Positions 1 through 64,000 of a stretch of DNA of 64,000 nucleotides are shown here, piece by piece. The position numbers and the translations under genes are program-made. The DNA comes from Dinoroseobacter sp. (GTDB taxonomy: Bacteria; Pseudomonadota; Alphaproteobacteria; Rhodobacterales; Rhodobacteraceae), in NCBI GenBank assembly GCA_017643385.1, contig JAEPNN010000001.1, positions 186,001 to 250,000 of the forward strand. Direction: 5' to 3'. The notes under the pieces are model-generated. The model ran no database searches and was not told the DNA's origin. It worked only from the letters and a program-made list of their open reading frames with translations. Every line of letters starts with the position of its first letter. Position 1 is the first letter of the stretch.

Positions 1-257
1 GTCTCGCCTTGGCACTCTGGGCGTTGCAGATCGCGCTGAACACGCTTTGGACACCGGTATTTTTCGGGTTGCGCCGCTTGCGTGCCGGAATGGTGATACT
101 GTCGCTTTTGTGGGTGTCCGTCGTGGCCTGCACAGTTGCGCTTTGGCAGCTTGATTGGATCGCGGGGCTAATGTTTGTGCCCTATGTTGCATGGGTTTCG
201 GTTGCAGCAGCACTGAACCTTTCAGTTTTGCGGCTGAATCCCGAAGTTGTGGACTAA
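1..257 (+). CDS. tspO: TspO/MBR family protein, C-terminal part (cut by window start)
   Basis: Only the last ~85 codons are present; the frame is open to base 1, so the start lies outside. The visible protein has Trp-rich membrane helices (LNTLWTPVFFGL, then WQLDWIAGLMFVPYVAWVS, ending LNLSVLRLNP), the hallmark C-terminal helices of the TspO/peripheral benzodiazepine receptor family. TspO is a membrane tetrapyrrole/oxygen sensor that tunes photosynthesis genes in Rhodobacter. Its place next to crtC matches the Rhodobacter order crtI-crtB-tspO followed by crtC on the other strand. Its TAA stop overlaps the convergent crtC stop by 3 bases. Confidence 0.9.
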   Translation, partial: LALALWALQIALNTLWTPVFFGLRRLRAGMVILSLLWVSVVACTVALWQLDWIAGLMFVPYVAWVSVAAALNLSVLRLNPEVVD

Positions 258-1174
258 TCCGTGAACCGCCACCCCGCCCTGCGCGGGACGCGGCAGGCCA
301 GCATAGGCATCAGAAGTGGGCTGCGAAATCTCGTCAGGTCAAGGGCTTCGTGTACGCCGGTGCTGCGCTCGCCGCGGATCTTAGTTTCGACCATAGCGCG
401 CGTGTAAAACGGCGCGTCGAGCATCGCTTTGACCTGACGGGGTGTGTGACCAGAATCGGCGCGGGTGGTGCGCGCGACCGCCCAGAGACTGCGTGGCAGG
501 CGTGCTGTTGGAGGCGCATCAACCATTCGGGCATCCCCGTCAGGGGAGAAATCTATCGAAGCCGAAAGGGTGCCGCCATCACGGTGGCGCGCATCATAGA
601 AGCAAGTTGCGCCGTGCCTTGTAGGATAACGGCCCCAAGTCCAGTCATCGAAATCGGCTTCCAGCGCGCGCGTGCCGAAATTGGCATCGAAATACCCATG
701 TCCTTTCCAGCGCCAGCCCTTGGCGTCTAAATCCACTGATATGTCTGAAACCGGTGCAAAGGGTCGCCAGATATGCGCCCCATCCGGGGTAAGCGGCAAT
801 TCCTGATCACTGATCGCTGAAGGGGTCACAGTGATCTTGCCCCTGATCCGGCCAAAGAACGGGGGCCCGCCGCGTTCATCGACCGATATTTCCAGACGAT
901 CGCCGGTCCAATGCAGGCTGGAAGGACCCACGGTGAAGCGCTCAGGCGACTGACGCAGCGCTGCGCGCCCGCGATCGATCATGGTGAACCGTCCACCGCG
1001 CCCGTAGGTGGCGACATTGATGCAGACATTGTTGTGTGGATCACGCCGTCCGGACCACCGGTACCAAGGCGAAAACACCGAGCCAATGAATGCAATGACC
1101 GAGATTGCACGCTCCCCATCGTCGCTAATCCCGTCGATATACCACCAGGCGTAGCCGTCGGGCGGAACCGTCAG
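254..1174 (-). CDS. crtC: Acyclic carotenoid 1,2-hydratase CrtC
   Basis: Adds water to the C-1,2 double bond of neurosporene or lycopene in the spheroidene pathway. The protein shows family blocks such as GYAWWYIDGISDDG, SVFSPWYRWSGRRDPHNN, VGPSSLHWTGD, WRPFAPVSDI and GHGYFDANFGTRALE. The end is firm, the start is not: the frame has no ATG, GTG or TTG between the conserved N-terminal block and an ATG at 1474, which is 300 bases inside crtD. The best-placed candidate is a CTG at 1174 that overlaps the crtD stop (CTGA), giving 306 residues and crtD-crtC translational coupling. Function is near certain; the start is a guess. Confidence 0.9.
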   Translation of the reverse strand: MTVPPDGYAWWYIDGISDDGERAISVIAFIGSVFSPWYRWSGRRDPHNNVCINVATYGRGGRFTMIDRGRAALRQSPERFTVGPSSLHWTGDRLEISVDERGGPPFFGRIRGKITVTPSAISDQELPLTPDGAHIWRPFAPVSDISVDLDAKGWRWKGHGYFDANFGTRALEADFDDWTWGRYPTRHGATCFYDARHRDGGTLSASIDFSPDGDARMVDAPPTARLPRSLWAVARTTRADSGHTPRQVKAMLDAPFYTRAMVETKIRGERSTGVHEALDLTRFRSPLLMPMLACRVPRRAGWRFTD

Positions 1175-2679
1175 GTCGAAACGAGGTCCTGCATGATCGC
1201 CTCGGCCGCGTGCCGTCCGGAGAGCGCAGCCATCGGAACCCCCGCGCCCGGATGCGTGCCCCCGCCCGCCAGATACAACCCCGATAGAGCCGTGCGCGCC
1301 CGGGGTCGTTTCAGAGCTGCCGTTATTCCATGTGGGCTCTGCCCGTAGAGTGAGCCCATCGATCCCGGAAACAGATGTTCGAACCCGGTCGGGGTGGTCA
1401 GCGCGTTGTCCGGAGGACTTGGCGAGAAAGTCAGGCCGAAGCGGCGGAGCGTTTGGAATGTCAGTTGGCGGCATGTCTGGACCTCCTCGGGGTCAGGGGT
1501 CTTGCTGGTTATGGCGGGGGCATTGAGAATGATCTCAAAGCGTTCCTGGCCCTTAGGTCGTCCGCGTCCGCTGCCTCGATCTTGTGCGCAAACATAAATT
1601 GTAGGTGCAGTTGGTGTGCGTCCTGCTCGCAGATCCCGAAACTCTGAGGCTGGGTCCGATGCGAAAAATACGTTGTGATGGCCTAGTTCGGGTCCGATTG
1701 CAGCGCTTGCGAAGCTCCAGACGCGGGCGGAATAACTGCGCGGAGCAGATTTTGTGGTTGGCGCGATGTGAGAAACATCTTTGCCCAGTAATCCTGTTGC
1801 CAAGGCGCGGGGGTCGCCTGCGAACACGACGAAGTCGGCAGGCAAACGATGTCCGTTCTTTAAACAGACACCCGTGATCTTCGTCGCGTCGGCTTCTAGA
1901 TGGTGTACGGGTGCTCCTGTCAGAAGCTGACCTCCGATTGCTTGAAAACGATCAGCCAACACTTGAGCGAGATGATGCATCCCGCCATCCACCCGCCAGA
2001 CGCCTGCTTCTTCTGCCCGCCAGATCAGGGAAAGATGCGCCGGCGCTTCCAAAGGTGAGCCGCCCACATACGTGGCGTACCTGCCAAAGAGTTGCCGCAA
2101 CCGGGGGTCAGTAAAGCTATGCGCCAGTTTCTGTGTCAGCTTGTTGAACGTCAAAAGCGTTGGCAGATGTTGAGGTGCAGATAGGGCGTGGCGTGCAAGA
2201 TCTGCAAATGACGGTTCGGGGTTTTGCATCATAGGTGCGTCGAAGAGCATGAAGAGCGATTCTGCGTCTTGGGCAAAACGCTCAAACTCGTGCGCAGCCT
2301 TGGAACCAGCAAAATCACGTATCGCCAAGGCACTGGCTTGCCGATCATCGAATAGATCAAGCTTGCTGCCATCCGGCCAATAGTGTCGCGCAAGAAGGGG
2401 CTCGCGTATCAGCTTTGCATGGTCTTCAAGGCGCGCGCCAGTTGCCGCAAACAGCGCGTCAAAGACGTGGCGCATGGTCAACACGGTTGGCCCCGCATCC
2501 GAAAGTCCTGCGGTCGTGGGAACCGCGCGTGCTTTACCGCCGACCCAGTCATGCTGTTCCAGAAGTGTCACGTCATTGCCGGAAGCGCGTAGCAGCAGCG
2601 CTGCGGATAAACCACCGAACCCGGCGCCAATGACTATGACGCGCGGCACGGGAAATCGACCTGGGTTCTGCGAATGCAT
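1171..2679 (-). CDS. crtD: Hydroxyneurosporene/methoxyneurosporene desaturase CrtD
   Basis: A 502-residue FAD-dependent desaturase that inserts the 3,4 double bond in the spheroidene pathway. An N-terminal dinucleotide-binding motif (VIVIGAGFGGLSAALLL) is followed by the phytoene-desaturase-type segment GPTVLTMRHVFDALF, and the C-terminal FAD motif GLYLAGGGTHPGAGVPMA closes the protein, as in CrtI/CrtD enzymes. It is the first gene of a crtD-crtC unit and diverges from crtE across an intergenic region with two PpsR-type operators, so light and oxygen control through PpsR is expected. CrtI is very similar, but the position next to crtC favours CrtD. Confidence 0.92.
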   Translation of the reverse strand: MHSQNPGRFPVPRVIVIGAGFGGLSAALLLRASGNDVTLLEQHDWVGGKARAVPTTAGLSDAGPTVLTMRHVFDALFAATGARLEDHAKLIREPLLARHYWPDGSKLDLFDDRQASALAIRDFAGSKAAHEFERFAQDAESLFMLFDAPMMQNPEPSFADLARHALSAPQHLPTLLTFNKLTQKLAHSFTDPRLRQLFGRYATYVGGSPLEAPAHLSLIWRAEEAGVWRVDGGMHHLAQVLADRFQAIGGQLLTGAPVHHLEADATKITGVCLKNGHRLPADFVVFAGDPRALATGLLGKDVSHIAPTTKSAPRSYSARVWSFASAAIGPELGHHNVFFASDPASEFRDLRAGRTPTAPTIYVCAQDRGSGRGRPKGQERFEIILNAPAITSKTPDPEEVQTCRQLTFQTLRRFGLTFSPSPPDNALTTPTGFEHLFPGSMGSLYGQSPHGITAALKRPRARTALSGLYLAGGGTHPGAGVPMAALSGRHAAEAIMQDLVST

Positions 2680-2689
2680 TTCAGAATTG

Positions 2690-2721
2690 TTGACTCACAC
2701 TGGGCATCTGTCCAGTATGAT
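2690..2721 (+). promoter_or_regulatory. Likely crtEF promoter overlapping an operator
   Basis: A -35-like TTGACT (2690-2695) is followed by CAGTAT (2713-2718, 17-base spacer) or TATGAT (2716-2721, 20-base spacer). The -10 region lies inside the first TGT-N12-ACA operator, so a bound repressor would block polymerase. The promoter assignment is an inference from sequence; the transcription start is unknown. Confidence 0.5.
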
Positions 2722-2726
2722 TTACA
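2709..2726. promoter_or_regulatory. PpsR/CrtJ-type operator 1 (crtD-crtE)
   Basis: TGT at 2709-2711 and ACA at 2724-2726 are separated by exactly 12 bases, the established PpsR/CrtJ consensus. The site sits between the divergent crtD and crtE genes and overlaps the predicted -10 of crtE. It is paired with a second site 6 bases downstream. Confidence 0.8.
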
Positions 2727-2732
2727 TATTAG

Positions 2733-2750
2733 TGTCATAAATTAATGACA
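2733..2750. promoter_or_regulatory. PpsR/CrtJ-type operator 2 (crtD-crtE)
   Basis: TGTCATAAATTAATGACA: both halves match the TGT-N12-ACA rule and the 5-base arms TGTCA/TGACA are perfect inverted repeats. An ATG inside this site (2745) opens the longest crtE frame, which argues that crtE starts further down at 2787. Confidence 0.82.
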
Positions 2751-2786
2751 CCAAAGGCCGATGCTACTGATCGGTACAGCGAGAGG

Positions 2787-3665
2787 ATGCCAAGTTTGGG
2801 ACTTTCCGAAAGAATTGACAGCGCGGTCTGCGCGGCAATCAACACCGCGCGAGATGGAGCTGCACCTGCTCGGCTTTCTGCGGCATTGGACTACGCGACT
2901 AAACCTGGTGGCGCGCGTATTCGTCCAACCATACTTCTGTCGGTGTCAGTCGCGTGTGGCGACGATCAGCCCCAGATTGCGGACGCGGCTGCGGCAGCGC
3001 TGGAATTGATGCATTGTGCATCGCTGGTACATGACGATTTGCCCTGTTTCGATAATGCCGAGACACGGCGGGGCAAGCCCTCTGTTCACCGCGCGTTCTC
3101 AGAACCGCTGGCGGTTTTGACTGGCGACAGTCTGATCATGCTGGCCTATGAGGTGCTTGCGCGCACCGGCACAATCGACCCTGCCCGTGCGTCGCAGCTT
3201 GTTCTGGCGCTGGCGCGTCGTAGCGGAATGCCAAATGGTATCTGTGCAGGGCAGGGGTGGGAAAGCGAAGCCAAGATTGATCTTAGCGCCTACCATCGGT
3301 CGAAGACAGGCGCGCTCTTTATCGCAGCTACGCAAATGGGCGCCATCGCGGCCGGTGAAGAACCCGAGCCTTGGTTCGAGTTGGGCGACCGCATTGGAGA
3401 GGCCTTCCAGGTTGCCGACGATTTGCGTGACGCCTTAATGGCAGCCGAAGACATCGGCAAACCGGTTGGTCAGGATGCGCGCCATGGGCGGCCAAACTCG
3501 GTGAATTTGCTGGGGGTCGACGGCGCGGTGTCTCGACTTAAGGACATTCTGGGGGGCGCGATCGCGTCCATCCCATCCTGCCCGGGCGAGGCGATGTTGG
3601 CGCACATGGTCACGCAACAAGCGCGGCGACTGATCCCGATGACCGCGCAATCGCAACAGGCCTGA
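2787..3665 (+). CDS. crtE: Geranylgeranyl diphosphate synthase CrtE
   Basis: Condenses isopentenyl and allylic diphosphates to geranylgeranyl diphosphate for carotenoids and the bacteriochlorophyll tail. The first Asp-rich motif is in SLVHDDLPCFDNAETRRGKP, followed by GICAGQGWESE, KTGALFIAATQMGAIAAG and the second Asp motif FQVADDLRDALM. The start at 2787 (MPSLGLSERI) is chosen because Rhodobacter CrtE proteins begin at this level and because the upstream in-frame ATG at 2745 lies in an operator. A GAGAGG directly abuts the 2787 ATG, and a TTG at 2796 is better spaced from it, so the exact start is open. Three bases separate it from crtF. Confidence 0.93.
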   Translation: MPSLGLSERIDSAVCAAINTARDGAAPARLSAALDYATKPGGARIRPTILLSVSVACGDDQPQIADAAAAALELMHCASLVHDDLPCFDNAETRRGKPSVHRAFSEPLAVLTGDSLIMLAYEVLARTGTIDPARASQLVLALARRSGMPNGICAGQGWESEAKIDLSAYHRSKTGALFIAATQMGAIAAGEEPEPWFELGDRIGEAFQVADDLRDALMAAEDIGKPVGQDARHGRPNSVNLLGVDGAVSRLKDILGGAIASIPSCPGEAMLAHMVTQQARRLIPMTAQSQQA

Positions 3666-3668
3666 AGC

Positions 3669-4796
3669 ATGGCCGATATCGGCATGCCACGAACGAGTCT
3701 ATCTTTGCGCGGTTGGACCTCGCGCCTTGTCGCGCGGCCTGAATTCCAGCGCTGGGCCAGCAACACACCAATTCTGTCCTGGTTTGCCAGGCGCGATGGC
3801 GCGGCGTTGTTTGACATCGTCCAGGGGTTCGTCCGATCGCAAGTGTTGTTTGCACTTGTCCAGCTGGAAATCCCCTCTCGCCTTGTTCACGGACCGCAGG
3901 ACGCCGAAAGCCTTGCAAGATTGTGCAAACTGCCGCTGGACCGTATGAAAATCTTGCTGCGTGGGGGCGTTGGGATAGGCATCCTGAAATCATCCAGGCG
4001 AGGCACATACGGCCTGACCCGTCAGGGTGCTGCCCTGACTGGGGTTGCGGGATTACAGGATATGATTCTGCATCATGGCGCGTTTTACCGCGATCTTGAT
4101 GATCCGATCTCACTTTTGACTGGCGAACAGGATACCGAGCTGGCTGCGTTCTGGCCCTATGTATTCGGCGCAGCGAAGGCCGATAATCCAGTGGTGGCCG
4201 AGCGGTATTCAACACTTATGGCCGATACCCAAAAACTGGTCGCCCAGGACACGCTGAATGCCGTCTCACTTGCAGGGATAAAGCGGATGCTGGATGTCGG
4301 CGGGGGAAGCGGGGCGTTCCAAATCGCGGTGGCTGAAGCTCAACCTGAAATCGACCTTGGTGTGTTTGATTTGCCCACAGTTGCAGACGCTGCGAGTCGT
4401 GCAATCGCTGCAGCAGGTGTGTCGAATCGAATCAGCTTTCTCCAAGGATCATTTCGTGACGATCCATTGCCTCAAGGTTTTGACGCGATCTCATTGGTAC
4501 GAGTTCTCTACGATCATGCTGATGACACAGTAGCGAACCTGTTGTCGTCCTGCCGCACCGCTTTACCACCAGGTGGGCGGTTGATTATTTCGGAACCAAT
4601 GTCTGGAGGACGCCGTCCGGATCCGATCACCGATGTTTACTTCGCCTTTTATACACTGGCGATGCGGACGGGTCGCACCCGATCGTCCGAAGAAATCGCT
4701 AAACTTGTTGAGACTGCTGGTTTTACCGATGTCGAGGCCCTCAAGTCTCGCAGGCCTTACGTGACTTCTGTCCTGACCGCTGTCCGCGCAGACTGA
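3669..4796 (+). CDS. crtF: Hydroxyneurosporene-O-methyltransferase CrtF
   Basis: A 375-residue SAM-dependent methyltransferase that methylates the 1-hydroxy group of acyclic carotenoids. The C-terminal half has the SAM motif I ([18 protein letters not shown]), the acidic post-I segment [11 protein letters not shown], and the O-methyltransferase block [13 protein letters not shown]. The N-terminal half is the usual winged-helix dimerisation domain ([20 protein letters not shown]). It follows crtE by 3 bases and forms an operon with it; bchC begins after an intergenic region with a second operator pair. Confidence 0.93.
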
Positions 4797-4810
4797 CACT
4801 TACTTAAAAG

Positions 4811-4828
4811 TGTCCATTTTGATTGACA
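4811..4828. promoter_or_regulatory. PpsR/CrtJ-type operator 1 (crtF-bchC)
   Basis: TGT at 4811-4813 and ACA at 4826-4828 with a 12-base gap match the PpsR/CrtJ consensus. It is 90 bases upstream of the bchC start and 8 bases from the second site, the tandem spacing known for bchC of Rhodobacter. Confidence 0.8.
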
Positions 4829-4836
4829 GATTAAAC

Positions 4837-4854
4837 TGTCAGAATAAACTGACA
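4837..4854. promoter_or_regulatory. PpsR/CrtJ-type operator 2 (crtF-bchC)
   Basis: TGTCAGAATAAACTGACA: perfect TGT-N12-ACA with 5-base inverted arms identical to those of the second crtD-crtE site. Bound together with site 1 it would repress bchCXYZ and read-through into puf under oxygen or strong light. Confidence 0.83.
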
Positions 4855-4917
4855 TTCAGCATTGATGTTTAAGCAAGCGCAAAGACTTGGCGACATCACA
4901 ACGTAGGGAGGTACATT

Positions 4918-5859
4918 GTGGACACGCTTGCTGTCCTTCTCAAAGGTCCAAGACAACTTACCTTGGAGGCGGTCGAACTGACTGAGCCAGGGGCTGAAGA
5001 CGTTGTTGTAGAGATCTCGCATTCCGGAATTTCCACCGGAACCGAGAAGCTATTTTGGACTGGCGAAATCCCTCCGTTTCCGGGAATGGGGTATCCCCTC
5101 GTTCCAGGTTACGAGGCGACCGGGCAAGTCGTGGAAGCAGGCCGCCTCAGTAAATTGTCGCCGGGAGATCATGTCTTTGTTCCGGGCGCAAATTGCTTTG
5201 AAAATGCGCGCGGGCTGTTTGGAGCTGCTGCGCACAGAATCGTCACGAAAGCAGACCGGGTCGCCCGGATTGATCCTGCGCTGGGGGCCGAAGGTGCGCT
5301 GCTGGCGCTGGCAGCCACTGCAAGACATTGCATGGCAGGGCTGAATAAGCGTGTGCCTGATCTGATCGTGGGTCATGGCGTTTTAGGTCGACTTCTTGCT
5401 CGCCTGACAATCGCCGCCGGGGCACCTGCCCCAACGGTGTGGGAGATCGATCCCACCCGTCGGTTGGGTGCTGAAGGCTACGAGGTGATCCACCCCGATG
5501 CCGATACAAAGCGCGACTATGAGGCAATCTATGATGCAAGTGGCCAAGGCGCATTGCTCAACGACCTTGTTGGTCGGATTGCCAAAGGGGGCGAGATTGT
5601 TCTCGCCGGGTTCTATTCAGAGCCGCTTTCCTTTGCGTTCCCGCTCGCCTTCATGAAGGAAGCGCGCTTCCGGGTTTCTGCGGAATGGACACCTGACGAT
5701 CTTATGGCAACGCGAAGCCTGATCGAGGCGGGTGCGCTTTCACTGGCGGGTTTGATTACCGACACCCGTCCGGTTTCCGAGGCTGCTCAAGCCTATCCGC
5801 ACGCTTTTGAAGACCCCGCCTGCCTTAAAATGATCCTCGATTGGAGCGACGCCGCATGA
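4918..5859 (+). CDS. bchC: Bacteriochlorophyllide a dehydrogenase BchC
   Basis: Oxidises the C-3 hydroxyethyl group to acetyl, using NAD, in the last ring steps of bacteriochlorophyllide a synthesis. The 313-residue protein is of the medium-chain dehydrogenase type, with the BchC block [21 protein letters not shown], then [12 protein letters not shown], a nucleotide-binding core ([20 protein letters not shown]) and the end segment [13 protein letters not shown]. The start is GTG at 4918 with a strong GGGAGG 6 bases upstream. The stop overlaps bchX by four bases (ATGA), indicating coupling of bchC and bchX. Confidence 0.95.
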
Positions 5860-6857
5860 AGGACGAGATCCCAGACCTGAAGGGCTATGATGCCCGGTTG
5901 CGCGATGAAGCGGCCGAGCCAACCCTCGAGGTGCCGATGGACGCGCCCACCAAGAAGACGCAAATCATTGCGATCTATGGGAAGGGTGGCATCGGCAAGT
6001 CGTTCACCCTGGCCAATCTCAGCCACATGATGGCCGAACAGGGCAAGCGCGTCCTGCTCATTGGCTGCGATCCCAAATCGGATACGACCTCGCTTTTGTT
6101 TGGTGGCAAGGCTTGCCCGACGATCATCGAGACCTCGACCAAGAAGAAATTGGCGGGCGAAGAGGTCAAAATCGGCGATGTATGCTTCAAGCGCGGTGGC
6201 GTCTTTGCCATGGAGCTTGGTGGTCCAGAGGTCGGACGCGGCTGCGGCGGTCGCGGCATTATTCACGGCTTTGAGCTGTTGGAGAAGCTCGGGTTCCATG
6301 ATTGGGACTTCGACTACGTCCTCCTCGATTTCCTTGGGGACGTCGTATGTGGCGGCTTTGGTTTGCCAATTGCGCGTGACATGGCCCAGAAGGTAATTCT
6401 GGTCGGCTCGAACGATCTGCAATCGCTTTATGTCGCCAATAACGTTTGCTCTGCGGTCGAGTATTTCCGCAAACTGGGCGGAAATGTCGGCGTTGCTGGT
6501 CTCGTCATCAACAAGGATGACGGCACGGGCGAAGCGCAGGCCTTTGCCAAGGCTGTCGATATCCCGGTTTTGGCATCCATCCCTCAGGACGATGACCTGC
6601 GCAAGAAATCAGCGAATTATCAGATCGTGGGTACGGCGCAGGGGCCCTGGGGGTCTCTCTTTGCTGAGCTGGGTATGAACGTGGCCGAAGCGCCGCCACT
6701 ACGCCCGACTGCCCTAACTCAGGACGAATTGCTTGAACTGTTTGATGGCTCCGACACTGGCGCTGGCGTTGTTCTGGAACCTGCCACGGATCAGGACATG
6801 CGCGGCAAGGACGCCAAACCGAAAGAAAGCCTTGAGGTCATTTATGACGATGCGTGA
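5856..6857 (+). CDS. bchX: Chlorophyllide a reductase iron protein BchX
   Basis: The ATP-driven electron donor of chlorophyllide a oxidoreductase, a nitrogenase-like enzyme that reduces ring B. The P-loop [12 protein letters not shown], the switch segment [15 protein letters not shown], and the two Cys contexts that hold the bridging 4Fe-4S cluster (GRGCGGRGI and [10 protein letters not shown]) are all present. The start at 5856 is chosen because it overlaps the bchC stop as ATGA; 15 further in-frame bases upstream lie inside bchC. It runs with bchY and bchZ, its catalytic partners. Length 333 residues, normal for BchX. Confidence 0.96.
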
Positions 6858-6866
6858 GGGAACTCG

Positions 6867-8429
6867 GTGAGAGACGAAGTCACATATGATGACGCGGCAA
6901 ACGCCGAGGTGATCAAAGGATCGCCCCGTGAAGATGTGCCCGAGCTTCAGGGTGATCCTGGGCTGGGATGCCATTCGGGATCCACGCTTGCAGAGGCAGC
7001 GCGTGCGGCCGGGCAGTCCGAATTGCTCGACAAATATGCGGCTGATTACCCTCAAGGACCCCATGACAAACCGCAATCCATGTGCCCGGCCTTTGGCTCG
7101 TTGCGTGTGGGGCTGCGGATGCGGCGCGTAGCCACCGTCCTCTCGGGGTCGGCCTGCTGCGTTTACGGGCTGACATTCGTTTCGCATTTCTACGGTGCGC
7201 GACGGTCGGTGGGCTACGTGCCGTTCAATTCCGAAACGTTGGTGACGGGCAAATTGTTCGAAGACATACGCGACAGCGTCCATGAACTGGCAGATCCTGA
7301 TCGCTATGACGCCATCGTGGTGACGAATCTTTGTGTTCCTACTGCCAGTGGTGTGCCGCTTCGGTTGTTGCCTGACGAGATCAACGGCGTGCGGATCGTT
7401 GGGATTGACGTGCCGGGCTTTGGCATTCCAACCCACGCCGAGGCAAAAGACGTACTGGCAGGCGCCATGCTCGACTATGCGCGTCAGGAAATTGAAGCGG
7501 GCCCTGTGGCGCGTCCGGAACGAGGCACGTCAGACCTGCCCACGGTATCGCTTTTGGGTGAAATGTTCCCAGCCGATCCTGTCATGATCGGGCAAATGCT
7601 GGCGCCTATGGGGTTGGCTGCGGGTCCCGTGGTGCCATGCCGCGAATGGCGCGAGCTTTATGCTGCGCTTGATTGCGGTGCAGTGGCGGCAATCCATCCA
7701 TTCTATACTTCTGCAGTCCGCGTCTTTGAACGCGCTGGGCGTCCTATAGTTGGTTCGGCCCCCGTGGGGTATGACGGAACAGCAGCTTGGCTCACCGCAA
7801 TCGGAGATGCCTTCGGCTTGTCATCCGATAAGATTGCTGCGGCACAAAATGCATTCTTGCCTGCAATCAAGGGGGCTCTGTCTCAGTCTCGCATTGACGG
7901 CACGCTGACCGTCTCAGGATATGAGGGCAGCGAATTACTGGTCGCCCGGCTGCTGATCGAAAGCGGGGCACAGGTGCCTTATGTCGGCACTGCCTGCCCG
8001 AAAACACCGTGGAACGAAGAAGATGCTGCCTGGCTCGAAGCCAAAGGTGCGCGCGTAAAGTTCCGCGTTTCGCTGGAAGATGACTGCGCCGCGGTCGAGG
8101 CTATTCGCCCCTCACTTGCGATCGGAACAACGCCTGTTGTCCAGAAAGCCAAGGAGATGGGAATTCCGGCGCTGTACTTTACCAACCTGATTTCGGCGCG
8201 CCCCCTCATGGGTCCTGCAGGAGCGGGCAGCTTGATCGAAGTTGTGAACGCGGCCATCGCTGGCAAGGACCGGATGGATCGGATGAAATCCTTCTTCGAC
8301 GGGGTTGGCACCGAAGACACCGCTGGTGTCTGGGAAGGGGATCCCAATCTGCGCCCCGATTTCCGGGCATTAAACCAAAAGAAGCTTGAAAAAGCGGCGC
8401 GCGCCCGCAAAGCGGCGGAGATGATCTGA
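6867..8429 (+). CDS. bchY: Chlorophyllide a reductase subunit BchY
   Basis: One half of the NifDK-like catalytic component that reduces chlorophyllide a. The 520-residue protein carries the cluster-ligand Cys contexts [21 protein letters not shown] and [10 protein letters not shown] near the N-terminus, then the oxidoreductase-nitrogenase fold ([33 protein letters not shown]). It starts with GTG nine bases after bchX and its TGA shares a base with the bchZ ATG (TGATG), so bchY and bchZ are translationally coupled for equal amounts. Confidence 0.95.
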
Positions 8430-9898
8430 TGTTGATTCAAGATCATGATCGGGCCGGGGGCTACTGGGGCGCTGTTTACGCGTTCTGCGCAGTGAAAGGC
8501 TTGCAGGTCGTTATCGACGGTCCTGTAGGTTGCGAAAACCTGCCCGTAACAAGTGTTCTGCATTATACTGATGCCTTGCCGCCGCACGAGCTTCCCATCG
8601 TAGTGACGGGTCTGGGTGAAGAAGAGCTGGGTCGTGATGGTACCGAGGGCGCCATGAAACGCGCCTGGGGCACACTTGATCCCGCCTTGCCTGCAGTCGT
8701 GGTTACAGGCTCGATCGCCGAGATGATCGGGGGCGGCGTGACGCCGGAAGGCACGAATATCCAGCGTTTCCTGCCGCGCACCATCGATGAAGATCAATGG
8801 GAAGCCGCAGATCGGGCGATGACCTGGATCTTTACCGAGTTTGGCATGACCAAGGGGCGGATGCCGCCAGAGGCCAAGCGCGAAGACGGTGCAAAACCCC
8901 GCGTAAACATTCTTGGGCCAATGTATGGGGCCTTCAATATGCCATCGGATCTGGCCGAGATTCGTCGTCTGGTTGAGGGCATCGGCGCCGAAGTGAACAT
9001 GGTTATGCCGCTTGGCGCGCATCTGGCCGAAATGCGCAACCTGGTGAATGCGGATGTGAATGTCTGCATGTATCGCGAGTTTGGCCGCGGATTGGCGGAT
9101 GTGCTCGGTAAACCTTACCTGCAGGCCCCGATCGGTTTGGATAGCACCACGAAGTTCCTCCGCAAGCTGGGCGAGCTTCTGGATCTTGATCCGGAACCTT
9201 TCATCGAGCGCGAGAAACACAGCACTATCAAACCGCTCTGGGATCTTTGGAGATCGGTGACGCAGGATTTCTTTGCCACCGCCAGCTTCGCGATCGTTGC
9301 CAACGAAACTTATGCACGCGGCATTCGGAACTTCCTTGAAGCCGACTTGGGCCTGCCTTGCGCGTTTGCCGTGGCCCGTTCTGCGGGGGCCAAAACAAAC
9401 AACGAAGAAGTACGCGCGCTTCTGGGTAGCAAACGACCCCTCATCGTCATGGGGTCGATCAACGAAAAGATGTACCTGGCCGAAATGAAAGCTGGCCACG
9501 GTCCGCAGCCTGCGTTCATTCCTGCATCTTTCCCTGGCGCTGCCATCAGACGAGCCACCGGAACGCCCATGATGGGATATGCCGGTGCCACCTATCTGGT
9601 GCAGGAAGTGTGTAACGGGCTGTTTGATGCTTTGTTCCATATCCTTCCACTCGCCTCGGATATGGATGCTGCCGAAGCTACGCCAACGACGCTTCGTCGC
9701 AATATGCCTTGGGATGCAGACGCGCAGGCCGCGCTGGATCGCATTGTTGAAACCCACCCGATCCTGACCCGGATATCTGCCGCCAAGACGCTGCGTGACG
9801 CGGCTGAAAGCGCTGCGCTCGCGCGAGGCGATGAACGGGTCGTTGTTGAAACCGTAAATGCACTCGATCCCGGTGGGGCCGAGTTGGAACGCACTTAA
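8429..9898 (+). CDS. bchZ: Chlorophyllide a reductase subunit BchZ
   Basis: The second catalytic subunit, paired with BchY; together they hold the 4Fe-4S cluster and bind chlorophyllide. The N-terminal segment [25 protein letters not shown] has the expected cluster Cys, followed by [14 protein letters not shown] and [21 protein letters not shown]. Length 489 residues. In Rhodobacter the puf promoter lies in the 3' part of bchZ, so transcription of the following pufQ-pufC genes probably also starts inside this gene; no clear promoter could be picked by eye. Confidence 0.95.
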
Positions 9899-9918
9899 GG
9901 ACAAGGAGAAACGCAGGA

Positions 9919-10143
9919 ATGGCAGACACCAGTACCAGCCCTCCAATACGGCGCGCCGGGCGTCGGCGTGACGTGGAGTTTCAGATCTATTTTACGCTGA
10001 TTTTCCTGTTTGCGATCCCTTTCGGGGTCGAGCGCTGGATTGCCCACGCAGTGCGCAAACGTTCGCTTGATGTGAGAGGTCCGCTGGCGCGGGCCTGGGC
10101 TGAGGCCGATCGCATCACGCCCATCCTATTCACGATCCGATGA
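9919..10143 (+). CDS. pufQ: PufQ, bacteriochlorophyll-related membrane protein
   Basis: A 74-residue protein with a basic N-terminus (PPIRRAGRRRDVEFQIYF), one membrane helix (TLIFLFAIPFGVERWI) and a basic tail, matching PufQ in size, topology and position between bchZ and pufB. PufQ is needed for full bacteriochlorophyll levels in Rhodobacter and is thought to act as a carrier or scaffold. An AAGGAG lies 10 bases upstream of the ATG. A 114-base gap to pufB holds only the pufB ribosome site and no clear further gene. Confidence 0.9.
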   Translation: MADTSTSPPIRRAGRRRDVEFQIYFTLIFLFAIPFGVERWIAHAVRKRSLDVRGPLARAWAEADRITPILFTIR

Positions 10144-10257
10144 CGATCGTGTCCGAACTGTCTGTCCCCCGGGGCGGCAGAACCTCGATCAGTAATCCGA
10201 TCGGGACCCAGCCGCGAGGGTTTTGCGGCGTCAGCTCAGTGTTCCGGAGGAATTAAC

Positions 10258-10410
10258 ATGGCTGATAATCGTGACCTGTCATTCACAGGTCTAACAGACG
10301 AGCAAGCTCAAGAGCTGCATTCGGTCTACATGGGCGGCCTCTGGCTGTTCGCTATCGCATGTTTGGTTGCACACGTTGCGACCTACATCTGGTGGCCGTG
10401 GTTCAGCTGA
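10258..10410 (+). CDS. pufB: Light-harvesting LH1 beta subunit PufB
   Basis: A 50-residue antenna polypeptide read directly from the sequence. After a polar N-terminus with the [19 protein letters not shown] segment comes one membrane helix ([19 protein letters not shown]) and the short PWFS tail. His39 in the helix is the expected bacteriochlorophyll ligand and His21 the conserved upstream His of beta chains. A strong CCGGAGGAA lies just before the ATG at 10258. It pairs with PufA to form LH1 around the reaction centre. The pufA start follows after 13 bases. Confidence 0.96.
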
Positions 10411-10423
10411 GAAAGGATTGGAA

Positions 10424-10591
10424 ATGGCAAAGTTCTACAAGATCTGGCTTATCTTCGATCCGCGCCGCGTGTTTGTAGCACAAGGTGTATTTCTCTTTCT
10501 CTTGGCGGTGATGATCCATCTCGTCGTGCTCTCGAACGGTGTGAACTGGTTCGAGATTGCGGCGCAGAATCACGCCTCGATGTTGGAGTAA
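10424..10591 (+). CDS. pufA: Light-harvesting LH1 alpha subunit PufA
   Basis: A 55-residue antenna polypeptide. It begins [20 protein letters not shown], the classic LH1 alpha N-terminus, and has one membrane helix with His32 ([10 protein letters not shown]) as bacteriochlorophyll ligand. The start is the ATG at 10424, after an AGGA/GGAAA stretch; the same frame is open 57 bases upstream into pufB but that part is not coding here. A stable hairpin follows the stop, separating pufBA from pufLM. Confidence 0.96.
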
Positions 10592-10608
10592 GGCAAAGCC
10601 TCGTTCTA

Positions 10609-10637
10609 GCCGCGGGCGGCTGCCTGTCGCCCGCGGC
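10609..10637 (+). promoter_or_regulatory. pufA-pufL intercistronic hairpin
   Basis: A perfect 10-base stem (GCCGCGGGCG pairing with CGCCCGCGGC) with a 9-base loop sits 17 bases after the pufA stop. It has no T-run, so it is not a simple terminator. In Rhodobacter an equivalent structure protects the pufBA segment from 3' decay and gives an excess of LH1 over reaction centre. Confidence 0.85.
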
Positions 10638-10701
10638 ATACTAAAACTGAAAACAGGCGTTCGCGGCCCCAGGCCCGGGCGTTAATCGCGGAGACCAGAA
10701 G

Positions 10702-11541
10702 ATGGCGTTGCTCAGCTTCGAAAGAAAATATCGCGTACGCGGTGGGACTCTGATCGGCGGAGATCTGTTCGACTTCTGGGTTGGACCCTTCTACGTCGGT
10801 TTTTTTGGCGTCACGACGCTCTTTTTTGCGGCCCTTGGAACAATCCTGATCTTTTACGGGGCTGCCATGCAGGGGACGTTCAACCCCTGGCTAATCAATA
10901 TTGCGCCCCCTGACCTTAGTTACGGTCTGGCGGCAGCTCCCTTGTTGGAAGGAGGGCTTTGGCAAGTAATCACCATCTGCGCGACAGGAGCTTTCATAAG
11001 CTGGGCGCTCAGAGAGGTTGAGATCTGCCGAAAACTTGGGATGGGCTATCATGTGCCCTTTGCCTTTGGTTTCGCAATCCTTGCTTACGTGACCCTCGTT
11101 ATTTTCCGACCGCTTCTTATGGGCGCATGGGGCCACGGTTTCCCGTATGGCATATTCAGCCATCTCGATTGGGTATCGAATACGGGCTACGCCTATCTAC
11201 ATTTCCACTACAACCCGGCGCATATGCTGGCGGTGACGCTGTTCTTCACCACCACCCTCGCGCTCGCCTTGCATGGGGCGCTGATCCTGTCGGCCGCCAA
11301 CCCCGAAAAAGGCGAGACGATGAAGACGCCGGATCACGAAGACACCTTCTTCCGCGATTTCATCGGCTATTCGATCGGACCACTCGGTATTCACCGTCTG
11401 GGGTGGTTGCTGGCGATCAACGCGGTGTTTTTCTCTGCTGTCTGCATCATCATTTCAGGCCCCGTTTGGACGCGCGGTTGGCCAGAATGGTGGAGCTGGT
11501 GGCTCGAGCTGCCGATCTGGGGCAGCCAAGTAGGGATTTAA
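10702..11541 (+). CDS. pufL: Photosynthetic reaction centre L subunit
   Basis: A 279-residue membrane subunit with five helices. It begins [15 protein letters not shown] and contains the L-chain landmarks [53 protein letters not shown] and the special-pair/iron region [22 protein letters not shown], with the iron ligand in [10 protein letters not shown]. It binds half the special pair, the accessory pigment, bacteriopheophytin and QB. The pufM ATG follows 3 bases after the stop. Confidence 0.97.
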
Positions 11542-11544
11542 GCC

Positions 11545-12531
11545 ATGATCACCGAATATCAGAATATCTTCACTCAAGTCCAAGTCCGCGGCCCTGCCGA
11601 GATGGGCACGGATGACTACGGCACCCTGACCGAGGATCGCAGCAAATCAGCGACGTTCTCGTCGCTGACAGGCTGGCTCGGTAACGCGCAGCTGGGGCCT
11701 GTGAACCTTGGTATGGTCGGGATTGCATCGCTCTTTGCAGGCGTGATCTGGTTCAACATTGTTGGGCTCAGCATGCTGGCACAGGTCGGTTGGTCGATCC
11801 CAGAGTTCCTGCGCCAGTTCTTCTGGCTGGCGCTGGAACCGCCAAGCCCGGAATACGGGCTACGAATGCCACCGCTGAATGACGGGGGGTGGTATATCAT
11901 TGCCAGCTTCTTCCTGTTGGTTTCGGTGATGGGCTGGTGGTACCGGTCTTGGCAGCTGGCGGCTGAACAGAAGATGGGCAAGCACGTCTTCTGGGCATTC
12001 GGCGCAGCGATCTGGCTGTTCCTTGTGCTGGGCCTGTTCCGTCCGATCCTGATGGGGTCCTGGAGCGAGGCTGTACCGTACGGCATATTCCCGCACCTTG
12101 ATTGGACCACAGCGTTTTCGATCCGCTACGGCAACCTGTACTACAACCCGTTCCACTGTCTCAGCATTGTGTTCCTGTATGGATCTGCCCTGCTGTTTGC
12201 CATGCATGGCGGTACCATTCTTGCGGTGACCCGATATGGCGGCGACCGTGAGCTTGAGCAGATCGTTGATCGCGGCACCGCGACCGAACGTGCAGCCCTG
12301 TTCTGGCGCTGGACTATGGGGTTCAACGCCACGATGGAGGGTATCCACCGATGGGCTTGGTGGTTCGCGGTTCTCACGCCCATCACGGGAGGCATCGGCA
12401 TCCTTTTGACCGGCACTGTCGTCGACAACTGGTTCATCTGGGCGCAGGAGCACAATTTTGCCCCGGCTTACGACGGCAGCTACGGCTATGACGCCTATGG
12501 CTCCTACGAAGCCTTCATCGGGAAGGAGTAA
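11545..12531 (+). CDS. pufM: Photosynthetic reaction centre M subunit
   Basis: A 328-residue partner of PufL. Family landmarks are [75 protein letters not shown] and the iron/QA segment [13 protein letters not shown]. The C-terminal tail ([18 protein letters not shown]) continues on the cytoplasmic/periplasmic face as in chains that dock a PufC cytochrome. There is no pufX after it; the next gene is pufC, 4 bases on. Confidence 0.97.
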
Positions 12532-12535
12532 AGCC

Positions 12536-13549
12536 ATGCTCGGAAACTGGAAACGTTTAGATACCTGGTTCTCGACCTGGAATAAGAACAACCCGACCGA
12601 CATCTATGGGCCCGTCATCGTGATGGGCACCTTAGGTGGGGCTTTGATTGCTGCGATTGCGTTGGTCAGCTTAGGTCAGCCCTTTAAAACCGATAGTATG
12701 CAAACAGGGCCGAGAGGCACCGGAATGTCAGTGCCCGAATTCGTAAGCGATCTTGCTGAGCCGGATCCGGGGATTGCTGCATATGCGGCAATCGATACCG
12801 ACGGCGATGCGGTGGCGGCGATGCGGGCCTGGACGGGTATTCCCACCTTGTTTGAGGACGAGGAGGATTATCAGACCATTGTTGCGCATCGCATGATTGA
12901 GATGACCCAGAATATCAACGAGAACTGGGATGCTCACGTCAATGCAAATGGCGAGGTCGGTGTAACCTGTTTCACATGCCATCGAGGGCAGGCTGTCCCC
13001 AGTGGCGTATGGTACAACATCACACCGGTGAACCAATCTATGGCTGGGTGGTCCAGCACTCAGAACATGGCAACCAGTCAAAGTCAGTATACTTCGCTGC
13101 CATCTGATGCGTTGCAAAGCTATCTGGCGGATTACGAACCGATCGGTGTTCATGATCTTGATAGCCGCGTACCCGGCGTGCCCGGGCAGGATGTGGCAGC
13201 GATCCAGAATGCGGAACGCACCTATTCGCTTATGAATTACTTTGCGAATTCGCTAGGTGTGAACTGCGTGTTCTGTCACAACTCGCGGGCTTTCTACGAC
13301 GCGGCTCAGGTGACTCCACAATGGGCAACCGCAAGCCTTGGGATTGCCATGGTGCAGGAACTGAACCTGGATTACCTGATCCCACTGGAAGAGGTTCTAC
13401 CACCTGAACGCCTTGGTCCGGTTCACGCCGATGCGCCCAAACTGGCCTGTATGACATGCCACAAGGGGTATCAGCAGCCATTGCAAGGCACCAACGTCAT
13501 TGCCGACTGGCCCGATCTTGCAACAATCGGTGCGTCAGTAGTGGACTAG
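12536..13549 (+). CDS. pufC: Reaction-centre-bound cytochrome c PufC (three heme motifs)
   Basis: Donates electrons from periplasmic carriers to the oxidised special pair. The 337-residue protein starts MLGNWKRLDTWFSTWNKNN and has one N-terminal membrane helix (VIVMGTLGGALIAAIALVSL) without a lipobox Cys, so it is anchored by the helix. Only three CxxCH sites are present: CFTCH (residues 145-149), CVFCH and CMTCH. The position where four-heme members carry the heme-1 site (before AHRMIEMTQNIN) reads WTGIPTLFEDE. This agrees with the triheme PufC known from Rhodovulum. The start at 12536 is preferred over an upstream frame inside pufM. Confidence 0.95.
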   Translation: MLGNWKRLDTWFSTWNKNNPTDIYGPVIVMGTLGGALIAAIALVSLGQPFKTDSMQTGPRGTGMSVPEFVSDLAEPDPGIAAYAAIDTDGDAVAAMRAWTGIPTLFEDEEDYQTIVAHRMIEMTQNINENWDAHVNANGEVGVTCFTCHRGQAVPSGVWYNITPVNQSMAGWSSTQNMATSQSQYTSLPSDALQSYLADYEPIGVHDLDSRVPGVPGQDVAAIQNAERTYSLMNYFANSLGVNCVFCHNSRAFYDAAQVTPQWATASLGIAMVQELNLDYLIPLEEVLPPERLGPVHADAPKLACMTCHKGYQQPLQGTNVIADWPDLATIGASVVD

Positions 13550-13651
13550 GGCCCCTCCCAACGGCCCAATCGTTCTTCGGTTCTGCTGGCAATCGGAACC
13601 GGAAACCGGGGAGCAATCCCCACCTGCCTACACCACCCGGTGCAGGTTATA

Positions 13652-13686
13652 GGCGCCGCATTCATATGTTCCCAGAATGCGGCGCC
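13652..13686 (+). promoter_or_regulatory. pufC-dxs hairpin
   Basis: A perfect 12-base inverted repeat (GGCGCCGCATTC and GAATGCGGCGCC) with an 11-base loop ends 8 bases before the GGGGAGG ribosome site of dxs. No T-run follows. It can form a very stable mRNA stem at the end of the puf transcript; it may act as a 3' stabiliser of puf mRNA, a processing site, or a brake on dxs translation. Confidence 0.75.
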
Positions 13687-13706
13687 GCTTCCTCGGGGAG
13701 GAATGA

Positions 13707-15632
13707 ATGACTAGCGAAACGACAACCACACCACACCTTGATCGCATAGTCGGTCCGTCTGACCTGAAGCACATGAAGGACGCAGAACTTGCCGTGCTGG
13801 CAGGTGAGCTGCGCAACGAAGTGATCTCGGTGGTTTCCGAAACCGGGGGGCATTTGGGATCCTCTCTGGGTGTGGTCGAGCTGACCGTAGCGTTGCACGC
13901 TGTTTTCAACGCCCCGATGGACAAGTTGATTTGGGATGTCGGTCATCAATGTTATCCGCACAAAGTTCTGACCGGTCGCCGTCACCGGATGCGGACCTTG
14001 CGTCAAAAGGACGGCCTGTCAGGTTTCACGAAACGTGACGAAAGCGAGTTTGATCCATTTGGGGCCGCACATTCCTCGACCTCCATCTCAGCAGCATTGG
14101 GCTTTGCTGTCGGGCGTGACATGGGCCGTCCAACGGGGGATGCAATTGCGGTTATTGGGGATGGGTCGATCAGCGCGGGTATGGCTTACGAGGCCTTGAA
14201 CAACGCAGGTGCCGAGGGGCGCCGTCTGATCGTCGTGCTCAACGACAATGAAATGTCGATTGCGCCGCCCGTAGGGGCGATGTCGACATATCTATCGGGT
14301 CTTTATACCGAGCAGATGCTTAGCATGAAGGACCTGGCTGAGGGTGTGGAATCGCTATTACCCCCGCCTATGCGCGATGGCGCGCGGCGCGCACGTCAGA
14401 TGGTAACCGGGCAGGGGTCCTCTGGCACGTTGTTTGAGGAACTGGGCTTTGAATACATGGGGCCTGTCGATGGCCATGACGTTCGACAGTTGCTGCGGGT
14501 GTTCCGCGCGGCGCGTGCGCGCGCAAAAGGACCGGTTCTGATCCATTGCTGTACTGTGAAGGGGAAAGGCTATTCGCCCGCCGAGAACAGCACGGACAAA
14601 TACCATGGTGTTTCCAAGTTTGATGTGGCCACTGGCGCACAGGTCAAATCGAAACCCAATGCCCCGAGTTATACGTCGGTCTTCGGAAACGCGCTAACTG
14701 ATGCCGCTGCGCGGGACCCTAACATTGTTGCGATAACTGCAGCTATGCCGTCTGGCACAGGGGTGAACCTGATGGCTAAGCGTTTTCCCGACCGGGTCTT
14801 TGATGTTGGGATCGCCGAACAGCACGGCGTCACGTTTGCAGCTGGAATGGCCGCAAGCGGCTTGAAACCGTTCTGCGCAATTTATTCGACCTTCCTTCAA
14901 CGAGGATACGATCAGATCGTCCATGACGTGGCACTCCAAAAGCTGCCGGTTCGGTTCGCCATCGACCGGGCTGGGCTTGTTGGGGCAGATGGGGCAACCC
15001 ATGCAGGATCATTCGACATCGCATATCTTTCGAACCTACCTGGATTCACAGTGATGGCTGCCGCCGATGAGGCCGAACTTGTGCACATGGTCGAAACCGC
15101 TGCGGCTTATGACGAAGGCCCGATCGCCTTCCGATATCCGCGTGGAGCCGGTGTCGGGGCAGCGCTGCCCGAGCAGGGTAAAGTACTGGAGATCGGAAAA
15201 GGGCGGATTATGCGCGAAGGCACCGATCTAGCGATCCTGAGTCTTGGGACGCATCTGGAACACGCTCAGGCCGCAGCTGCTTTGCTGGAGGCCGAGGGCG
15301 TTAGTGTGACCGTGGCTGATGCGCGTTTTGCCAAACCCCTCGACACGCAGTTAGTTGAAGAATTGGCCCGTGATCATGCTGGGCTGATTACGCTCGAACA
15401 GGGGGCCGAAGGCGGTTTTGGATCAGTTGTCTTGCACCATCTCGCGCGGCGCGGGCTTTTGGACAAAGGGTTGGCGGTGCGGCCGCTGACGTTGCCGGAT
15501 CGGTTCATCCACCAAGGCTCGGCGGATCAGATGTATGAAGATGCAGGCCTCACCGTCGACGAGATTTGCATAACCTGTCTGAACATCCTTTTTCCCGACG
15601 GGAAGGTTGTCGAATTTCCGTCACGCGCTTGA
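13707..15632 (+). CDS. dxs: 1-deoxy-D-xylulose-5-phosphate synthase (photosynthesis-cluster copy)
   Basis: Makes DXP from pyruvate and glyceraldehyde 3-phosphate, the entry step of the MEP isoprenoid pathway. The 641-residue protein has the TPP-binding segment [20 protein letters not shown], the transketolase pyrimidine domain ([21 protein letters not shown]) and the C-terminal domain ([19 protein letters not shown]). It lies 157 bases after pufC on the same strand with a GGGGAGG 5 bases before the ATG, so it likely reads through from puf and raises precursor supply for carotenoids and phytol. A second, very similar dxs is at 34326-36254. Confidence 0.95.
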
Positions 15633-15645
15633 CGCTCTGATCGAT

Positions 15646-16533
15646 CTAGGCGTCCGCTGCCAAAAATGAAACCATCTGTATCTTGGCTTCGTCGATGTCT
15701 CTGGCGATGGCATCTACACCGATCAGCTCGATGATCGGGCGTAGGGTATGAACCTCGGCGCCGCTGACGATAATTGGTGTCTGTGGACAGGCAATATGTA
15801 GCGCGACCACCAAGCGTGATAGCGCATCGACTGAGTGCTCGCCGGCTATTGAAAGACCGACAACAGAACAGTTCGAGGCCGCGATCGTGGCAACAAGCGT
15901 ATCGTGATCAAGGCCAGTTGAAAGATCGATCCTCCACCCCTCTTTGCGCATCAAATCGGCGGCCATCTGAATGCCAATTATGTGGGTTTCCCCAGGAACC
16001 GACGCAAAAATCGCTGTCTTGTCTGTGCGGAGGTGCTTTGGACGGAAGAGGTGGCGCATGCTTCGCATAATCGCGAGTATCCTACCTGTTCCAATCGTGA
16101 CCTCGGCAAATGATAATCGATCCTCGACCCACCAGTCACCTAAGCGTCTTGCGGCGGCTGACAGATACTTGAGATAAACAACATCCGGTGGCACGCCCAC
16201 GGCGCGCAGCTCGGTTATGAGTTCGGCTGCATCGGTGTCACCATGGCCGACCAAAGCAAGGCAAAGCGTTTCAAGATCCCCAGAGTTTGGCTCTTGTGGA
16301 AGATCACCAAGCTCGCGCTCTTTCAAAGTTAATCGGTATATGACTTCGTTGGCGATCGATTTCACGAGGTCCGAGGGCAGCCGTTCTTTCAGCTGCCTTA
16401 AATCTTCTTGGCGTTGCGCATACGTCTGAAAAACGATTGCGCGCTTTGAAGTGTCTTCTGGACCCAACAGCGTCCTCCCCTGACCGCTGTGTTTCTGAGC
16501 GAACCTATGGTCTGGCACTTCTAAGGTCACCAC
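15646..16533 (-). CDS. AerR/PpaA-like cobalamin-binding regulator
   Basis: A 295-residue protein with a B12-binding-like C-terminal half. The N-terminal helical half has the segment RLGDWWVEDRLSFAEVTIGTGRI, typical of AerR/PpaA and related B12-binding regulators, where the Trp and acidic residues cover the ligand. The next domain begins AIFASVPGETHIIGIQMAADL; the His in GETHIIG sits where the DxHxxG cobalt-ligand His is found, though the Asp is Glu. AerR/PpaA works with CrtJ/PpsR to set photosynthesis gene output by light and B12. It starts with GTG and converges on dxs, 13 bases apart. Whether this is the main AerR or a paralogue cannot be told here. Confidence 0.8.
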   Translation of the reverse strand: MVTLEVPDHRFAQKHSGQGRTLLGPEDTSKRAIVFQTYAQRQEDLRQLKERLPSDLVKSIANEVIYRLTLKERELGDLPQEPNSGDLETLCLALVGHGDTDAAELITELRAVGVPPDVVYLKYLSAAARRLGDWWVEDRLSFAEVTIGTGRILAIMRSMRHLFRPKHLRTDKTAIFASVPGETHIIGIQMAADLMRKEGWRIDLSTGLDHDTLVATIAASNCSVVGLSIAGEHSVDALSRLVVALHIACPQTPIIVSGAEVHTLRPIIELIGVDAIARDIDEAKIQMVSFLAADA

Positions 16534-16791
16534 GCCTAGGCCTGCTTTTTGTTTATGTGCGGCTGGTCAAATCGTTCCTCCGACGTTGACTGGCGTGCCA
16601 TGGGCATAAACGGTTCTTGAGACTGATAACGAAATTAGCTTCACCGGTTGGGTAGATCGCGAACGCGTCGTTGCGCTGATATGCCCCTTGGCAGAACCTG
16701 AGTTACACCTTCCCTTCTTGGGTTGTAGGGTTGGCATCCCGGGGGTGACCAGTTAGAACTTTCCACTACGTATAAATACGTATAAAGGCTT
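16534..16791. other. Intergenic leader between two minus-strand regulators
   Basis: About 258 bases with no gene. It lies upstream of the AerR-like gene and downstream of the FixJ-like gene. A direct repeat (TACGTATAAATACGTATAAA, 16772-16791) abuts the FixJ-like stop. No TGT-N12-ACA operator, terminator with T-run or clear promoter was found by eye. Confidence 0.5.
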
Positions 16792-17394
16792 TTATCCCAT
16801 CATTCTAAGGAGATCAGCGATTCCGCGCGCCTGCATTTTTTCTCGTATTCGCGCCCTGTGAACTTCGATTGTCCTGCGGCTGACACTTAGAACGTCTGCA
16901 ATTTCCTTGTTCATCTTCCCCTCAAGCAGATGAGACAGCACCTCGCGCTCTCGCTCGGTCAGGTTTCCAAGCCGCTGGGCAACGACTGTTTTCGATGGCA
17001 GGGGCAGCGGACGGCTGGCAACTACAGCGAGGGCCTGACGCACGGAGTCCAGAACTCTTTCGCAGTCAGTCGGGTCCTCAATAAAATCATAGGCACCCGC
17101 GCGCAGTGCTTGAACCGCGACTGAAACGCTTGCGTTCCCCGTTATAAATATGACTGGGGTCGAGGCGTTTATTTCGTTGAGATAGGCTTGCAATTCCAGA
17201 CCGTTAAGGCCAGGCAATTCAACGCTTGAGACAAGGACGGTGGGTGCGTTTCGGTCAAACGTCTCTAAGAATGCCTCTGCAGAGATAAATACACGCGTGT
17301 GAATACCGTCTGCGGCCAGCAGAGAAGCCAATGTGCAAAGCCCGCCGTCGTCTGCCACGATGTCAACGGTCTTAGTCGTAATGATGCGGGACAA
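16792..17394 (-). CDS. FixJ-like LuxR-family regulator with degenerate receiver
   Basis: A 200-residue two-domain protein. The N-terminal receiver fold aligns with FixJ, but the phospho-acceptor Asp is Ser57 (VLVSSVELPGLNGLEL) and the conserved Lys before Pro is Asp107 (FIEDPT); the acidic pair Asp15-Asp16 and Thr85 remain. The C-terminal helix-turn-helix is intact (LTEREREVLSHLLEGKMNKE, then SRRTIEVHRARIREKM). It should bind DNA without phosphorylation by a normal histidine kinase; none is nearby. Its place between the puf-side AerR-like gene and tRNA-Leu suggests a role in photosynthesis control, which is an inference. No ligand-binding domain is visible. Confidence 0.85.
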   Translation of the reverse strand: MSRIITTKTVDIVADDGGLCTLASLLAADGIHTRVFISAEAFLETFDRNAPTVLVSSVELPGLNGLELQAYLNEINASTPVIFITGNASVSVAVQALRAGAYDFIEDPTDCERVLDSVRQALAVVASRPLPLPSKTVVAQRLGNLTEREREVLSHLLEGKMNKEIADVLSVSRRTIEVHRARIREKMQARGIADLLRMMG

Positions 17395-17558
17395 TAGAAC
17401 CCTCGCAAAACTATATTCCTGTCCTTCATGAGCTTAGCGCCCGTTTGGTTGACGTCGAATCTCGTAGCGCAAACTGAAGGGGGAGGGACAACGACATCAC
17501 GCAACGCGAGCGTGTCAGCTCCGATACATCGTTCACGACTGTTTCATACTTTAGGGGG

Positions 17559-17645
17559 TGGTGCCCAGGAGAGGACTCGAACCTCCACGTCCATACGGAC
17601 ACTAGCACCTGAAGCTAGCGCGTCTACCAATTCCGCCACCTGGGC
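17559..17645 (-). tRNA. tRNA-Leu (CAG)
   Basis: The minus strand reads GCCCAGGTGGCGGAATTGG at the 5' end and closes with CCTGGGC A CCA, so acceptor stem and CCA are encoded. The anticodon loop has CTTCAGGTG (anticodon CAG), a long variable arm is present as in leucine tRNAs, and the T arm reads GGTTCGAGTCC. 87 bases with CCA. Confidence 0.95.
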
Positions 17646-17794
17646 CGGTGTCGTGAGGCCGCGTGTTAGTCTTGCTGGGTCAACGTGTCAACGGGCTTTT
17701 TCCGGCCGAAACCCCCCGCGACGGCATTGCGCCTTGTGGCAACTCGCATACAGCGGTATCCCGGCGACAACCTCGGACTCAGGAGCTTTCGGTT

Positions 17795-18790
17795 ATGTCT
17801 ATGTCGAATGCCAAACTTGTCACCATTTACGGCGGATCTGGTTTTATTGGCCGCTACATTGCACGCCAGATGGCCAAAGAAGGTTGGCGCGTACGCGTGG
17901 CCGTGCGTCGCCCAAATGAAGCAATTTTTGTACGCCCTTACGGTGTTGTTGGGCAGGTTGAACCCATCCTGTGCAATGTGCGTGACGATGCCTCTGTCGC
18001 TGCGGCAATGGAAGGTGCTGACGCCGTTGTGAACTGCGTTGGCATTCTGTCCGAGCTTGGAAAAAACAAGTTTGACGCTGTTCAACACGAAGGCGCAGAG
18101 CGGATCGCGCGCCTGGCAGCCGCTGAAAGCGTCAAGAACCTGGTTCATGTATCGGCAATCGGTGCCGACGCCGACGCCGAAAGTGACTATGCCAAAACGA
18201 AGGCTCTGGGCGAAGAGGGCGTGCTGTCCCATTTTAGCGCTGCCGTCATCTTGCGACCCTCGATCGTTTTTGGCCCTGAAGACGAATTTTTTAATCGCTT
18301 TGCGGCAATGTCGCGCATTGGTCCTGTTCTGCCGGTGGTCGGTGCGGACACTCGGTTCCAACCCGTTTATGTCGAGGATGTCGCGCGTGCTGCGGTTCTT
18401 GCTGCGACAGGTCAGGTCGAAGCAGGGATCTATGAACTTGGTGGACCCGATGTGTCCAGCTTCCGCGAACTGATGCAGGAGATGCTAACGGTTGTGAATC
18501 GCCGACGTCTTGTTCTGAACATTCCGTTTCTTGTGGCGTCAATCATGGGCGGCATCTTCGACATTATCCAGTCTGTGTCTGGTGGGTTACTTCCAAACAA
18601 GATGATCACACGCGATCAGGTTCGAAACCTAAGGAACGACAACGTTGTTTCAGAAGGTGCGCGGACATTGGAGACGCTTGGTATTGATGCAACATCTTAC
18701 CGGGTGATCCTACCCGATTATCTTTGGCAGTTCCGCCCGTCAGGTCAGTACGATGCTATCAAGGACTCTGCCAAGAACCTGCGCAGCTAG
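17795..18790 (+). CDS. NDUFA9-like NAD(P)-binding oxidoreductase
   Basis: A 331-residue atypical short-chain dehydrogenase of the complex I NDUFA9 type. The nucleotide site is VTIYGGSGFIGRYIARQM; then come DAVVNCVGILSE, LVHVSAIGADADAESDYAKTKALGE (Tyr-x3-Lys-like SDYAKTK) and the substrate segment ILRPSIVFGPEDEFFNRFA. Bacterial members are annotated as complex I-associated or quinone-linked proteins, but their reaction is not settled. The ATG at 17795 follows CAGGAG by 9 bases. The stop overlaps the convergent uppP stop by 4 bases. Confidence 0.85.
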   Translation: MSMSNAKLVTIYGGSGFIGRYIARQMAKEGWRVRVAVRRPNEAIFVRPYGVVGQVEPILCNVRDDASVAAAMEGADAVVNCVGILSELGKNKFDAVQHEGAERIARLAAAESVKNLVHVSAIGADADAESDYAKTKALGEEGVLSHFSAAVILRPSIVFGPEDEFFNRFAAMSRIGPVLPVVGADTRFQPVYVEDVARAAVLAATGQVEAGIYELGGPDVSSFRELMQEMLTVVNRRRLVLNIPFLVASIMGGIFDIIQSVSGGLLPNKMITRDQVRNLRNDNVVSEGARTLETLGIDATSYRVILPDYLWQFRPSGQYDAIKDSAKNLRS

Positions 18791-19590
18791 GTGTAGGCGA
18801 TTGCCAGCAGGATAAGCCCAAGAAGAATCCGATAGATCACGTAAGGCGTAAAGCTGACGCTTCGCAGCAAGCGCATCATGATGGCGAGCGCGAGAAATGC
18901 AGCAATGAAGGCAAATCCAGCGGCGATTACGCCATCTCTCGCGAGCCTTGCATCCGCATCTGCTGCAACCTCAATCCCCAAGACTGCGCCAGAGGCCAGT
19001 ATGACCGGGATCGACATCAGCATCGAAATGCGTGCAGCATCTTCCCGGGCGTATCCCAGGAACCGGGCTCCGGTTATGGTGATGCCCGACCGCGAAGTGC
19101 CCGGGATCAATGCGATAGCCTGCCAAAGACCCAATACAATCGCATGTTTGATCCCCCAATCGTCGGTTTTCTGATCCTCTGGACCAAGTTGATCGGCCCA
19201 ATAGAGCACGATGCCGAACAAAAGCATCGTCCACCCGATCACCGTCATTGAGCGCAACGTATCATTCAGTCCGGTCAACTTTATCACCAAGCCAAATAAT
19301 ATTGCCGGGATGGTTGCGATAAGCAGACAGAAGGCGAGTTGGGCTTGGGGGGTGTCGATCTTCCCGCGCATCATGCGGGGTGTTCCGGCAAGCGCGCGCC
19401 CAACGTCGCGCCAGAAATAGAGAACCACAGCCCCAAGTGTCCCAACGTGAACGGCGACATCAACGGCCTGACCTTGGTCGTCCATTCCAGTGAGCTCTGG
19501 CAGAAGAATCAGGTGCCCGGATGACGAAATCGGCAAGAATTCCGTGATACCCTGAATGACCGCGACCAGAAAAAGATGAAAAAGGGTCAT
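18787..19590 (-). CDS. uppP: Undecaprenyl-diphosphatase UppP (BacA)
   Basis: Recycles the undecaprenyl carrier of cell-wall synthesis by removing one phosphate in the inner membrane. The 267-residue protein has the family signatures QGITEFLPISSSGHLIL near the N-terminus and LIPGTSRSGITITGARFLGY in the second half, with about eight membrane helices. It diverges from gltD across an AT-rich 217-base region. Confidence 0.95.
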   Translation of the reverse strand: MTLFHLFLVAVIQGITEFLPISSSGHLILLPELTGMDDQGQAVDVAVHVGTLGAVVLYFWRDVGRALAGTPRMMRGKIDTPQAQLAFCLLIATIPAILFGLVIKLTGLNDTLRSMTVIGWTMLLFGIVLYWADQLGPEDQKTDDWGIKHAIVLGLWQAIALIPGTSRSGITITGARFLGYAREDAARISMLMSIPVILASGAVLGIEVAADADARLARDGVIAAGFAFIAAFLALAIMMRLLRSVSFTPYVIYRILLGLILLAIAYT

Positions 19591-19669
19591 TTGCGCACCT
19601 GCGTCGATTCGGTCTTTAACGACTCAACAAACTGAATTTTCGCTACTTTTACAAATAAAGGTAATAAAG

Positions 19670-19740
19670 GCTGACCTAAAATACTAAAAATTTCTTTTAG
19701 AGCTTGCTGGTATCGCCGGAAAATAAGAAAATAGGTCAGC
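19670..19740. repeat. Nested inverted repeats in the uppP-gltD intergenic region
   Basis: A 9-base inverted repeat (GCTGACCTA at 19670-19678, TAGGTCAGC at 19732-19740) encloses a second one (CTAAAA 19684-19689 with TTTTAG 19695-19700). The outer 3' arm is followed by ATTTTTGAC, which looks like a terminator tail on the plus strand. The region is much richer in A and T than the genes around it. It could be the gltD leader with an attenuator or a small RNA gene. Confidence 0.5.
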
Positions 19741-19807
19741 ATTTTTGACTTTTCTTTCCTGTCAGGCTCGGATATGTCCGCTCGACCTGTGTTTGGGAGG
19801 GTTCGGT

Positions 19808-21241
19808 ATGGCTAAACAACCTATGCTCAAGTTTGTCTCTATTGAAAAGGAGATGCCGGAGAAGCGGCCTCCAAACCTTCGTAGGGAAGATTTCAACGAA
19901 ATCTACGCTGAGTACGCGCAGGAGAAAGCAAAAGAGCAGGCCGGACGGTGCAGCCAGTGCGGGGTGCCTTACTGTCAGTCTCACTGCCCGTTGCACAACA
20001 ATATCCCCGATTGGTTAAAGCTGACCGCCGAGGGTCGATTACAGGAAGCCTACGAGATCAGTCAGGCCACGAACACCTTTCCTGAAATCTGTGGTCGCAT
20101 TTGTCCGCAAGACCGCCTGTGCGAAGGCAATTGCGTGATTGAACAGTCTGGGCATGGCACAGTCACGATTGGTTCGGTTGAGAAGTACATTACGGATACT
20201 GCATTCGAAGAAGGTTGGGTGAAGCCGATCCAGCCATCCGCAGAGCGGCCTGAAAGTGTGGGTATCATTGGTGCAGGGCCTGGCGGTCTTGCGGCTGCAG
20301 ATCGACTGCGCCGCGCGGGTCTGCAAGTTTTTGTTTATGACCGATACGACCGTGGGGGTGGTTTGCTGACCTACGGCATCCCTGGGTTCAAACTTGAAAA
20401 AGACGTCGTGATGAAGCGTATGGCGCAGCTCGAAGACGGCGGCGTTAAGATGGTTCTGAACTGCAATGTTGGGGAAGACATCACCTTTGCCGAGTTGCGC
20501 GAGAAGCACGATTTCTTGCTGATAGCGACTGGTGTTTATAAGTCCCGCGACCTTGGGGGGCCCGGGTCGGGCGCTGACGGTATCGTACGGGCTATTGATT
20601 TTCTGACGGCCTCCAACCGTAAAAGCTTTGGCGATGATGTGCCGGAATTCGACTCGGGCGAGTTGAATGCAAAAGGCAAACGCGTTGTCGTGATTGGCGG
20701 GGGCGATACCGCAATGGACTGCGTGCGCACTGCGGTTCGACAAGGTGCCACTTCTGTGAAGTGTCTCTATCGTCGCGACCGCGAGAATATGCCGGGCTCG
20801 CAGCGCGAAGTGCAAAACGCCGAGGAAGAGGGTGTTGATTTTGTCTGGTTGACTGCGCCTAAAGGTTTCACCGGCGACAGTGTTGAAGGCGTGATGGTGC
20901 AAAAAATGCGCCTCGGACAGCCTGATGCGACCGGCCGTCGGGCGCCTGAGGTGATAGAAGGCGCTGATTACGTCGAAGACGCCGATTTGGTCATCAAAGC
21001 GTTGGGCTTTGAACCAGAGGACCTGCCGAAGCTGTGGGGCGTGGATGAGCTTGAAGTAACCCGCTGGGGCACGATTAAGGCGCACTTCCTGACGCATGAG
21101 ACAAATATGGAGAACGTTTACGCAGCGGGTGACATCGTGCGTGGCGCCAGCCTTGTGGTCTGGGCCATTCGTGATGGTCGTGAAGCGGCAGATGCAATCC
21201 TTGAGAAACTGAGGACGAGCGCTGCCATCGCCGCCGAGTAA
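19808..21241 (+). CDS. gltD: Glutamate synthase (NADPH) small subunit GltD
   Basis: Supplies electrons from NADPH through FAD and Fe-S centres to the large subunit for glutamate formation. The N-terminal Cys-rich region (CSQCGVPYCQSHCPLHN, then CGRICPQDRLCEGNC) holds the 4Fe-4S clusters; the FAD site is VGIIGAGPGGLAAADRL and the NADPH site VVVIGGGDTAMDCVRTA; the C-terminus has NVYAAGDIVRGASLVVWAI. The start at 19808 has GGGAGG 6 bases upstream; the frame extends 63 bases further up without support. 477 residues. Confidence 0.95.
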   Translation: MAKQPMLKFVSIEKEMPEKRPPNLRREDFNEIYAEYAQEKAKEQAGRCSQCGVPYCQSHCPLHNNIPDWLKLTAEGRLQEAYEISQATNTFPEICGRICPQDRLCEGNCVIEQSGHGTVTIGSVEKYITDTAFEEGWVKPIQPSAERPESVGIIGAGPGGLAAADRLRRAGLQVFVYDRYDRGGGLLTYGIPGFKLEKDVVMKRMAQLEDGGVKMVLNCNVGEDITFAELREKHDFLLIATGVYKSRDLGGPGSGADGIVRAIDFLTASNRKSFGDDVPEFDSGELNAKGKRVVVIGGGDTAMDCVRTAVRQGATSVKCLYRRDRENMPGSQREVQNAEEEGVDFVWLTAPKGFTGDSVEGVMVQKMRLGQPDATGRRAPEVIEGADYVEDADLVIKALGFEPEDLPKLWGVDELEVTRWGTIKAHFLTHETNMENVYAAGDIVRGASLVVWAIRDGREAADAILEKLRTSAAIAAE

Positions 21242-21269
21242 AGCCTTACAAACCAACCTGAAGCGCTAC

Positions 21270-21365
21270 ATGCACCGCAACGGCGTTTTGAAAGGCAAGA
21301 AACAAGACAGGCCAGCAAAGTTGGCACGCGCCGGAGAGCCGGCCCCGAAAGGAGACCCGAGATGA
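21270..21365 (+). CDS. Possible 31-residue basic peptide overlapping gltB
   Basis: An open frame from ATG 21270 ends in a TGA at 21363-21365 that overlaps the gltB ATG (21362) as ATGA, the arrangement used for translational coupling. The predicted peptide is 31 residues, rich in Lys, Arg and Pro (MHRNGVLKGKKQDRPAKLAR at its start). No strong ribosome site is seen before it. The overlap could be chance, because 1 in 20 or so random frames would end this way; it fills most of the gltD-gltB gap. No function is proposed. Confidence 0.35.
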   Translation: MHRNGVLKGKKQDRPAKLARAGEPAPKGDPR

Positions 21366-24300
21366 CCAAGTACGATCTTGAGTGGGTGAGACAGGAAGAA
21401 GCCAAGCGCGCCAAACTGGCAGAGGCTGGCATGTACAACTTCGAGGATGAGCATTCGTCCTGTGGTGTCGGCCTTGTTGTCGACATCAAGGGTGGAAAGT
21501 CACGCGCGGTTGTCGATGCAGGGATTACTGCGCTCAAGGCAATTTGGCATCGGGGTGCCGTGGATGCGGATGGCAAGACTGGCGACGGCGCCGGTATCCA
21601 CGTCGAGATTCCGCAGGTTTTTTTCGACGATCAAATCCGTAAGACAGGGCATGAACCCAACGGGTCAAAGATTGCTGTTGGACAGGTTTTCCTGCCGCGT
21701 GCCGATCTCGGTGGCCAGGAAACAGGCCGCACAATTGTTGAAACCGAAGTGCTTCGTATGGGGCACTATATTTATGGCTGGCGTCACGTGCCTGTGGATG
21801 TGTCCTGTTTAGGTGACAAAGCCAAGGTGACACGACCGGAGATCGAACAGATCCTGATTGCGAATGGAAAAGGGATCGATGACGAGGCATTTGAACGCGA
21901 ACTCTATGTAATCCGTCGTCGGATTGAAAAAGCGGCCGCGGCCGCGCAGGTCAGCGGTCTCTATATTTGTTCACTGTCCTGCCGGTCGATCATCTACAAA
22001 GGCATGATGCTCGCCGAAGATGTGGCTGTCTTTTATCCCGACCTGATGGATGATCGGTTCGAGAGCGCATTTGCGATTTACCATCAGCGTTATTCGACCA
22101 ACACTTTCCCGCAATGGTGGTTGGCCCAGCCGTTTCGCATGCTCGCCCATAATGGCGAGATCAACACGCTGAAAGGCAACCTGAACTGGATGAAGAGCCA
22201 CGAAATTAGGCTGTCATCAACGCACTTTGGCGAACTCGCTGAAGACATCAAACCGATCGTGCCTCAGGGATCATCAGACTCAGCGGCGTTAGACGCCGTT
22301 TTTGAAGTGCTGGTTCGTGCGGGCCGCAACGCGCCAATGGCCAAGACCATGTTGGTTCCAGAATCCTGGTCGAAGCAGGGAGATGAACTGCCCCAAGCCT
22401 GGAGGGACATGTATTCTTATTGCAATTCGGTGATGGAGCCGTGGGATGGCCCTGCGGCGCTTGCGATGACCGATGGGCGCTGGGTGTGCGCCGGTCTTGA
22501 CCGTAATGGTCTGCGCCCGATGCGTTATGTCGTGACCGGTGACGGTCTGCTGATCGCAGGGTCCGAGGCAGGCATGGTGCCCGTGAACGAGGCCACTGTC
22601 ATTGAAAAAGGCGCGCTGGGCCCGGGTCAGATGATCGCGGTCGACATGCAGGAAGGCGCTTTATTTCACGACGTCGAGATGAAGAACAAGCTTGCTGGAG
22701 ATCGCAGCTTCGGGGATTGGGTCAGAAAGATCACCGATCTCGACGAGCAGCTTTCCGGTTTGACTGAAAAACCGTTGTTTGAAGGGGCGGAACTGCGCAA
22801 ACGTCAGATCGCGGCCGGGTTCACCATTGAAGAAATGGAACAGATCCTCGCGCCTATGGCGGAAGATGGAAAAGAAACGCTGGCCTCGATGGGGGATGAC
22901 ACCCCGGCTGCTGTGTTGTCAGACAAGTATCGCCCCTTGAGCCACTACTTCCGGCAGAACTTTAGCCAGGTCACGAATCCGCCCATCGACTCTCTGCGCG
23001 AGTACCGTGTGATGAGTTTGAAAACGCGCTTTGGAAACTTGAAGAACGTCTTGGATGAAGATTCCAGCCAAACTGAAATCGTCACGCTGGAGAGCCCGTT
23101 TGTGGGCAACGCGCAATTTGCAGCGATGGTAAAGCACTTCGGCGAAAGCGTTGTCGAAATCGATTGTACCTTTGCGGCGGGCGCGGGCCGCGACACGCTT
23201 CGGCGCGCTTTGAACCGCATCCGATCAGAAGCTGAAGAGGCCGTTCGTTCAGGCGCCGGGCACATCGTGCTGACCGATCACCATCAAGGGTCTGATCATG
23301 TTGGCATGCCAATGATCCTTGCGACAAGCGCTGTACATTCCTGGCTAACGCGGCAGGGTCTGCGAACCTTTACATCGCTAAACGTGCGCTCGGCAGAATG
23401 TGTTGATCCGCATTATTTCGCCGTACTGGTCGGCTCTGGTGCGACGACGGTCAACGCGTATTTGGCGGAAGATACACTGGCTGATCGCATTCGGCGTGAT
23501 TTGCTGGATTGCACGCTTACAGAGGCGGTTGCACGCTACCGCAACGCCATTGATCAGGGTCTTCTGAAAATCATGTCGAAGATGGGGATTTCTGTGATTT
23601 CGTCCTATCGCGGCGGACTGAACTTCGAGGCCGTGGGGCTGAGCCGCGCCATGGTTGCGGAATACTTCCCGGGGATGGTTTCGCGTATCTCTGGCATCGG
23701 GGTTAGCGGCGTGCAGACCAAGGTCGAAGAGGTACATGCCAAGGGTTGGCGCGGTGGTACCGATGTCATGCCGATTGGGGGCTTCTACAAATCGCGCCGG
23801 TCCGGAGAAAAGCATGCTTGGGAAGCCCAAACAATGCATATGCTTCAAAGCGCCTGCACGCGCGGCAGTTATGATATGTGGCGGCAGTATTCTAAGGCGA
23901 TGCAGTCAAACCCACCGATAAACTTGCGTGATTTGCTGGCGATTGAACCGATGGGGACATCTGTTCCGATTGAGGAGGTGGAAAGCATCACCTCGATCCG
24001 TAAACGGTTTGTGACACCGGGTATGTCGTTGGGGGCGCTATCGCCTGAGGCGCACAAGACCCTCAATGTTGCAATGAACCGGATTGGTGCAAAATCTGAT
24101 TCTGGTGAGGGCGGTGAAGATCCGGCACATTTCGTGCCAGAACCCAATGGCGATAATCCATCTGCCAAAATCAAGCAGGTCGCGTCTGGGCGATTTGGCG
24201 TCACGGCGGAATACCTGAACCATTGTGAAGAACTTGAGATCAAGGTTGCCCAGGGTGCCAAGCCCGGAGAGGGTGGCCAGCTCCCTGGCATGAAGGTCAC

Positions 24301-25897
24301 TGACCTTATTGCGCGGCTGCGTCACTCGACCAAGGGTGTGACCCTGATCTCTCCGCCGCCTCATCACGATATTTATTCGATCGAGGATCTGGCGCAGTTG
24401 ATCTATGATCTCAAGCAGATCAACCCGCGCTGCAAGGTAACTGTGAAGCTTGTGGCCTCGTCCGGTGTTGGCACGATTGCAGCCGGTGTGGCGAAGGCCA
24501 AGGCCGATGTGATCCTTATTTCCGGACACAACGGTGGCACGGGTGCGTCGCCTGCAACCTCGATCAAGTATGCAGGTCTTCCTTGGGAGATGGGGCTGAC
24601 CGAGGCGCATCAGGTTTTGGCAATGAACAACCTGCGCGAACGGGTGACACTACGCACAGATGGGGGCTTGCGCACGGGTCGTGACATTGTCATGGCCGCG
24701 ATGATGGGTGCCGAGGAATATGGTATCGGCACCGCTGCGCTGATCGCCATGGGATGCATCATGGTCCGCCAGTGTCAGTCCAACACCTGTCCGGTGGGTG
24801 TCTGTACGCAAGATGAAGGCTTGCGCGAAAAGTTCACTGGCAATGCGGACAAGGTTGTGAACCTGATCACATTTTACGCTCAGGAAGTGCGGGAAGTCCT
24901 GGCTTCAATCGGCGCACGGTCTCTTGATGAAGTGATCGGGCGCGTGGATCTGCTGAGCCAGGTATCGCGCGGGTCAGCTCATCTGGATGATCTGGACCTG
25001 AACCCGATGCTTATTACCGTCGATGATGGTGATGATATCACCTACAATCGTTTGAAAGAGCGTAACGAGGTTCCAGACACGCTGGATGCGCAGATCGTAA
25101 AAGATGCGGCGCGCTTCCTGAAGGATGGTGAGAAAATGGAGCTGCATTACGCGGTTCAAAACACATTGCGAACGATTGGAACGCGCACCTCCAGCCATAT
25201 TGTGACCAATTTCGGGATGCGCAATGCGTTGCAACCTGACCATTTGACCATTCGTCTGGAGGGCTCCGCCGGTCAATCGCTTGGTGCGTTTTCGGCGCCC
25301 GGCCTCAAGATCGAGGTTGATGGGGATGCCAACGACTATGTTGCCAAAGGATTATCAGGTGCCACTGTCGTCGTGCGTCCGCCGCAAACGTCTCCATTGA
25401 CGGCAAGCGGGAACACGATCATCGGGAATACGGTGCTTTACGGGGCGACTGATGGACATCTGTTTGCCGCAGGTCGCGCCGGTGAACGCTTTGCGGTCCG
25501 GAATTCTGGCGCAAAGGTTGTGGTCGAGGGCTGTGGATCCAATGGCTGCGAATACATGACAGGCGGTGTCGCAGTGATCCTCGGCAAGATTGGGGCAAAC
25601 TTCGGTGCCGGTATGACGGGCGGAATGGCCTACCTCTACGATCCCGAAGGCGATATCACCGAAAGTATGAACATGGAAACGCTTGTCATTGGGTCCGTGT
25701 CTCACCCCCATTGGGAAGCACAGCTCAGGGGACTTATCGAACGTCATGTTGCCGAGACCCGGTCGCAACGCGGTGAAGAGATCTTGCAGCATTGGGACGA
25801 ACAGGTTGGATATTTTGTTCAGGTCTGTCCGAAAGAGATGTTGGACAAACTGCCCGAACCACTGGGTTTTGAAGAGGCGGCTATTCCCGCGGAATAA
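21362..25897 (+). CDS. gltB: Glutamate synthase (NADPH) large subunit GltB
   Basis: Transfers the amide of glutamine to 2-oxoglutarate to give two glutamates. The 1511-residue protein has an N-terminal class II amidotransferase domain whose catalytic Cys34 (EDEHSSCGVGLVVD) should be exposed by removal of a propeptide. The FMN-binding synthase domain carries SDSGEGGEDPAHF, ISGHNGGTGASP and the 3Fe-4S Cys segment CIMVRQCQSNTCPVGVCT. The C-terminal domain is the Gly-rich beta helix (GNTVLYGATDGHLFAAGRAG). A ribosome site AAAGGAGA precedes the ATG. A clear terminator follows. Confidence 0.97.
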   Translation: MTKYDLEWVRQEEAKRAKLAEAGMYNFEDEHSSCGVGLVVDIKGGKSRAVVDAGITALKAIWHRGAVDADGKTGDGAGIHVEIPQVFFDDQIRKTGHEPNGSKIAVGQVFLPRADLGGQETGRTIVETEVLRMGHYIYGWRHVPVDVSCLGDKAKVTRPEIEQILIANGKGIDDEAFERELYVIRRRIEKAAAAAQVSGLYICSLSCRSIIYKGMMLAEDVAVFYPDLMDDRFESAFAIYHQRYSTNTFPQWWLAQPFRMLAHNGEINTLKGNLNWMKSHEIRLSSTHFGELAEDIKPIVPQGSSDSAALDAVFEVLVRAGRNAPMAKTMLVPESWSKQGDELPQAWRDMYSYCNSVMEPWDGPAALAMTDGRWVCAGLDRNGLRPMRYVVTGDGLLIAGSEAGMVPVNEATVIEKGALGPGQMIAVDMQEGALFHDVEMKNKLAGDRSFGDWVRKITDLDEQLSGLTEKPLFEGAELRKRQIAAGFTIEEMEQILAPMAEDGKETLASMGDDTPAAVLSDKYRPLSHYFRQNFSQVTNPPIDSLREYRVMSLKTRFGNLKNVLDEDSSQTEIVTLESPFVGNAQFAAMVKHFGESVVEIDCTFAAGAGRDTLRRALNRIRSEAEEAVRSGAGHIVLTDHHQGSDHVGMPMILATSAVHSWLTRQGLRTFTSLNVRSAECVDPHYFAVLVGSGATTVNAYLAEDTLADRIRRDLLDCTLTEAVARYRNAIDQGLLKIMSKMGISVISSYRGGLNFEAVGLSRAMVAEYFPGMVSRISGIGVSGVQTKVEEVHAKGWRGGTDVMPIGGFYKSRRSGEKHAWEAQTMHMLQSACTRGSYDMWRQYSKAMQSNPPINLRDLLAIEPMGTSVPIEEVESITSIRKRFVTPGMSLGALSPEAHKTLNVAMNRIGAKSDSGEGGEDPAHFVPEPNGDNPSAKIKQVASGRFGVTAEYLNHCEELEIKVAQGAKPGEGGQLPGMKVTDLIARLRHSTKGVTLISPPPHHDIYSIEDLAQLIYDLKQINPRCKVTVKLVASSGVGTIAAGVAKAKADVILISGHNGGTGASPATSIKYAGLPWEMGLTEAHQVLAMNNLRERVTLRTDGGLRTGRDIVMAAMMGAEEYGIGTAALIAMGCIMVRQCQSNTCPVGVCTQDEGLREKFTGNADKVVNLITFYAQEVREVLASIGARSLDEVIGRVDLLSQVSRGSAHLDDLDLNPMLITVDDGDDITYNRLKERNEVPDTLDAQIVKDAARFLKDGEKMELHYAVQNTLRTIGTRTSSHIVTNFGMRNALQPDHLTIRLEGSAGQSLGAFSAPGLKIEVDGDANDYVAKGLSGATVVVRPPQTSPLTASGNTIIGNTVLYGATDGHLFAAGRAGERFAVRNSGAKVVVEGCGSNGCEYMTGGVAVILGKIGANFGAGMTGGMAYLYDPEGDITESMNMETLVIGSVSHPHWEAQLRGLIERHVAETRSQRGEEILQHWDEQVGYFVQVCPKEMLDKLPEPLGFEEAAIPAE

Positions 25898-25925
25898 ACG
25901 CGTTCTGATACCTTCAATGATTGAT

Positions 25926-25955
25926 CGGGACCGCCTCTTGCGGTCCCGTTTTTAT
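25926..25955 (+). terminator. gltB terminator
   Basis: A perfect 9-base stem (CGGGACCGC and GCGGTCCCG) with a CTCTT loop is followed by TTTTTATTT, 28 bases after the gltB stop: a standard Rho-independent terminator. Confidence 0.95.
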
Positions 25956-26011
25956 TTGTGAACTTTTACGCGATCTGGTTCGTCTAGGTGGAAGCCGGTA
26001 TAGGCGAAGCT

Positions 26012-26683
26012 ATGTCTGGTTGGCTTTTACCAAAATCGCTTCTGCGGTGGTGCGTGCGCGTGATTGGGTGGGCGTTTGCTGCACTGACCTTGCTTGTCTT
26101 GATTTTTGGTTTCTTCAATCTTCCTTTCACACCGTATATCGCCTCCGAGCGCGCGCGCCTTGGCGAGATCCGTCAGGACTGGGTGCGTTTGGAAGAGATT
26201 AATCCGCATTTGCGCCGTGCCGTATTGGCGGCTGAAGATGCATCGTTCTGCGCGCATTGGGGATTTGACATTGACGCATTGCGCGCGGCGATCGCTGATG
26301 GCGCGCGACGCGGTGGGTCTACGATCACGCAACAGACGGTGAAAAACGTATTCCTTTGGCAGGGGCGTTCCTGGATCCGCAAAGGTCTGGAGGCTGGTAT
26401 CACGCCTCTGGTCGAATTGATTTGGCCCAAGCACCGTATTCTTGAAGTTTATCTGAATGTCGCTGAGTTCGACGAAGGTGTTTTTGGCGCTCAGGCTGCA
26501 TCACAGTGGTATTTCGGTATAGACGCGTCAGATCTAAGTCTCGCGCAGGCCAGTGGATTGGCTTCCGTTCTGCCAAACCCGAAAGAACGTTCGGCGCGTG
26601 CACCTGGCAATCGAGGCGTCCGAATTGCTGATGGCGCACAGACCCTTGCAAGAGATGGACGTGCGGCCTGTATCGAGGATTGA
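26012..26683 (+). CDS. mtgA: Monofunctional peptidoglycan transglycosylase MtgA
   Basis: Polymerises lipid II into glycan strands at the outer face of the inner membrane. One N-terminal membrane helix (VIGWAFAALTLLVLIFGFF) is followed by the GT51 motifs in order: AAEDASFCAHWGFD with the catalytic Glu, RRGGSTITQQTVKNVF, and KHRILEVYLNVAEF. The ATG at 26012 gives 223 residues; a GTG 24 bases upstream is an alternative. It stands alone after the gltB terminator. Confidence 0.92.
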   Translation: MSGWLLPKSLLRWCVRVIGWAFAALTLLVLIFGFFNLPFTPYIASERARLGEIRQDWVRLEEINPHLRRAVLAAEDASFCAHWGFDIDALRAAIADGARRGGSTITQQTVKNVFLWQGRSWIRKGLEAGITPLVELIWPKHRILEVYLNVAEFDEGVFGAQAASQWYFGIDASDLSLAQASGLASVLPNPKERSARAPGNRGVRIADGAQTLARDGRAACIED

Positions 26684-26737
26684 AAACCAGCGCGTCTAAG
26701 GGCAAGACATCTGGGACCGCAGCAGAAAGTCCTTTGA

Positions 26738-27403
26738 ATGAATCGCCTGTACCATGTTCCGCTATCGCCCTTTTGCCGAAAGGTGCGGTTGGTGCTGGCT
26801 GAGAAGAAGATCGAGGTTGAGCTACACGAGGAGCGCTATTGGGAACCAACCGCTGAGTTCCTTCGGCGCAACCCAGCGGGTAAAGTTCCTACCCTGAAGT
26901 TTGATGGGAAGTTTCTCGCCGACAGCCAGGCGATCTGTGAATATCTGGAAGAGCGGGTTCCAAGTCCGCCTCTGATGCCAAGCACAGCAGCGGCACGTTA
27001 CGAAGTGCGCAGGCTGGTGTTCTGGTTTGATGATAAATTCCATGGAGAAGTGACAACCAAGCTGGTCCATGAGCGCGTGAACAAACGGATCATGGGTCAA
27101 GGATATCCAGACAGTCGCAATGTGAAATCAGGGGCTCAAGCCATCAAGCAGCATCTGGATTACATGGAAAACCTGCTCGAGAACCGGCGCTGGTTGGCGG
27201 GCGATGTTATGACGCTGGCAGATTTTACGGCCGCGGCGCATCTAAGCTGTCTTGATTATATCAGTGACGTGGATTGGAATCGCTCTGTCGTGGTCAAGGA
27301 CTGGTATGCCAAAATTAAGTCGCGCCCTGCATTTCGAACAATCCTCGCGGATGTCATTCCCGGAGTGCCACAGCCACCTCACTACGCGGACCTAGATTTT
27401 TGA
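26738..27403 (+). CDS. Glutathione S-transferase family protein
   Basis: A 221-residue two-domain GST. The thioredoxin-fold half begins [21 protein letters not shown] with a Cys at the active-site turn and has the glutathione-binding [20 protein letters not shown] (cis-Pro, then Asp-Ser). The helical half ends with [15 protein letters not shown], the usual N-capping box. The substrate is unknown. Its stop overlaps the queG TTG start (TTGA). Confidence 0.88.
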
Positions 27404-28437
27404 GTGACCTGAAGGCGCGGCTGATCGAGACCGCGCTGGCGGAGGGGTTTGTCGCCGCGAGGATTTGTCGACCTGATGCGATCCCAAAGGTCTCTGAACG
27501 TCTGAAGGCGTTCCTCGAGGCCGGGTATCACGGGCAGATGAATTGGATGGCTGAGCGTGTTGCTTGGCGGGGCGATCCGACCGCTCTTTGGCCAGAGGCG
27601 CACAGCGTGATCATGCTCGCCGAAAGTTATTCACCCGAGCACGACCCGTTGACGGTGCTTGAGCATACAGATCGCGCAGCAATTTCCGTCTACGCGCAGA
27701 ACCGCGATTATCATGATCTGGTAAAGAAGCGGCTGAAGCGTGTCGGACGATGGTTGATCGATCAGGCGGGCGGCGAGATCAAAGTTTTTGTCGATACCGC
27801 TCCGGTGATGGAAAAACCGCTAGCGCAGGCGGCCGGGCTTGGCTGGCAGGGCAAGCATACCAATCTGCTCAGTCGGGATTTTGGCAATTGGGTGTTTCTG
27901 GGGGCGATCTTCACGACACTTGAGCTGGAGCCAGACCAACCAGAGGGGGACCACTGTGGGTCCTGCCGGGCCTGTTTAGATATCTGCCCGACAGATGCAT
28001 TTCCCGCACCCTATCAGCTGGATGCGCGTCGTTGCATTTCCTACCTGACCATCGAACACAAGGGCCCCATTGAGGAAGACCTGCGCAGTTTGATGGGCAA
28101 CAGGATCTATGGTTGTGATGATTGTTTAGCGGTTTGTCCGTGGAACAAGTTTGCAGTAGCTGCGTCGGACACGCGCTACGCTGCCCAAGATGATCTGAAA
28201 GCGCCGAAGTTGGCTGAGCTGGTGAAGCTGGATGATGCAGGATTTCGTGCGAAGTTTTCGGGTAGCCCTATCAAACGAATTGGTCGAGATCGCTTCGTGC
28301 GGAATGTTCTCTACGCTATCGGGAATTCTGGTGATCCGGGTTTTCTGGAAATAATTCGCCCTCTGGCGGCTGATTTGGACGCTACAGTGCAAGATGCGGC
28401 ACGTTGGGCGTTGGTGCGTTTGTCGTCTTTTAAATGA
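27400..28437 (+). CDS. queG: Epoxyqueuosine reductase QueG
   Basis: Reduces epoxyqueuosine to queuosine in tRNA, using cobalamin and two 4Fe-4S clusters. The 345-residue protein has the cobalamin-enzyme part with [20 protein letters not shown], two ferredoxin-type Cys motifs ([16 protein letters not shown] and [13 protein letters not shown]) and a C-terminal HEAT-like segment ([20 protein letters not shown]). The start is a TTG that overlaps the GST stop. The B12 requirement links it to the cobalt/cobalamin genes a few kb downstream. Confidence 0.93.
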
Positions 28438-28462
28438 TAGAGGAGGGGCGTAGGCAAACCTT

Positions 28463-29398
28463 ATGCGTCCTGCTCCAAACCCATCCCGCGCGATTGCGCT
28501 GAAACTACTTTCGGTCACCGCCTTTGTGGCAATGGCCAGCCTGATCAAGGCGACATCAGACGCGGTGCCGCCTGGGCAGGCCGTGTTCTTTAGATCCTTC
28601 TTTGCGATGGTTGTGATTATCGGTTGGTTGGTGGCTCGTGGAAATCTGCGCACGGGTTTGAAGGTGGCTGACCCGATGAGCCATGTCTGGCGGGGCCTTG
28701 TTGGCACAACGGCAATGGGGCTGATGTTTGCCGGCCTTGGGCTTTTGCCGCTGCCTGAAGTGACCGCGATCGGTTATGCCGCACCTCTTCTTGTTGTGAT
28801 TCTTGCAGCCATGTTTTTGGGAGAACAGGTTCGCTTCTTTCGCCTGAGTGCTGTTGCGATTGGCCTTCTGGGTGTGCTGATCGTGCTGTCCCCGCGTTTG
28901 ACGTCGCTCGAGGGTGGGGCTTCAGACCGGGAATTACTGGGTGCCGTCGTAGTGCTAGCGGGTGCAGCAGGCGCGGCACTTGCGCAGGTTTTTGTGCGCA
29001 AGATGGTCGAAACAGAGGAAACGAGCGCCATCGTCTTTTGGTTTTCAATCACCTCAACACTGATGAGCTTGCTGACCATTCCCTATGGCTGGCAGGCTCC
29101 ATCACTGCAGGTCGCCAGTATGCTGATACTCGCTGGTCTTCTGGGGGGGCTTGGGCAAATTGGACTGACCTCGGCCTACCGGAATGCTGATGCAGGGGTC
29201 ATTGCGCCCTTCGACTACTTTTCGATGCTGCTGGCGCTGGTGGTGGGATATTTCGTCTTCGGCGAAGTTCCAACGCTGACGGTTCTCTTTGGCGCATCGT
29301 TGGTGATAGCAGCAGGCATTCTGATCATCTGGCGCGAACGACAACTCGGATTGGAACGCGCGAAGCAGCGCGAGTCGACCCAGCAAAAGGGGCTTTAA
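28463..29398 (+). CDS. EamA/DMT family transporter
   Basis: A 311-residue protein with ten predicted membrane helices in two EamA repeats (IALKLLSVTAFVAMASLIKA in the first, AGAAGAALAQVFVRKMVE in the second). It resembles drug/metabolite exporters such as RhtA or S-adenosylmethionine carriers, but the substrate cannot be read from sequence. It follows queG by 25 bases with a GGAGGGG ribosome site. Its stop overlaps the convergent DUF4198 gene by 4 bases. Confidence 0.87.
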   Translation: MRPAPNPSRAIALKLLSVTAFVAMASLIKATSDAVPPGQAVFFRSFFAMVVIIGWLVARGNLRTGLKVADPMSHVWRGLVGTTAMGLMFAGLGLLPLPEVTAIGYAAPLLVVILAAMFLGEQVRFFRLSAVAIGLLGVLIVLSPRLTSLEGGASDRELLGAVVVLAGAAGAALAQVFVRKMVETEETSAIVFWFSITSTLMSLLTIPYGWQAPSLQVASMLILAGLLGGLGQIGLTSAYRNADAGVIAPFDYFSMLLALVVGYFVFGEVPTLTVLFGASLVIAAGILIIWRERQLGLERAKQRESTQQKGL

Positions 29399-30219
29399 TC
29401 GCCCAGATCTGAACCCGTTTTGAAGGTCAGTGCAGCCCAGTCGGAATGCCAGACAGCCTCTTGTGTTTCGGGGCTCGGTTCGCGTGCAGACAAGATCACA
29501 GAATCCACCAGATATTCCGTGTTGGGCGCCATTGGCAGCGTGACCATACCGGCCTCGTCGGTACGGTATTTGGTCACCGTCACCTGATCTGTCATGTCTT
29601 TCGCAAACACCTCGATCTGTGTGTCTGGTAGGGGCGCGTCCCCAAGCCATAATTGAACCTGCAACCCCCCGGTTATCGGGTCAGTGTAAGGGTTCGACAG
29701 CGCCACCAGCTCGAAATTCAGCCCGACGCGTGTGTCTTGCCCCGCGCCGTCGCCCACTGCGATGAGGGCTTTGGCATAACGACGATAGGTCTCCTTGAAG
29801 CCAAACTCAGGAATGCCGCGCGCGGCATGTTCTGCGATGGCCCAGGTAAAATCCTTGTGCTCGGTAAAAGCGACGAACTTCTGAAAATCCCGATAGGTCA
29901 GGATTGAGTCAGTGGTCTCGTGGATCAGGGTCAGAAGACCCTCGGGACCGCTTGCAAGATTTGCGGCAGGCCGATCGCCAACGCGCCCAGTTACAGGTGA
30001 CAACCCTTCCGGACCCAAAACATCAAAGCGAGTGATATTTTGGGGGATGTAGGAATAAGTAGTCCCTGAGAGTTCTTGTCCCACACGAAGGTCGGCCAAT
30101 ATGGTCTCTCCTGCCGCGATGCTATAGGCCTGCGGGGAAATCCAGAACTCATGTGCTTTCGCCGGCAGGGCGATGGCAAGAGCAAACAACGGGGCGAGTA
30201 TGCGCGACAATCGGATCAT
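29395..30219 (-). CDS. DUF4198 periplasmic protein, putative nickel/cobalt uptake component
   Basis: A secreted protein of 274 residues from the preferred ATG (MIRLSRILAPLFALAIALPA). Signal peptidase cleavage after AKA would leave His as the first mature residue (HEFWISPQAY), the pattern of DUF4198/NikM-related Ni/Co transport proteins in which an N-terminal His helps bind metal. The fold shows beta-rich repeats ending LPMAPNTEYLVDSVIL. It is head to head with a HupE/UreJ permease and cobO, so cobalt delivery is the likely role. An in-frame ATG at 30321 would add 34 residues inside the opposite gene and is not preferred. Confidence 0.75.
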   Translation of the reverse strand: MIRLSRILAPLFALAIALPAKAHEFWISPQAYSIAAGETILADLRVGQELSGTTYSYIPQNITRFDVLGPEGLSPVTGRVGDRPAANLASGPEGLLTLIHETTDSILTYRDFQKFVAFTEHKDFTWAIAEHAARGIPEFGFKETYRRYAKALIAVGDGAGQDTRVGLNFELVALSNPYTDPITGGLQVQLWLGDAPLPDTQIEVFAKDMTDQVTVTKYRTDEAGMVTLPMAPNTEYLVDSVILSAREPSPETQEAVWHSDWAALTFKTGSDLGD

Positions 30220-30225
30220 GATCCG
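30212..30225. repeat. 14-base palindrome carrying the start codons of two divergent genes
   Basis: CGGATCATGATCCG is its own reverse complement. The minus-strand ATG of the DUF4198 gene (30219) and a plus-strand ATG of the HupE gene (30218) share the central CATG, so both proteins would begin Met-Ile-Arg. There is no room for two separate upstream regions here, so promoters must lie inside the opposite genes. Confidence 0.6.
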
Positions 30226-31360
30226 CAGGGTGGGGCTGGCGCGTCTGGTGTCAAGTGTCGCGCTTCTCTGGATCACGCTTGCGGTTGCCGCGACCGCGCA
30301 TGAATTGCGTCCCTCAATCATGGATGCGGAAGTTTCCGCTTCAGAGATCGTGTTGGAACTTGAAGCTGCGATTGAACCAATTCTTGCAGGGATTGATCAG
30401 GCTTCTGTCCTTGATACCAATGATGCGCCTCAGGCCGAAGAGCATGACAGATTGCGCGCGTTGCAACCTGAAGATCTGGAGGGCGCGCTAAAGAATGCAT
30501 GGCCGCAGATCAGCCCCGGTTTTCTTGTCGAGAGCGATGGGGTCTCGGTACCGCTGCAGCTTGAGGCTATCGAGGTGCCCGAGATTGGCGATGTAGAGTT
30601 CCCGCGTGACAGCCGTATCGTTTTGCGTGGTTCTCTCCCCGAAGGCGCAGCGCCTGTAACAGTAGGATGGATAGCAGCCTATGGGGCACTTGTGCTGCGC
30701 CAAGGCGATGCTGAGACGGGATACTCAGGATACCTGACCAACGGTGCGGTAAGCCTGCCGTTGCCGCGTGACGCGGTGGCAGAGCTGAGCCTGGGCTCTG
30801 CATTCGTCAACTACATCGCGCTTGGGTTCGAGCATATCGTGCCCAAAGGACTGGACCACATCCTCTTCGTGTTGGGCCTGTTCTTTTTCTCGCTGCGATG
30901 GCGGCCCCTTTTGGCGCAAGTAACGGCGTTTACGGTCGCGCATACAGTGACATTAGCCTTGGCAACGCTGGGCCTTGTGACGTTGTCTCCGGCCATTGTG
31001 GAACCGCTGATTGCGCTTTCGATCGCATATGTTGCCGTCGAAAACATTCTTTACGGCGGTCCAGACGCGCGGATTGGCTGGAGGCGGACGGGGATCGTCT
31101 TTGCCTTTGGATTGTTGCATGGGATTGGCTTTGCCAGCGTCTTGGGTGAAATCGGTTTGTCACCTGGCGCGTTTCTGTCTGGCTTGATCGGTTTCAATAT
31201 TGGCGTGGAATTCGGTCAGCTTGCCGTTATTGCTGTCGCCTTGCTGCTGCTTGGCGTGCCATTTGGGCGCAAACCGTACTACCGGTATTGGATCGCGATC
31301 CCAGGATCGGTTGCGATCGGTGTCATGGGCCTGTGGTGGGCTATCGAGAGGATGTTCTGA
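30218..31360 (+). CDS. HupE/UreJ family metal permease
   Basis: A 380-residue protein with a signal peptide (MIRRVGLARLVSSVALLWIT, cleavage after ATA) giving a mature start HELRPS, a periplasmic domain of ~180 residues, then the HupE/UreJ-type membrane domain with six or so helices (FEHIVPKGLDHILFVLGLFF, FTVAHTVTLALA, FGLLHGIGFASVLGEIGLSP). HupE/UreJ proteins carry nickel or cobalt. The TGA overlaps the cobO ATG (TGATG), tying it to cobalamin synthesis. In-frame ATGs at 30173 and 30200 are alternative starts. Confidence 0.82.
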   Translation: MIRRVGLARLVSSVALLWITLAVAATAHELRPSIMDAEVSASEIVLELEAAIEPILAGIDQASVLDTNDAPQAEEHDRLRALQPEDLEGALKNAWPQISPGFLVESDGVSVPLQLEAIEVPEIGDVEFPRDSRIVLRGSLPEGAAPVTVGWIAAYGALVLRQGDAETGYSGYLTNGAVSLPLPRDAVAELSLGSAFVNYIALGFEHIVPKGLDHILFVLGLFFFSLRWRPLLAQVTAFTVAHTVTLALATLGLVTLSPAIVEPLIALSIAYVAVENILYGGPDARIGWRRTGIVFAFGLLHGIGFASVLGEIGLSPGAFLSGLIGFNIGVEFGQLAVIAVALLLLGVPFGRKPYYRYWIAIPGSVAIGVMGLWWAIERMF

Positions 31361-31962
31361 TGAGCGAAGACCAAGAGGTCCACAAGGCCAAGATGCAGCA
31401 AGCCCAAGCCGAGATGCGTGCGAAAGTTGCCTCCAAGGAGGATGCCGGGCGTGGGTTGGTTCTTGTGCATACCGGTAAGGGCAAAGGGAAATCCTCCAGC
31501 GCGTTTGGTGTTGTGGTCCGCGCGCTAGGCTGGGGTCAAAAAGTTGGTGTTGTTCAGTTCATCAAAGGCAAGTGGAAAACCGGCGAACGGATTTTCTTCA
31601 AGAAACTCGGAGAGGTCGACTGGCACACAATGGGCGACGGTTTCACCTGGGACACTCAGGATAAAGCACGCGACATCGAAGCGGCTCAGGAGGCTTTTGC
31701 CAAAGGGTGCGAGATGATGGCGAGCGGGGAATACGATTTGATCGTCATGGACGAAATCTGCATCGCCATGCGTTATGATTATCTCAGCGTTGAACAGGTC
31801 CTTGAGGGTCTAGAGGCGCGGTCCGAGAAAACGAGTGTCGTACTCACCGGACGTGATGCGAAGCCTGAACTTTGCGACTATGCTGATCTTGTCACTGAAA
31901 TGACCGAGGTGAAGCATCCGTTTCAAGCCGGGATCAAGGCGCAGCGCGGAGTGGATTACTAG
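31360..31962 (+). CDS. cobO: Cob(I)yrinic acid a,c-diamide adenosyltransferase CobO
   Basis: Attaches the adenosyl group of ATP to the cobalt of corrinoids. The 200-residue protein has the P-loop variant LVHTGKGKGKSSSAFGVVVR, the segment VGVVQFIKGKWKTGER, the acidic YDLIVMDEICIAMRY and the C-terminal VTEMTEVKHPFQAGIKAQRG, all typical of CobA/CobO/BtuR. The start is the ATG that overlaps the upstream permease stop. A bidirectional terminator follows. Confidence 0.95.
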   Translation: MSEDQEVHKAKMQQAQAEMRAKVASKEDAGRGLVLVHTGKGKGKSSSAFGVVVRALGWGQKVGVVQFIKGKWKTGERIFFKKLGEVDWHTMGDGFTWDTQDKARDIEAAQEAFAKGCEMMASGEYDLIVMDEICIAMRYDYLSVEQVLEGLEARSEKTSVVLTGRDAKPELCDYADLVTEMTEVKHPFQAGIKAQRGVDY

Positions 31963-32012
31963 CGCTTCCCAGTCTTTGCCTCAGAAGAGTCAAATAGACT
32001 TGCGAGAAATGA

Positions 32013-32046
32013 AAAAGGCCCTCGCGAGCGCTGCGGGCCTTTTGTT
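32013..32046. terminator. Bidirectional terminator between cobO and ilvE
   Basis: AAAAGGCCC (32013-32021) pairs with GGGCCTTTT (32035-32043) around a 13-base loop. T-runs exist on both strands, so it can end transcripts of the convergent cobO and ilvE genes. Confidence 0.88.
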
Positions 32047-32072
32047 GTGCGAGCTGCTGTTGCGGCCCGTTA

Positions 32073-32942
32073 TTAGCTTCGGACCAGCTTCTCGTAGCTT
32101 TCCGAGATATCGCGTGTCAGCGCGCCGACCTCGAAATTGTAATCACCGATCTGGCCAACAGGTGTAACCTCGGCCGCCGTACCTGTGAGCCAGCATTGTT
32201 CAAAGCTCTCCATCTCATCAGGCATAATATAGCGTTCGATGACGTTGATGCCTTTCTGTTCCAGCATCGTAATTACCGTCTGACGGGTGATGCCGTTCAG
32301 GAAGCAATCAGGTTTCGGTGTATGTACTTCGCCATCTTTCACAAAGAAGATGTTCGCCCCGGTCGCCTCGGCCACATAGCCGCGGTAATCCATGAAAAGC
32401 GCGTCTGAACAGCCTTTTGCTTCCGCCGCATGCTTAGACGTGGTGCAGATCATATAAAGGCCGGACGCCTTGGCGTGCACCGGGATCGTTTCGGGCGAGG
32501 GGCGCTTCCACTTGGAGATATCCAGTTTCGCGCCCTTCATCTTGGCGTCGCCATAATAGTTGCCCCAACCCCAAACCGCGATTGCAAGCCGGACAGGGTT
32601 CTTTGCCGAGCTGACGCCCATGTCTTCGCCTGCGCCACGCCATGCGACCGGGCGCACGTAGGCATCGGTCAGATTGTTGGCCTTGAGCACTTCGTACTTG
32701 GCAGCTTCAATCTCATCCACGGTGTATGGGATCGGCATGTCGAGCTGGTTGGCCGAGAAATGCAAACGCTCAGAATGTCTGCGGCTCTCGAAGATGGTAC
32801 CGTTATAGCAGCGCTCGCCTTCGAAGACAGACGACGCGTAATGCATGGCGTGGGACAGCACGTGTACGTTGGCCGCGCGCCAGTCTACCAGCTTGCCATC
32901 CATCCAGATGACACCGTCGCGATCATCATATCCTCCAGCCAT
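32073..32942 (-). CDS. ilvE: Branched-chain amino acid aminotransferase
   Basis: A 289-residue class IV PLP enzyme that makes Val, Leu and Ile from their 2-oxo acids with glutamate. It begins AGGYDDRDGVIWMDGKLVDW, has HVLSHAMHYASSVFEGERCY, the PLP-Lys region VHAKASGLYMICTTSKHAAE and the phosphate-binding GYVAEATGANIFFVKDGEV. It diverges from petP across 158 bases. Confidence 0.94.
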   Translation of the reverse strand: MAGGYDDRDGVIWMDGKLVDWRAANVHVLSHAMHYASSVFEGERCYNGTIFESRRHSERLHFSANQLDMPIPYTVDEIEAAKYEVLKANNLTDAYVRPVAWRGAGEDMGVSSAKNPVRLAIAVWGWGNYYGDAKMKGAKLDISKWKRPSPETIPVHAKASGLYMICTTSKHAAEAKGCSDALFMDYRGYVAEATGANIFFVKDGEVHTPKPDCFLNGITRQTVITMLEQKGINVIERYIMPDEMESFEQCWLTGTAAEVTPVGQIGDYNFEVGALTRDISESYEKLVRS

Positions 32943-33034
32943 AGGGTTTATCCTTTATTTTGCATTTATTGCGCATTTGGGTCCGCTTCGGCCATAAAAT
33001 TACGCCGGAGCTGCGATTCGATATCAATCAGGTC

Positions 33035-33063
33035 TTGGAATGTCAACAATGCTGACATAAAAT
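33035..33063 (+). promoter_or_regulatory. petP promoter with operator-like palindrome as spacer
   Basis: A -35-like TTGGAA (33035-33040), a 17-base spacer and a -10-like TAAAAT (33058-33063) lie 38 bases before the petP ATG. The spacer is exactly TGTCAACAATGCTGACA, an inverted repeat with TGTCA/TGACA arms (33041-33057). A MarR-type dimer bound there would block the promoter; the nearest candidate is PetP itself. The gap in the repeat differs by one base from a PpsR site (N11 instead of N12). Confidence 0.6.
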
Positions 33064-33100
33064 GGGCAGTAGCTCTGACCTATGAAGAAAGAAAAGGCAG

Positions 33101-33607
33101 ATGGCAGATCGTACTGCGCAGGGCCCTCGGGGCGAAAATTTGCTGTTCTTGACGGATGATCAGCTGCGCAAGGCCATTGAAGCGATGTTCTTTGCGTATC
33201 AGGGTTTCACCGCTGATCCGGACCGCATCCTGTCGGAGAAAGGTTTTGGCCGGGCGCATCATCGTGCACTTCATTTCATAAACCGATCCCCCGGAACCAC
33301 CGTGAACAATCTGCTGGGAATTCTAGGGGTCACAAAGCAATCGCTGAACCGTGTGTTGCGTTCATTGATAGCTGCGGGTTTTGTCGAGGTGCGTGTTGGA
33401 GACAAGGATAAACGGGAACGGCACTTGTTTCTGACGGAAGATGGGGCAGGCTTGGAGAAAATGCTTAGCGAGGCGCAAAGGGCGCGGATGCGCGCGGCAT
33501 TTCGGGAAGCAGGCCCAGAGGCTGTAACCGGGTTTCGCACGGTCTTGGAACAGATGATGGACGAAGAAAGCCGTCGCATGTTCCAGCGCCTGAAGGATGG
33601 AGCGTAA
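33101..33607 (+). CDS. petP: MarR-family regulator PetP
   Basis: A 168-residue winged-helix regulator. The DNA-binding core is TTVNNLLGILGVTKQSLNRV followed by the wing (VRVGDKDKRERHLFLTEDG). It is followed 2 bases later by an OmpR-type response regulator, the petP-petR arrangement first described next to petABC in Rhodobacter capsulatus, where PetR is essential. Here petABC is about 18 kb away. A palindrome in its own promoter suggests autoregulation. Confidence 0.82.
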   Translation: MADRTAQGPRGENLLFLTDDQLRKAIEAMFFAYQGFTADPDRILSEKGFGRAHHRALHFINRSPGTTVNNLLGILGVTKQSLNRVLRSLIAAGFVEVRVGDKDKRERHLFLTEDGAGLEKMLSEAQRARMRAAFREAGPEAVTGFRTVLEQMMDEESRRMFQRLKDGA

Positions 33608-33609
33608 CG

Positions 33610-34317
33610 ATGGATCCAATGCTGACAGAAGCGCATTTGCTTGTCGTCGATGATGACGAACGCATTCGTGGGCTATTACAGAAATTTCTCATTCGGCACG
33701 GGTTTTGGGTGAGCGTCGCGCGCGATGCTGCGCAGGCAAGACGTCTTCTGGGAGGGCTGGAATTTGATCTGATCGTCCTTGATGTCATGATGCCAGGTGA
33801 AGATGGTATTTCGCTGACGCGTGAGCTACGCAAAGACCTGACAACGCCCATCTTACTTCTAACCGCCAAAAGCGACACAACCGATCGGATTATGGGGCTT
33901 GAGGCTGGCGCCGACGATTATTTGCCCAAACCGTTTGAGCCAAAAGAACTGCTCCTTAGGATCAACGCAATTTTACGCCGTGTACCGAAAGAAGAAAGTG
34001 TCAGTGCCGGGCCACGCGTGCTTCATCTTGGTTCAGTGAAGTACGACATAGACAAGGGTGAAATGTGGAATGGCACGGATCCGGTGCGTTTGACGGCGAC
34101 GGAAAGCGCGTTGATGCGGATCTTTGCGGCCTGTCCTGGCGAGGCACTGTCACGAACGCAGTTGGTCGAGGATCTGGGACGCGACGGTGATCAGAGCCAG
34201 GAGCGCGCCGTGGACGTGCAGATCACTCGGCTTCGGCGCAAGATCGAGGCCAACCCGAAACAACCACGTTACCTGCAAACGGTGCGGGGCGCGGGGTATA
34301 TGCTGGCGGTGGACTAA
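33610..34317 (+). CDS. petR: OmpR-family response regulator PetR
   Basis: A 235-residue response regulator. The receiver has the acidic pocket VVDDDERIR, the phospho-acceptor Asp58 (LIVLDVMMPGEDG), Thr and Lys switch residues (LLLTAKSD, DDYLPKPFEPKEL). The C-terminal winged helix ends RAVDVQITRLRRKIEANPKQ and QTVRGAGYMLAVD. Unlike the FixJ-like protein at 16792-17394, all receiver residues are intact. No histidine kinase is next to it. It is co-transcribed with petP and converges on dxs, 8 bases apart. Confidence 0.88.
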   Translation: MDPMLTEAHLLVVDDDERIRGLLQKFLIRHGFWVSVARDAAQARRLLGGLEFDLIVLDVMMPGEDGISLTRELRKDLTTPILLLTAKSDTTDRIMGLEAGADDYLPKPFEPKELLLRINAILRRVPKEESVSAGPRVLHLGSVKYDIDKGEMWNGTDPVRLTATESALMRIFAACPGEALSRTQLVEDLGRDGDQSQERAVDVQITRLRRKIEANPKQPRYLQTVRGAGYMLAVD

Positions 34318-34325
34318 GGCTGTAA

Positions 34326-36254
34326 TCAGCGTGCGCCGCTTCGACCCCGGACAACCCCGATGTCGAGCATGTCCAGAACCTTTGCTTCGATATCTTCCGC
34401 GTTCAGTCCTGCCACGTCGTACATATCCCGAGGGTTCGCATGATCGATGAAGGTATCTGGCAGAACCATAGATCTGAACTTCAGCCCCTGATCAAAGACA
34501 CCTTCCTCGGACAAAAGCTGTGCGACGTGGCTGCCAAAGCCTCCGACCGAGCCCTCTTCGATTGTGATCAGCGCTTCATGGTCGCTTGCCAGCTTCAAGA
34601 TGAGCTCTGTGTCGAGTGGTTTGGCGAACCGAGCATCTGCAATGGTTGGCGTGATACCCCGCGCGGCAAGCGCTTCGCAGGCTGCTTCGACTTCTGCCAA
34701 GCGCGTTCCAAATGACAGGATTGCGACGGTCGTTCCCTGCTTCACGATGCGCCCCTTCCCGATCTCAAGGATTTCGCCCTGCTCGGGAAGTTCGCATCCA
34801 ACGCCTTCACCCCGTGGGAAGCGGAAGGCAATCGGACCGTCGTCATAGGCCGCAGCCGTCGCCACCATATGGCGCAATTCTGCTTCGTTTGCAGCCGCCA
34901 TGACCACCATGTTGGGAAGCGCGCTGAGATACACAATGTCGAAGCTGCCAGCATGCGTGGCGCCATCTGCCCCGACAAGACCCGCGCGATCGATGGCAAA
35001 ACGAACGGGCAGGTTCTGGAGCGCCACATCATGAACAATCTGGTCGTAACCACGCTGCAGGAACGTAGAATACATCGTGCAGAATGGCTTCATCCCGCCA
35101 GCGGCAAGGCCTGCGCAAAATGTAACGCCATGCTGTTCGGCGATCCCGACATCGAAGGTACGCGACGCATAGCGCTGGGCAAACAGATCCAGCCCTGTGC
35201 CTGACGGCATCGCAGCCGTTATGGCGACGATCTTTGGATCTCGTGCGGCCTCGTCGATCAAGGTGTCTGCAAAAACCTTAGTGTAGCTTGGTGCGTTGGA
35301 GAGCGCTTTGTTCTGTTCGCCAGTAACTACGTCAAATTTGCCGGTTGCATGACCCCTGTCGGGTCTGTGCTCTGCATAGCCTTTGCCTTTCACGGTAATC
35401 GCGTGGATCAAAATGGGGCCATCTGCACGGTGTTTCACAGTGCGCAAGACGTTCAGAAGCTGGTCCATATCGTGACCATCGATCGGTCCGACATAAGAAA
35501 ATCCAAGCTCTTCGAACAAAGTTCCGCCGACCGTCATCCCCTTCAGCATCTCTTTGGCGCGCTTTGCCCCTTCCTGAAACGGAGGTGGTAAGAATGAAAC
35601 AGCACCTTTTGCAGCGGCCTTCAGTTCCTGGAACGGGGCTCCGGCATAGAGGCGCGACAAATAACTGGACATGGCGCCAACGGGCGGTGCGATGCTCATT
35701 TCGTTGTCATTCAGGATAACGATCAGCCGTTTTCCTAGGTGACCTGCATTGTTCAGCGCCTCGTAAGCCATACCCGCAGAGAGCGCCCCGTCCCCAATGA
35801 CAGCAATTGCGTCCCCCAAACCTTCCGGACAACTTCCCCCAAGATCGCGAGCGACCGCGAACCCGAGCGCGGCCGAGATCGAGGTGGAGCTATGCGCAGC
35901 ACCGAATGGATCAAAGGGAGATTCCGTGCGCTTGGTAAACCCGGACAGGCCGTCCTTCATCCGAAGTGTGCGGATCCGATCCCGACGTCCTGTCAGGATC
36001 TTGTGGGGATAGCACTGGTGCGACACGTCCCAAATGATCTTGTCTTTGGGCGCATCGAAAACGTGATGCAGTGCAACCGTCATCTCAACAACGCCAAGGC
36101 CCGCGCCCAGATGCCCACCTGTTACGGAAACGGCGCTGATGGTCTCCGCGCGCAGTTCGCGTGCAAGCTGGGAAAGTTGTGCATCACTGAGGCCTTTCAG
36201 GTCGGCAGGCGTGTGCACCATATCCAGCAGTGGGGTATCAGGTCGGTCGGACAT
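34326..36254 (-). CDS. dxs: 1-deoxy-D-xylulose-5-phosphate synthase (housekeeping copy)
   Basis: A 642-residue DXP synthase, collinear with the copy at 13707-15632 over its whole length (for example [20 protein letters not shown] against [20 protein letters not shown]). TPP-binding [20 protein letters not shown] is present. It is the last gene of a minus-strand unit SDR-hdaH-xseB-ispA-dxs that joins the first MEP step with farnesyl diphosphate synthesis, the common alphaproteobacterial housekeeping context. The two copies probably separate constitutive from phototrophic demand. Confidence 0.95.
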
Positions 36255-36269
36255 CTCTCTGTCCTCCTC

Positions 36270-37142
36270 TCAGGCGTCTCGGGACACGATATATCGTGCC
36301 AAATCGCGAAGGGACTGCGCCTTTTCGCCGTAGGGGGCAAGAGCAGTTTCGGCCTCTGCAACAAGGTCAAAGGCGCGTTGGCGGGCAGGCTCGAGGCCAA
36401 GCAAAGACACAAAGGTTGCTTTGCCTGCCTCGGCGTCTTTGCGCAGCGCTTTTCCGGCCTTCTCGGCATCTCCTTCAATATCGAGAATGTCGTCTGCGAT
36501 TTGAAAAGCGAGGCCGATGGCTTTCGCATAGCGCGACAATGGGGAAGTATCGGCCTGACCAAGGCGCGCCCCTGCGGTTGCCGACCATTCTATAAGAGCG
36601 CCTGTTTTCCCGGCTTGGAGATGCGTGATTTCATCCAGTGAAAGGGGACGACCTGCGCTTTCTGCTTCGATATCCAACGCCTGTCCGAGAACCATTCCTT
36701 CAGCGCCAGAGGCCTTAGCAAGGCTGGACATCAGGCCAATACGGACTTCGGCATCAGCATGGGTTTCGTGCTTTCCGAGGATCTCGAAGGCAAGGGTTTG
36801 TAACGCATCGCCGACCAGAATTCCTGTCGCTTCGTCCCATTTGACATGAACTGTTGGCTGGCCGCGTCGCAGATCGTCATCGTCCATCGCTGGCAGATCG
36901 TCGTGGACCAGCGAATAGGCATGCAGGGTCTCGATGGCGCAGGCCGCATGAACAGCTTGGGACGCAGGTACATCGAAGAGCGCAGCACTTTCCAAAACCA
37001 AAAACCCGCGCAGACGTTTTCCGCCCGACGTGGCATAGCGCATGCCTTTGGCAACATTGGTGTCCCCAAAGTTTTCAAGGTGCTGCGTCAAAGCGTCGGC
37101 AATCCGGCTTTGCGCGCTGGCCAGTTGGGTCTTGAAGTCCAA
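36270..37142 (-). CDS. ispA: Farnesyl diphosphate synthase IspA
   Basis: A 290-residue short-chain prenyl transferase. The first Asp-rich motif is YSLVHDDLPAMDDDDLRRGQ and the second is GLAFQIADDILDIEGD; the KTGALIEWSATAGARLG block is also typical. Residues in front of the first motif (IETLHAYSLVH) fit bacterial IspA. It lies 5 bases after xseB and 15 bases before dxs. Confidence 0.94.
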   Translation of the reverse strand: MDFKTQLASAQSRIADALTQHLENFGDTNVAKGMRYATSGGKRLRGFLVLESAALFDVPASQAVHAACAIETLHAYSLVHDDLPAMDDDDLRRGQPTVHVKWDEATGILVGDALQTLAFEILGKHETHADAEVRIGLMSSLAKASGAEGMVLGQALDIEAESAGRPLSLDEITHLQAGKTGALIEWSATAGARLGQADTSPLSRYAKAIGLAFQIADDILDIEGDAEKAGKALRKDAEAGKATFVSLLGLEPARQRAFDLVAEAETALAPYGEKAQSLRDLARYIVSRDA

Positions 37143-37147
37143 GGCTG

Positions 37148-37387
37148 TTACCCGTCGAAGGGCTTGGTGCCTGTGGGTTCGCCATCCGCGCCAAGCGTGA
37201 TTTGGCTAACCTTTTCCTCTGCCTCTTTCAGCTTTTCTTCACAGCGTGCTTTTAGTGCCGCGCCGCGTTCGTAAAGCTTGATAGAGTCCTCCAGCGGGAC
37301 GTCACCGGTCTCCAGACGCCCCACAACTTGCTCCAGTTCTGCCATGGCAGCTTCAAAGCTAAGTTCGGAAACGGGGGTGTCGGTCAT
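37148..37387 (-). CDS. xseB: Exodeoxyribonuclease VII small subunit XseB
   Basis: A 79-residue protein with the XseB block LSFEAAMAELEQVVGRLETG followed by PLEDSIKLYERGAALKARCE, which forms a helical hairpin that binds XseA. Its ATG overlaps the hdaH stop by 4 bases (ATGA). The XseA partner is not in the window. Confidence 0.93.
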   Translation of the reverse strand: MTDTPVSELSFEAAMAELEQVVGRLETGDVPLEDSIKLYERGAALKARCEEKLKEAEEKVSQITLGADGEPTGTKPFDG

Positions 37388-38313
37388 GTGGCATTCTCCT
37401 GCAAAGACCTGATATGCGCAGTGGCGCTCTCAGCAAGGGCTGACAAATCATATCCCCCTTCAAGAGTCGAGACGATGCGGCCTTGAGCGTGCTGCTCGGC
37501 AACCTCGCGCAGGCGATCAGTGAGCCAGGCAAAGTCGTCTGTTTGAAAATCAAGATTGGCCAGTGGATCGCGCGTATGGGCGTCAAACCCGGCAGAAATC
37601 ATCACTAACTCAGGCGCATAGCTGTCGAGCACGGGTAAAACCTCGCGCTCGTAAATCCGACGCATATCCAGACTGCCTGTGTGGGGCTTGAGCGCGATAT
37701 TTTGGATTTGGCCATGAGCCCCGGTTTCATGAGCGGCCCCCGATCCGGGCCAGAGGGGCATCTGATGGGACGAAATAAAATGGACATTGGGATCGTCCCA
37801 CAGCACATCCTGTGTGCCGTTCCCGTGGTGCACATCGAAATCGATGATAGCGATGCGCGTTAGCCCATGTGCGGCAGCCGCATGCTTTGCTGCAAGGGCG
37901 ATCGTAGAATACAAACAAAACCCCATCGGTTTGTCGCGTTCAGCGTGATGACCAGGTGGGCGCATGGCAACGAAGGCGCGGTTGGCGCCACCGGACATGA
38001 CGAGATCAACTGCAGCACAGGCTCCACCAACAGCATGAGACGCAGCTTCGAGCGATCCTGGCGACATCGAAGTGTCCGCATCAAGTTGGACCATTCCTGT
38101 TGTAGGAGACGCCGCTTCAAGCGCGTCCAGATAGGTGGTTTCATGCCCTGCCTCAAGCTGCGCGCGTGTCGCCGCAGGACAATCGCGCCAATCGAGACCG
38201 CTCAGACCACGCAAGCTGTGTTCCAACGCGACGATGCGATCAACCCGTTCGGGATGGCCCTTGGGCATTTCATGCATCTGACTGTAGGGATGATAAAACA
38301 CACAGACGCTCAT
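37384..38313 (-). CDS. Histone deacetylase family protein
   Basis: A 309-residue zinc deacetylase of the HDAC/acetylpolyamine amidohydrolase superfamily. Catalytic and metal residues are visible in AMRPPGHHAERDKPMGFC, IAIIDFDVHHGNGTQDVLW and VMISAGFDAHTRDPL. Bacterial members act on acetylated polyamines or proteins; the substrate is unknown. It is overlapped by 4 bases on both sides (SDR upstream, xseB downstream), so all three are translationally linked. Confidence 0.9.
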   Translation of the reverse strand: MSVCVFYHPYSQMHEMPKGHPERVDRIVALEHSLRGLSGLDWRDCPAATRAQLEAGHETTYLDALEAASPTTGMVQLDADTSMSPGSLEAASHAVGGACAAVDLVMSGGANRAFVAMRPPGHHAERDKPMGFCLYSTIALAAKHAAAAHGLTRIAIIDFDVHHGNGTQDVLWDDPNVHFISSHQMPLWPGSGAAHETGAHGQIQNIALKPHTGSLDMRRIYEREVLPVLDSYAPELVMISAGFDAHTRDPLANLDFQTDDFAWLTDRLREVAEQHAQGRIVSTLEGGYDLSALAESATAHIRSLQENAT

Positions 38314-39158
38314 GTTTCGGCCTCCAAAAGCGCTGCGAGACCCTCGCGATATGTGGGATAGAGCAGGGTCACGCCAAGCTCCTCTTTAATCTTGTTGTTT
38401 CGAACGCGTTTGCTTTCAGCATAGAAGCTCTGGGCCATTGGGGTCATCTCTGCGGTCTCAAACGGGATGCCCGGTGGCACAGGCAGCTCAAGCAGAGCCG
38501 CTGCGTGGGCGATGACGTCCTGAGGCGGGGCAGGATCGTCGTCGCATACGTTGTAGGCCGCCCCGGGGTTTGGGCGCTGGATTGAGGCAAGAAGTACCTG
38601 CGCGATGTCCTCGACATGGGTTCGACTAAAGACCTGACCCTGCTTGATGATCCGGCGTGCAGTGCCTTTGCGAACTTTGGCAAAAGGTCCACGTCCAGGG
38701 CCATAAATGCCCGCAAGGCGAAAAATATGTAACGGTAGATTGAGGGACTGCCATTGGGTTTCGGCCTTGACCCGCATCTCCCCGCGTTTCGTAGAAGGTT
38801 GAAGGAGAGAGTTTTCATCAACCCAGCCACCAGCATGATCTCCATAGACCCCAGTTGTGGATAGGTATCCAACCCATTCAAGTTTGGGCGCAGCAGAAAT
38901 GAGCTTGGCATAGGCGTTAAAAACAGGGTCGCCATCTTCTTCAGGTGCGATGGACAGAAGCAGATGGGTGGCCTCGGAAATGGCCGTTGCAGGATCCTCA
39001 CCAGGCCAGATCAAAGGCTCAATGCCGTCTGTTTTGTAGATCTCCGCCTTTCCAGTGCTTCGTGTCGTTCCAATGATCCGCCAACCGCCAAGATGTTTGG
39101 CAAGTTCTCTTGAAGAATAGCCGTGGCCAAAAGAAAGAAGCGTTTTTTTCATAGGCAA
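38310..39158 (-). CDS. NAD-dependent epimerase/SDR-like protein (YeeZ type)
   Basis: A 282-residue Rossmann-fold protein. The nucleotide segment is unusual (LLSFGHGYSSRELAKHLGGW), followed by VGYLSTTGVYGDHAGGWVDE, FRLAGIYGPGRGPFAKVRKG and SRTHVEDIAQVLLASIQRP, as in YeeZ-like extended SDR proteins. The Tyr-x3-Lys pair is not in its usual place, so catalysis is uncertain. It overlaps the following histone deacetylase-like gene by 4 bases. Confidence 0.8.
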   Translation of the reverse strand: MPMKKTLLSFGHGYSSRELAKHLGGWRIIGTTRSTGKAEIYKTDGIEPLIWPGEDPATAISEATHLLLSIAPEEDGDPVFNAYAKLISAAPKLEWVGYLSTTGVYGDHAGGWVDENSLLQPSTKRGEMRVKAETQWQSLNLPLHIFRLAGIYGPGRGPFAKVRKGTARRIIKQGQVFSRTHVEDIAQVLLASIQRPNPGAAYNVCDDDPAPPQDVIAHAAALLELPVPPGIPFETAEMTPMAQSFYAESKRVRNNKIKEELGVTLLYPTYREGLAALLEAET

Positions 39159-39212
39159 AGGATGGAATGCCTGAAGAAGGCGCGCAATGGAAATCTCTGG
39201 AACACAGCCCGG

Positions 39213-39968
39213 TCAGGTTGCGTAAGGATCGCCTTCGGCATCCAGGATCAGCTTCAGTTCGGTCAGGTGCCTATCCGATTGTTCCGGGTAGCTTTCAATT
39301 TGCTGTGCCGTCTTTTCCGCGACCTCATCAGACAGGAAGTTTATTGGCCGTCCGGTCTGTAGGGCGCGGATATATGTTTCTGCGGCACGTTCGAAATAAT
39401 AGAGGCGATTGAAAGTGTCGGCGACGCTGTCCCCTATCACCATGATGCCGTGGCTGCCCATGACCATGACCTTCATGCGCGGATCGGTAAATAGAGAAGC
39501 ACACCGTTCGCCTTCGCTCTCAAACGCCAGCCCCCCATAGCCCTGATCGATGATCTGACGTTTGTAGAAAGTTGCAGAGTTCTGATCGAATGCTGGCAGC
39601 TCCGCGTCTTTGAGGCAGGCAAGTACTGTCGCGTGCATCGAGTGGACATGCATTGCGCAGCGGGCGTGTGGCACGTGGCGATGGATTGCGCCGTGCAGCC
39701 CCCAGGCGGTGGGGTCAGGGGCGTTTGGGCCTTCGAGCGTGCTGGGGTCGTTGGCGTCGACCTCAATCATGTCCGACGCTTTGATCCGCGCGAAATGAAC
39801 CTGATTGGGGTTCATTAAGAATCGTGTTCCGTCGTCGTTAATGGAGAGGCTAAAGTGGTTTGCGACCGCCTCGTGCATATTCAGCCGGTAGGCCCAGCGA
39901 AACGACGCGGCGAGATCGACACGTTCTTGCCAATGGTCGAGATTTGGGCGGAGTTCGGTAACAGACAT
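39213..39968 (-). CDS. Class II aldolase/adducin family protein
   Basis: A 251-residue zinc enzyme of the FucA/adducin type. The metal ligands are in CAMHVHSMHATVLACLKD (His-x-His) and VMGSHGIMVIGDSVADTFNR. It may be a sugar-phosphate aldolase or decarboxylase of the type found in ketose catabolism; the substrate is unknown. It directly follows the VOC gene without a gap, so the two are probably one unit. Confidence 0.88.
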   Translation of the reverse strand: MSVTELRPNLDHWQERVDLAASFRWAYRLNMHEAVANHFSLSINDDGTRFLMNPNQVHFARIKASDMIEVDANDPSTLEGPNAPDPTAWGLHGAIHRHVPHARCAMHVHSMHATVLACLKDAELPAFDQNSATFYKRQIIDQGYGGLAFESEGERCASLFTDPRMKVMVMGSHGIMVIGDSVADTFNRLYYFERAAETYIRALQTGRPINFLSDEVAEKTAQQIESYPEQSDRHLTELKLILDAEGDPYAT

Positions 39969-40403
39969 TCAGTCGCTCGCTTCTGATTTGGGACGGGACG
40001 GTACCCAAGCATAACCATTCTCACAGAGAATATAGGCTTCGCGCAAGCCATGCGGCTTGTTGGTGGGCGGTTGCAAGATGACATACCCAAGCGCGGTGGC
40101 TTGCGCGGCGGCTTCATCTGGATCGACATCGTAGAGACGTATCTCGATACCGGCGCCGCGGGGCGGATTTTCGGGCAGTAGGTCTAACAGAGGGTTGGCG
40201 TGATATGTGCAATCGCTGTGTATCTGCAAAACAACGTCGCCCAGCCTCATAATGGCAAAATCGTTGGTGGGTTGGTGCGCTGAGAAGCCGAAGACGGTCG
40301 TCAGAAACGCAACCTCCGCACCGACATTGCGCACAAGTAGGTTCAACCCAATACCCCGAAGGCTTCGTCCAAAGGCGTCTGCGCTGATCGTTTCGTAATC
40401 CAT
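39969..40403 (-). CDS. VOC/glyoxalase family protein
   Basis: A 144-residue protein of the vicinal-oxygen-chelate fold. Features are GIGLNLLVRNVGAEVAFLTT, RLGDVVLQIHSD and GIEIRLYDVDPDEAAAQATA, ending GLREAYILCENGYAWVPSRP. Function unknown; a metal-binding His/Glu set cannot be fixed by eye. The stop abuts the aldolase start. It diverges from the adenine deaminase gene. Confidence 0.78.
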   Translation of the reverse strand: MDYETISADAFGRSLRGIGLNLLVRNVGAEVAFLTTVFGFSAHQPTNDFAIMRLGDVVLQIHSDCTYHANPLLDLLPENPPRGAGIEIRLYDVDPDEAAAQATALGYVILQPPTNKPHGLREAYILCENGYAWVPSRPKSEASD

Positions 40404-40497
40404 GATGTCAGCCTCAGTGATTGGCTTGAGTTTGCAAACCCGGAAGCGAAATGTTGTTGCGCCTTGCGCCCGTCTACAAAATTATGACACTTGGTTC

Positions 40498-42300
40498 ATG
40501 GAACACCCCACAAAATTTCCCGATTGGTCCGAGGTCGCCGCAGATTTGGTTGCGGTCGCTGCCGGACGTATGCCTGCCGACCGAGTGATCGTTGGTGGCA
40601 AACTTGTGAATGTGCAATCCCGCGAGGTGCTGGAAAACTGGCAAGTCGCGATTGCTAAAGGCAGGTTTGCCTATGTCGGGCCAGATGCCGCGCATTGTAT
40701 CGGCGAAGAGACCGAGGTGATCGATGCCGGGGGGCGCTACCTGATCCCCGGCTTGGTTGACGGGCATATGCATATAGAGTCCGGCATGCTGACCCCGGCG
40801 GAATTTGCGGCCGCCGTGATCCCCCACGGGACTACAACCATGTTCACCGATCCGCATGAGATTGCCAATGTTTTGGGCCTGCGCGGCGTAAAGTTCATGC
40901 ATGACGAAGCGTTGATGCAGCCTGTGAACATTTACACCCAGATGCCGTCGTGCGCCCCTTCTGCGCCTGGCTTGGAAACCACCGGGCATGAGATCACGCC
41001 CGAGGATGTTGCCGAAGCCATGGGTTGGCCGGGCATTATTGGCTTGGGAGAGATGATGAACTTTCCGGGTGTGGCAGCGGGCGACGCAAAGATGCTTGCT
41101 GAAATCGCCGAGACACAAAGGGCGCGTAAAACGGTTGGTGGGCACTATGCCTCTCCCGACCTTGGCGCGCCTTTTCATGCCTATGCCGCTGGCGGACCTG
41201 CGGACGATCACGAAGGCACCTGCGAGGCCGATGCGATTGCACGCGTGCGTCAGGGAATGCGGTCCATGCTTCGTCTTGGCAGCGCTTGGTACGACGTTGA
41301 AAGCCAGATTACTGCCATCACGGAGAAGGGGCTCGACCCACGGAATTTCATTTTGTGCACGGATGACTGCCATTCGGGTACGCTCGTTCAAGATGGCCAT
41401 ATGGACCGGGTTGTGCGTCATGCCATCGCCTGTGGCTGCGATCCCTTGATTGCTTTGCAGATGGCCAGCGTTAATACGGCGACCCATTTCGGCTTGGAAC
41501 GCGAACTTGGGTCAATTGCGCCTGGACGACGCGCTGATGTAATCCTGACATCTTCGCTGACGGATTTGCCCATCGAGCACGTTATTGCCCGCGGTGTCAC
41601 TGTCGCCTGCGAGGGCAGGATCGAGGTTGAATGCCCACATCTGGTCTGGCCCGAGGATGTGCGCGGCACTGTTCACCTTGGCAAAATTCTTAACCTGCAT
41701 GATTTCGAGGTGAAGGCGCCGACAGAGGTCAATCGCGTCAAAGCAAAAGTGATCGGTGTCGTTGAAAATCAAGCACCTACAAAGGCGCTTTTAGCGGATC
41801 TGCCAGTGCGTGAAGGGATCGTCGAGAGCGAAGGTGACGTGTGCCAGATTGCCTTGGTGGAACGCCACAAAGGCACCGGTAAGGTCGTGAACGGCTTTGT
41901 ATCTGGCTTCGGATACAACGGCGACATGGCAATTGCGTCTACGGTGGCTCATGACAGTCACCACATGATTGTGGTGGGGACCGACAGGCTTCTTATGGCA
42001 GCGGCTGCAAATCGTTTGGGTGAGGTCGGCGGTGGGGTAACCGTATGGAAGGACGGGGACGAACTTGCTTTGATTGAGCTGCCAATTGCGGGATTGATGT
42101 CAGACAGCCCGGCGGCTGAAGTTGCCGCAAAGGCCGATAAGATGGTGGAAGCCATGGCGAACTGCGGATGCACATTGAACAACGCCTACATGCAGCATTC
42201 GCTTCTTGCGCTTGTGGTCATCCCTGAACTGCGAATTTCTGATCTTGGTCTCGTAGATGTGACGAAATTCGAACTGATAGATTTGTTTGAGAAAGAATAA
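40498..42300 (+). CDS. ade: Adenine deaminase
   Basis: Converts adenine to hypoxanthine. The 600-residue protein has the amidohydrolase motifs LIPGLVDGHMHIESGMLTP, HGTTTMFTDPHEIANVLG and ILCTDDCHSGTLVQDGHMD, then the Ade C-terminal domain (SGFGYNGDMAIASTVAHDSH). The ATG at 40498 is chosen because the upstream 32 codons are over the VOC gene start and do not resemble the family. It is followed 5 bases later by AMP nucleosidase, a purine salvage pair. Confidence 0.93.
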   Translation: MEHPTKFPDWSEVAADLVAVAAGRMPADRVIVGGKLVNVQSREVLENWQVAIAKGRFAYVGPDAAHCIGEETEVIDAGGRYLIPGLVDGHMHIESGMLTPAEFAAAVIPHGTTTMFTDPHEIANVLGLRGVKFMHDEALMQPVNIYTQMPSCAPSAPGLETTGHEITPEDVAEAMGWPGIIGLGEMMNFPGVAAGDAKMLAEIAETQRARKTVGGHYASPDLGAPFHAYAAGGPADDHEGTCEADAIARVRQGMRSMLRLGSAWYDVESQITAITEKGLDPRNFILCTDDCHSGTLVQDGHMDRVVRHAIACGCDPLIALQMASVNTATHFGLERELGSIAPGRRADVILTSSLTDLPIEHVIARGVTVACEGRIEVECPHLVWPEDVRGTVHLGKILNLHDFEVKAPTEVNRVKAKVIGVVENQAPTKALLADLPVREGIVESEGDVCQIALVERHKGTGKVVNGFVSGFGYNGDMAIASTVAHDSHHMIVVGTDRLLMAAAANRLGEVGGGVTVWKDGDELALIELPIAGLMSDSPAAEVAAKADKMVEAMANCGCTLNNAYMQHSLLALVVIPELRISDLGLVDVTKFELIDLFEKE

Positions 42301-42305
42301 CAAGA

Positions 42306-43778
42306 ATGAAAACAATTCCGATTTGTGCCCCTGCGCAGGGCGAACCGAAACCCTATTCCGACCCCGCCGAGGCGGTCGCTGAGCTTAAACGCCTCTATGA
42401 GGAGGCGACGTTGTTTTTGCGCGAGCGCTTCGCTGAAGTACTGCGGGGTGGTCCTCCAGAATGTCGTTATCGCGCATATTACCCGGAAATTCGTTTAACG
42501 ACGGCAAGCTATGACCATCTTGATAGCCGGCTAAGTTTTGGCCATGTCTCCGAGCCTGGAATGTATTCCACAACGGTTACGCGGCCGGATCTTTACGAAA
42601 ACTATCTAACCCAGCAGATCGCGTTAGTGACCAAAAACCATGCAACCAGTGTTTCAATTGGCGTATCGACAACACCGATCCCATTGCATTTTGCGATGTC
42701 CGGCGAAGACGGCGGTCCAGTGCCGCAAGACGGGGCGCTGACCTTCACTTTAAGGGACGTCTTTGACGTACCCGATCTGTCGACGACCCATGACGAGATC
42801 GTAAACGGTTTCGATTACAAGCACGAGGACGGGTCTAGCCCGCTTGCCCCGTTTACTGCGCAACGCATTGATTACTCGCTCGCCCGCTTGCAACATTACA
42901 CTGCAACGGCGGCAGAGCATTTTCAGAACCACGTTTTGTTCACCAACTACCAGTTTTACATGGAGGAGTTTGTCGCATTTGCACTTGCGGAACTGGCAAA
43001 TCCAGACAGCGACTACGATAGCCTTATCACCCCCGGAAACATTGTGATCACGGATCCCAACGCCGAGATTCCGGTTCCAGCCAAGGCGCCGCAGATGCCA
43101 ACTTATCATCTGACCTGCAAAGGACAGGGTGGCATCAGCTTGGTCAACATCGGGGTCGGTCCATCTAATGCCAAAACCGCGACAGACCATATTGCAGTGC
43201 TGCGGCCGCATGCGTGGCTGATGGTGGGGCATTGTGCGGGGCTCAGAAACAGTCAGAGCATCGGCGACTATGTGCTGGCCCATGCTTATCTGCGTGAAGA
43301 TGCTGTGCTTGATGATGACTTGCCGGTCTGGGTACCGATCCCGCCCCTGGCGGAAATTCAAGTTGCGCTTGAAAGAGCGGTGGCTCAGGTCAGTGAACTG
43401 GAAGGCTATGATCTGAAGCGGATCATGCGAACTGGAACCGTCGCCACGCTTGATAACCGCAACTGGGAGCTCAGGGATCAAAGCGGGCCGGTGCGTCGTT
43501 TGAGCCAGTCACGTGCCATTGCGCTTGATATGGAAAGTGCCACGATCGCAGCGAATGGTTTCCGTTTCCGAGTGCCTTACGGAACGTTGCTGTGCGTGTC
43601 GGACAAGCCGTTGCATGGTGAGCTGAAGCTGCCTGGAATGGCGTCTGATTTCTATAAAACACAGGTCGCGCGGCACCTACTTATTGGAATCAGGGCGATG
43701 GAGACGCTGCGTGGTATGCCGCTCGAACGTATCCACAGCCGTAAACTTCGCAGCTTCGAAGAGACCGCATTTCTATAA
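42306..43778 (+). CDS. amn: AMP nucleosidase
   Basis: Splits AMP into adenine and ribose 5-phosphate; the adenine can then feed the preceding adenine deaminase. The 490-residue protein has the AMN N-terminal part (EVLRGGPPECRYRAYYPEIR) and the nucleoside phosphorylase-like C-terminal part (GGISLVNIGVGPSNAKTATD, AIALDMESATIAANGFRFRV, LPGMASDFYKTQVARHL). 5 bases separate it from ade. A promoter for HU lies in the following gap. Confidence 0.94.
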   Translation: MKTIPICAPAQGEPKPYSDPAEAVAELKRLYEEATLFLRERFAEVLRGGPPECRYRAYYPEIRLTTASYDHLDSRLSFGHVSEPGMYSTTVTRPDLYENYLTQQIALVTKNHATSVSIGVSTTPIPLHFAMSGEDGGPVPQDGALTFTLRDVFDVPDLSTTHDEIVNGFDYKHEDGSSPLAPFTAQRIDYSLARLQHYTATAAEHFQNHVLFTNYQFYMEEFVAFALAELANPDSDYDSLITPGNIVITDPNAEIPVPAKAPQMPTYHLTCKGQGGISLVNIGVGPSNAKTATDHIAVLRPHAWLMVGHCAGLRNSQSIGDYVLAHAYLREDAVLDDDLPVWVPIPPLAEIQVALERAVAQVSELEGYDLKRIMRTGTVATLDNRNWELRDQSGPVRRLSQSRAIALDMESATIAANGFRFRVPYGTLLCVSDKPLHGELKLPGMASDFYKTQVARHLLIGIRAMETLRGMPLERIHSRKLRSFEETAFL

Positions 43779-43912
43779 ACGAACGCGAAATCGTCCAATT
43801 TCCTCAAGTTTTTTGACTTTATGCGCTTGCCGGGGCACAAAAACACCTGTTTACCTGTTGCTCACATAGCTGATGCGCCATGAACGCGTCACAAGACAGG
43901 GAGACAGACCAA

Positions 43913-44203
43913 ATGGCGCAAAAGCCGCTCACTAAAACCCAATTGATCGCCGCTATCGCAGACCAGGCCGATATGGACCGCAAAACCGCAGGTGCTGCGC
44001 TTGAAGCGCTGACTGCAGTAATTACCTCGGAAGTTTCCGGCGGGGGTGCCGTGACGCTTCCCGGTATTGGCAAAGTTTATTGCCGTGAGCGTCCTGAACG
44101 TATGGTGCGCAACCCTGCAACGGGTGAGCAGATCAAGAAAGAGGCCGATAAGGTTGTGAAAATGACCGTAGCGAAAGCGCTTAAAGACAGCGTGAACAGC
44201 TGA
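43913..44203 (+). CDS. HU-like DNA-binding protein
   Basis: A 96-residue nucleoid protein. It begins MAQKPLTKTQLIAAIADQA, has the HU core VTLPGIGKVYCRERPERMVR and NPATGEQIKKEADKVVKMT; the beta-arm Pro (NPATGE) is present. The start at 43913 has AGGGAG 9 bases upstream; 33 in-frame bases before it are not needed. An upstream TTGACT (43813-43818) may be its -35. A terminator follows 26 bases after the stop. Confidence 0.9.
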   Translation: MAQKPLTKTQLIAAIADQADMDRKTAGAALEALTAVITSEVSGGGAVTLPGIGKVYCRERPERMVRNPATGEQIKKEADKVVKMTVAKALKDSVNS

Positions 44204-44229
44204 TCTGAGCCAAGCTTTATAACGTTTCG

Positions 44230-44253
44230 AGGGTCGCCAATGGCGGCCCTTTT
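44230..44253 (+). terminator. HU gene terminator
   Basis: AGGGTCGCC and GGCGGCCCT form a 9-base stem (one T-G pair) with an AAT loop, followed by TTT. It ends 16 bases before the next gene. Confidence 0.85.
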
Positions 44254-44268
44254 GAATTGGGGGGATGC

Positions 44269-45153
44269 ATGGACTTGCGCGCGATCATAATGGGGCTGGT
44301 TTTTGCGCTGATGTGGTCATCTGCTTTCACGTCAGCGCGTATCATCGTGGCGGATGCCCCTCCAATGCTTACGCTCGCACTGCGCTTCTTCATCTCTGGC
44401 GGTTTAGCGGTTTTGATTGCGGCTTTGATGGGTCAGAGCTTTCGCCTGACACGGGCGCAATGGCGAAACACTTTTGTTTTTGGCCTGTGTCAGAACGCGC
44501 TCTACCTGGGCCTGTTCTTCATTGCGATGCGAACGATCGAAGCTTCACTGGCTGCAATCATAGCATCGACGATGCCGCTATTGGTGGCCTTTTCGAGTTG
44601 GGTCTTCTTAAAGGAGCGCCTGCCTTGGCTGGCCATTGCGGGGCTTGTGGCAGGATTTGCCGGTGCTGCATTGATTATGGGCACACGCCTGAACGCGGGC
44701 GTTGATCTTTTCGGGGTTACGATCTGCATAGTCGGTGTGGTCGCCTTAACCGTTGCAACGCTTAGCGTTCGTGGTGCGTCCTCAGGCGGAAACCTTCTTA
44801 TGGTGGTCGGTTATCAGATGTGGGTCGGTGGCGCAGCGCTACTCCTTGTCGGGCTGATCAGCGAAACCTGGGAGGTGCGCTACAGTGGAACCCTGCTACT
44901 TGCGTTTGTTTACACCACGCTCGTTCCCGGGCTGGCCGCCACGTGGATCTGGTTTGCGTTGGTCGAAAGGATTGGTGCGACACGGGCAGCGACGTTCCAT
45001 TTCCTCAACCCGTTCTTTGGGGTCGCCATAGCAGCGGTGCTGTTGGGAGAGGCGATGGGCACACTGGATGTTTTTGGCGTCGCGATCATCACGTTTGGAA
45101 TCCTTGCTGTTCAATTGTCCCGAGCCAGAAGATCCGCGGTTACAACCGATTGA
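44269..45153 (+). CDS. EamA/DMT family transporter
   Basis: A 294-residue protein with ten predicted helices in two EamA repeats: MGLVFALMWSSAFTSARIIV and AALMGQSFRLTRAQWRNTFV in the first half, LVPGLAATWIWFALVERIGA and FHFLNPFFGVAIAAVLLGEA in the second. Substrate unknown. It starts 16 bases after the HU terminator with a GGGGG run upstream of ATG 44269. Confidence 0.86.
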   Translation: MDLRAIIMGLVFALMWSSAFTSARIIVADAPPMLTLALRFFISGGLAVLIAALMGQSFRLTRAQWRNTFVFGLCQNALYLGLFFIAMRTIEASLAAIIASTMPLLVAFSSWVFLKERLPWLAIAGLVAGFAGAALIMGTRLNAGVDLFGVTICIVGVVALTVATLSVRGASSGGNLLMVVGYQMWVGGAALLLVGLISETWEVRYSGTLLLAFVYTTLVPGLAATWIWFALVERIGATRAATFHFLNPFFGVAIAAVLLGEAMGTLDVFGVAIITFGILAVQLSRARRSAVTTD

Positions 45154-45216
45154 CCTTTGCGTGAACTGACAGCGTCGTGAGATGACAGCGTGGTCTCACA
45201 TGCGTTTATAGATGCC

Positions 45217-45930
45217 ATGGATCTGCTACTTGGATATGCGGCTGGACTTCTGACGCTGATAAACCCATGCGTCTTGCCGGTTCTGCCGATTGTACTTGCC
45301 AGCGCTGTACAGTCCCACCGTTTGGGACCAGTTGCTCTGGCGGGCGGCATGAGCCTTGCCTTTGTCGCACTTGGGATTGGCATTGCAACTGTGGGCCGGT
45401 CTTTCGGGCTCGATCAGGAAATGATCAGTCAAGCTGCGGCGATAGTAATGATCCTATTTGGTCTGGTTTTGCTTGTACCACGACTGAACGCGGGGTTTGC
45501 GACAGCGACCGCTGGCTTCGCAAGCCGCGCCGATGAAGGCCTTGAGCGCGTAGATCAGACCGGACTGCACGGCCAGTTTCTGGGTGGAATGCTTCTGGGA
45601 GCCGTATGGTCCCCTTGCATTGGCCCTACTCTGGGCGGTGCGATCGCGCTTGCCTGGCAAGGCGAAAGTCTCGGGTTGGCGACCGGTATTATGTTGAGCT
45701 TTGCATTAGGTGTGTCGACCATCATCCTTGTTCTGGCCTATGGCGCGCGCGCGACTATCTTGAAGCGTCAAGCTGCGATGCGTGCACTCGCGGGGCGTGC
45801 GCGCCCGATCATGGGTGTGTTGTTCGTTGGGGTGGGGGTCGGATTGCTGTTCGGCGTTCACCACATGGCCGAAAGCTGGGCGGTTCAAAACCTGCCTGCG
45901 TGGCTTATTGATTTGTCTGTTTCACTCTGA
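45217..45930 (+). CDS. ccdA: CcdA-type cytochrome c biogenesis/thiol-disulfide transporter
   Basis: A 237-residue membrane protein that passes electrons from cytoplasmic thioredoxin to periplasmic thiol proteins. The two redox Cys are in GLLTLINPCVLPVLPIVLA and GAVWSPCIGPTLGGAIALAW, as in CcdA. It is followed 18 bases later by a periplasmic thioredoxin-like protein, likely its partner. The ATG at 45217 is preferred; a GTG at 45190 is an alternative. Cytochrome c-rich phototrophy makes a heme-delivery role reasonable. Confidence 0.9.
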   Translation: MDLLLGYAAGLLTLINPCVLPVLPIVLASAVQSHRLGPVALAGGMSLAFVALGIGIATVGRSFGLDQEMISQAAAIVMILFGLVLLVPRLNAGFATATAGFASRADEGLERVDQTGLHGQFLGGMLLGAVWSPCIGPTLGGAIALAWQGESLGLATGIMLSFALGVSTIILVLAYGARATILKRQAAMRALAGRARPIMGVLFVGVGVGLLFGVHHMAESWAVQNLPAWLIDLSVSL

Positions 45931-45948
45931 CCCGAAAGGTTTTCCCTG

Positions 45949-46362
45949 ATGGATCGTCGTAAATTTCTAGCCCTTTCCGCTGCAGCGTCCGCTGCTTACG
46001 CTCTGCCCGCGACCGCCAGCATGGTGGACTATTACCCTGGTCTGGTGGACAGCGAGCTTGCCGCAGGTAAAACGGTATTTTTGGATTTTGCCGCGAGCTG
46101 GTGTGGAACCTGTGCCGCTCAGGCCCGTGTGCTTGGCAGACTGAAATCGGAAAACCCTGCATATGAAGAGAACATCGTCTTTGTACGCGTTGACTGGGAT
46201 CAGTACCGCAGCGCTGACATCACCCGTCGTTTGAGTATTCCACGTCGGTCGACACTGGTGGTGTTGAAGGGCGATCAGGAACTTGGCCGGCTTGTTGCTG
46301 GAACGGGTCGAGCGCAGATCAAAGAATTGATGGATGTTGCTTTGGGTGCCGCCACTGCGTGA
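45949..46362 (+). CDS. Periplasmic thioredoxin-like protein with Tat-like signal
   Basis: A 137-residue protein. The N-terminus MDRRKFLALSAAASAAYAL is a signal peptide with a twin-arginine-type start, and cleavage is likely after ATA. The mature part is a thioredoxin fold with the redox motif CGTC (FLDFAASWCGTCAAQARVL) and a cis-Pro region (LSIPRRSTLVVLKG). It most likely receives electrons from the adjacent CcdA. Twin-arginine export of such a protein is slightly unusual; a Sec signal is possible. Confidence 0.86.
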   Translation: MDRRKFLALSAAASAAYALPATASMVDYYPGLVDSELAAGKTVFLDFAASWCGTCAAQARVLGRLKSENPAYEENIVFVRVDWDQYRSADITRRLSIPRRSTLVVLKGDQELGRLVAGTGRAQIKELMDVALGAATA

Positions 46363-46372
46363 GCGCTCCGCC

Positions 46373-47125
46373 CTAAACGCTCTCTGGGTCGTTGGTCGAT
46401 GTGACTCTCATGTTGTCGATGGCCCAGCTTTCGTCACCGATCGATTGATCTAGCGTAGAGCCAAAGCCAAGTTTCAGGCTGCTACCGGGATCCGATACTT
46501 CAATGCGAACCGCTACGGTTTCATCGTGGCTTTTGACATCGCCACGGACGGAATAGCCGTTCTCCGCGCTTGAGTGTGCGCCGTAGGTGATCGCAACATT
46601 GGAGGGCGAGCTGTCTATAACCTGTTGCCGCTCGAAATCCCCGTCATGTGTCGAGAATGTCCGCTGACTGGCTAATGCGTCATTCAGGAAAATTGACATT
46701 GCCTCAAGATCCCAGGTGTCGATTGCATGCAAGTCGAATTCAACAACTGCAAAGCTTGCGTTTGGATCCAAAGCCCAGGTTTTGTGTACCATCTGTGCGC
46801 CACCTGTTCCGCCAAAGCGGCCCAAAATTCCACCCAAGGACGCTTCGGTATTGTCGGTTTGCGCTACGCTCCACCCCAGAGCCTGGCCGTCTTCAAAGTC
46901 GTCAAAGAAGGACACGTTCTGATATGTGCTGTTGAATTCTGTTGAAACAGCCTGACCTGAGGTTTGGTTTGAAATGTCATGGGATATATCATCGGCACCC
47001 ATAATGACAGCGGCTGACCCTGCCATACCTAGGCCCACCACTGCAGCCGTAAGGAGCGTCCAATCGACGGTTACGGCGCCAGAGTCTTCAACGCAAAACG
47101 ATTTACATACAGTCCAAGAACGCAT
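46373..47125 (-). CDS. Pilin-like N-terminus fused to a jelly-roll-like secreted domain
   Basis: A 250-residue protein I cannot name. Residues 10-45 (FCVEDSGAVTVDWTLLTAAV and on) look like the N-terminal segment of Flp/TadE-type pseudopilins: a short basic leader, an acidic-Gly junction, Glu/Asp-rich start and one hydrophobic helix. After a linker, residues ~70-250 are rich in beta strands with FFDDFEDGQALGWS, ALDPNASFAVVEFDLHAIDT and SWAIDNMRVT, as in LamG-type or carbohydrate-binding lectin folds. The protein may be exported and anchored at the cell surface. It converges on the thioredoxin gene, 10 bases apart. Confidence 0.7.
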   Translation of the reverse strand: MRSWTVCKSFCVEDSGAVTVDWTLLTAAVVGLGMAGSAAVIMGADDISHDISNQTSGQAVSTEFNSTYQNVSFFDDFEDGQALGWSVAQTDNTEASLGGILGRFGGTGGAQMVHKTWALDPNASFAVVEFDLHAIDTWDLEAMSIFLNDALASQRTFSTHDGDFERQQVIDSSPSNVAITYGAHSSAENGYSVRGDVKSHDETVAVRIEVSDPGSSLKLGFGSTLDQSIGDESWAIDNMRVTSTNDPESV

Positions 47126-47217
47126 GACATGCGCCTCTACAAAGTCCCTTCCTGAAAAAAGATTCTAAGAATCTGTCTTAAATATGAAGGTATCTTGCAG
47201 ATTTCTTGCGGAACTGG

Positions 47218-48321
47218 TCATCCAATTTTCCCAAGGACAGCCTCGCCTGTCTGGGCCCGGTCCAATAGGATATGATCCAGCAATACACAGGCCATCATAG
47301 CCTCACCAACAGGAACAGCGCGAATCCCAACGCATGGATCATGACGGCCTTTGGTGATGATCTCTGCAGCGTCGCCCGCTTTGGTGATCGTTTTGCGGGG
47401 CGTTAGAATTGAGCTGGTAGGCTTAACTGCAAAGCGAACGACAACATCCTGACCTGTTGATATTCCACCTAAGATGCCACCCGCGTGGTTGGAGCTATAG
47501 ATCGGGCCATCCGGGCCGAAAGCGATCTCGTCAGCATTCTCGGTACCCGTCAGCATGGCGGCTGACATACCTTCTCCAATCTCGACGCCCTTCACGGCGT
47601 TGATGCTCATCATGGCAGCGGCGAGATCGGTATCGAGCTTTGCATAGATTGGCGCGCCAATCCCCACTGGCACATTTTGCGCTGTAACCTCAATGATTGC
47701 ACCGACGGATTCCCCAGATTTGCGAAGACTGTCCAAGTATGCGGCCCAGTCTTCCGAAGCCGCGGCATCGGGTGTCCAGAACGGGTTTTGGTCGATCTGA
47801 TCCCAGTCGAATTTGGCTCGATCGATTGCGCGCGGGCCCATTTGAACCATGTAGCCTTTGACGATCAGTTCAGGCGCGATCTGTTCGAGTGCTGCGCGCG
47901 CGATCCCGCCCGCCGCAACACGTGCAGCTGTTTCGCGCGCGGATGATCGACCGCCCCCGCGTGGGTCACGGATACCGTATTTCTGCCAATAGGTGATATC
48001 CGCATGTCCGGGGCGGAACTTCTCGGCAATGTCGCCATAATCTTTGGACCGTTGATCGGTGTTCTCGATCATCAATTGGATCGGAGTGCCTGTGGTTTTG
48101 CCCTCAAAAGTTCCCGACAAGATTTTTACGGCATCGGGTTCGCGGCGTTGTGTCGTGAATTTATTTTGCCCAGGCTTCCGTTTATCCAGCCATTGCTGGA
48201 TTGTCTCAGCATCAATTGGGACACCGGGTGGGCACCCATCAACCGTTGCCCCAAGTGCTGGGCCGTGGCTTTCACCCCAAGTCGTAACCCGGAAAACATG
48301 GCCAAATGTGTTGAACGACAT
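47218..48321 (-). CDS. aroC: Chorismate synthase
   Basis: Forms chorismate from EPSP with reduced FMN as cofactor. The 367-residue protein starts [20 protein letters not shown] and has the family signatures [40 protein letters not shown] and [16 protein letters not shown]. It diverges from the thiamine riboswitch region; about 140 bases separate the two and hold AT-rich promoter sequence. Confidence 0.95.
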
Positions 48322-48462
48322 ATCGAAACCTCTTTCGCGCGATCCCGGTTACCCTGAGAGACTGTCGCTGCCAAGGGGGGCCTGCGTTTGAGGAATTGGT
48401 TTAATATTAAACTATCTAATCTGGGGTTGCGATCCTTTCGCGATCCTGCATAGTGTGCGCTC

Positions 48463-48544
48463 ACCTCGGGGGGCCCATTGGGCTGAGATGCAATTCGTGC
48501 GGACCCGTTGAACCTGAACCGGTTAAGACCGGCGGAGGGAAGGT
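48463..48544 (+). promoter_or_regulatory. TPP riboswitch (THI element)
   Basis: The conserved blocks are in order: the P1 strand ACCTC, the GGGCCC..GGGCTGAGATG part with CTGAGA, then ACCCGTTGAACCTGAACC, GGTTAAGACCGG and GGAGGGAAGGT. These are the THI-box helices P1-P5. The element ends 47 bases before the thiB ATG, so it should repress thiBPQ when thiamine pyrophosphate is high, by blocking translation or transcription. Confidence 0.96.
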
Positions 48545-48591
48545 TTCGAGATCCTCTCGGCTTCACTTCGCCCGTCGCCATGGAGGATAGG

Positions 48592-49584
48592 ATGAAAACA
48601 TCCCTCATCGCTGCGGGACTTTTGACATTGGCAGGCATTGCCAATGCGCAGTCACCCGTACTTACAGTTTATACCTATGACAGTTTTGTTTCGGATTGGG
48701 GCCCAGGCCCGGTTGTCGAAGCAGCTTTTGAAGAAACATGCGGGTGCGACCTGCAATTTGTTGCAGCGGGTGATGGCGCAGCTCTGCTGGCGCGCTTGCA
48801 GCTTGAAGGCAGCAACTCAGACGCCGATATCGTCCTTGGCCTCGACACAAACCTGACAGCACGTGCGCGTGAAGCGGGGCTTGTGGTCCCTCACGGTCTG
48901 GAAGTCCCAAGTCTGGATCTTCCGATCTCCTGGACTGACGATGCCTTTCTTCCGTTTGACTGGGGATATTTTGCCTTCGTCCACAACGCTGATATGGCGA
49001 ACGCCCCGGGTAGCTTCGAGGAGCTGATTGCGCTGCCCGATGATGTGAAGATCGTCATCCAAGACCCGCGCAGTTCCACACCTGGCTTGGGATTGCTGAT
49101 GTGGGTGAAAGCGGCCTACGGCGACCGGGCACCCCAAATTTGGGAAGGCTTGGCGCCGCATATTCTAACGGTCACCTCGGGATGGTCTGAGGCGTACGGG
49201 CTGTTTCTTGAGGGCGAGGCCGAGATGGTGCTCAGCTACACGACATCGCCTGCCTATCATCTGATTGCCGAGCAAGACGCCAGCAAGACTGCGGCCAATT
49301 TCTCAGAAGGGCACTACATGCAGGTGGAAGTTGCAGCGATGTTGGAAGGGTCGGATCAGCCAGAGCTTGCGAAGCAATTTCTGAGCTTCATGCTGAGCGA
49401 CGGCTTCCAGTCTGCCATCCCCACAACCAACTGGATGTATCCCGCTGTGATACCGACAGATGGCTTGCCTGAAGGTTTTGAAACACTGATCCAGCCTTCG
49501 CAGGCGCTTTTGAAGTCTCCTGAAGATGCTGCAAGCGTTCGCGATGCAGCATTACAAGAATGGCTGACCGCACTCAGCCGCTAA
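48592..49584 (+). CDS. thiB: Thiamine ABC transporter substrate-binding protein ThiB
   Basis: A 330-residue periplasmic protein. It starts MKTSLIAAGLLTLAGIANA with signal cleavage before QSPV, then LTVYTYDSFVSDWGPGPVVE and the segment SDADIVLGLDTNLTARAREA, and WMYPAVIPTDGLPEGFETL near the end, as in ThiB/TbpA. The start follows GGAGGATAGG. It is downstream of the TPP riboswitch and overlaps thiP by 25 bases, so thiBPQ is one regulated operon. Confidence 0.94.
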   Translation: MKTSLIAAGLLTLAGIANAQSPVLTVYTYDSFVSDWGPGPVVEAAFEETCGCDLQFVAAGDGAALLARLQLEGSNSDADIVLGLDTNLTARAREAGLVVPHGLEVPSLDLPISWTDDAFLPFDWGYFAFVHNADMANAPGSFEELIALPDDVKIVIQDPRSSTPGLGLLMWVKAAYGDRAPQIWEGLAPHILTVTSGWSEAYGLFLEGEAEMVLSYTTSPAYHLIAEQDASKTAANFSEGHYMQVEVAAMLEGSDQPELAKQFLSFMLSDGFQSAIPTTNWMYPAVIPTDGLPEGFETLIQPSQALLKSPEDAASVRDAALQEWLTALSR

Positions 49585-51119
49585 GCCTCGTTGGCGCGGG
49601 CAAGGCTGCTTCTGCGGCCTTGCTTGTTGTTATACTTGGGGCATTGCTTGCTGTTGCCGCGACAGGCACTTCAACGCTCCGGCTCGGTCCCTCAGATTGG
49701 GCGGCGCTGAGGTTCACGGTTTTGCAGGCTGTTCTGTCTGCCGCAATCTCTGTTCTCCTTGCCATACCGCTTGCCCGTGCGCTGATAAGGCGGCGCTTTC
49801 CACTCTATGGGTTGGCAATTACCTTATTGGGTGCACCGTTTCTATTGCCGGTTCTTGTGGCCGTTCTTGGCGTTCTGGCGGTGTTCGGACGCAATGGTCT
49901 GATCTCACAGATGATGATGTCGATCGGATTACCGCCAATAGAAATTTATGGGCTGCAGGGCGTTGTCTTGACGCATGTCTTTTTTAATCTGCCGCTTGCG
50001 ACACGATTGATCCTCCAGGGCTGGCTGTCGATCCCGTCAGAGCAAGTCAGGTTGGGCCATGCGCTGGGGTTTGGACCAAGCGAGGCTGCACAACACCTGG
50101 AACGCCCAGTTTTGCAGGCCGTGCTTCCAGGAGCCTTCTTGGTAATCTTTTTGATTTGTTCGACATCTTTCGCAGTGGCGCTGACTATGGGCGGTGGCCC
50201 GCGGGCAACGACACTTGAACTGGCGATCTATCAGGCCTTTCGGTTCGAATTTGATCTGTCGCGCGCGGCGGCGCTTGGCGCTGTCCAGGTTGCGCTATGT
50301 GCTGTTGCCGTTTTGGCAATCCGCATGGTGCCAACCGCACCTGACGGTTTTGGAGGCCTAGACGCAACCAGATTGCAATTGCCCAAAGGGGGGAAGTGGG
50401 TGCGTGCCCAGGATATAGCCGTGCTTCTATTGGGGCTCGGATTTCTCCTGTTTCCCATCCTGATGATCTTGGTGCGAGGCTTTCCGTTTGTCAGTAACCT
50501 CCCCGACACGATCTGGATGGCGGCGCTGCGGTCATTGTGTGTCGCAATAGTATCCGTTTCGATCATGCTGGTTTTGGCATTGCCAATCGCAACAACCTTG
50601 GCACGTTTTCCCACCGGTTGGCCCCACTTTGCGGCAGCCTTGCCTATCGCGGTGTCCCCTTTGGTTTTGGGATTGGGGGCGTTTGTGGGGCTACGGCCTT
50701 GGATCGATCCGGGAAGTGTCGTCCTTCCGCTAACGGCATTCGTCAATGCGGTAATGAGTTTGCCATTTGTGCTGCGTTCACTCGTTCCGGAACTGAGAAA
50801 GGTCGACGCGCATCATGGTCGTCTCGCTGTGGCGCTGGGAATGTCGCGAAGCAACTGGATGAGACTGATTGTTTTGCCGAGATTACGCCGTGCACATGGT
50901 TTTGGGGCGGGGCTGACGGCAGCACTTTCCATGGGCGATCTGGGTGTGATTGCGCTATTTGGCTCTGCAGATCGAGGAACCCTGCCGCTGGCCATTTACC
51001 AGCTTATGGGAAGCTACCAGATGGACGCAGCAGCCGGGGCCGCACTTGTTCTAATGGCTTTGACGCTTTGCATCTTCTGGATTTTTGATCGCGGAGGGCG
51101 CTTTAATGCTGCGGTTTGA
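49560..51119 (+). CDS. thiP: Thiamine ABC transporter permease ThiP
   Basis: A 519-residue permease with two fused MetI-type halves, about 12 helices. EAA-like loops are visible at ALGFGPSEAAQHLERPVLQA in the first half and ALGMSRSNWMRLIVLPRLRR in the second. It overlaps thiB by 25 bases and thiQ by 14, so translation is coupled through the operon. Confidence 0.94.
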   Translation: MADRTQPLSLVGAGKAASAALLVVILGALLAVAATGTSTLRLGPSDWAALRFTVLQAVLSAAISVLLAIPLARALIRRRFPLYGLAITLLGAPFLLPVLVAVLGVLAVFGRNGLISQMMMSIGLPPIEIYGLQGVVLTHVFFNLPLATRLILQGWLSIPSEQVRLGHALGFGPSEAAQHLERPVLQAVLPGAFLVIFLICSTSFAVALTMGGGPRATTLELAIYQAFRFEFDLSRAAALGAVQVALCAVAVLAIRMVPTAPDGFGGLDATRLQLPKGGKWVRAQDIAVLLLGLGFLLFPILMILVRGFPFVSNLPDTIWMAALRSLCVAIVSVSIMLVLALPIATTLARFPTGWPHFAAALPIAVSPLVLGLGAFVGLRPWIDPGSVVLPLTAFVNAVMSLPFVLRSLVPELRKVDAHHGRLAVALGMSRSNWMRLIVLPRLRRAHGFGAGLTAALSMGDLGVIALFGSADRGTLPLAIYQLMGSYQMDAAAGAALVLMALTLCIFWIFDRGGRFNAAV

Positions 51120-51801
51120 AAACGTACTGCTTCAACAAGGTCAGTTTAAGCTTCGCGTTGACTGGACGCTCCCACGCGGCGCGCGCCTTGCCGTCGTTGG
51201 ACCATCGGGTGCTGGCAAATCCACGCTGTTGTCAGCTGTAGCGGGGTTTCTCGATCCGTATGAGGGATGCATTTTTTGGGAAACAGCACGAATTGATGAC
51301 CAACCGCCCGCGAAGCGGCCGGTTACAATGCTGTTTCAGGATCATAATCTGTTTGGTCATTTGACGGCCGCCCAGAATGTTAGTTTGGGTCTTAATCCTT
51401 CGTTGAAGCTGAACGCAGAGCAAACGCAAAGCGTGGAAGGAGCGTTAGATCGCGTTGGCTTGGGAAATTATGCGGATCGTAGACCAGCCGCGCTTTCAGG
51501 CGGACAGCAGGGCCGGGTTGCACTTGCAAGAGCTCTGATCCGGAATCGTGCGCTATGGCTCTTGGACGAGCCCTTTTCGGCTTTGGGGCCGGGGCTGCGT
51601 CGTGAGATGTTGTCGCTTGTTTCGGAGATGGCGGAGAATTCTGGGGCAACAGTCTTGATGGTCACCCACGATCCGGACGACGCGGTGCGCTTTGCTGATT
51701 ACACAGTCTTCGTGAATGATGGGGTGGCTCAGGCACCCAAACTGACCAATGAACTCTTCGCTGATCCGCCGATTGAGCTGCGAGCCTATCTGGGGACATA
51801 A
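51106..51801 (+). CDS. thiQ: Thiamine ABC transporter ATP-binding protein ThiQ
   Basis: A 231-residue ATPase. Walker A is VVGPSGAGKSTLLSAVAGF, the Q-loop VTMLFQDHNLFGHLTAAQNV, the signature AALSGGQQGRVALARALIR and Walker B LWLLDEPFSAL, with the switch His in VTHDPDD. The ATG at 51106 lies 14 bases inside thiP. A terminator directly follows the stop. Confidence 0.95.
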   Translation: MLRFENVLLQQGQFKLRVDWTLPRGARLAVVGPSGAGKSTLLSAVAGFLDPYEGCIFWETARIDDQPPAKRPVTMLFQDHNLFGHLTAAQNVSLGLNPSLKLNAEQTQSVEGALDRVGLGNYADRRPAALSGGQQGRVALARALIRNRALWLLDEPFSALGPGLRREMLSLVSEMAENSGATVLMVTHDPDDAVRFADYTVFVNDGVAQAPKLTNELFADPPIELRAYLGT

Positions 51802-51827
51802 AAAACGCGCCCCGAAGGACGCGTTTT
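51802..51827. terminator. Bidirectional terminator between thiQ and petC
   Basis: AAAACGCG (51802-51809) pairs with CGCGTTTT (51820-51827) around a 10-base loop. It begins at the thiQ stop and serves the convergent petC transcript as well, ending 22 bases before the petC stop. Confidence 0.88.
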
Positions 51828-51848
51828 CAAAACAGTGCGTATCTGCGG

Positions 51849-52658
51849 TTATTCAGCAGGCTGACGCTTGGCGCGCGCCTTGATCGGCGCCCAGATGCGC
51901 TTGTTGGTCAAATAAAGCAACACGGTCAGGATGGTCAGGAAGAACACAGCCGTGAACCCGGCTTGCTTGCGGTGGTTCAACTTGGGCTCTGCTGTCCACA
52001 TCAGGAATGCAGCGACGTCTTGAGCAACCGCTTCAAGTTCCGTCGAAGACCCATCTGCAAAGTCCACGTCATCACCCCAAAGCGGAGGCGCCATCGAGAT
52101 GTATCCACCAGGGTATGCGGTGTTCTCATATAGAATTGCACCGGCTTCTTCTTTTTCTTCACCGGTGTAGCCGTTCAGAAGAGACGCGATGTATTCCGCT
52201 CCGCCCATTCCGCGGAACAACTGGTTGATACCAAGACCATATGGCCCGTGGAAACCAGCGCGCGCTTTCGCCATCAGCGACAGGTCTGGCGCGTTCTCGA
52301 GGTTCGAGCCCGGGAAGTTATCCGTTGGACGGGCTTCACGGTAATCATCCAGTGCAGGGTCAAAGATTTCATAGAACGCCGCATACGCGCGCACTTGGTT
52401 TTCGGGGAGCTCGGGGCCACCCTTATCATGCAACGTGCGCAGTGGAACGTATTGTAGGCCGTGGCACGCGGAGCAGATTTCAGTGTAAACCTGCAGGCCG
52501 CGTTGCAACTGTGCGGTGTCGTAAGTGCCAAACGGCCCTTCAAATGAGAAACTGTAGTCCTCAACATAACCGGCGCCGCCTGCCGCATTGGCTGTGCCGC
52601 TGGTCAGCGACAGAGCCAATACTGCGGTGAGTGCGAGTTTCTTGAACATGGTTTTCAT
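51849..52658 (-). CDS. petC: Cytochrome c1 PetC
   Basis: The heme c subunit of the cytochrome bc1 complex. Residues show a signal peptide ([20 protein letters not shown], cleaved near ANA), the heme site [19 protein letters not shown], the Met ligand region [15 protein letters not shown] and a C-terminal membrane anchor ([20 protein letters not shown]). The ATG at 52658 lies 2 bases after GAGAGG; a second ATG 9 bases downstream (52649) has better spacing, so the start may be either. It is the last gene of petA-petB-petC. Confidence 0.95.
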
Positions 52659-52669
52659 ATCCTCTCGGG

Positions 52670-54016
52670 TCACTCGGCGGGGCTGGCCGCTGGGGCCGAA
52701 CCGGAGGCGTCAGCCTTGCCGTAATGCGCGTTGAAATCGTCTTCGATGGTCGCCGGTTGTGGAAGCGGCTTCTCGATCACGCCCAAAAGCGGGAGGATAA
52801 TCAGGAAGTACGCAAACCAGTAGGCCGATGCGATCAGCGAGAAAGTTGCATAGGGCTCTTCTGCGGGCATTGCGCCCAGCCACATCAGGGCAACGAAGTC
52901 GATCACCAAAAGACCAAACCACCATTTGAACATCGGGCGGAATTTGCCTGAACGAACCGATGATGTGTCAAGCCAGGGCGCAAGGGCCATCACAGCAATC
53001 GCACCGAACATCGCCAGCACACCGAAGAACTTCGCATCGATGATACCGCCAGTGATCCAGCTCGCAAACATCACGACCCAAACGTCGTCAGTAAAGGCCC
53101 GCAGGATCGCGTAGAAGGGCAAGAAGTACCATTCCGGAACGATGTGTGCAGGTGTCGCCAGTGGGTTAGCTTCGATGTAGTTATCGGGGTGCCCAAGATA
53201 GTTTGGCATGAAGCCCACGATGGCAAAGAAGACCACCATGATCAGTGCCAGTGCAAACAGGTCCTTCATGACGAAATACGGCCAGAAGGGCAAAGTGTCT
53301 TTCTCGGCTTCTTCTTTCGATGTGCGACGTACTTCAACACCTGTCGGATTGTTATTCCCGGTGGTGTGGAAGGCCCAGATGTGTACTGCAACCAGCGCAG
53401 CAATCACGAAAGGCAACAGATAGTGCAGTGAGAAGAAGCGGTTCAGCGTCGCGTTATCTACGGCTGGTCCGCCCAGAAGCCAAGTTTGCAGAGGCTCGCC
53501 GATGAACGGTATAGCGCCAAACAGGCCAGTAATCACGGTCGCGCCCCAGAAGGACATTTGTCCCCAAGGCAGAACGTACCCCATGAAGGCCGTGCCCATC
53601 ATCAGGACAAAGATCAGGATACCGATGATCCATGTGATCTCGCGTGGGGCCTTGTAGGACCCGTAGTAAAGCCCGCGGAAGATGTGGGCATAGACCGCAA
53701 CGAAGAACAGCGACGCGCCGTTCTGGTGCAGGTAACGCAGCATATGACCGCCATTCACGTTCCGCATGATGTGCTCGACCGACGCAAACGCCAGATCAAC
53801 ATGCGGGGTGTAATGCATCACCAAAATGATCCCGGTGATGATCTGCATAGCAAGACAGAAGGTCAGGACGATGCCCCAGATCCACATCCAATTGAGGTTC
53901 TTTGGCGTTGGGATCATCAATGTGTCGTAGGCCAAGCTGACGATAGGCAACCGCTTGTGCAGCCACTTTTCTGCGCCAGATTTTGGCTCGTAATGGTCGT
54001 GTGGAATTCCAGCCAT
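52670..54016 (-). CDS. petB: Cytochrome b PetB
   Basis: The di-heme membrane subunit of the bc1 complex with quinol oxidation and reduction sites. The 448-residue protein has [20 protein letters not shown], the helix with [20 protein letters not shown], the Qo loop PEWY ([19 protein letters not shown]) and [20 protein letters not shown]. It runs 14 bases after petA and starts the cytochrome c1 gene's unit. About 30 residues of C-terminal extension ([20 protein letters not shown]) follow the core, as in Rhodobacter. Confidence 0.96.
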
Positions 54017-54030
54017 GGTCGTCGTCTCCC

Positions 54031-54594
54031 TTAGCCGAGCAACAATGTGGTTTCGTCAACGAATTCAACTGCCGGTACTGGCAGGTTTTCCGGCGCAGGA
54101 CCTTTACGGATCCGCCCAGAGGTATCGTAGTGCGAGCCGTGGCAGGGGCAGAACCAACCGCCAAACTCACCGGCGCCATCGCCAAGCGGTACGCAGCCCA
54201 AGTGGGTGCAAACGCCCTGCATGACCAACCACTCACCGGTTTCGCCTAGCGCACGGTTCACGTCGGCTGCATCTGCAGTGTCCGAAACGTTCGCGTTGCG
54301 CGCGTTGTCATCGATTAGCGTTGACAGGTCGACATCTTGTGCTGCCAAGATTTCCTCTTCGGTGCGACGGCGGATGAAGATCGGCTTGCCCAGGAACAAA
54401 ACAGTCAGCTGGGTTCCTGGTTCAACAACCGAAACATCTACGCGCAGCGTGGACGCGGCCTGAACATCTGCGGATGGGTTCATCTGGTTGATCAGAGGCC
54501 ATGCAGCGGCGCCTGCAGTGACGGCCCCTGCACCGGCAGTGGCGTAATACAGAAAGTCGCGGCGAGTGCCTTCTGGGTCTTCTGCGTGGGACAC
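54031..54594 (-). CDS. petA: Rieske iron-sulfur subunit PetA
   Basis: The 2Fe-2S subunit of the bc1 complex. The 187-residue protein has the twin-arginine start [20 protein letters not shown] that doubles as an uncleaved membrane anchor, then the two cluster boxes [11 protein letters not shown] and [17 protein letters not shown] with the ligand Cys and His. It is the first gene of the operon; its leader contains an inverted repeat at 54700-54747. Confidence 0.96.
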
Positions 54595-54699
54595 GAGGGT
54601 CTCTCCTTCTCAGCGGCCGACGTCTTGCCAGCGAATGCGTCACAAAAGAACGGGCACGTGAACGAACTCACATACCGATTGAAAGGATTTATAGGCGTC

Positions 54700-54747
54700 G
54701 GGGTGCGGGCGTCGAGGGGGCAAGTCCGCGCAGCATTGCCGCACCCC
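54700..54747. repeat. Inverted repeat in the petA/PAP2 divergent region
   Basis: GGGGTGCGG (54700-54708) and CCGCACCCC (54739-54747) form a perfect 9-base stem around 30 bases. It is 105 bases upstream of petA and 58 bases upstream of the PAP2 gene. Its role is unknown; a leader hairpin for either transcript is possible. Confidence 0.5.
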
Positions 54748-54805
54748 TCTTGTGTTGCCACGAAAGACCGACCAGCGTGTTGTCGTTCAGCTTGGGACCC
54801 TCCAG

Positions 54806-55342
54806 ATGTTCAATTGTGAATATATAACAGATGCTTGGCGAATCCGAATAGTCGGTTTTACCATGGCCGCTGTCGTCATATTTTCGCCGTGGGACGAGCA
54901 TGGGAAGGGAATCGGCACTAACATGCAGATCGCACTGCCACTGCTTGCTTGGGGGTGTGAAGCGATGAATGGAAATGGCGCAGAGTATTTCTTGAGATTC
55001 GGCGTGATGTTCGCAACGCTTCGGACGAGCAAATTTGTCCTTGGAGACCGCAGCATCAATCAACGCCCCAATGGTGGATCGGAAGGATTTCCCTCTGGTC
55101 ACACCGCAACTGCTGTTTTCGGGGCAAGCTCGCTTGCACAGACATGTCTGAAAGCGCATCCGGTCGGGCAGGGCGTGGTCCTTATTGCGGCGGCCTTCAC
55201 AGGGACAAGCCGGGTGACCAGCGGCTGGCATGATATATGGCAGACGCTTGCGGGCGCACTTCTGGGGTGGGGCGCTGACCGGGCGTTCCGGAAGCCGGGT
55301 CCGGTACGTCGCAGGCTGAAGAAACTCTTCGGCCGGGCTTAG
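54806..55342 (+). CDS. PAP2-superfamily phosphatase, probable membrane protein
   Basis: A protein of about 178 residues with the PAP2 active-site motifs GSEGFPSGHTATAVFGASSL and SRVTSGWHDIWQTLAGALLG, preceded by a weaker first motif around FVLGDRSINQRPNGG. Members hydrolyse lipid diphosphates such as phosphatidate or undecaprenyl diphosphate. Three or four membrane helices are visible. The start is uncertain: an upstream in-frame ATG at 54752 would add 18 residues and a downstream one removes 19. It overlaps the convergent GST stop by 4 bases. Confidence 0.8.
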   Translation: MFNCEYITDAWRIRIVGFTMAAVVIFSPWDEHGKGIGTNMQIALPLLAWGCEAMNGNGAEYFLRFGVMFATLRTSKFVLGDRSINQRPNGGSEGFPSGHTATAVFGASSLAQTCLKAHPVGQGVVLIAAAFTGTSRVTSGWHDIWQTLAGALLGWGADRAFRKPGPVRRRLKKLFGRA

Positions 55343-55944
55343 GCCGGTTTGGTCTCCTGCATCGATGGGCGCTTTGAAAACTCCGCCTCCCAGGCCGCCA
55401 AGTTTGGCGCCAAGGCGCGCCAGTGCCGAGCATCATGGCGAAGGTCCAGATACGCCAGAACGCACCCGACTGCGATCTGAGCCATATCAAGCGGTCCGGA
55501 CAGATGGCTTAGCCAGCGTGACTCTATCGTCAATAACGATCGGGTGACCTTGCGCCACTGACCTTCGAGCCAGGCGTCAAAGACCATGTCTTCGCTTCGA
55601 AAGCGGACTTCATAGGCCATGTTCACCGCTGCATCCATCATGCCATCTGCAGTGGCTTCCAGCGTGAGCACTTCCCAAAGCCGGGCTTCGGGATAAAGCG
55701 CGCCCGCAGCGTGGTCGTTCAAAAATCGGGTTATAACGCGGCTGTCGTAAATCGCCGGGCCGTCAGGACGTGTCAGGGTCGGGATCTTTCCGGTGGGATT
55801 AGCTGCCAGAAGCGCGTCGGTTGGATCGCCTATGATGGTCGCTGTGACCTCGGTTTCCTTCACGACATCCATCAAGTTCAATTCGCGAATGGCAACACGC
55901 GCTTTTCGCACGTAGGGCGATGCCGGTGAGATCATCAGTTCCAT
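55339..55944 (-). CDS. Glutathione S-transferase family protein
   Basis: A 201-residue GST with a thioredoxin-like half (ELMISPASPYVRKARVAIRE, then NPTGKIPTLTRPDGPAIYDS) and a helical half (LAYLDLRHDARHWRALAPNL). The active-site position is Ser rather than Cys, unlike the GST at 26738-27403. It lies 4 bases after the PaiB-like gene. Substrate unknown. Confidence 0.88.
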   Translation of the reverse strand: MELMISPASPYVRKARVAIRELNLMDVVKETEVTATIIGDPTDALLAANPTGKIPTLTRPDGPAIYDSRVITRFLNDHAAGALYPEARLWEVLTLEATADGMMDAAVNMAYEVRFRSEDMVFDAWLEGQWRKVTRSLLTIESRWLSHLSGPLDMAQIAVGCVLAYLDLRHDARHWRALAPNLAAWEAEFSKRPSMQETKPA

Positions 55945-55948
55945 GAGC

Positions 55949-56575
55949 TTACTCCACTGGTTTTGGTGGAGCCTGCATCAGGGTGGCAAGGGCCGCAAGC
56001 TCAGACCCAAAGCCGGTTTCTACCTTTGAGGCAGCACGCATTCGAACGTCGTCGGGCTTGTTTTGGTTGAGCTTCCAGGTGCTCTCGATGTTTGTGATCG
56101 TCATGCGCATGGGAACGATCATACGCATCATCCGGTCCATCACGCCGTCACTCATTTTTGCACTGCGCCAAGGCGTCTTTGGCGCCAGCCTGCTTTCAAA
56201 GGTATCTGAGAGGCGATCCAGCACGTCCTTCAATTCAATTTGTGGGACACGTGAAAGCGTTCCGTGCAAATGGACGGCAACATAGTTCCAGGTGGGGACT
56301 TGGTCGGGCACGTCGTACCAATCTGGCGAAATATACCCATCGGGCCCAGTCACAGCGATCAATGCGGGCAGTTCGGTTTCGGCTGCGCGCCAAATCGGGT
56401 TCGATCGCATCAGATGCAGCTCGATTGAAGCAGTCTTTTCATCCAGTCGGAACGGTATATGGGCGACAAGCGGATGTTCAGACCCATTGACGGTCAAAAC
56501 GCCAAACGCACGTTGGCGCACGAAATCAATGGAAGGTCGGTCATTTTTAGAGCGAAAGGCAGGGTTGGGGTGCAT
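55949..56575 (-). CDS. PaiB-like FMN-binding protein
   Basis: A 208-residue protein of the FMN-binding split-barrel family with the PaiB layout: MHPNPAFRSKNDRPSIDFVR, IPFRLDEKTASIELHLMRSN, DVPDQVPTWNYVAVHLHGTL and WKLNQNKPDDVR near the end. PaiB was described as a negative regulator of protease and sporulation genes, but an FMN-linked enzyme is also possible. The stop is 4 bases from the downstream GST start. Confidence 0.84.
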   Translation of the reverse strand: MHPNPAFRSKNDRPSIDFVRQRAFGVLTVNGSEHPLVAHIPFRLDEKTASIELHLMRSNPIWRAAETELPALIAVTGPDGYISPDWYDVPDQVPTWNYVAVHLHGTLSRVPQIELKDVLDRLSDTFESRLAPKTPWRSAKMSDGVMDRMMRMIVPMRMTITNIESTWKLNQNKPDDVRMRAASKVETGFGSELAALATLMQAPPKPVE

Positions 56576-56599
56576 TGAATGGGTTCCGTTGATCCAACT

Positions 56600-57847
56600 C
56601 TATGCGCGTAATTGATTGCCCGACTGGTCAGTAATCATAGCGGTCACGATCTGGCCTTCAGGTTGGTCAGTTTCAAAAGTCACCTCCGCGAATTGTGCCG
56701 TGCGACCCATGCGTGGCGACTCCATGAGAACTTGATGGGTTTGTCCGATCTGCGCAGCCAGATGTTCGCGAACCTTAGCGTCCCCGGCGTTGCGCAACCG
56801 GGCAGCGCGATCTTTGATTGTGGCACCGGCTACTGCGGGCATACGCGCAGCAGGGGTGCCGGGGCGTGGCGAATAGGGAAACACATGGAGCCAGGTCAAA
56901 TCGCATTCTTCTACCAGCTTCAGCGAGTTCTCAAACATGGCATCGGTTTCGGTTGGAAAACCTGCAATGATATCGGCACCATAGGTCATATCCGGTCTCA
57001 GATTTCGTGCCTCTTCGCAGAATCTGATCGCGTCTTCCCGGAGATGCCGGCGCTTCATCCGTTTCAGGATCATGTTATCACCCGCTTGCAGCGAAAGATG
57101 TAGGTGAGGCATCAAGCGTTGTTCCGTCGCAATTGCTTCCATGAGGGCGGGATCGACTTCGATACTATCGATGGAGCTGATACGCAGACGGGCAAGATCG
57201 GGCACCAGCTTGAGGATGCGACGCACCAGATCACCAAGAGACGGACTGCCGGGTAAATCTGCACCCCACGATGTCAGGTCTACGCCTGTTAAAACCACTT
57301 CGTTGTACCCACGATCCACCAGACGCTTGATCTGATCCACGACCACACCTGCCGGGACCGAACGTGAATTCCCGCGCCCGTATGGAATGATGCAAAACGT
57401 GCAGCGGTGATCGCAGCCATTTTGCACCTGAACATAAGCGCGCGATCGTGTTCCGAACCCATCTATCAAATGGCCTGCGGTTTCGGTGACTGACATGATG
57501 TCATCAATCTGAATAGGTTCGCCCCCCAAGGCGAGACCTTGCCATGTTTGAATATCCATCTTCTCGGTGTTCCCGATTACATGGGACACCTCGGGCATCT
57601 CCGCAAATCGGTCCGGTTCGGTTTGTGCCGCACACCCTGTTACGATAATCCGTGCATTTGGATTTTCGCGGGCGCGCTTGCGAATGTCCTGTCGCGCCTT
57701 GCGTACAGCTTCTGCGGTGACAGCGCAGGTGTTTATGATTATCGCGTTGTCCAAGCCCGCAGATGCTGCAAGCTCTTTCATCGCCTCTGTCTCATAAGCG
57801 TTCAGGCGACATCCATGGTTGGAAAATACAGGGGCACGGTTTGCCAT
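56600..57847 (-). CDS. mtaB: tRNA threonylcarbamoyladenosine methylthiotransferase MtaB
   Basis: Adds a methylthio group to t6A37 of tRNA. The 415-residue protein has the N-terminal UPF0004 domain (FSNHGCRLNAYETEAMKEL, IINTCAVTAEAVRKARQDI), the radical-SAM CxxxCxxC (QNGCDHRCTFCIIPYGRGNS) and a TRAM-like end (TAQFAEVTFETDQPEGQIVT). The start at 57847 overlaps nothing and lies just after the dapF stop; 18 further bases upstream lie in dapF. Confidence 0.94.
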   Translation of the reverse strand: MANRAPVFSNHGCRLNAYETEAMKELAASAGLDNAIIINTCAVTAEAVRKARQDIRKRARENPNARIIVTGCAAQTEPDRFAEMPEVSHVIGNTEKMDIQTWQGLALGGEPIQIDDIMSVTETAGHLIDGFGTRSRAYVQVQNGCDHRCTFCIIPYGRGNSRSVPAGVVVDQIKRLVDRGYNEVVLTGVDLTSWGADLPGSPSLGDLVRRILKLVPDLARLRISSIDSIEVDPALMEAIATEQRLMPHLHLSLQAGDNMILKRMKRRHLREDAIRFCEEARNLRPDMTYGADIIAGFPTETDAMFENSLKLVEECDLTWLHVFPYSPRPGTPAARMPAVAGATIKDRAARLRNAGDAKVREHLAAQIGQTHQVLMESPRMGRTAQFAEVTFETDQPEGQIVTAMITDQSGNQLRA

Positions 57848-57848
57848 T

Positions 57849-58679
57849 TCAGGCCTGCGCAACAAATTCGGGCGTCAGGAATCCGTCGCATACATGAACG
57901 GTCGGACCGGTCATCCAGACGCCATCCTCGCGCCAGTCGATCTCGATACGTCCGCCATCAAGCTCGATCGAGACCGTTTTGTCGGTCAGACCCCGGCGAT
58001 GCGCAGCGACAGCCACCGCACAGGAAGACGACCCAGAGGCCAGTGTTGGGCCGACACCACGTTCCCATACCCGCATGCGCAGGTAGTTCTTTGCGATCAG
58101 GCTGGCGACCTGCACGTTCGTACGCTCGGGATAAAGCGGATGATGCTCAAACTGGCCCAATGAAGCGAGATCGACGTCTTCAGCGTCGTTGACAAAAAAG
58201 GTGCAGTGCGGATTGCCCATGCCCGTTGCAACCGGGTCGCCTTTAATCGGCAGATGCAAGGTATCGGTGTCTTGCGAAAGCGGAATTTCAGTCCAATTGA
58301 GCTGCGGGTGTCCCATATTCACGGCGGTTCGATTGTCACCCATATCCCGCGCATACAGCGTGCCACGCTCTGTCGTCAGAATCAGCGACGCCTGCCCGGT
58401 TTCGTTCATTAAATGCCTTGCGATACATCTGGTCGCGTTGCCGCAGGCGGCAGATGTAGACCCGTCTGCATTGAAGAAGATTAGATGCGCGTCGGCCTCA
58501 TCTGAATTTTCGATGGTTGCGAGTTGATCGAATCCGATGCCGCAGTGCCTGTCGGCAATCGCGCGCACCAAAGACTCCGACAGATTATGCGCTTGCACGC
58601 GCCTGTCGATCACGACGAAATCGTTGCCAAGCCCATGCATCTTCATGAAAGGCAGGCCGGAGGGTCGGGTTGTTGTCAT
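57849..58679 (-). CDS. dapF: Diaminopimelate epimerase-like protein, second catalytic Cys replaced by Ser
   Basis: A 276-residue protein with the DapF fold: FMKMHGLGNDFVVIDRR at the start, the first catalytic Cys79 in ADGSTSAACGNATRC, and MGNPHCTFFVND in the middle. In the usual second motif (ERGxGxTxACG) the catalytic Cys is Ser215: WERGVGPTLASGSSSCAVAV. It should make meso-diaminopimelate from the LL form, but canonical DapF needs both Cys as acid/base pair. Either this lineage works with Ser, or the protein has another role. It is followed by mtaB, 1 base apart, a common alphaproteobacterial pair. Confidence 0.85.
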   Translation of the reverse strand: MTTTRPSGLPFMKMHGLGNDFVVIDRRVQAHNLSESLVRAIADRHCGIGFDQLATIENSDEADAHLIFFNADGSTSAACGNATRCIARHLMNETGQASLILTTERGTLYARDMGDNRTAVNMGHPQLNWTEIPLSQDTDTLHLPIKGDPVATGMGNPHCTFFVNDAEDVDLASLGQFEHHPLYPERTNVQVASLIAKNYLRMRVWERGVGPTLASGSSSCAVAVAAHRRGLTDKTVSIELDGGRIEIDWREDGVWMTGPTVHVCDGFLTPEFVAQA

Positions 58680-58774
58680 CGCGCGGCATATAGCGTGGCT
58701 GCAAATCATTTGAAAGGTTTGCTTGAAAAGGCGCTTGACCGCGGGGAGGTGCTTTTGTAGGTGCAGCCCTCAGT

Positions 58775-58850
58775 GGGCCGTTAGCTCAGTTGGTAGAGCA
58801 ACTGACTTTTAATCAGTGGGTCGCAGGTTCGAATCCTGCACGGCTCACCA
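58775..58850 (+). tRNA. tRNA-Lys (UUU)
   Basis: 76 bases with CCA: acceptor GGGCCGT pairs with ACGGCTC, D arm TAGCTCAGTTGGTAGAGCA, anticodon stem-loop ACTGACTTTTAATCAGT with anticodon TTT, T arm GCAGGTTCGAATCCTGC, and encoded CCA. Confidence 0.97.
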
Positions 58851-58881
58851 CTTCAAATCAGATGCGTAGTCGTGGCGACTG

Positions 58882-60204
58882 TTACGCGGATAGTGCCATG
58901 TCTATCGACGTGTGGAGCTTGTCGACGAGTTCGTCGATCTGTGCCCCCGAGATGATGAATGGGGGCGCCAGAAGCACGTGGTCGCCAGACTTTCCATCAA
59001 CCGTTCCGCCTGCTGGGTAGCAGATCAACCCGTTCTCCATTGCGGCAGCCTTGATTTTCTGATGCAATTTTCGGGCAGGATCGAACGGCGTTTTGGTATC
59101 GCGATCCTCAACCAGTTCTACGCCCCTAAACAGCCCTCTGCCGCGTAGGTCGCCGATATGGGGGTGCTGGCCAAAGGCGTGCTGGAGCGCATCCATGAGT
59201 AAATCGCCCTTTGAAGTGACTTGATTCACGATTTTGCGGTTAACTAGGGCCTCCACAACGGCTTTTCCTGCGGCCGCGGCCAATGGATGTCCGTGATAGG
59301 TATGGCCATGTTGGAAGCTACCGGACCCGTTTGCGATCGCGTCATAGATCTGACCAGAACAGAGCATCGCCCCGATAGAGGCGTAGCCAGCCCCCAAACC
59401 TTTTGCGATTGTCACTATGTCAGGTGAAATTTCGTCATATTCGCTTGCAAAGAAGTGACCGGTTCGACCCATTCCGCACATCACTTCGTCGAGAATCAGC
59501 AGAACCTCGTGTTTGTCGCAGATCTCCCGTACGCGTTTAAAGTATCCATCTACGGCAGGCACTGCACCAGCGGTCGCACCGACCACCGGTTCGGCGATAA
59601 ACGCTAGAACGCTTTCAGAACCAAGGCGCTCAATTTCTGTTTCCAAAGCGTTTGCCGTGCGCTGGCCGTATTCCCATGCTGTTTCTTCGTCTCGTCTACC
59701 GCGATATTCGAAACACGCATCAATATGGCTGGTTTCCACTAACAGTGGTGCGTACTTTTCCCGCCGCCACGCGTTGCCCCCAGCTGCAAGCGCACCCAAT
59801 GTATTTCCGTGATAGCTCTGCCGTCTGGCAATGATACGGTGCCGCTGGGGCTGGCCGATCTCCAGCACGTACTGACGCGCCAATTTGATCGCGGCTTCAA
59901 CCGCCTCGGAACCACCAGATAGAAGATAGACGCGTTCGATGCCCTTGGGGGCATGGGCGATCAACAGATCTGCAAGTTCTTCAGCGGGTTCAGACGTGAA
60001 GAAACCAGTATGCGCGAAAGCGAACTGGTCCAGTTGGTCGCGAATCGCATTCTTTACCGCCTCATCTGAGTGCCCAAGGCAGGACACGGCGGCACCACCA
60101 GAGCCGTCCAGATATGCTTTGCCGGAAGAATCGTAGAGATAACAACCCTCCCCGCGCATGGCGGTTGGCAAGGATTTTGATCCGCGTCCGAATATATGGC
60201 TCAA
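58882..60204 (-). CDS. Class III aminotransferase
   Basis: A 440-residue PLP aminotransferase of the omega/ornithine type. It has YLLSGGSEAVEAAIKLARQY, VLLILDEVMCGMGRTGHFF, the Schiff-base Lys in TIAKGLGAGYASIGAML and HTYHGHPLAAAAGKAVVEAL. Substrate specificity (4-aminobutyrate, taurine-pyruvate or beta-alanine) cannot be read. It lies 4 bases downstream of a UspA gene and near a TRAP transporter, so the substrate may be imported by that transporter. Confidence 0.9.
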   Translation of the reverse strand: MSHIFGRGSKSLPTAMRGEGCYLYDSSGKAYLDGSGGAAVSCLGHSDEAVKNAIRDQLDQFAFAHTGFFTSEPAEELADLLIAHAPKGIERVYLLSGGSEAVEAAIKLARQYVLEIGQPQRHRIIARRQSYHGNTLGALAAGGNAWRREKYAPLLVETSHIDACFEYRGRRDEETAWEYGQRTANALETEIERLGSESVLAFIAEPVVGATAGAVPAVDGYFKRVREICDKHEVLLILDEVMCGMGRTGHFFASEYDEISPDIVTIAKGLGAGYASIGAMLCSGQIYDAIANGSGSFQHGHTYHGHPLAAAAGKAVVEALVNRKIVNQVTSKGDLLMDALQHAFGQHPHIGDLRGRGLFRGVELVEDRDTKTPFDPARKLHQKIKAAAMENGLICYPAGGTVDGKSGDHVLLAPPFIISGAQIDELVDKLHTSIDMALSA

Positions 60205-60208
60205 AGCC

Positions 60209-60640
60209 TTACTCTCCTCGAACGACGAACACAGATTGCCGAGCGTGTCGCACTACACGCGCGGCATTTGGACCAAGAAGGTAGTCACCCAGCTCTGGTG
60301 TATGAGATGCCATGACGACAGCATCGACATCAAGTTTGTCGGCAGCCTTCATAATCTCTTCATAGACACGGCCGTGCGCGACATGCGGATGGACTTCAAT
60401 GCCTTCTGGAATGTTCTGGTTTACCCATGCGCTGAGATCTTCACCCGCCTTGTGTAAAGCGCGGTCTTCGAAATCAGACTCAAAGAAACTGCCGACTACG
60501 GACATGCCAAAGTCAGGGACCACGGTTACCACGTGGAGAATAAGTCCTTCCGGTTGGGATAACCGAAATACCGCCGGCAAGGCCTTGTTCCAGCTTGCAG
60601 GGGCGCCCAGATCAATCGGAAGGAGGATGGTCTTGAACAT
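60209..60640 (-). CDS. UspA-family protein next to TRAP genes
   Basis: A 143-residue universal stress protein. It begins MFKTILLPIDLGAPASWNKA and has the core block KAADKLDVDAVVMASHTPEL and VVRHARQSVFVVRGE. The nucleotide-binding GxxGx9G(S/T) segment is altered (LLGPNAARVV), so ATP binding is uncertain. UspA proteins often accompany TRAP transporters (TeaD is the example) and modulate uptake. It sits 12 bases after the TRAP permease gene. Confidence 0.88.
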   Translation of the reverse strand: MFKTILLPIDLGAPASWNKALPAVFRLSQPEGLILHVVTVVPDFGMSVVGSFFESDFEDRALHKAGEDLSAWVNQNIPEGIEVHPHVAHGRVYEEIMKAADKLDVDAVVMASHTPELGDYLLGPNAARVVRHARQSVFVVRGE

Positions 60641-60652
60641 GGTGGTCTTTCC

Positions 60653-63289
60653 TTAGAAGGCGGGCTTCGTTTGCCGACGACGTTGTAATACGATCACCAG
60701 CCCAAGCAGCAGCAGGGCAGGGATGTAGAAGATCTGCTCTGGCATACGATCCTGTTTGATCTGAACGGCCGCCAGAGTGACGGGATCGTCGGTGTAGAAG
60801 TCGAAGTCGATCAAAGCCTCAGCAGTCTCTGTGCCAAACATCGGTTCATCAAGGCGCATCACATCGCCTTCTGGAAGAAGCAGAAGTCCCGTGTTGCTCA
60901 ACCTAGTTGCGGCGTCCGACCCTTCGGCATTGACCACGAGCGTTGTCTCGGCAGTTTCTCCGGTGTTGAAATCTGGACCCTTGATCAGCAAGCGCAATTG
61001 CTCGCCTTCGACAACCTCGCCCAACGCTTGTTCGAACTGTGTCGGCGGGATTGTGCGGAACGGATCTTGCACCATGTTCAGCCAGACATTGGGAACAAAC
61101 AGCGTAAAGGCCACAAGAAGCAGGGCCGCGCTTTCGTAGATCCTAGATTTCGCGAGGAAATAGCCCTGTGTTGCTGCTGCAAAGAGCAGCATCGCAAATG
61201 TGGCAATCACGAAGACGGACACCGCTTGTAGCACGCCTTCCATCGTTCCCAAATCGACACCGTAAAGAATGAGCGTCGGATTGAAGATGAACAGGAAGGG
61301 CAGCGCCACAGTGCGCAAACTGTAGAAGAAGGCCGTGAAGCCGGTCTTGATCGGATCTCCGCCCGAAACAGCGGCGGCCGCGAAACTTGCAAGCCCCACG
61401 GGCGGTGTCACATCCGCCATGATCCCAAAGTAGAATACGAAAAGGTGCGCCGCGATCAGTGGTACGATCAGGCCTTCTTGTGCGCCAAGGCTCACGACAA
61501 CTGATGCCATCAGAGACGACACAACGATGTAGTTTGCTGTGGTCGGCAGACCCATTCCAAGGATCAGGGAGAACAACCCGACGAGCACCAGCATGATGAT
61601 CAGGTAGCCACCCGACAGTTGCTCCACGAGCCCCGCAAGTTCCGTACCGATGGGGGTCCGGGTCACCGTTGCGACGATGATACCCGCTGCAGCGGTCGCG
61701 ACCCCGATACCGATCATGTTGCGCGCGCCCGCAATTAGGCCCTCGCGCAAGTCGATCAGACCGTTGCGGAATTCCTCTGCCATACTGGCGGCCTGTCCGC
61801 GGAAGAACGCTTTCAGGGGGCGCTGTGTCACGATGATGCCGATCATCAGCGAGGTTGCAAAAAACGCTGAGCGCGCGGGGCTTTGACGTTCAACCATCAG
61901 GAACCAGACAAGAACCAGAATTGGCAGGACGTAATGCAGGCCAGTTGAGTAGATGTCTTTGACCTCGGGCAGTTTGATTTCGGTCGCGTTTGGATCATCC
62001 ACTTCGAGATCGGGTTTGCGCGCCGCAATTGCCACCAGCCAGATATACACGGCCGCCAGAACCGTCATCATGATAGTGCCTGTTAGGCTCGGGACCGCGG
62101 CCCGCAGCCCGTTCACGCCATAAATCAGGGCTGTGAAACCGATGCCCGCAATGATGAACCCGATGAAGAATTTCAGGATCATTCCAGCGAAACTCTTCGC
62201 CTCGCCCAGTGCTGGCATGTCTTTTTTCAGCGCCTCGAGGTGCACGATGTAAACCAGCGCGATGTAGGAAATCACGGCAGGGATGAAGGCGTGTTTGATG
62301 ACTTCGACGTATGAGATGCCGATGAATTCGACCATCAGGAAGGCCGCGGCGCCCATCACGGGTGGCATGATCTGACCATTCACCGACGATGCAACTTCAA
62401 CCGATCCAGCTTGCTCGCGGGTAAAGCCCACACGTTTCATCAAAGGGATTGTGAACGTGCCGGTCGTGACAACGTTGGCGATCGACGATCCCGAGATAAG
62501 GCCCGTCATGGCAGATCCAACCACAGCCGCTTTTGCAGGCCCGCCCCGAAGGTGTCCGAGCCCGGCGAAGGCGAGCTTAATGAAATAGTTGCCTGCACCC
62601 GCCTTATCGAGAAGCGAACCAAACAAAACGAACAGAAAGACAAACGCTGTAGACACGCCCAGCGGGATGCCGAAGACACCGCCTGTATCCAGCCATTGAG
62701 CGTTTATTAGCGAGGTGAAAGAAAGTCCCTCGTGTTCAATCAAGTCCGGGATCAGCCAGCCCGTACCCATGTACGCGTAAAGCAAAAAGATCGAGCCAAC
62801 CACGGTCAGGGCAGGACCAAGGGCACGGCGACTGGCTTCCAACAGGACGCCCAGTCCGATTGCGCCAACGATGACCTGTGTTTGCGTCGGCAAGCCTGAA
62901 CGCGCTGTCAGGGCTAGCGTGTCGGCGAAGAGAAAAACGTAGAAGGCGCAGAAGCCGCCGATCAGCATCAGGATCCAGTCGGCTAAAGGCACACGATCGC
63001 GCGGTGAATTCTTGAAGGCCGGATAGGCAAGAAATGCCAACAAAATGGCGAATGTCAGGTGCATCGGCCGGGTTTCGGACGAGTTCATTACCGGCAAGTA
63101 TTTCGCAAACCAAAGCTGCGGTTGGGCGATCCAAAGCTGAAACAGCGACCACCCCAAAGCAAGGCCCGATATCAATAAAGCCACGCTGCGGTTTGAGGGA
63201 TCTCGGGCGCCACTATCCGTGCTCGCAACCAGATCCTGTAGTTCTTCGTCGGTAAATTGGCGGCCTTCGCTACCGTTCTGATCTGACAT
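60653..63289 (-). CDS. TRAP transporter fused 4TM-12TM permease (TAXI type)
   Basis: An 878-residue membrane protein with DctQ-like and DctM-like parts fused, as usual for TAXI-type TRAP systems. Landmarks are VVGSAMTGLISGSSIANVVT, VASSVNGQIMPPVMGAAAFL and GMGLPTTANYIVVSSLMASV; a periplasmic segment after residue ~740 (DPFRTIPPTQFEQALGEVVE) separates two late helices from the rest. It uses an ion gradient. The start at 63289 (MSDQNGSEGRQ) is preferred over one 24 bases upstream. It follows the TAXI receptor after a hairpin. Confidence 0.92.
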   Translation of the reverse strand: MSDQNGSEGRQFTDEELQDLVASTDSGARDPSNRSVALLISGLALGWSLFQLWIAQPQLWFAKYLPVMNSSETRPMHLTFAILLAFLAYPAFKNSPRDRVPLADWILMLIGGFCAFYVFLFADTLALTARSGLPTQTQVIVGAIGLGVLLEASRRALGPALTVVGSIFLLYAYMGTGWLIPDLIEHEGLSFTSLINAQWLDTGGVFGIPLGVSTAFVFLFVLFGSLLDKAGAGNYFIKLAFAGLGHLRGGPAKAAVVGSAMTGLISGSSIANVVTTGTFTIPLMKRVGFTREQAGSVEVASSVNGQIMPPVMGAAAFLMVEFIGISYVEVIKHAFIPAVISYIALVYIVHLEALKKDMPALGEAKSFAGMILKFFIGFIIAGIGFTALIYGVNGLRAAVPSLTGTIMMTVLAAVYIWLVAIAARKPDLEVDDPNATEIKLPEVKDIYSTGLHYVLPILVLVWFLMVERQSPARSAFFATSLMIGIIVTQRPLKAFFRGQAASMAEEFRNGLIDLREGLIAGARNMIGIGVATAAAGIIVATVTRTPIGTELAGLVEQLSGGYLIIMLVLVGLFSLILGMGLPTTANYIVVSSLMASVVVSLGAQEGLIVPLIAAHLFVFYFGIMADVTPPVGLASFAAAAVSGGDPIKTGFTAFFYSLRTVALPFLFIFNPTLILYGVDLGTMEGVLQAVSVFVIATFAMLLFAAATQGYFLAKSRIYESAALLLVAFTLFVPNVWLNMVQDPFRTIPPTQFEQALGEVVEGEQLRLLIKGPDFNTGETAETTLVVNAEGSDAATRLSNTGLLLLPEGDVMRLDEPMFGTETAEALIDFDFYTDDPVTLAAVQIKQDRMPEQIFYIPALLLLGLVIVLQRRRQTKPAF

Positions 63290-63323
63290 CCCTCGTCCCC
63301 TCGATGCGATCAATATATAGAAG

Positions 63324-63354
63324 GGCCGGGACGCAATATGGGCGCGCCCCGGCC
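63324..63354 (-). promoter_or_regulatory. Hairpin between TAXI receptor and TRAP permease
   Basis: GGCCGGG (63324-63330) pairs with CCCGGCC (63348-63354), with a 3-base extension after one mismatch. No T-run follows on the minus strand. Such intercistronic stems raise the amount of the binding-protein message relative to the permease. Confidence 0.7.
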
Positions 63355-63381
63355 GAATTTTCTTTGGCTAATACCGACCGA

Positions 63382-64000
63382 TTAGTCGATAAGGCCTGCT
63401 TCGCGGTAGTAACGCTCAGCGCCAGCGTGGAGCGGCGCCGACAGACCGTCATTTGCCATTTCGGCAGGGTCGAGGTTTGCAAATGCAGGGTGCAGGCTGC
63501 GGAACTGATCGATGTTGTCGAACACGGCCTTCACAACGGTGTAGACGACGTCATCAGGAACATCGGACGAAGTAACGAAGGTTGCGCCTACGCCAAAGGT
63601 TGTGACGTCTGCATCGTTACCGCGATACATGCCACCTGGAATGGAGGCAGTACGATAGAAAGGGTTCTCTGCAACAAGGCCGTCAACCGCGTCATTGGCA
63701 ACGTTCACCAGAACAGAATCACATGCGGTGGTTGCTTCCTGGATCGAGCCTGATGGGTGACCCACAGTGTAGATCATAGCGTCGATGTTGTTGTCACAAA
63801 GCGCCTGAGACTGCTCAGCTGCTTGAAGCTCGGATGCGACAGAGAAATCGTCCATCGTCCAACCCATTGCTTCCATCAGAACTTCCATAGTGCCGCGCTG
63901 ACCGGACCCTGGATTGCCGACGTTGACGCGCTTGCCCTTGAGGTCTTCGAACGACGAGATGCCAGCATCGGCACGCGCAACCACTGTAAAGGGTTCAGGG
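63382..64000 (-). CDS. TAXI family TRAP substrate-binding protein, C-terminal part (cut by window end)
   Basis: The frame is open to base 64000, so the N-terminus lies outside. The visible ~205 residues include [40 protein letters not shown] and [20 protein letters not shown], which are typical of TAXI receptors that bind organic solutes in the periplasm. It precedes the fused permease on the same strand, separated by a hairpin. Ligand unknown. Confidence 0.92.

Follow-up and report, generated by a model that had tools for sequence, protein, structure and literature searches.

The window (the whole 64,000-nucleotide stretch of Dinoroseobacter sp. DNA analysed here) contains a gene for a FixJ-like response regulator, followed on the same strand by aerR2, a gene for a cobalamin-binding protein. 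As the earlier note described, the pair stands beyond the pufL-pufM-pufC-dxs genes, which run on the opposite strand:

10702..13549, plus strand: pufL, pufM and pufC (context)
13707..15632, plus strand: dxs, convergent with aerR2 (context)
15646..16533, minus strand: aerR2, AerR/PpaA-like, with cobalamin-binding domain PF02310 and motif E182-x-H184-x-x-G187
16763..16783, minus strand: conserved imperfect palindrome ATACGTATTTATACGTAGTGG, a putative binding site of the FixJ-like protein before aerR2
16766..16783, minus strand: core of the palindrome, ATACGTATTTATACGTAG
16792..17394, minus strand: FixJ-like regulator gene, encoding a pseudo-receiver and a LuxR/GerE DNA-binding domain
about residues 9-122 of the regulator: pseudo-receiver, with altered residues A14, S57 and D107
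residues 144-199 of the regulator: LuxR/GerE DNA-binding domain
17559..17645, minus strand: tRNA-Leu(CAG), adjoining the FixJ-like gene on its upstream side, at the place of bphP in other genomes (context)

The FixJ-like gene encodes 200 amino acids from a TTG start preceded by GAGGG, and its product has the receiver plus LuxR/GerE architecture of FixJ-type response regulators (Pfam Response_reg, 60 bits; GerE, 69 bits). The top NCBIfam model is FixJ (NF006900) at 167.2 bits, below the curated cut-off of 255, and the nearest solved chains are 1yio, a response regulator, and 5xso, full-length FixJ. In an AlphaFold2 model built with four sequences (mean pLDDT 79), strands alternate with helices across the receiver region, and the C-terminal part is helical. 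Alignment with Sinorhizobium meliloti FixJ places S57 at the phospho-acceptor D54 and D107 at K104, just as the earlier note had it. The acidic pair and the next residue read A-D-D, the first pocket acid being replaced by Ala14, and one residue is deleted after the phosphorylation pocket; Thr82, Phe101 and the DNA-binding domain are retained, the completeness of the latter having also been correctly recognized. Judging from the other FixJ-type paralogues fetched, 34/35 of which keep both Asp and Lys (the sole exception is a partly aligned sequence), Ser57/Asp107 is not a chance pattern. On these residues, standard Asp phosphorylation is predicted to be impossible for this receiver. Lacking acceptor Asp, switch Lys and one of the pocket acids, the regulator is probably phosphorylation-independent; the earlier reading to that effect is upheld as regards the unfitness of the receiver (S57, D107, A14), and its interpretation overall is partly supported.

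The genus, its family and three other genera were searched, and one pattern scan was run over an 84,980-species genome collection; this yielded 17 orthologues, window gene included, which form one clade (99/99) separate from other FixJ-type proteins. All 17 belong to phototrophs: pufM is present in every host genome, and G526, from the same genus as G398, has neither the FixJ-like gene nor pufM. The pair formed by the FixJ-like gene and aerR2 is absent from G001, G003 and G004, phototrophs of the window genome's own genus, and none of the other orthologue-bearing genomes is a close relative of the window genome. No orthologue was found on plasmids, where, among the matches listed, identity never exceeded 43.3%. 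The orthologues keep the Asp in 12/17 cases and the Lys in 16/17, so that Ser57/Asp107 appears private to the window lineage and is ruled out as the family trait for which the earlier note had looked.

Gene order ties the regulator to aerR2, which lies directly downstream on the same strand in 17/17 orthologues; attention to the AerR-like neighbour was thus well placed. The conserved puf-dxs linkage that was proposed alongside it is ruled out. The photosynthesis gene cluster contains or borders the pair in 14/17 genomes, and most relatives have it near ppsR or beyond idi, positions from which we conclude that the gene is linked with aerR2 and the cluster. In ten genomes (G151, G073, G398, G519, G520, G525 and G527-G530) aerR2 is convergent with ppsR. 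It is not directly beside ppsR in four: in G422, G423 and G424 the pair is a few genes beyond the ppsR position, and in the window genome it is located after dxs. The remaining three genomes (G442, G500 and G506), all kinase-bearing, have no searched-for cluster gene within the fetched 19-20 kb around the pair.

Several side observations concern the surrounding genes. Outside the window, the window genome holds two ppaA-ppsR pairs (C25:118204-121823 and C25:172790-178876), each with idi nearby, and its two PpaA proteins are strongly divergent from each other. A second dxs within the window, at 34326..36254 on the minus strand, has 69% identity to the reference dxs used for the neighbourhood search. 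In G422 (Roseovarius), a 250-residue PpsR fragment, whose N- and C-terminal parts matched separately, lies between idi and bphP (C8:37051-37803; locus L113, 17051-17803).

Directly upstream of the FixJ-like gene, a bacteriophytochrome kinase gene (bphP) is full-length in 9/17 genomes, shortened in G151 and missing from 7/17. By Pfam, full-length products (three proteins tested) have the domain order PAS_2-GAF-PHY-HisKA-HATPase, and all nine share the N-terminal Cys plus the PASDIP and ELNQPL motifs. The G151 gene (L049:10125-11342, minus strand) is reduced to PHY-HisKA-HATPase and thus lacks PAS-GAF, the chromophore-binding domain; its receiver partner is intact. A kinase therefore adjoins ten of the orthologues, and no cognate histidine kinase stands next to the FixJ-like gene in the window genome. 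No bacteriophytochrome was found elsewhere in the window genome, G073 or G398, the search of the window genome returning generic kinase-domain matches only, and no bphP remnant was detected at E 1 upstream of the FixJ-like gene in kinase-less genomes. The window regulator probably once obeyed a red-light sensor.

Kinase loss and receiver damage coincide across the family: the receiver is intact (Asp, Lys, Thr and acidic pair) in 10/10 genomes with a kinase and damaged in 7/7 without one, an association with a raw Fisher p of 5e-5 that represents only three independent losses. We count three losses rather than seven because kinase-less genomes fall at three separate places in the AerR2 tree, with G398 and G530 beside the kinase-bearing G527 and G529. 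The damage differs among them: A-D-D with Ser for Asp and Asp for Lys in the window genome; D-G-D with Glu in G073, G519, G520 and G525; and altered pocket acids with Thr replaced by Ala in G398 and G530, which retain Asp and Lys. Branch lengths for receiver, DNA-binding domain and AerR2 (1.46, 0.40 and 0.58 for the window genome; 0.88, 0.03 and 0.40 for G398 plus G530; 0.66, 0.49 and 0.57 for the G073 group) indicate that the receiver evolved faster than the remainder. This is clearest in the window genome and in G398 plus G530; the G073 group shows less contrast, with the DNA-binding domain and AerR2 evolving at nearly the pace of the receiver.

The neighbouring AerR2 has the B12-binding domain with ExHxxG that typifies the AerR/PpaA family. 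The motif (E182, H184 and G187 in the window protein) is invariant in 17/17, and in Rhodobacter capsulatus AerR it binds cobalamin (PMC6199135). That protein (7te2) is the closest solved match to AerR2 by sequence and fold, with a poor superposition (TM 0.36/0.51, rmsd 15 A). AerR2 proteins form a clade of their own (100/99), apart from the PpaA encoded beside ppsR. By analogy with AerR/PpaA, AerR2 may bind cobalamin and modulate PpsR/CrtJ.

The palindrome lies just after the stop codon of the FixJ-like gene, between it and aerR2; in the G073 group its half-sites are of the TAAGTA type. When each genome was scored with a profile built without its own clade, 16/17 genomes had the top site of their fetched sequence (12-144 kb per genome) in the gap separating the FixJ-like gene from aerR2. 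In the window genome, the scan took in 530 kb of contig C25 (full length 583 kb), or about 15% of the genome. There the box scored 27.6, whereas 15 random sequences of 530 kb peaked at 20.0, and it was the only strong candidate site. The next best distinct site on C25 (20.2 bits, C25:478702), considered as a second strong box, lies inside a 947-residue open reading frame and is probably due to chance. PpsR sites of the form TGT-N12-ACA are not enriched between the FixJ-like gene and aerR2 (1 seen versus 1.5 expected). FixJ itself has a SELEX consensus of GTAMGTAG and binds 18-bp imperfect palindromes (PMC4999443), both of which the conserved box resembles. The FixJ-like protein is probably the factor that binds the box, though the box could instead serve another factor.

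Box-like sequences were also seen between ppaA and ppsR in G398, G527 and G529, and in G530, the exception among the 17 genomes, the top site lies just before ppsR. This second copy before ppsR in one genus suggests that ppsR may be an additional target there.

Taken together, the FixJ-like protein is probably the orphaned regulator of an ancestral bphP-fixJ-aerR2 operon, now active without being phosphorylated and probably influencing PpsR control by way of aerR2. The ancestral operon would have encoded a bacteriophytochrome kinase, the FixJ-like regulator and AerR2 as part of the Roseobacter-group photosynthesis gene cluster. Going by domain content and gene order, red/far-red light in intact members would cause the phytochrome kinase to phosphorylate the FixJ-like regulator, which would in turn act on aerR2 and through it on PpsR-controlled genes. 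With the kinase gone from the window genome, the regulator would act without phosphate, most likely binding the palindrome behind its own gene and so setting aerR2 expression; the AerR2 product may then modulate PpsR or its target genes in the manner of AerR/PpaA. Within this account, the observed part comprises the orthology, the gene order, the coincidence of a missing kinase with a damaged site, the faster change of the receiver and the conservation of the box; from these we infer binding to the box, the direction of regulation and the effect on pigment genes. The account is weakened by the retention of Asp and Lys in G398 and G530 and by the location of the operon away from the cluster in three kinase-bearing genomes.

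Alternatively, AerR2 may be the new input to the regulator. AerR2 would contact the pseudo-receiver directly and thereby place the FixJ-like protein under the gating of cobalamin and light, much as CrtJ/PpsR is gated by AerR/PpaA proteins. This reading is compatible with orphaning as the origin of the gene but proposes another mode of control for the protein. AerR/PpaA proteins work by binding a DNA-binding partner (PMC10890935), and the universal adjacency of aerR2, its retention upon kinase loss and the invariance of the cobalamin motif are all consistent with such contact; however, PpsR and PpaA are likewise encoded in these genomes, so that PpsR would suit AerR2 just as well as a partner, and we consider this alternative unlikely. 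Equally conjectural, and only slightly less doubtful, is the broader idea that repeated bphP loss gave the receiver, formerly a phosphate switch, a new role as a module that docks or senses AerR2 as a cobalamin photoreceptor, which would convert a red-light two-component system into a B12-gated, phosphorylation-independent switch for photosynthesis genes.

It is more doubtful still that the FixJ-like gene is a relic, decaying neutrally since kinase loss with no regulation left. The long tree branch to the window protein (1.42), the TTG start, and the one-residue deletion and loss of three active-site residues would suit such decay, but the open reading frame is full, the DNA-binding domain is 80% identical to that of G423, and both the box and AerR2 have been retained. 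Moreover, receiver dN/dS is 0.05-0.20 in kinase-less pairs of lineages other than that of the window, so those receivers are under selection. Phosphate arriving by another route, such as from a non-cognate kinase acting on another residue, is highly improbable: the window genome has further histidine kinases, but its receiver retains neither the acceptor Asp nor the switch Lys and lacks one pocket acid as well.

The orphaned regulator and its intact relatives resemble several known systems in part. They share with FixLJ the receiver plus LuxR-type domain, a candidate palindromic GTAMGTAG-like site and, in the relatives, a partner kinase with an ELNQPL-type H-box. They differ in that the family's partner is a bacteriophytochrome rather than FixL, in the linkage of the gene with aerR2 and the photosynthesis gene cluster, and, for the window protein, in the lost active site and a score below the NCBIfam FixJ cut-off. 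AerR2 matches the AerR/PpaA antirepressors, which act with CrtJ/PpsR, in its domain, its ExHxxG motif (PMC6199135) and its nearest structure, but it is additional to the PpaA beside ppsR and stands behind a FixJ-like gene. Bacteriophytochromes also control photosystem genes in the Lhf system of Rhodopseudomonas palustris (BphP2/BphP3, LhfA-E) and in BphP-PpsR2 of R. palustris and Bradyrhizobium; however, the target of Lhf is the LH4 operon, and the part of its description available to us mentions no AerR-like member (PMC6879726), and BphP-PpsR2 operates through contact with PpsR2 (PMC5362033). The PpsR-PpaA-LdaP system of Dinoroseobacter shibae similarly places a roseobacter photosynthesis gene cluster under light and cobalamin control, but no FixJ, LuxR or phytochrome component is named in it (PMC10890935), and none appears in the available portion of the D. 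shibae cluster gene list (PMC6052148). The bphP/FixJ-like/AerR2 arrangement was not found described in the open-access literature searched, which does not prove its absence; the related parts (Lhf, BphP-PpsR2 and LdaP-PpaA-PpsR) are.

For aerobic anoxygenic phototrophs, these data point to a light-control module that would combine a bacteriophytochrome, a FixJ-like regulator and a second cobalamin protein, tied to PpsR control. The family also offers a natural repeated experiment: the kinase was lost on three separate occasions, each accompanied by phosphorylation-site damage, and through each loss the DNA-binding domain, the partner gene aerR2 and the candidate target site persisted.
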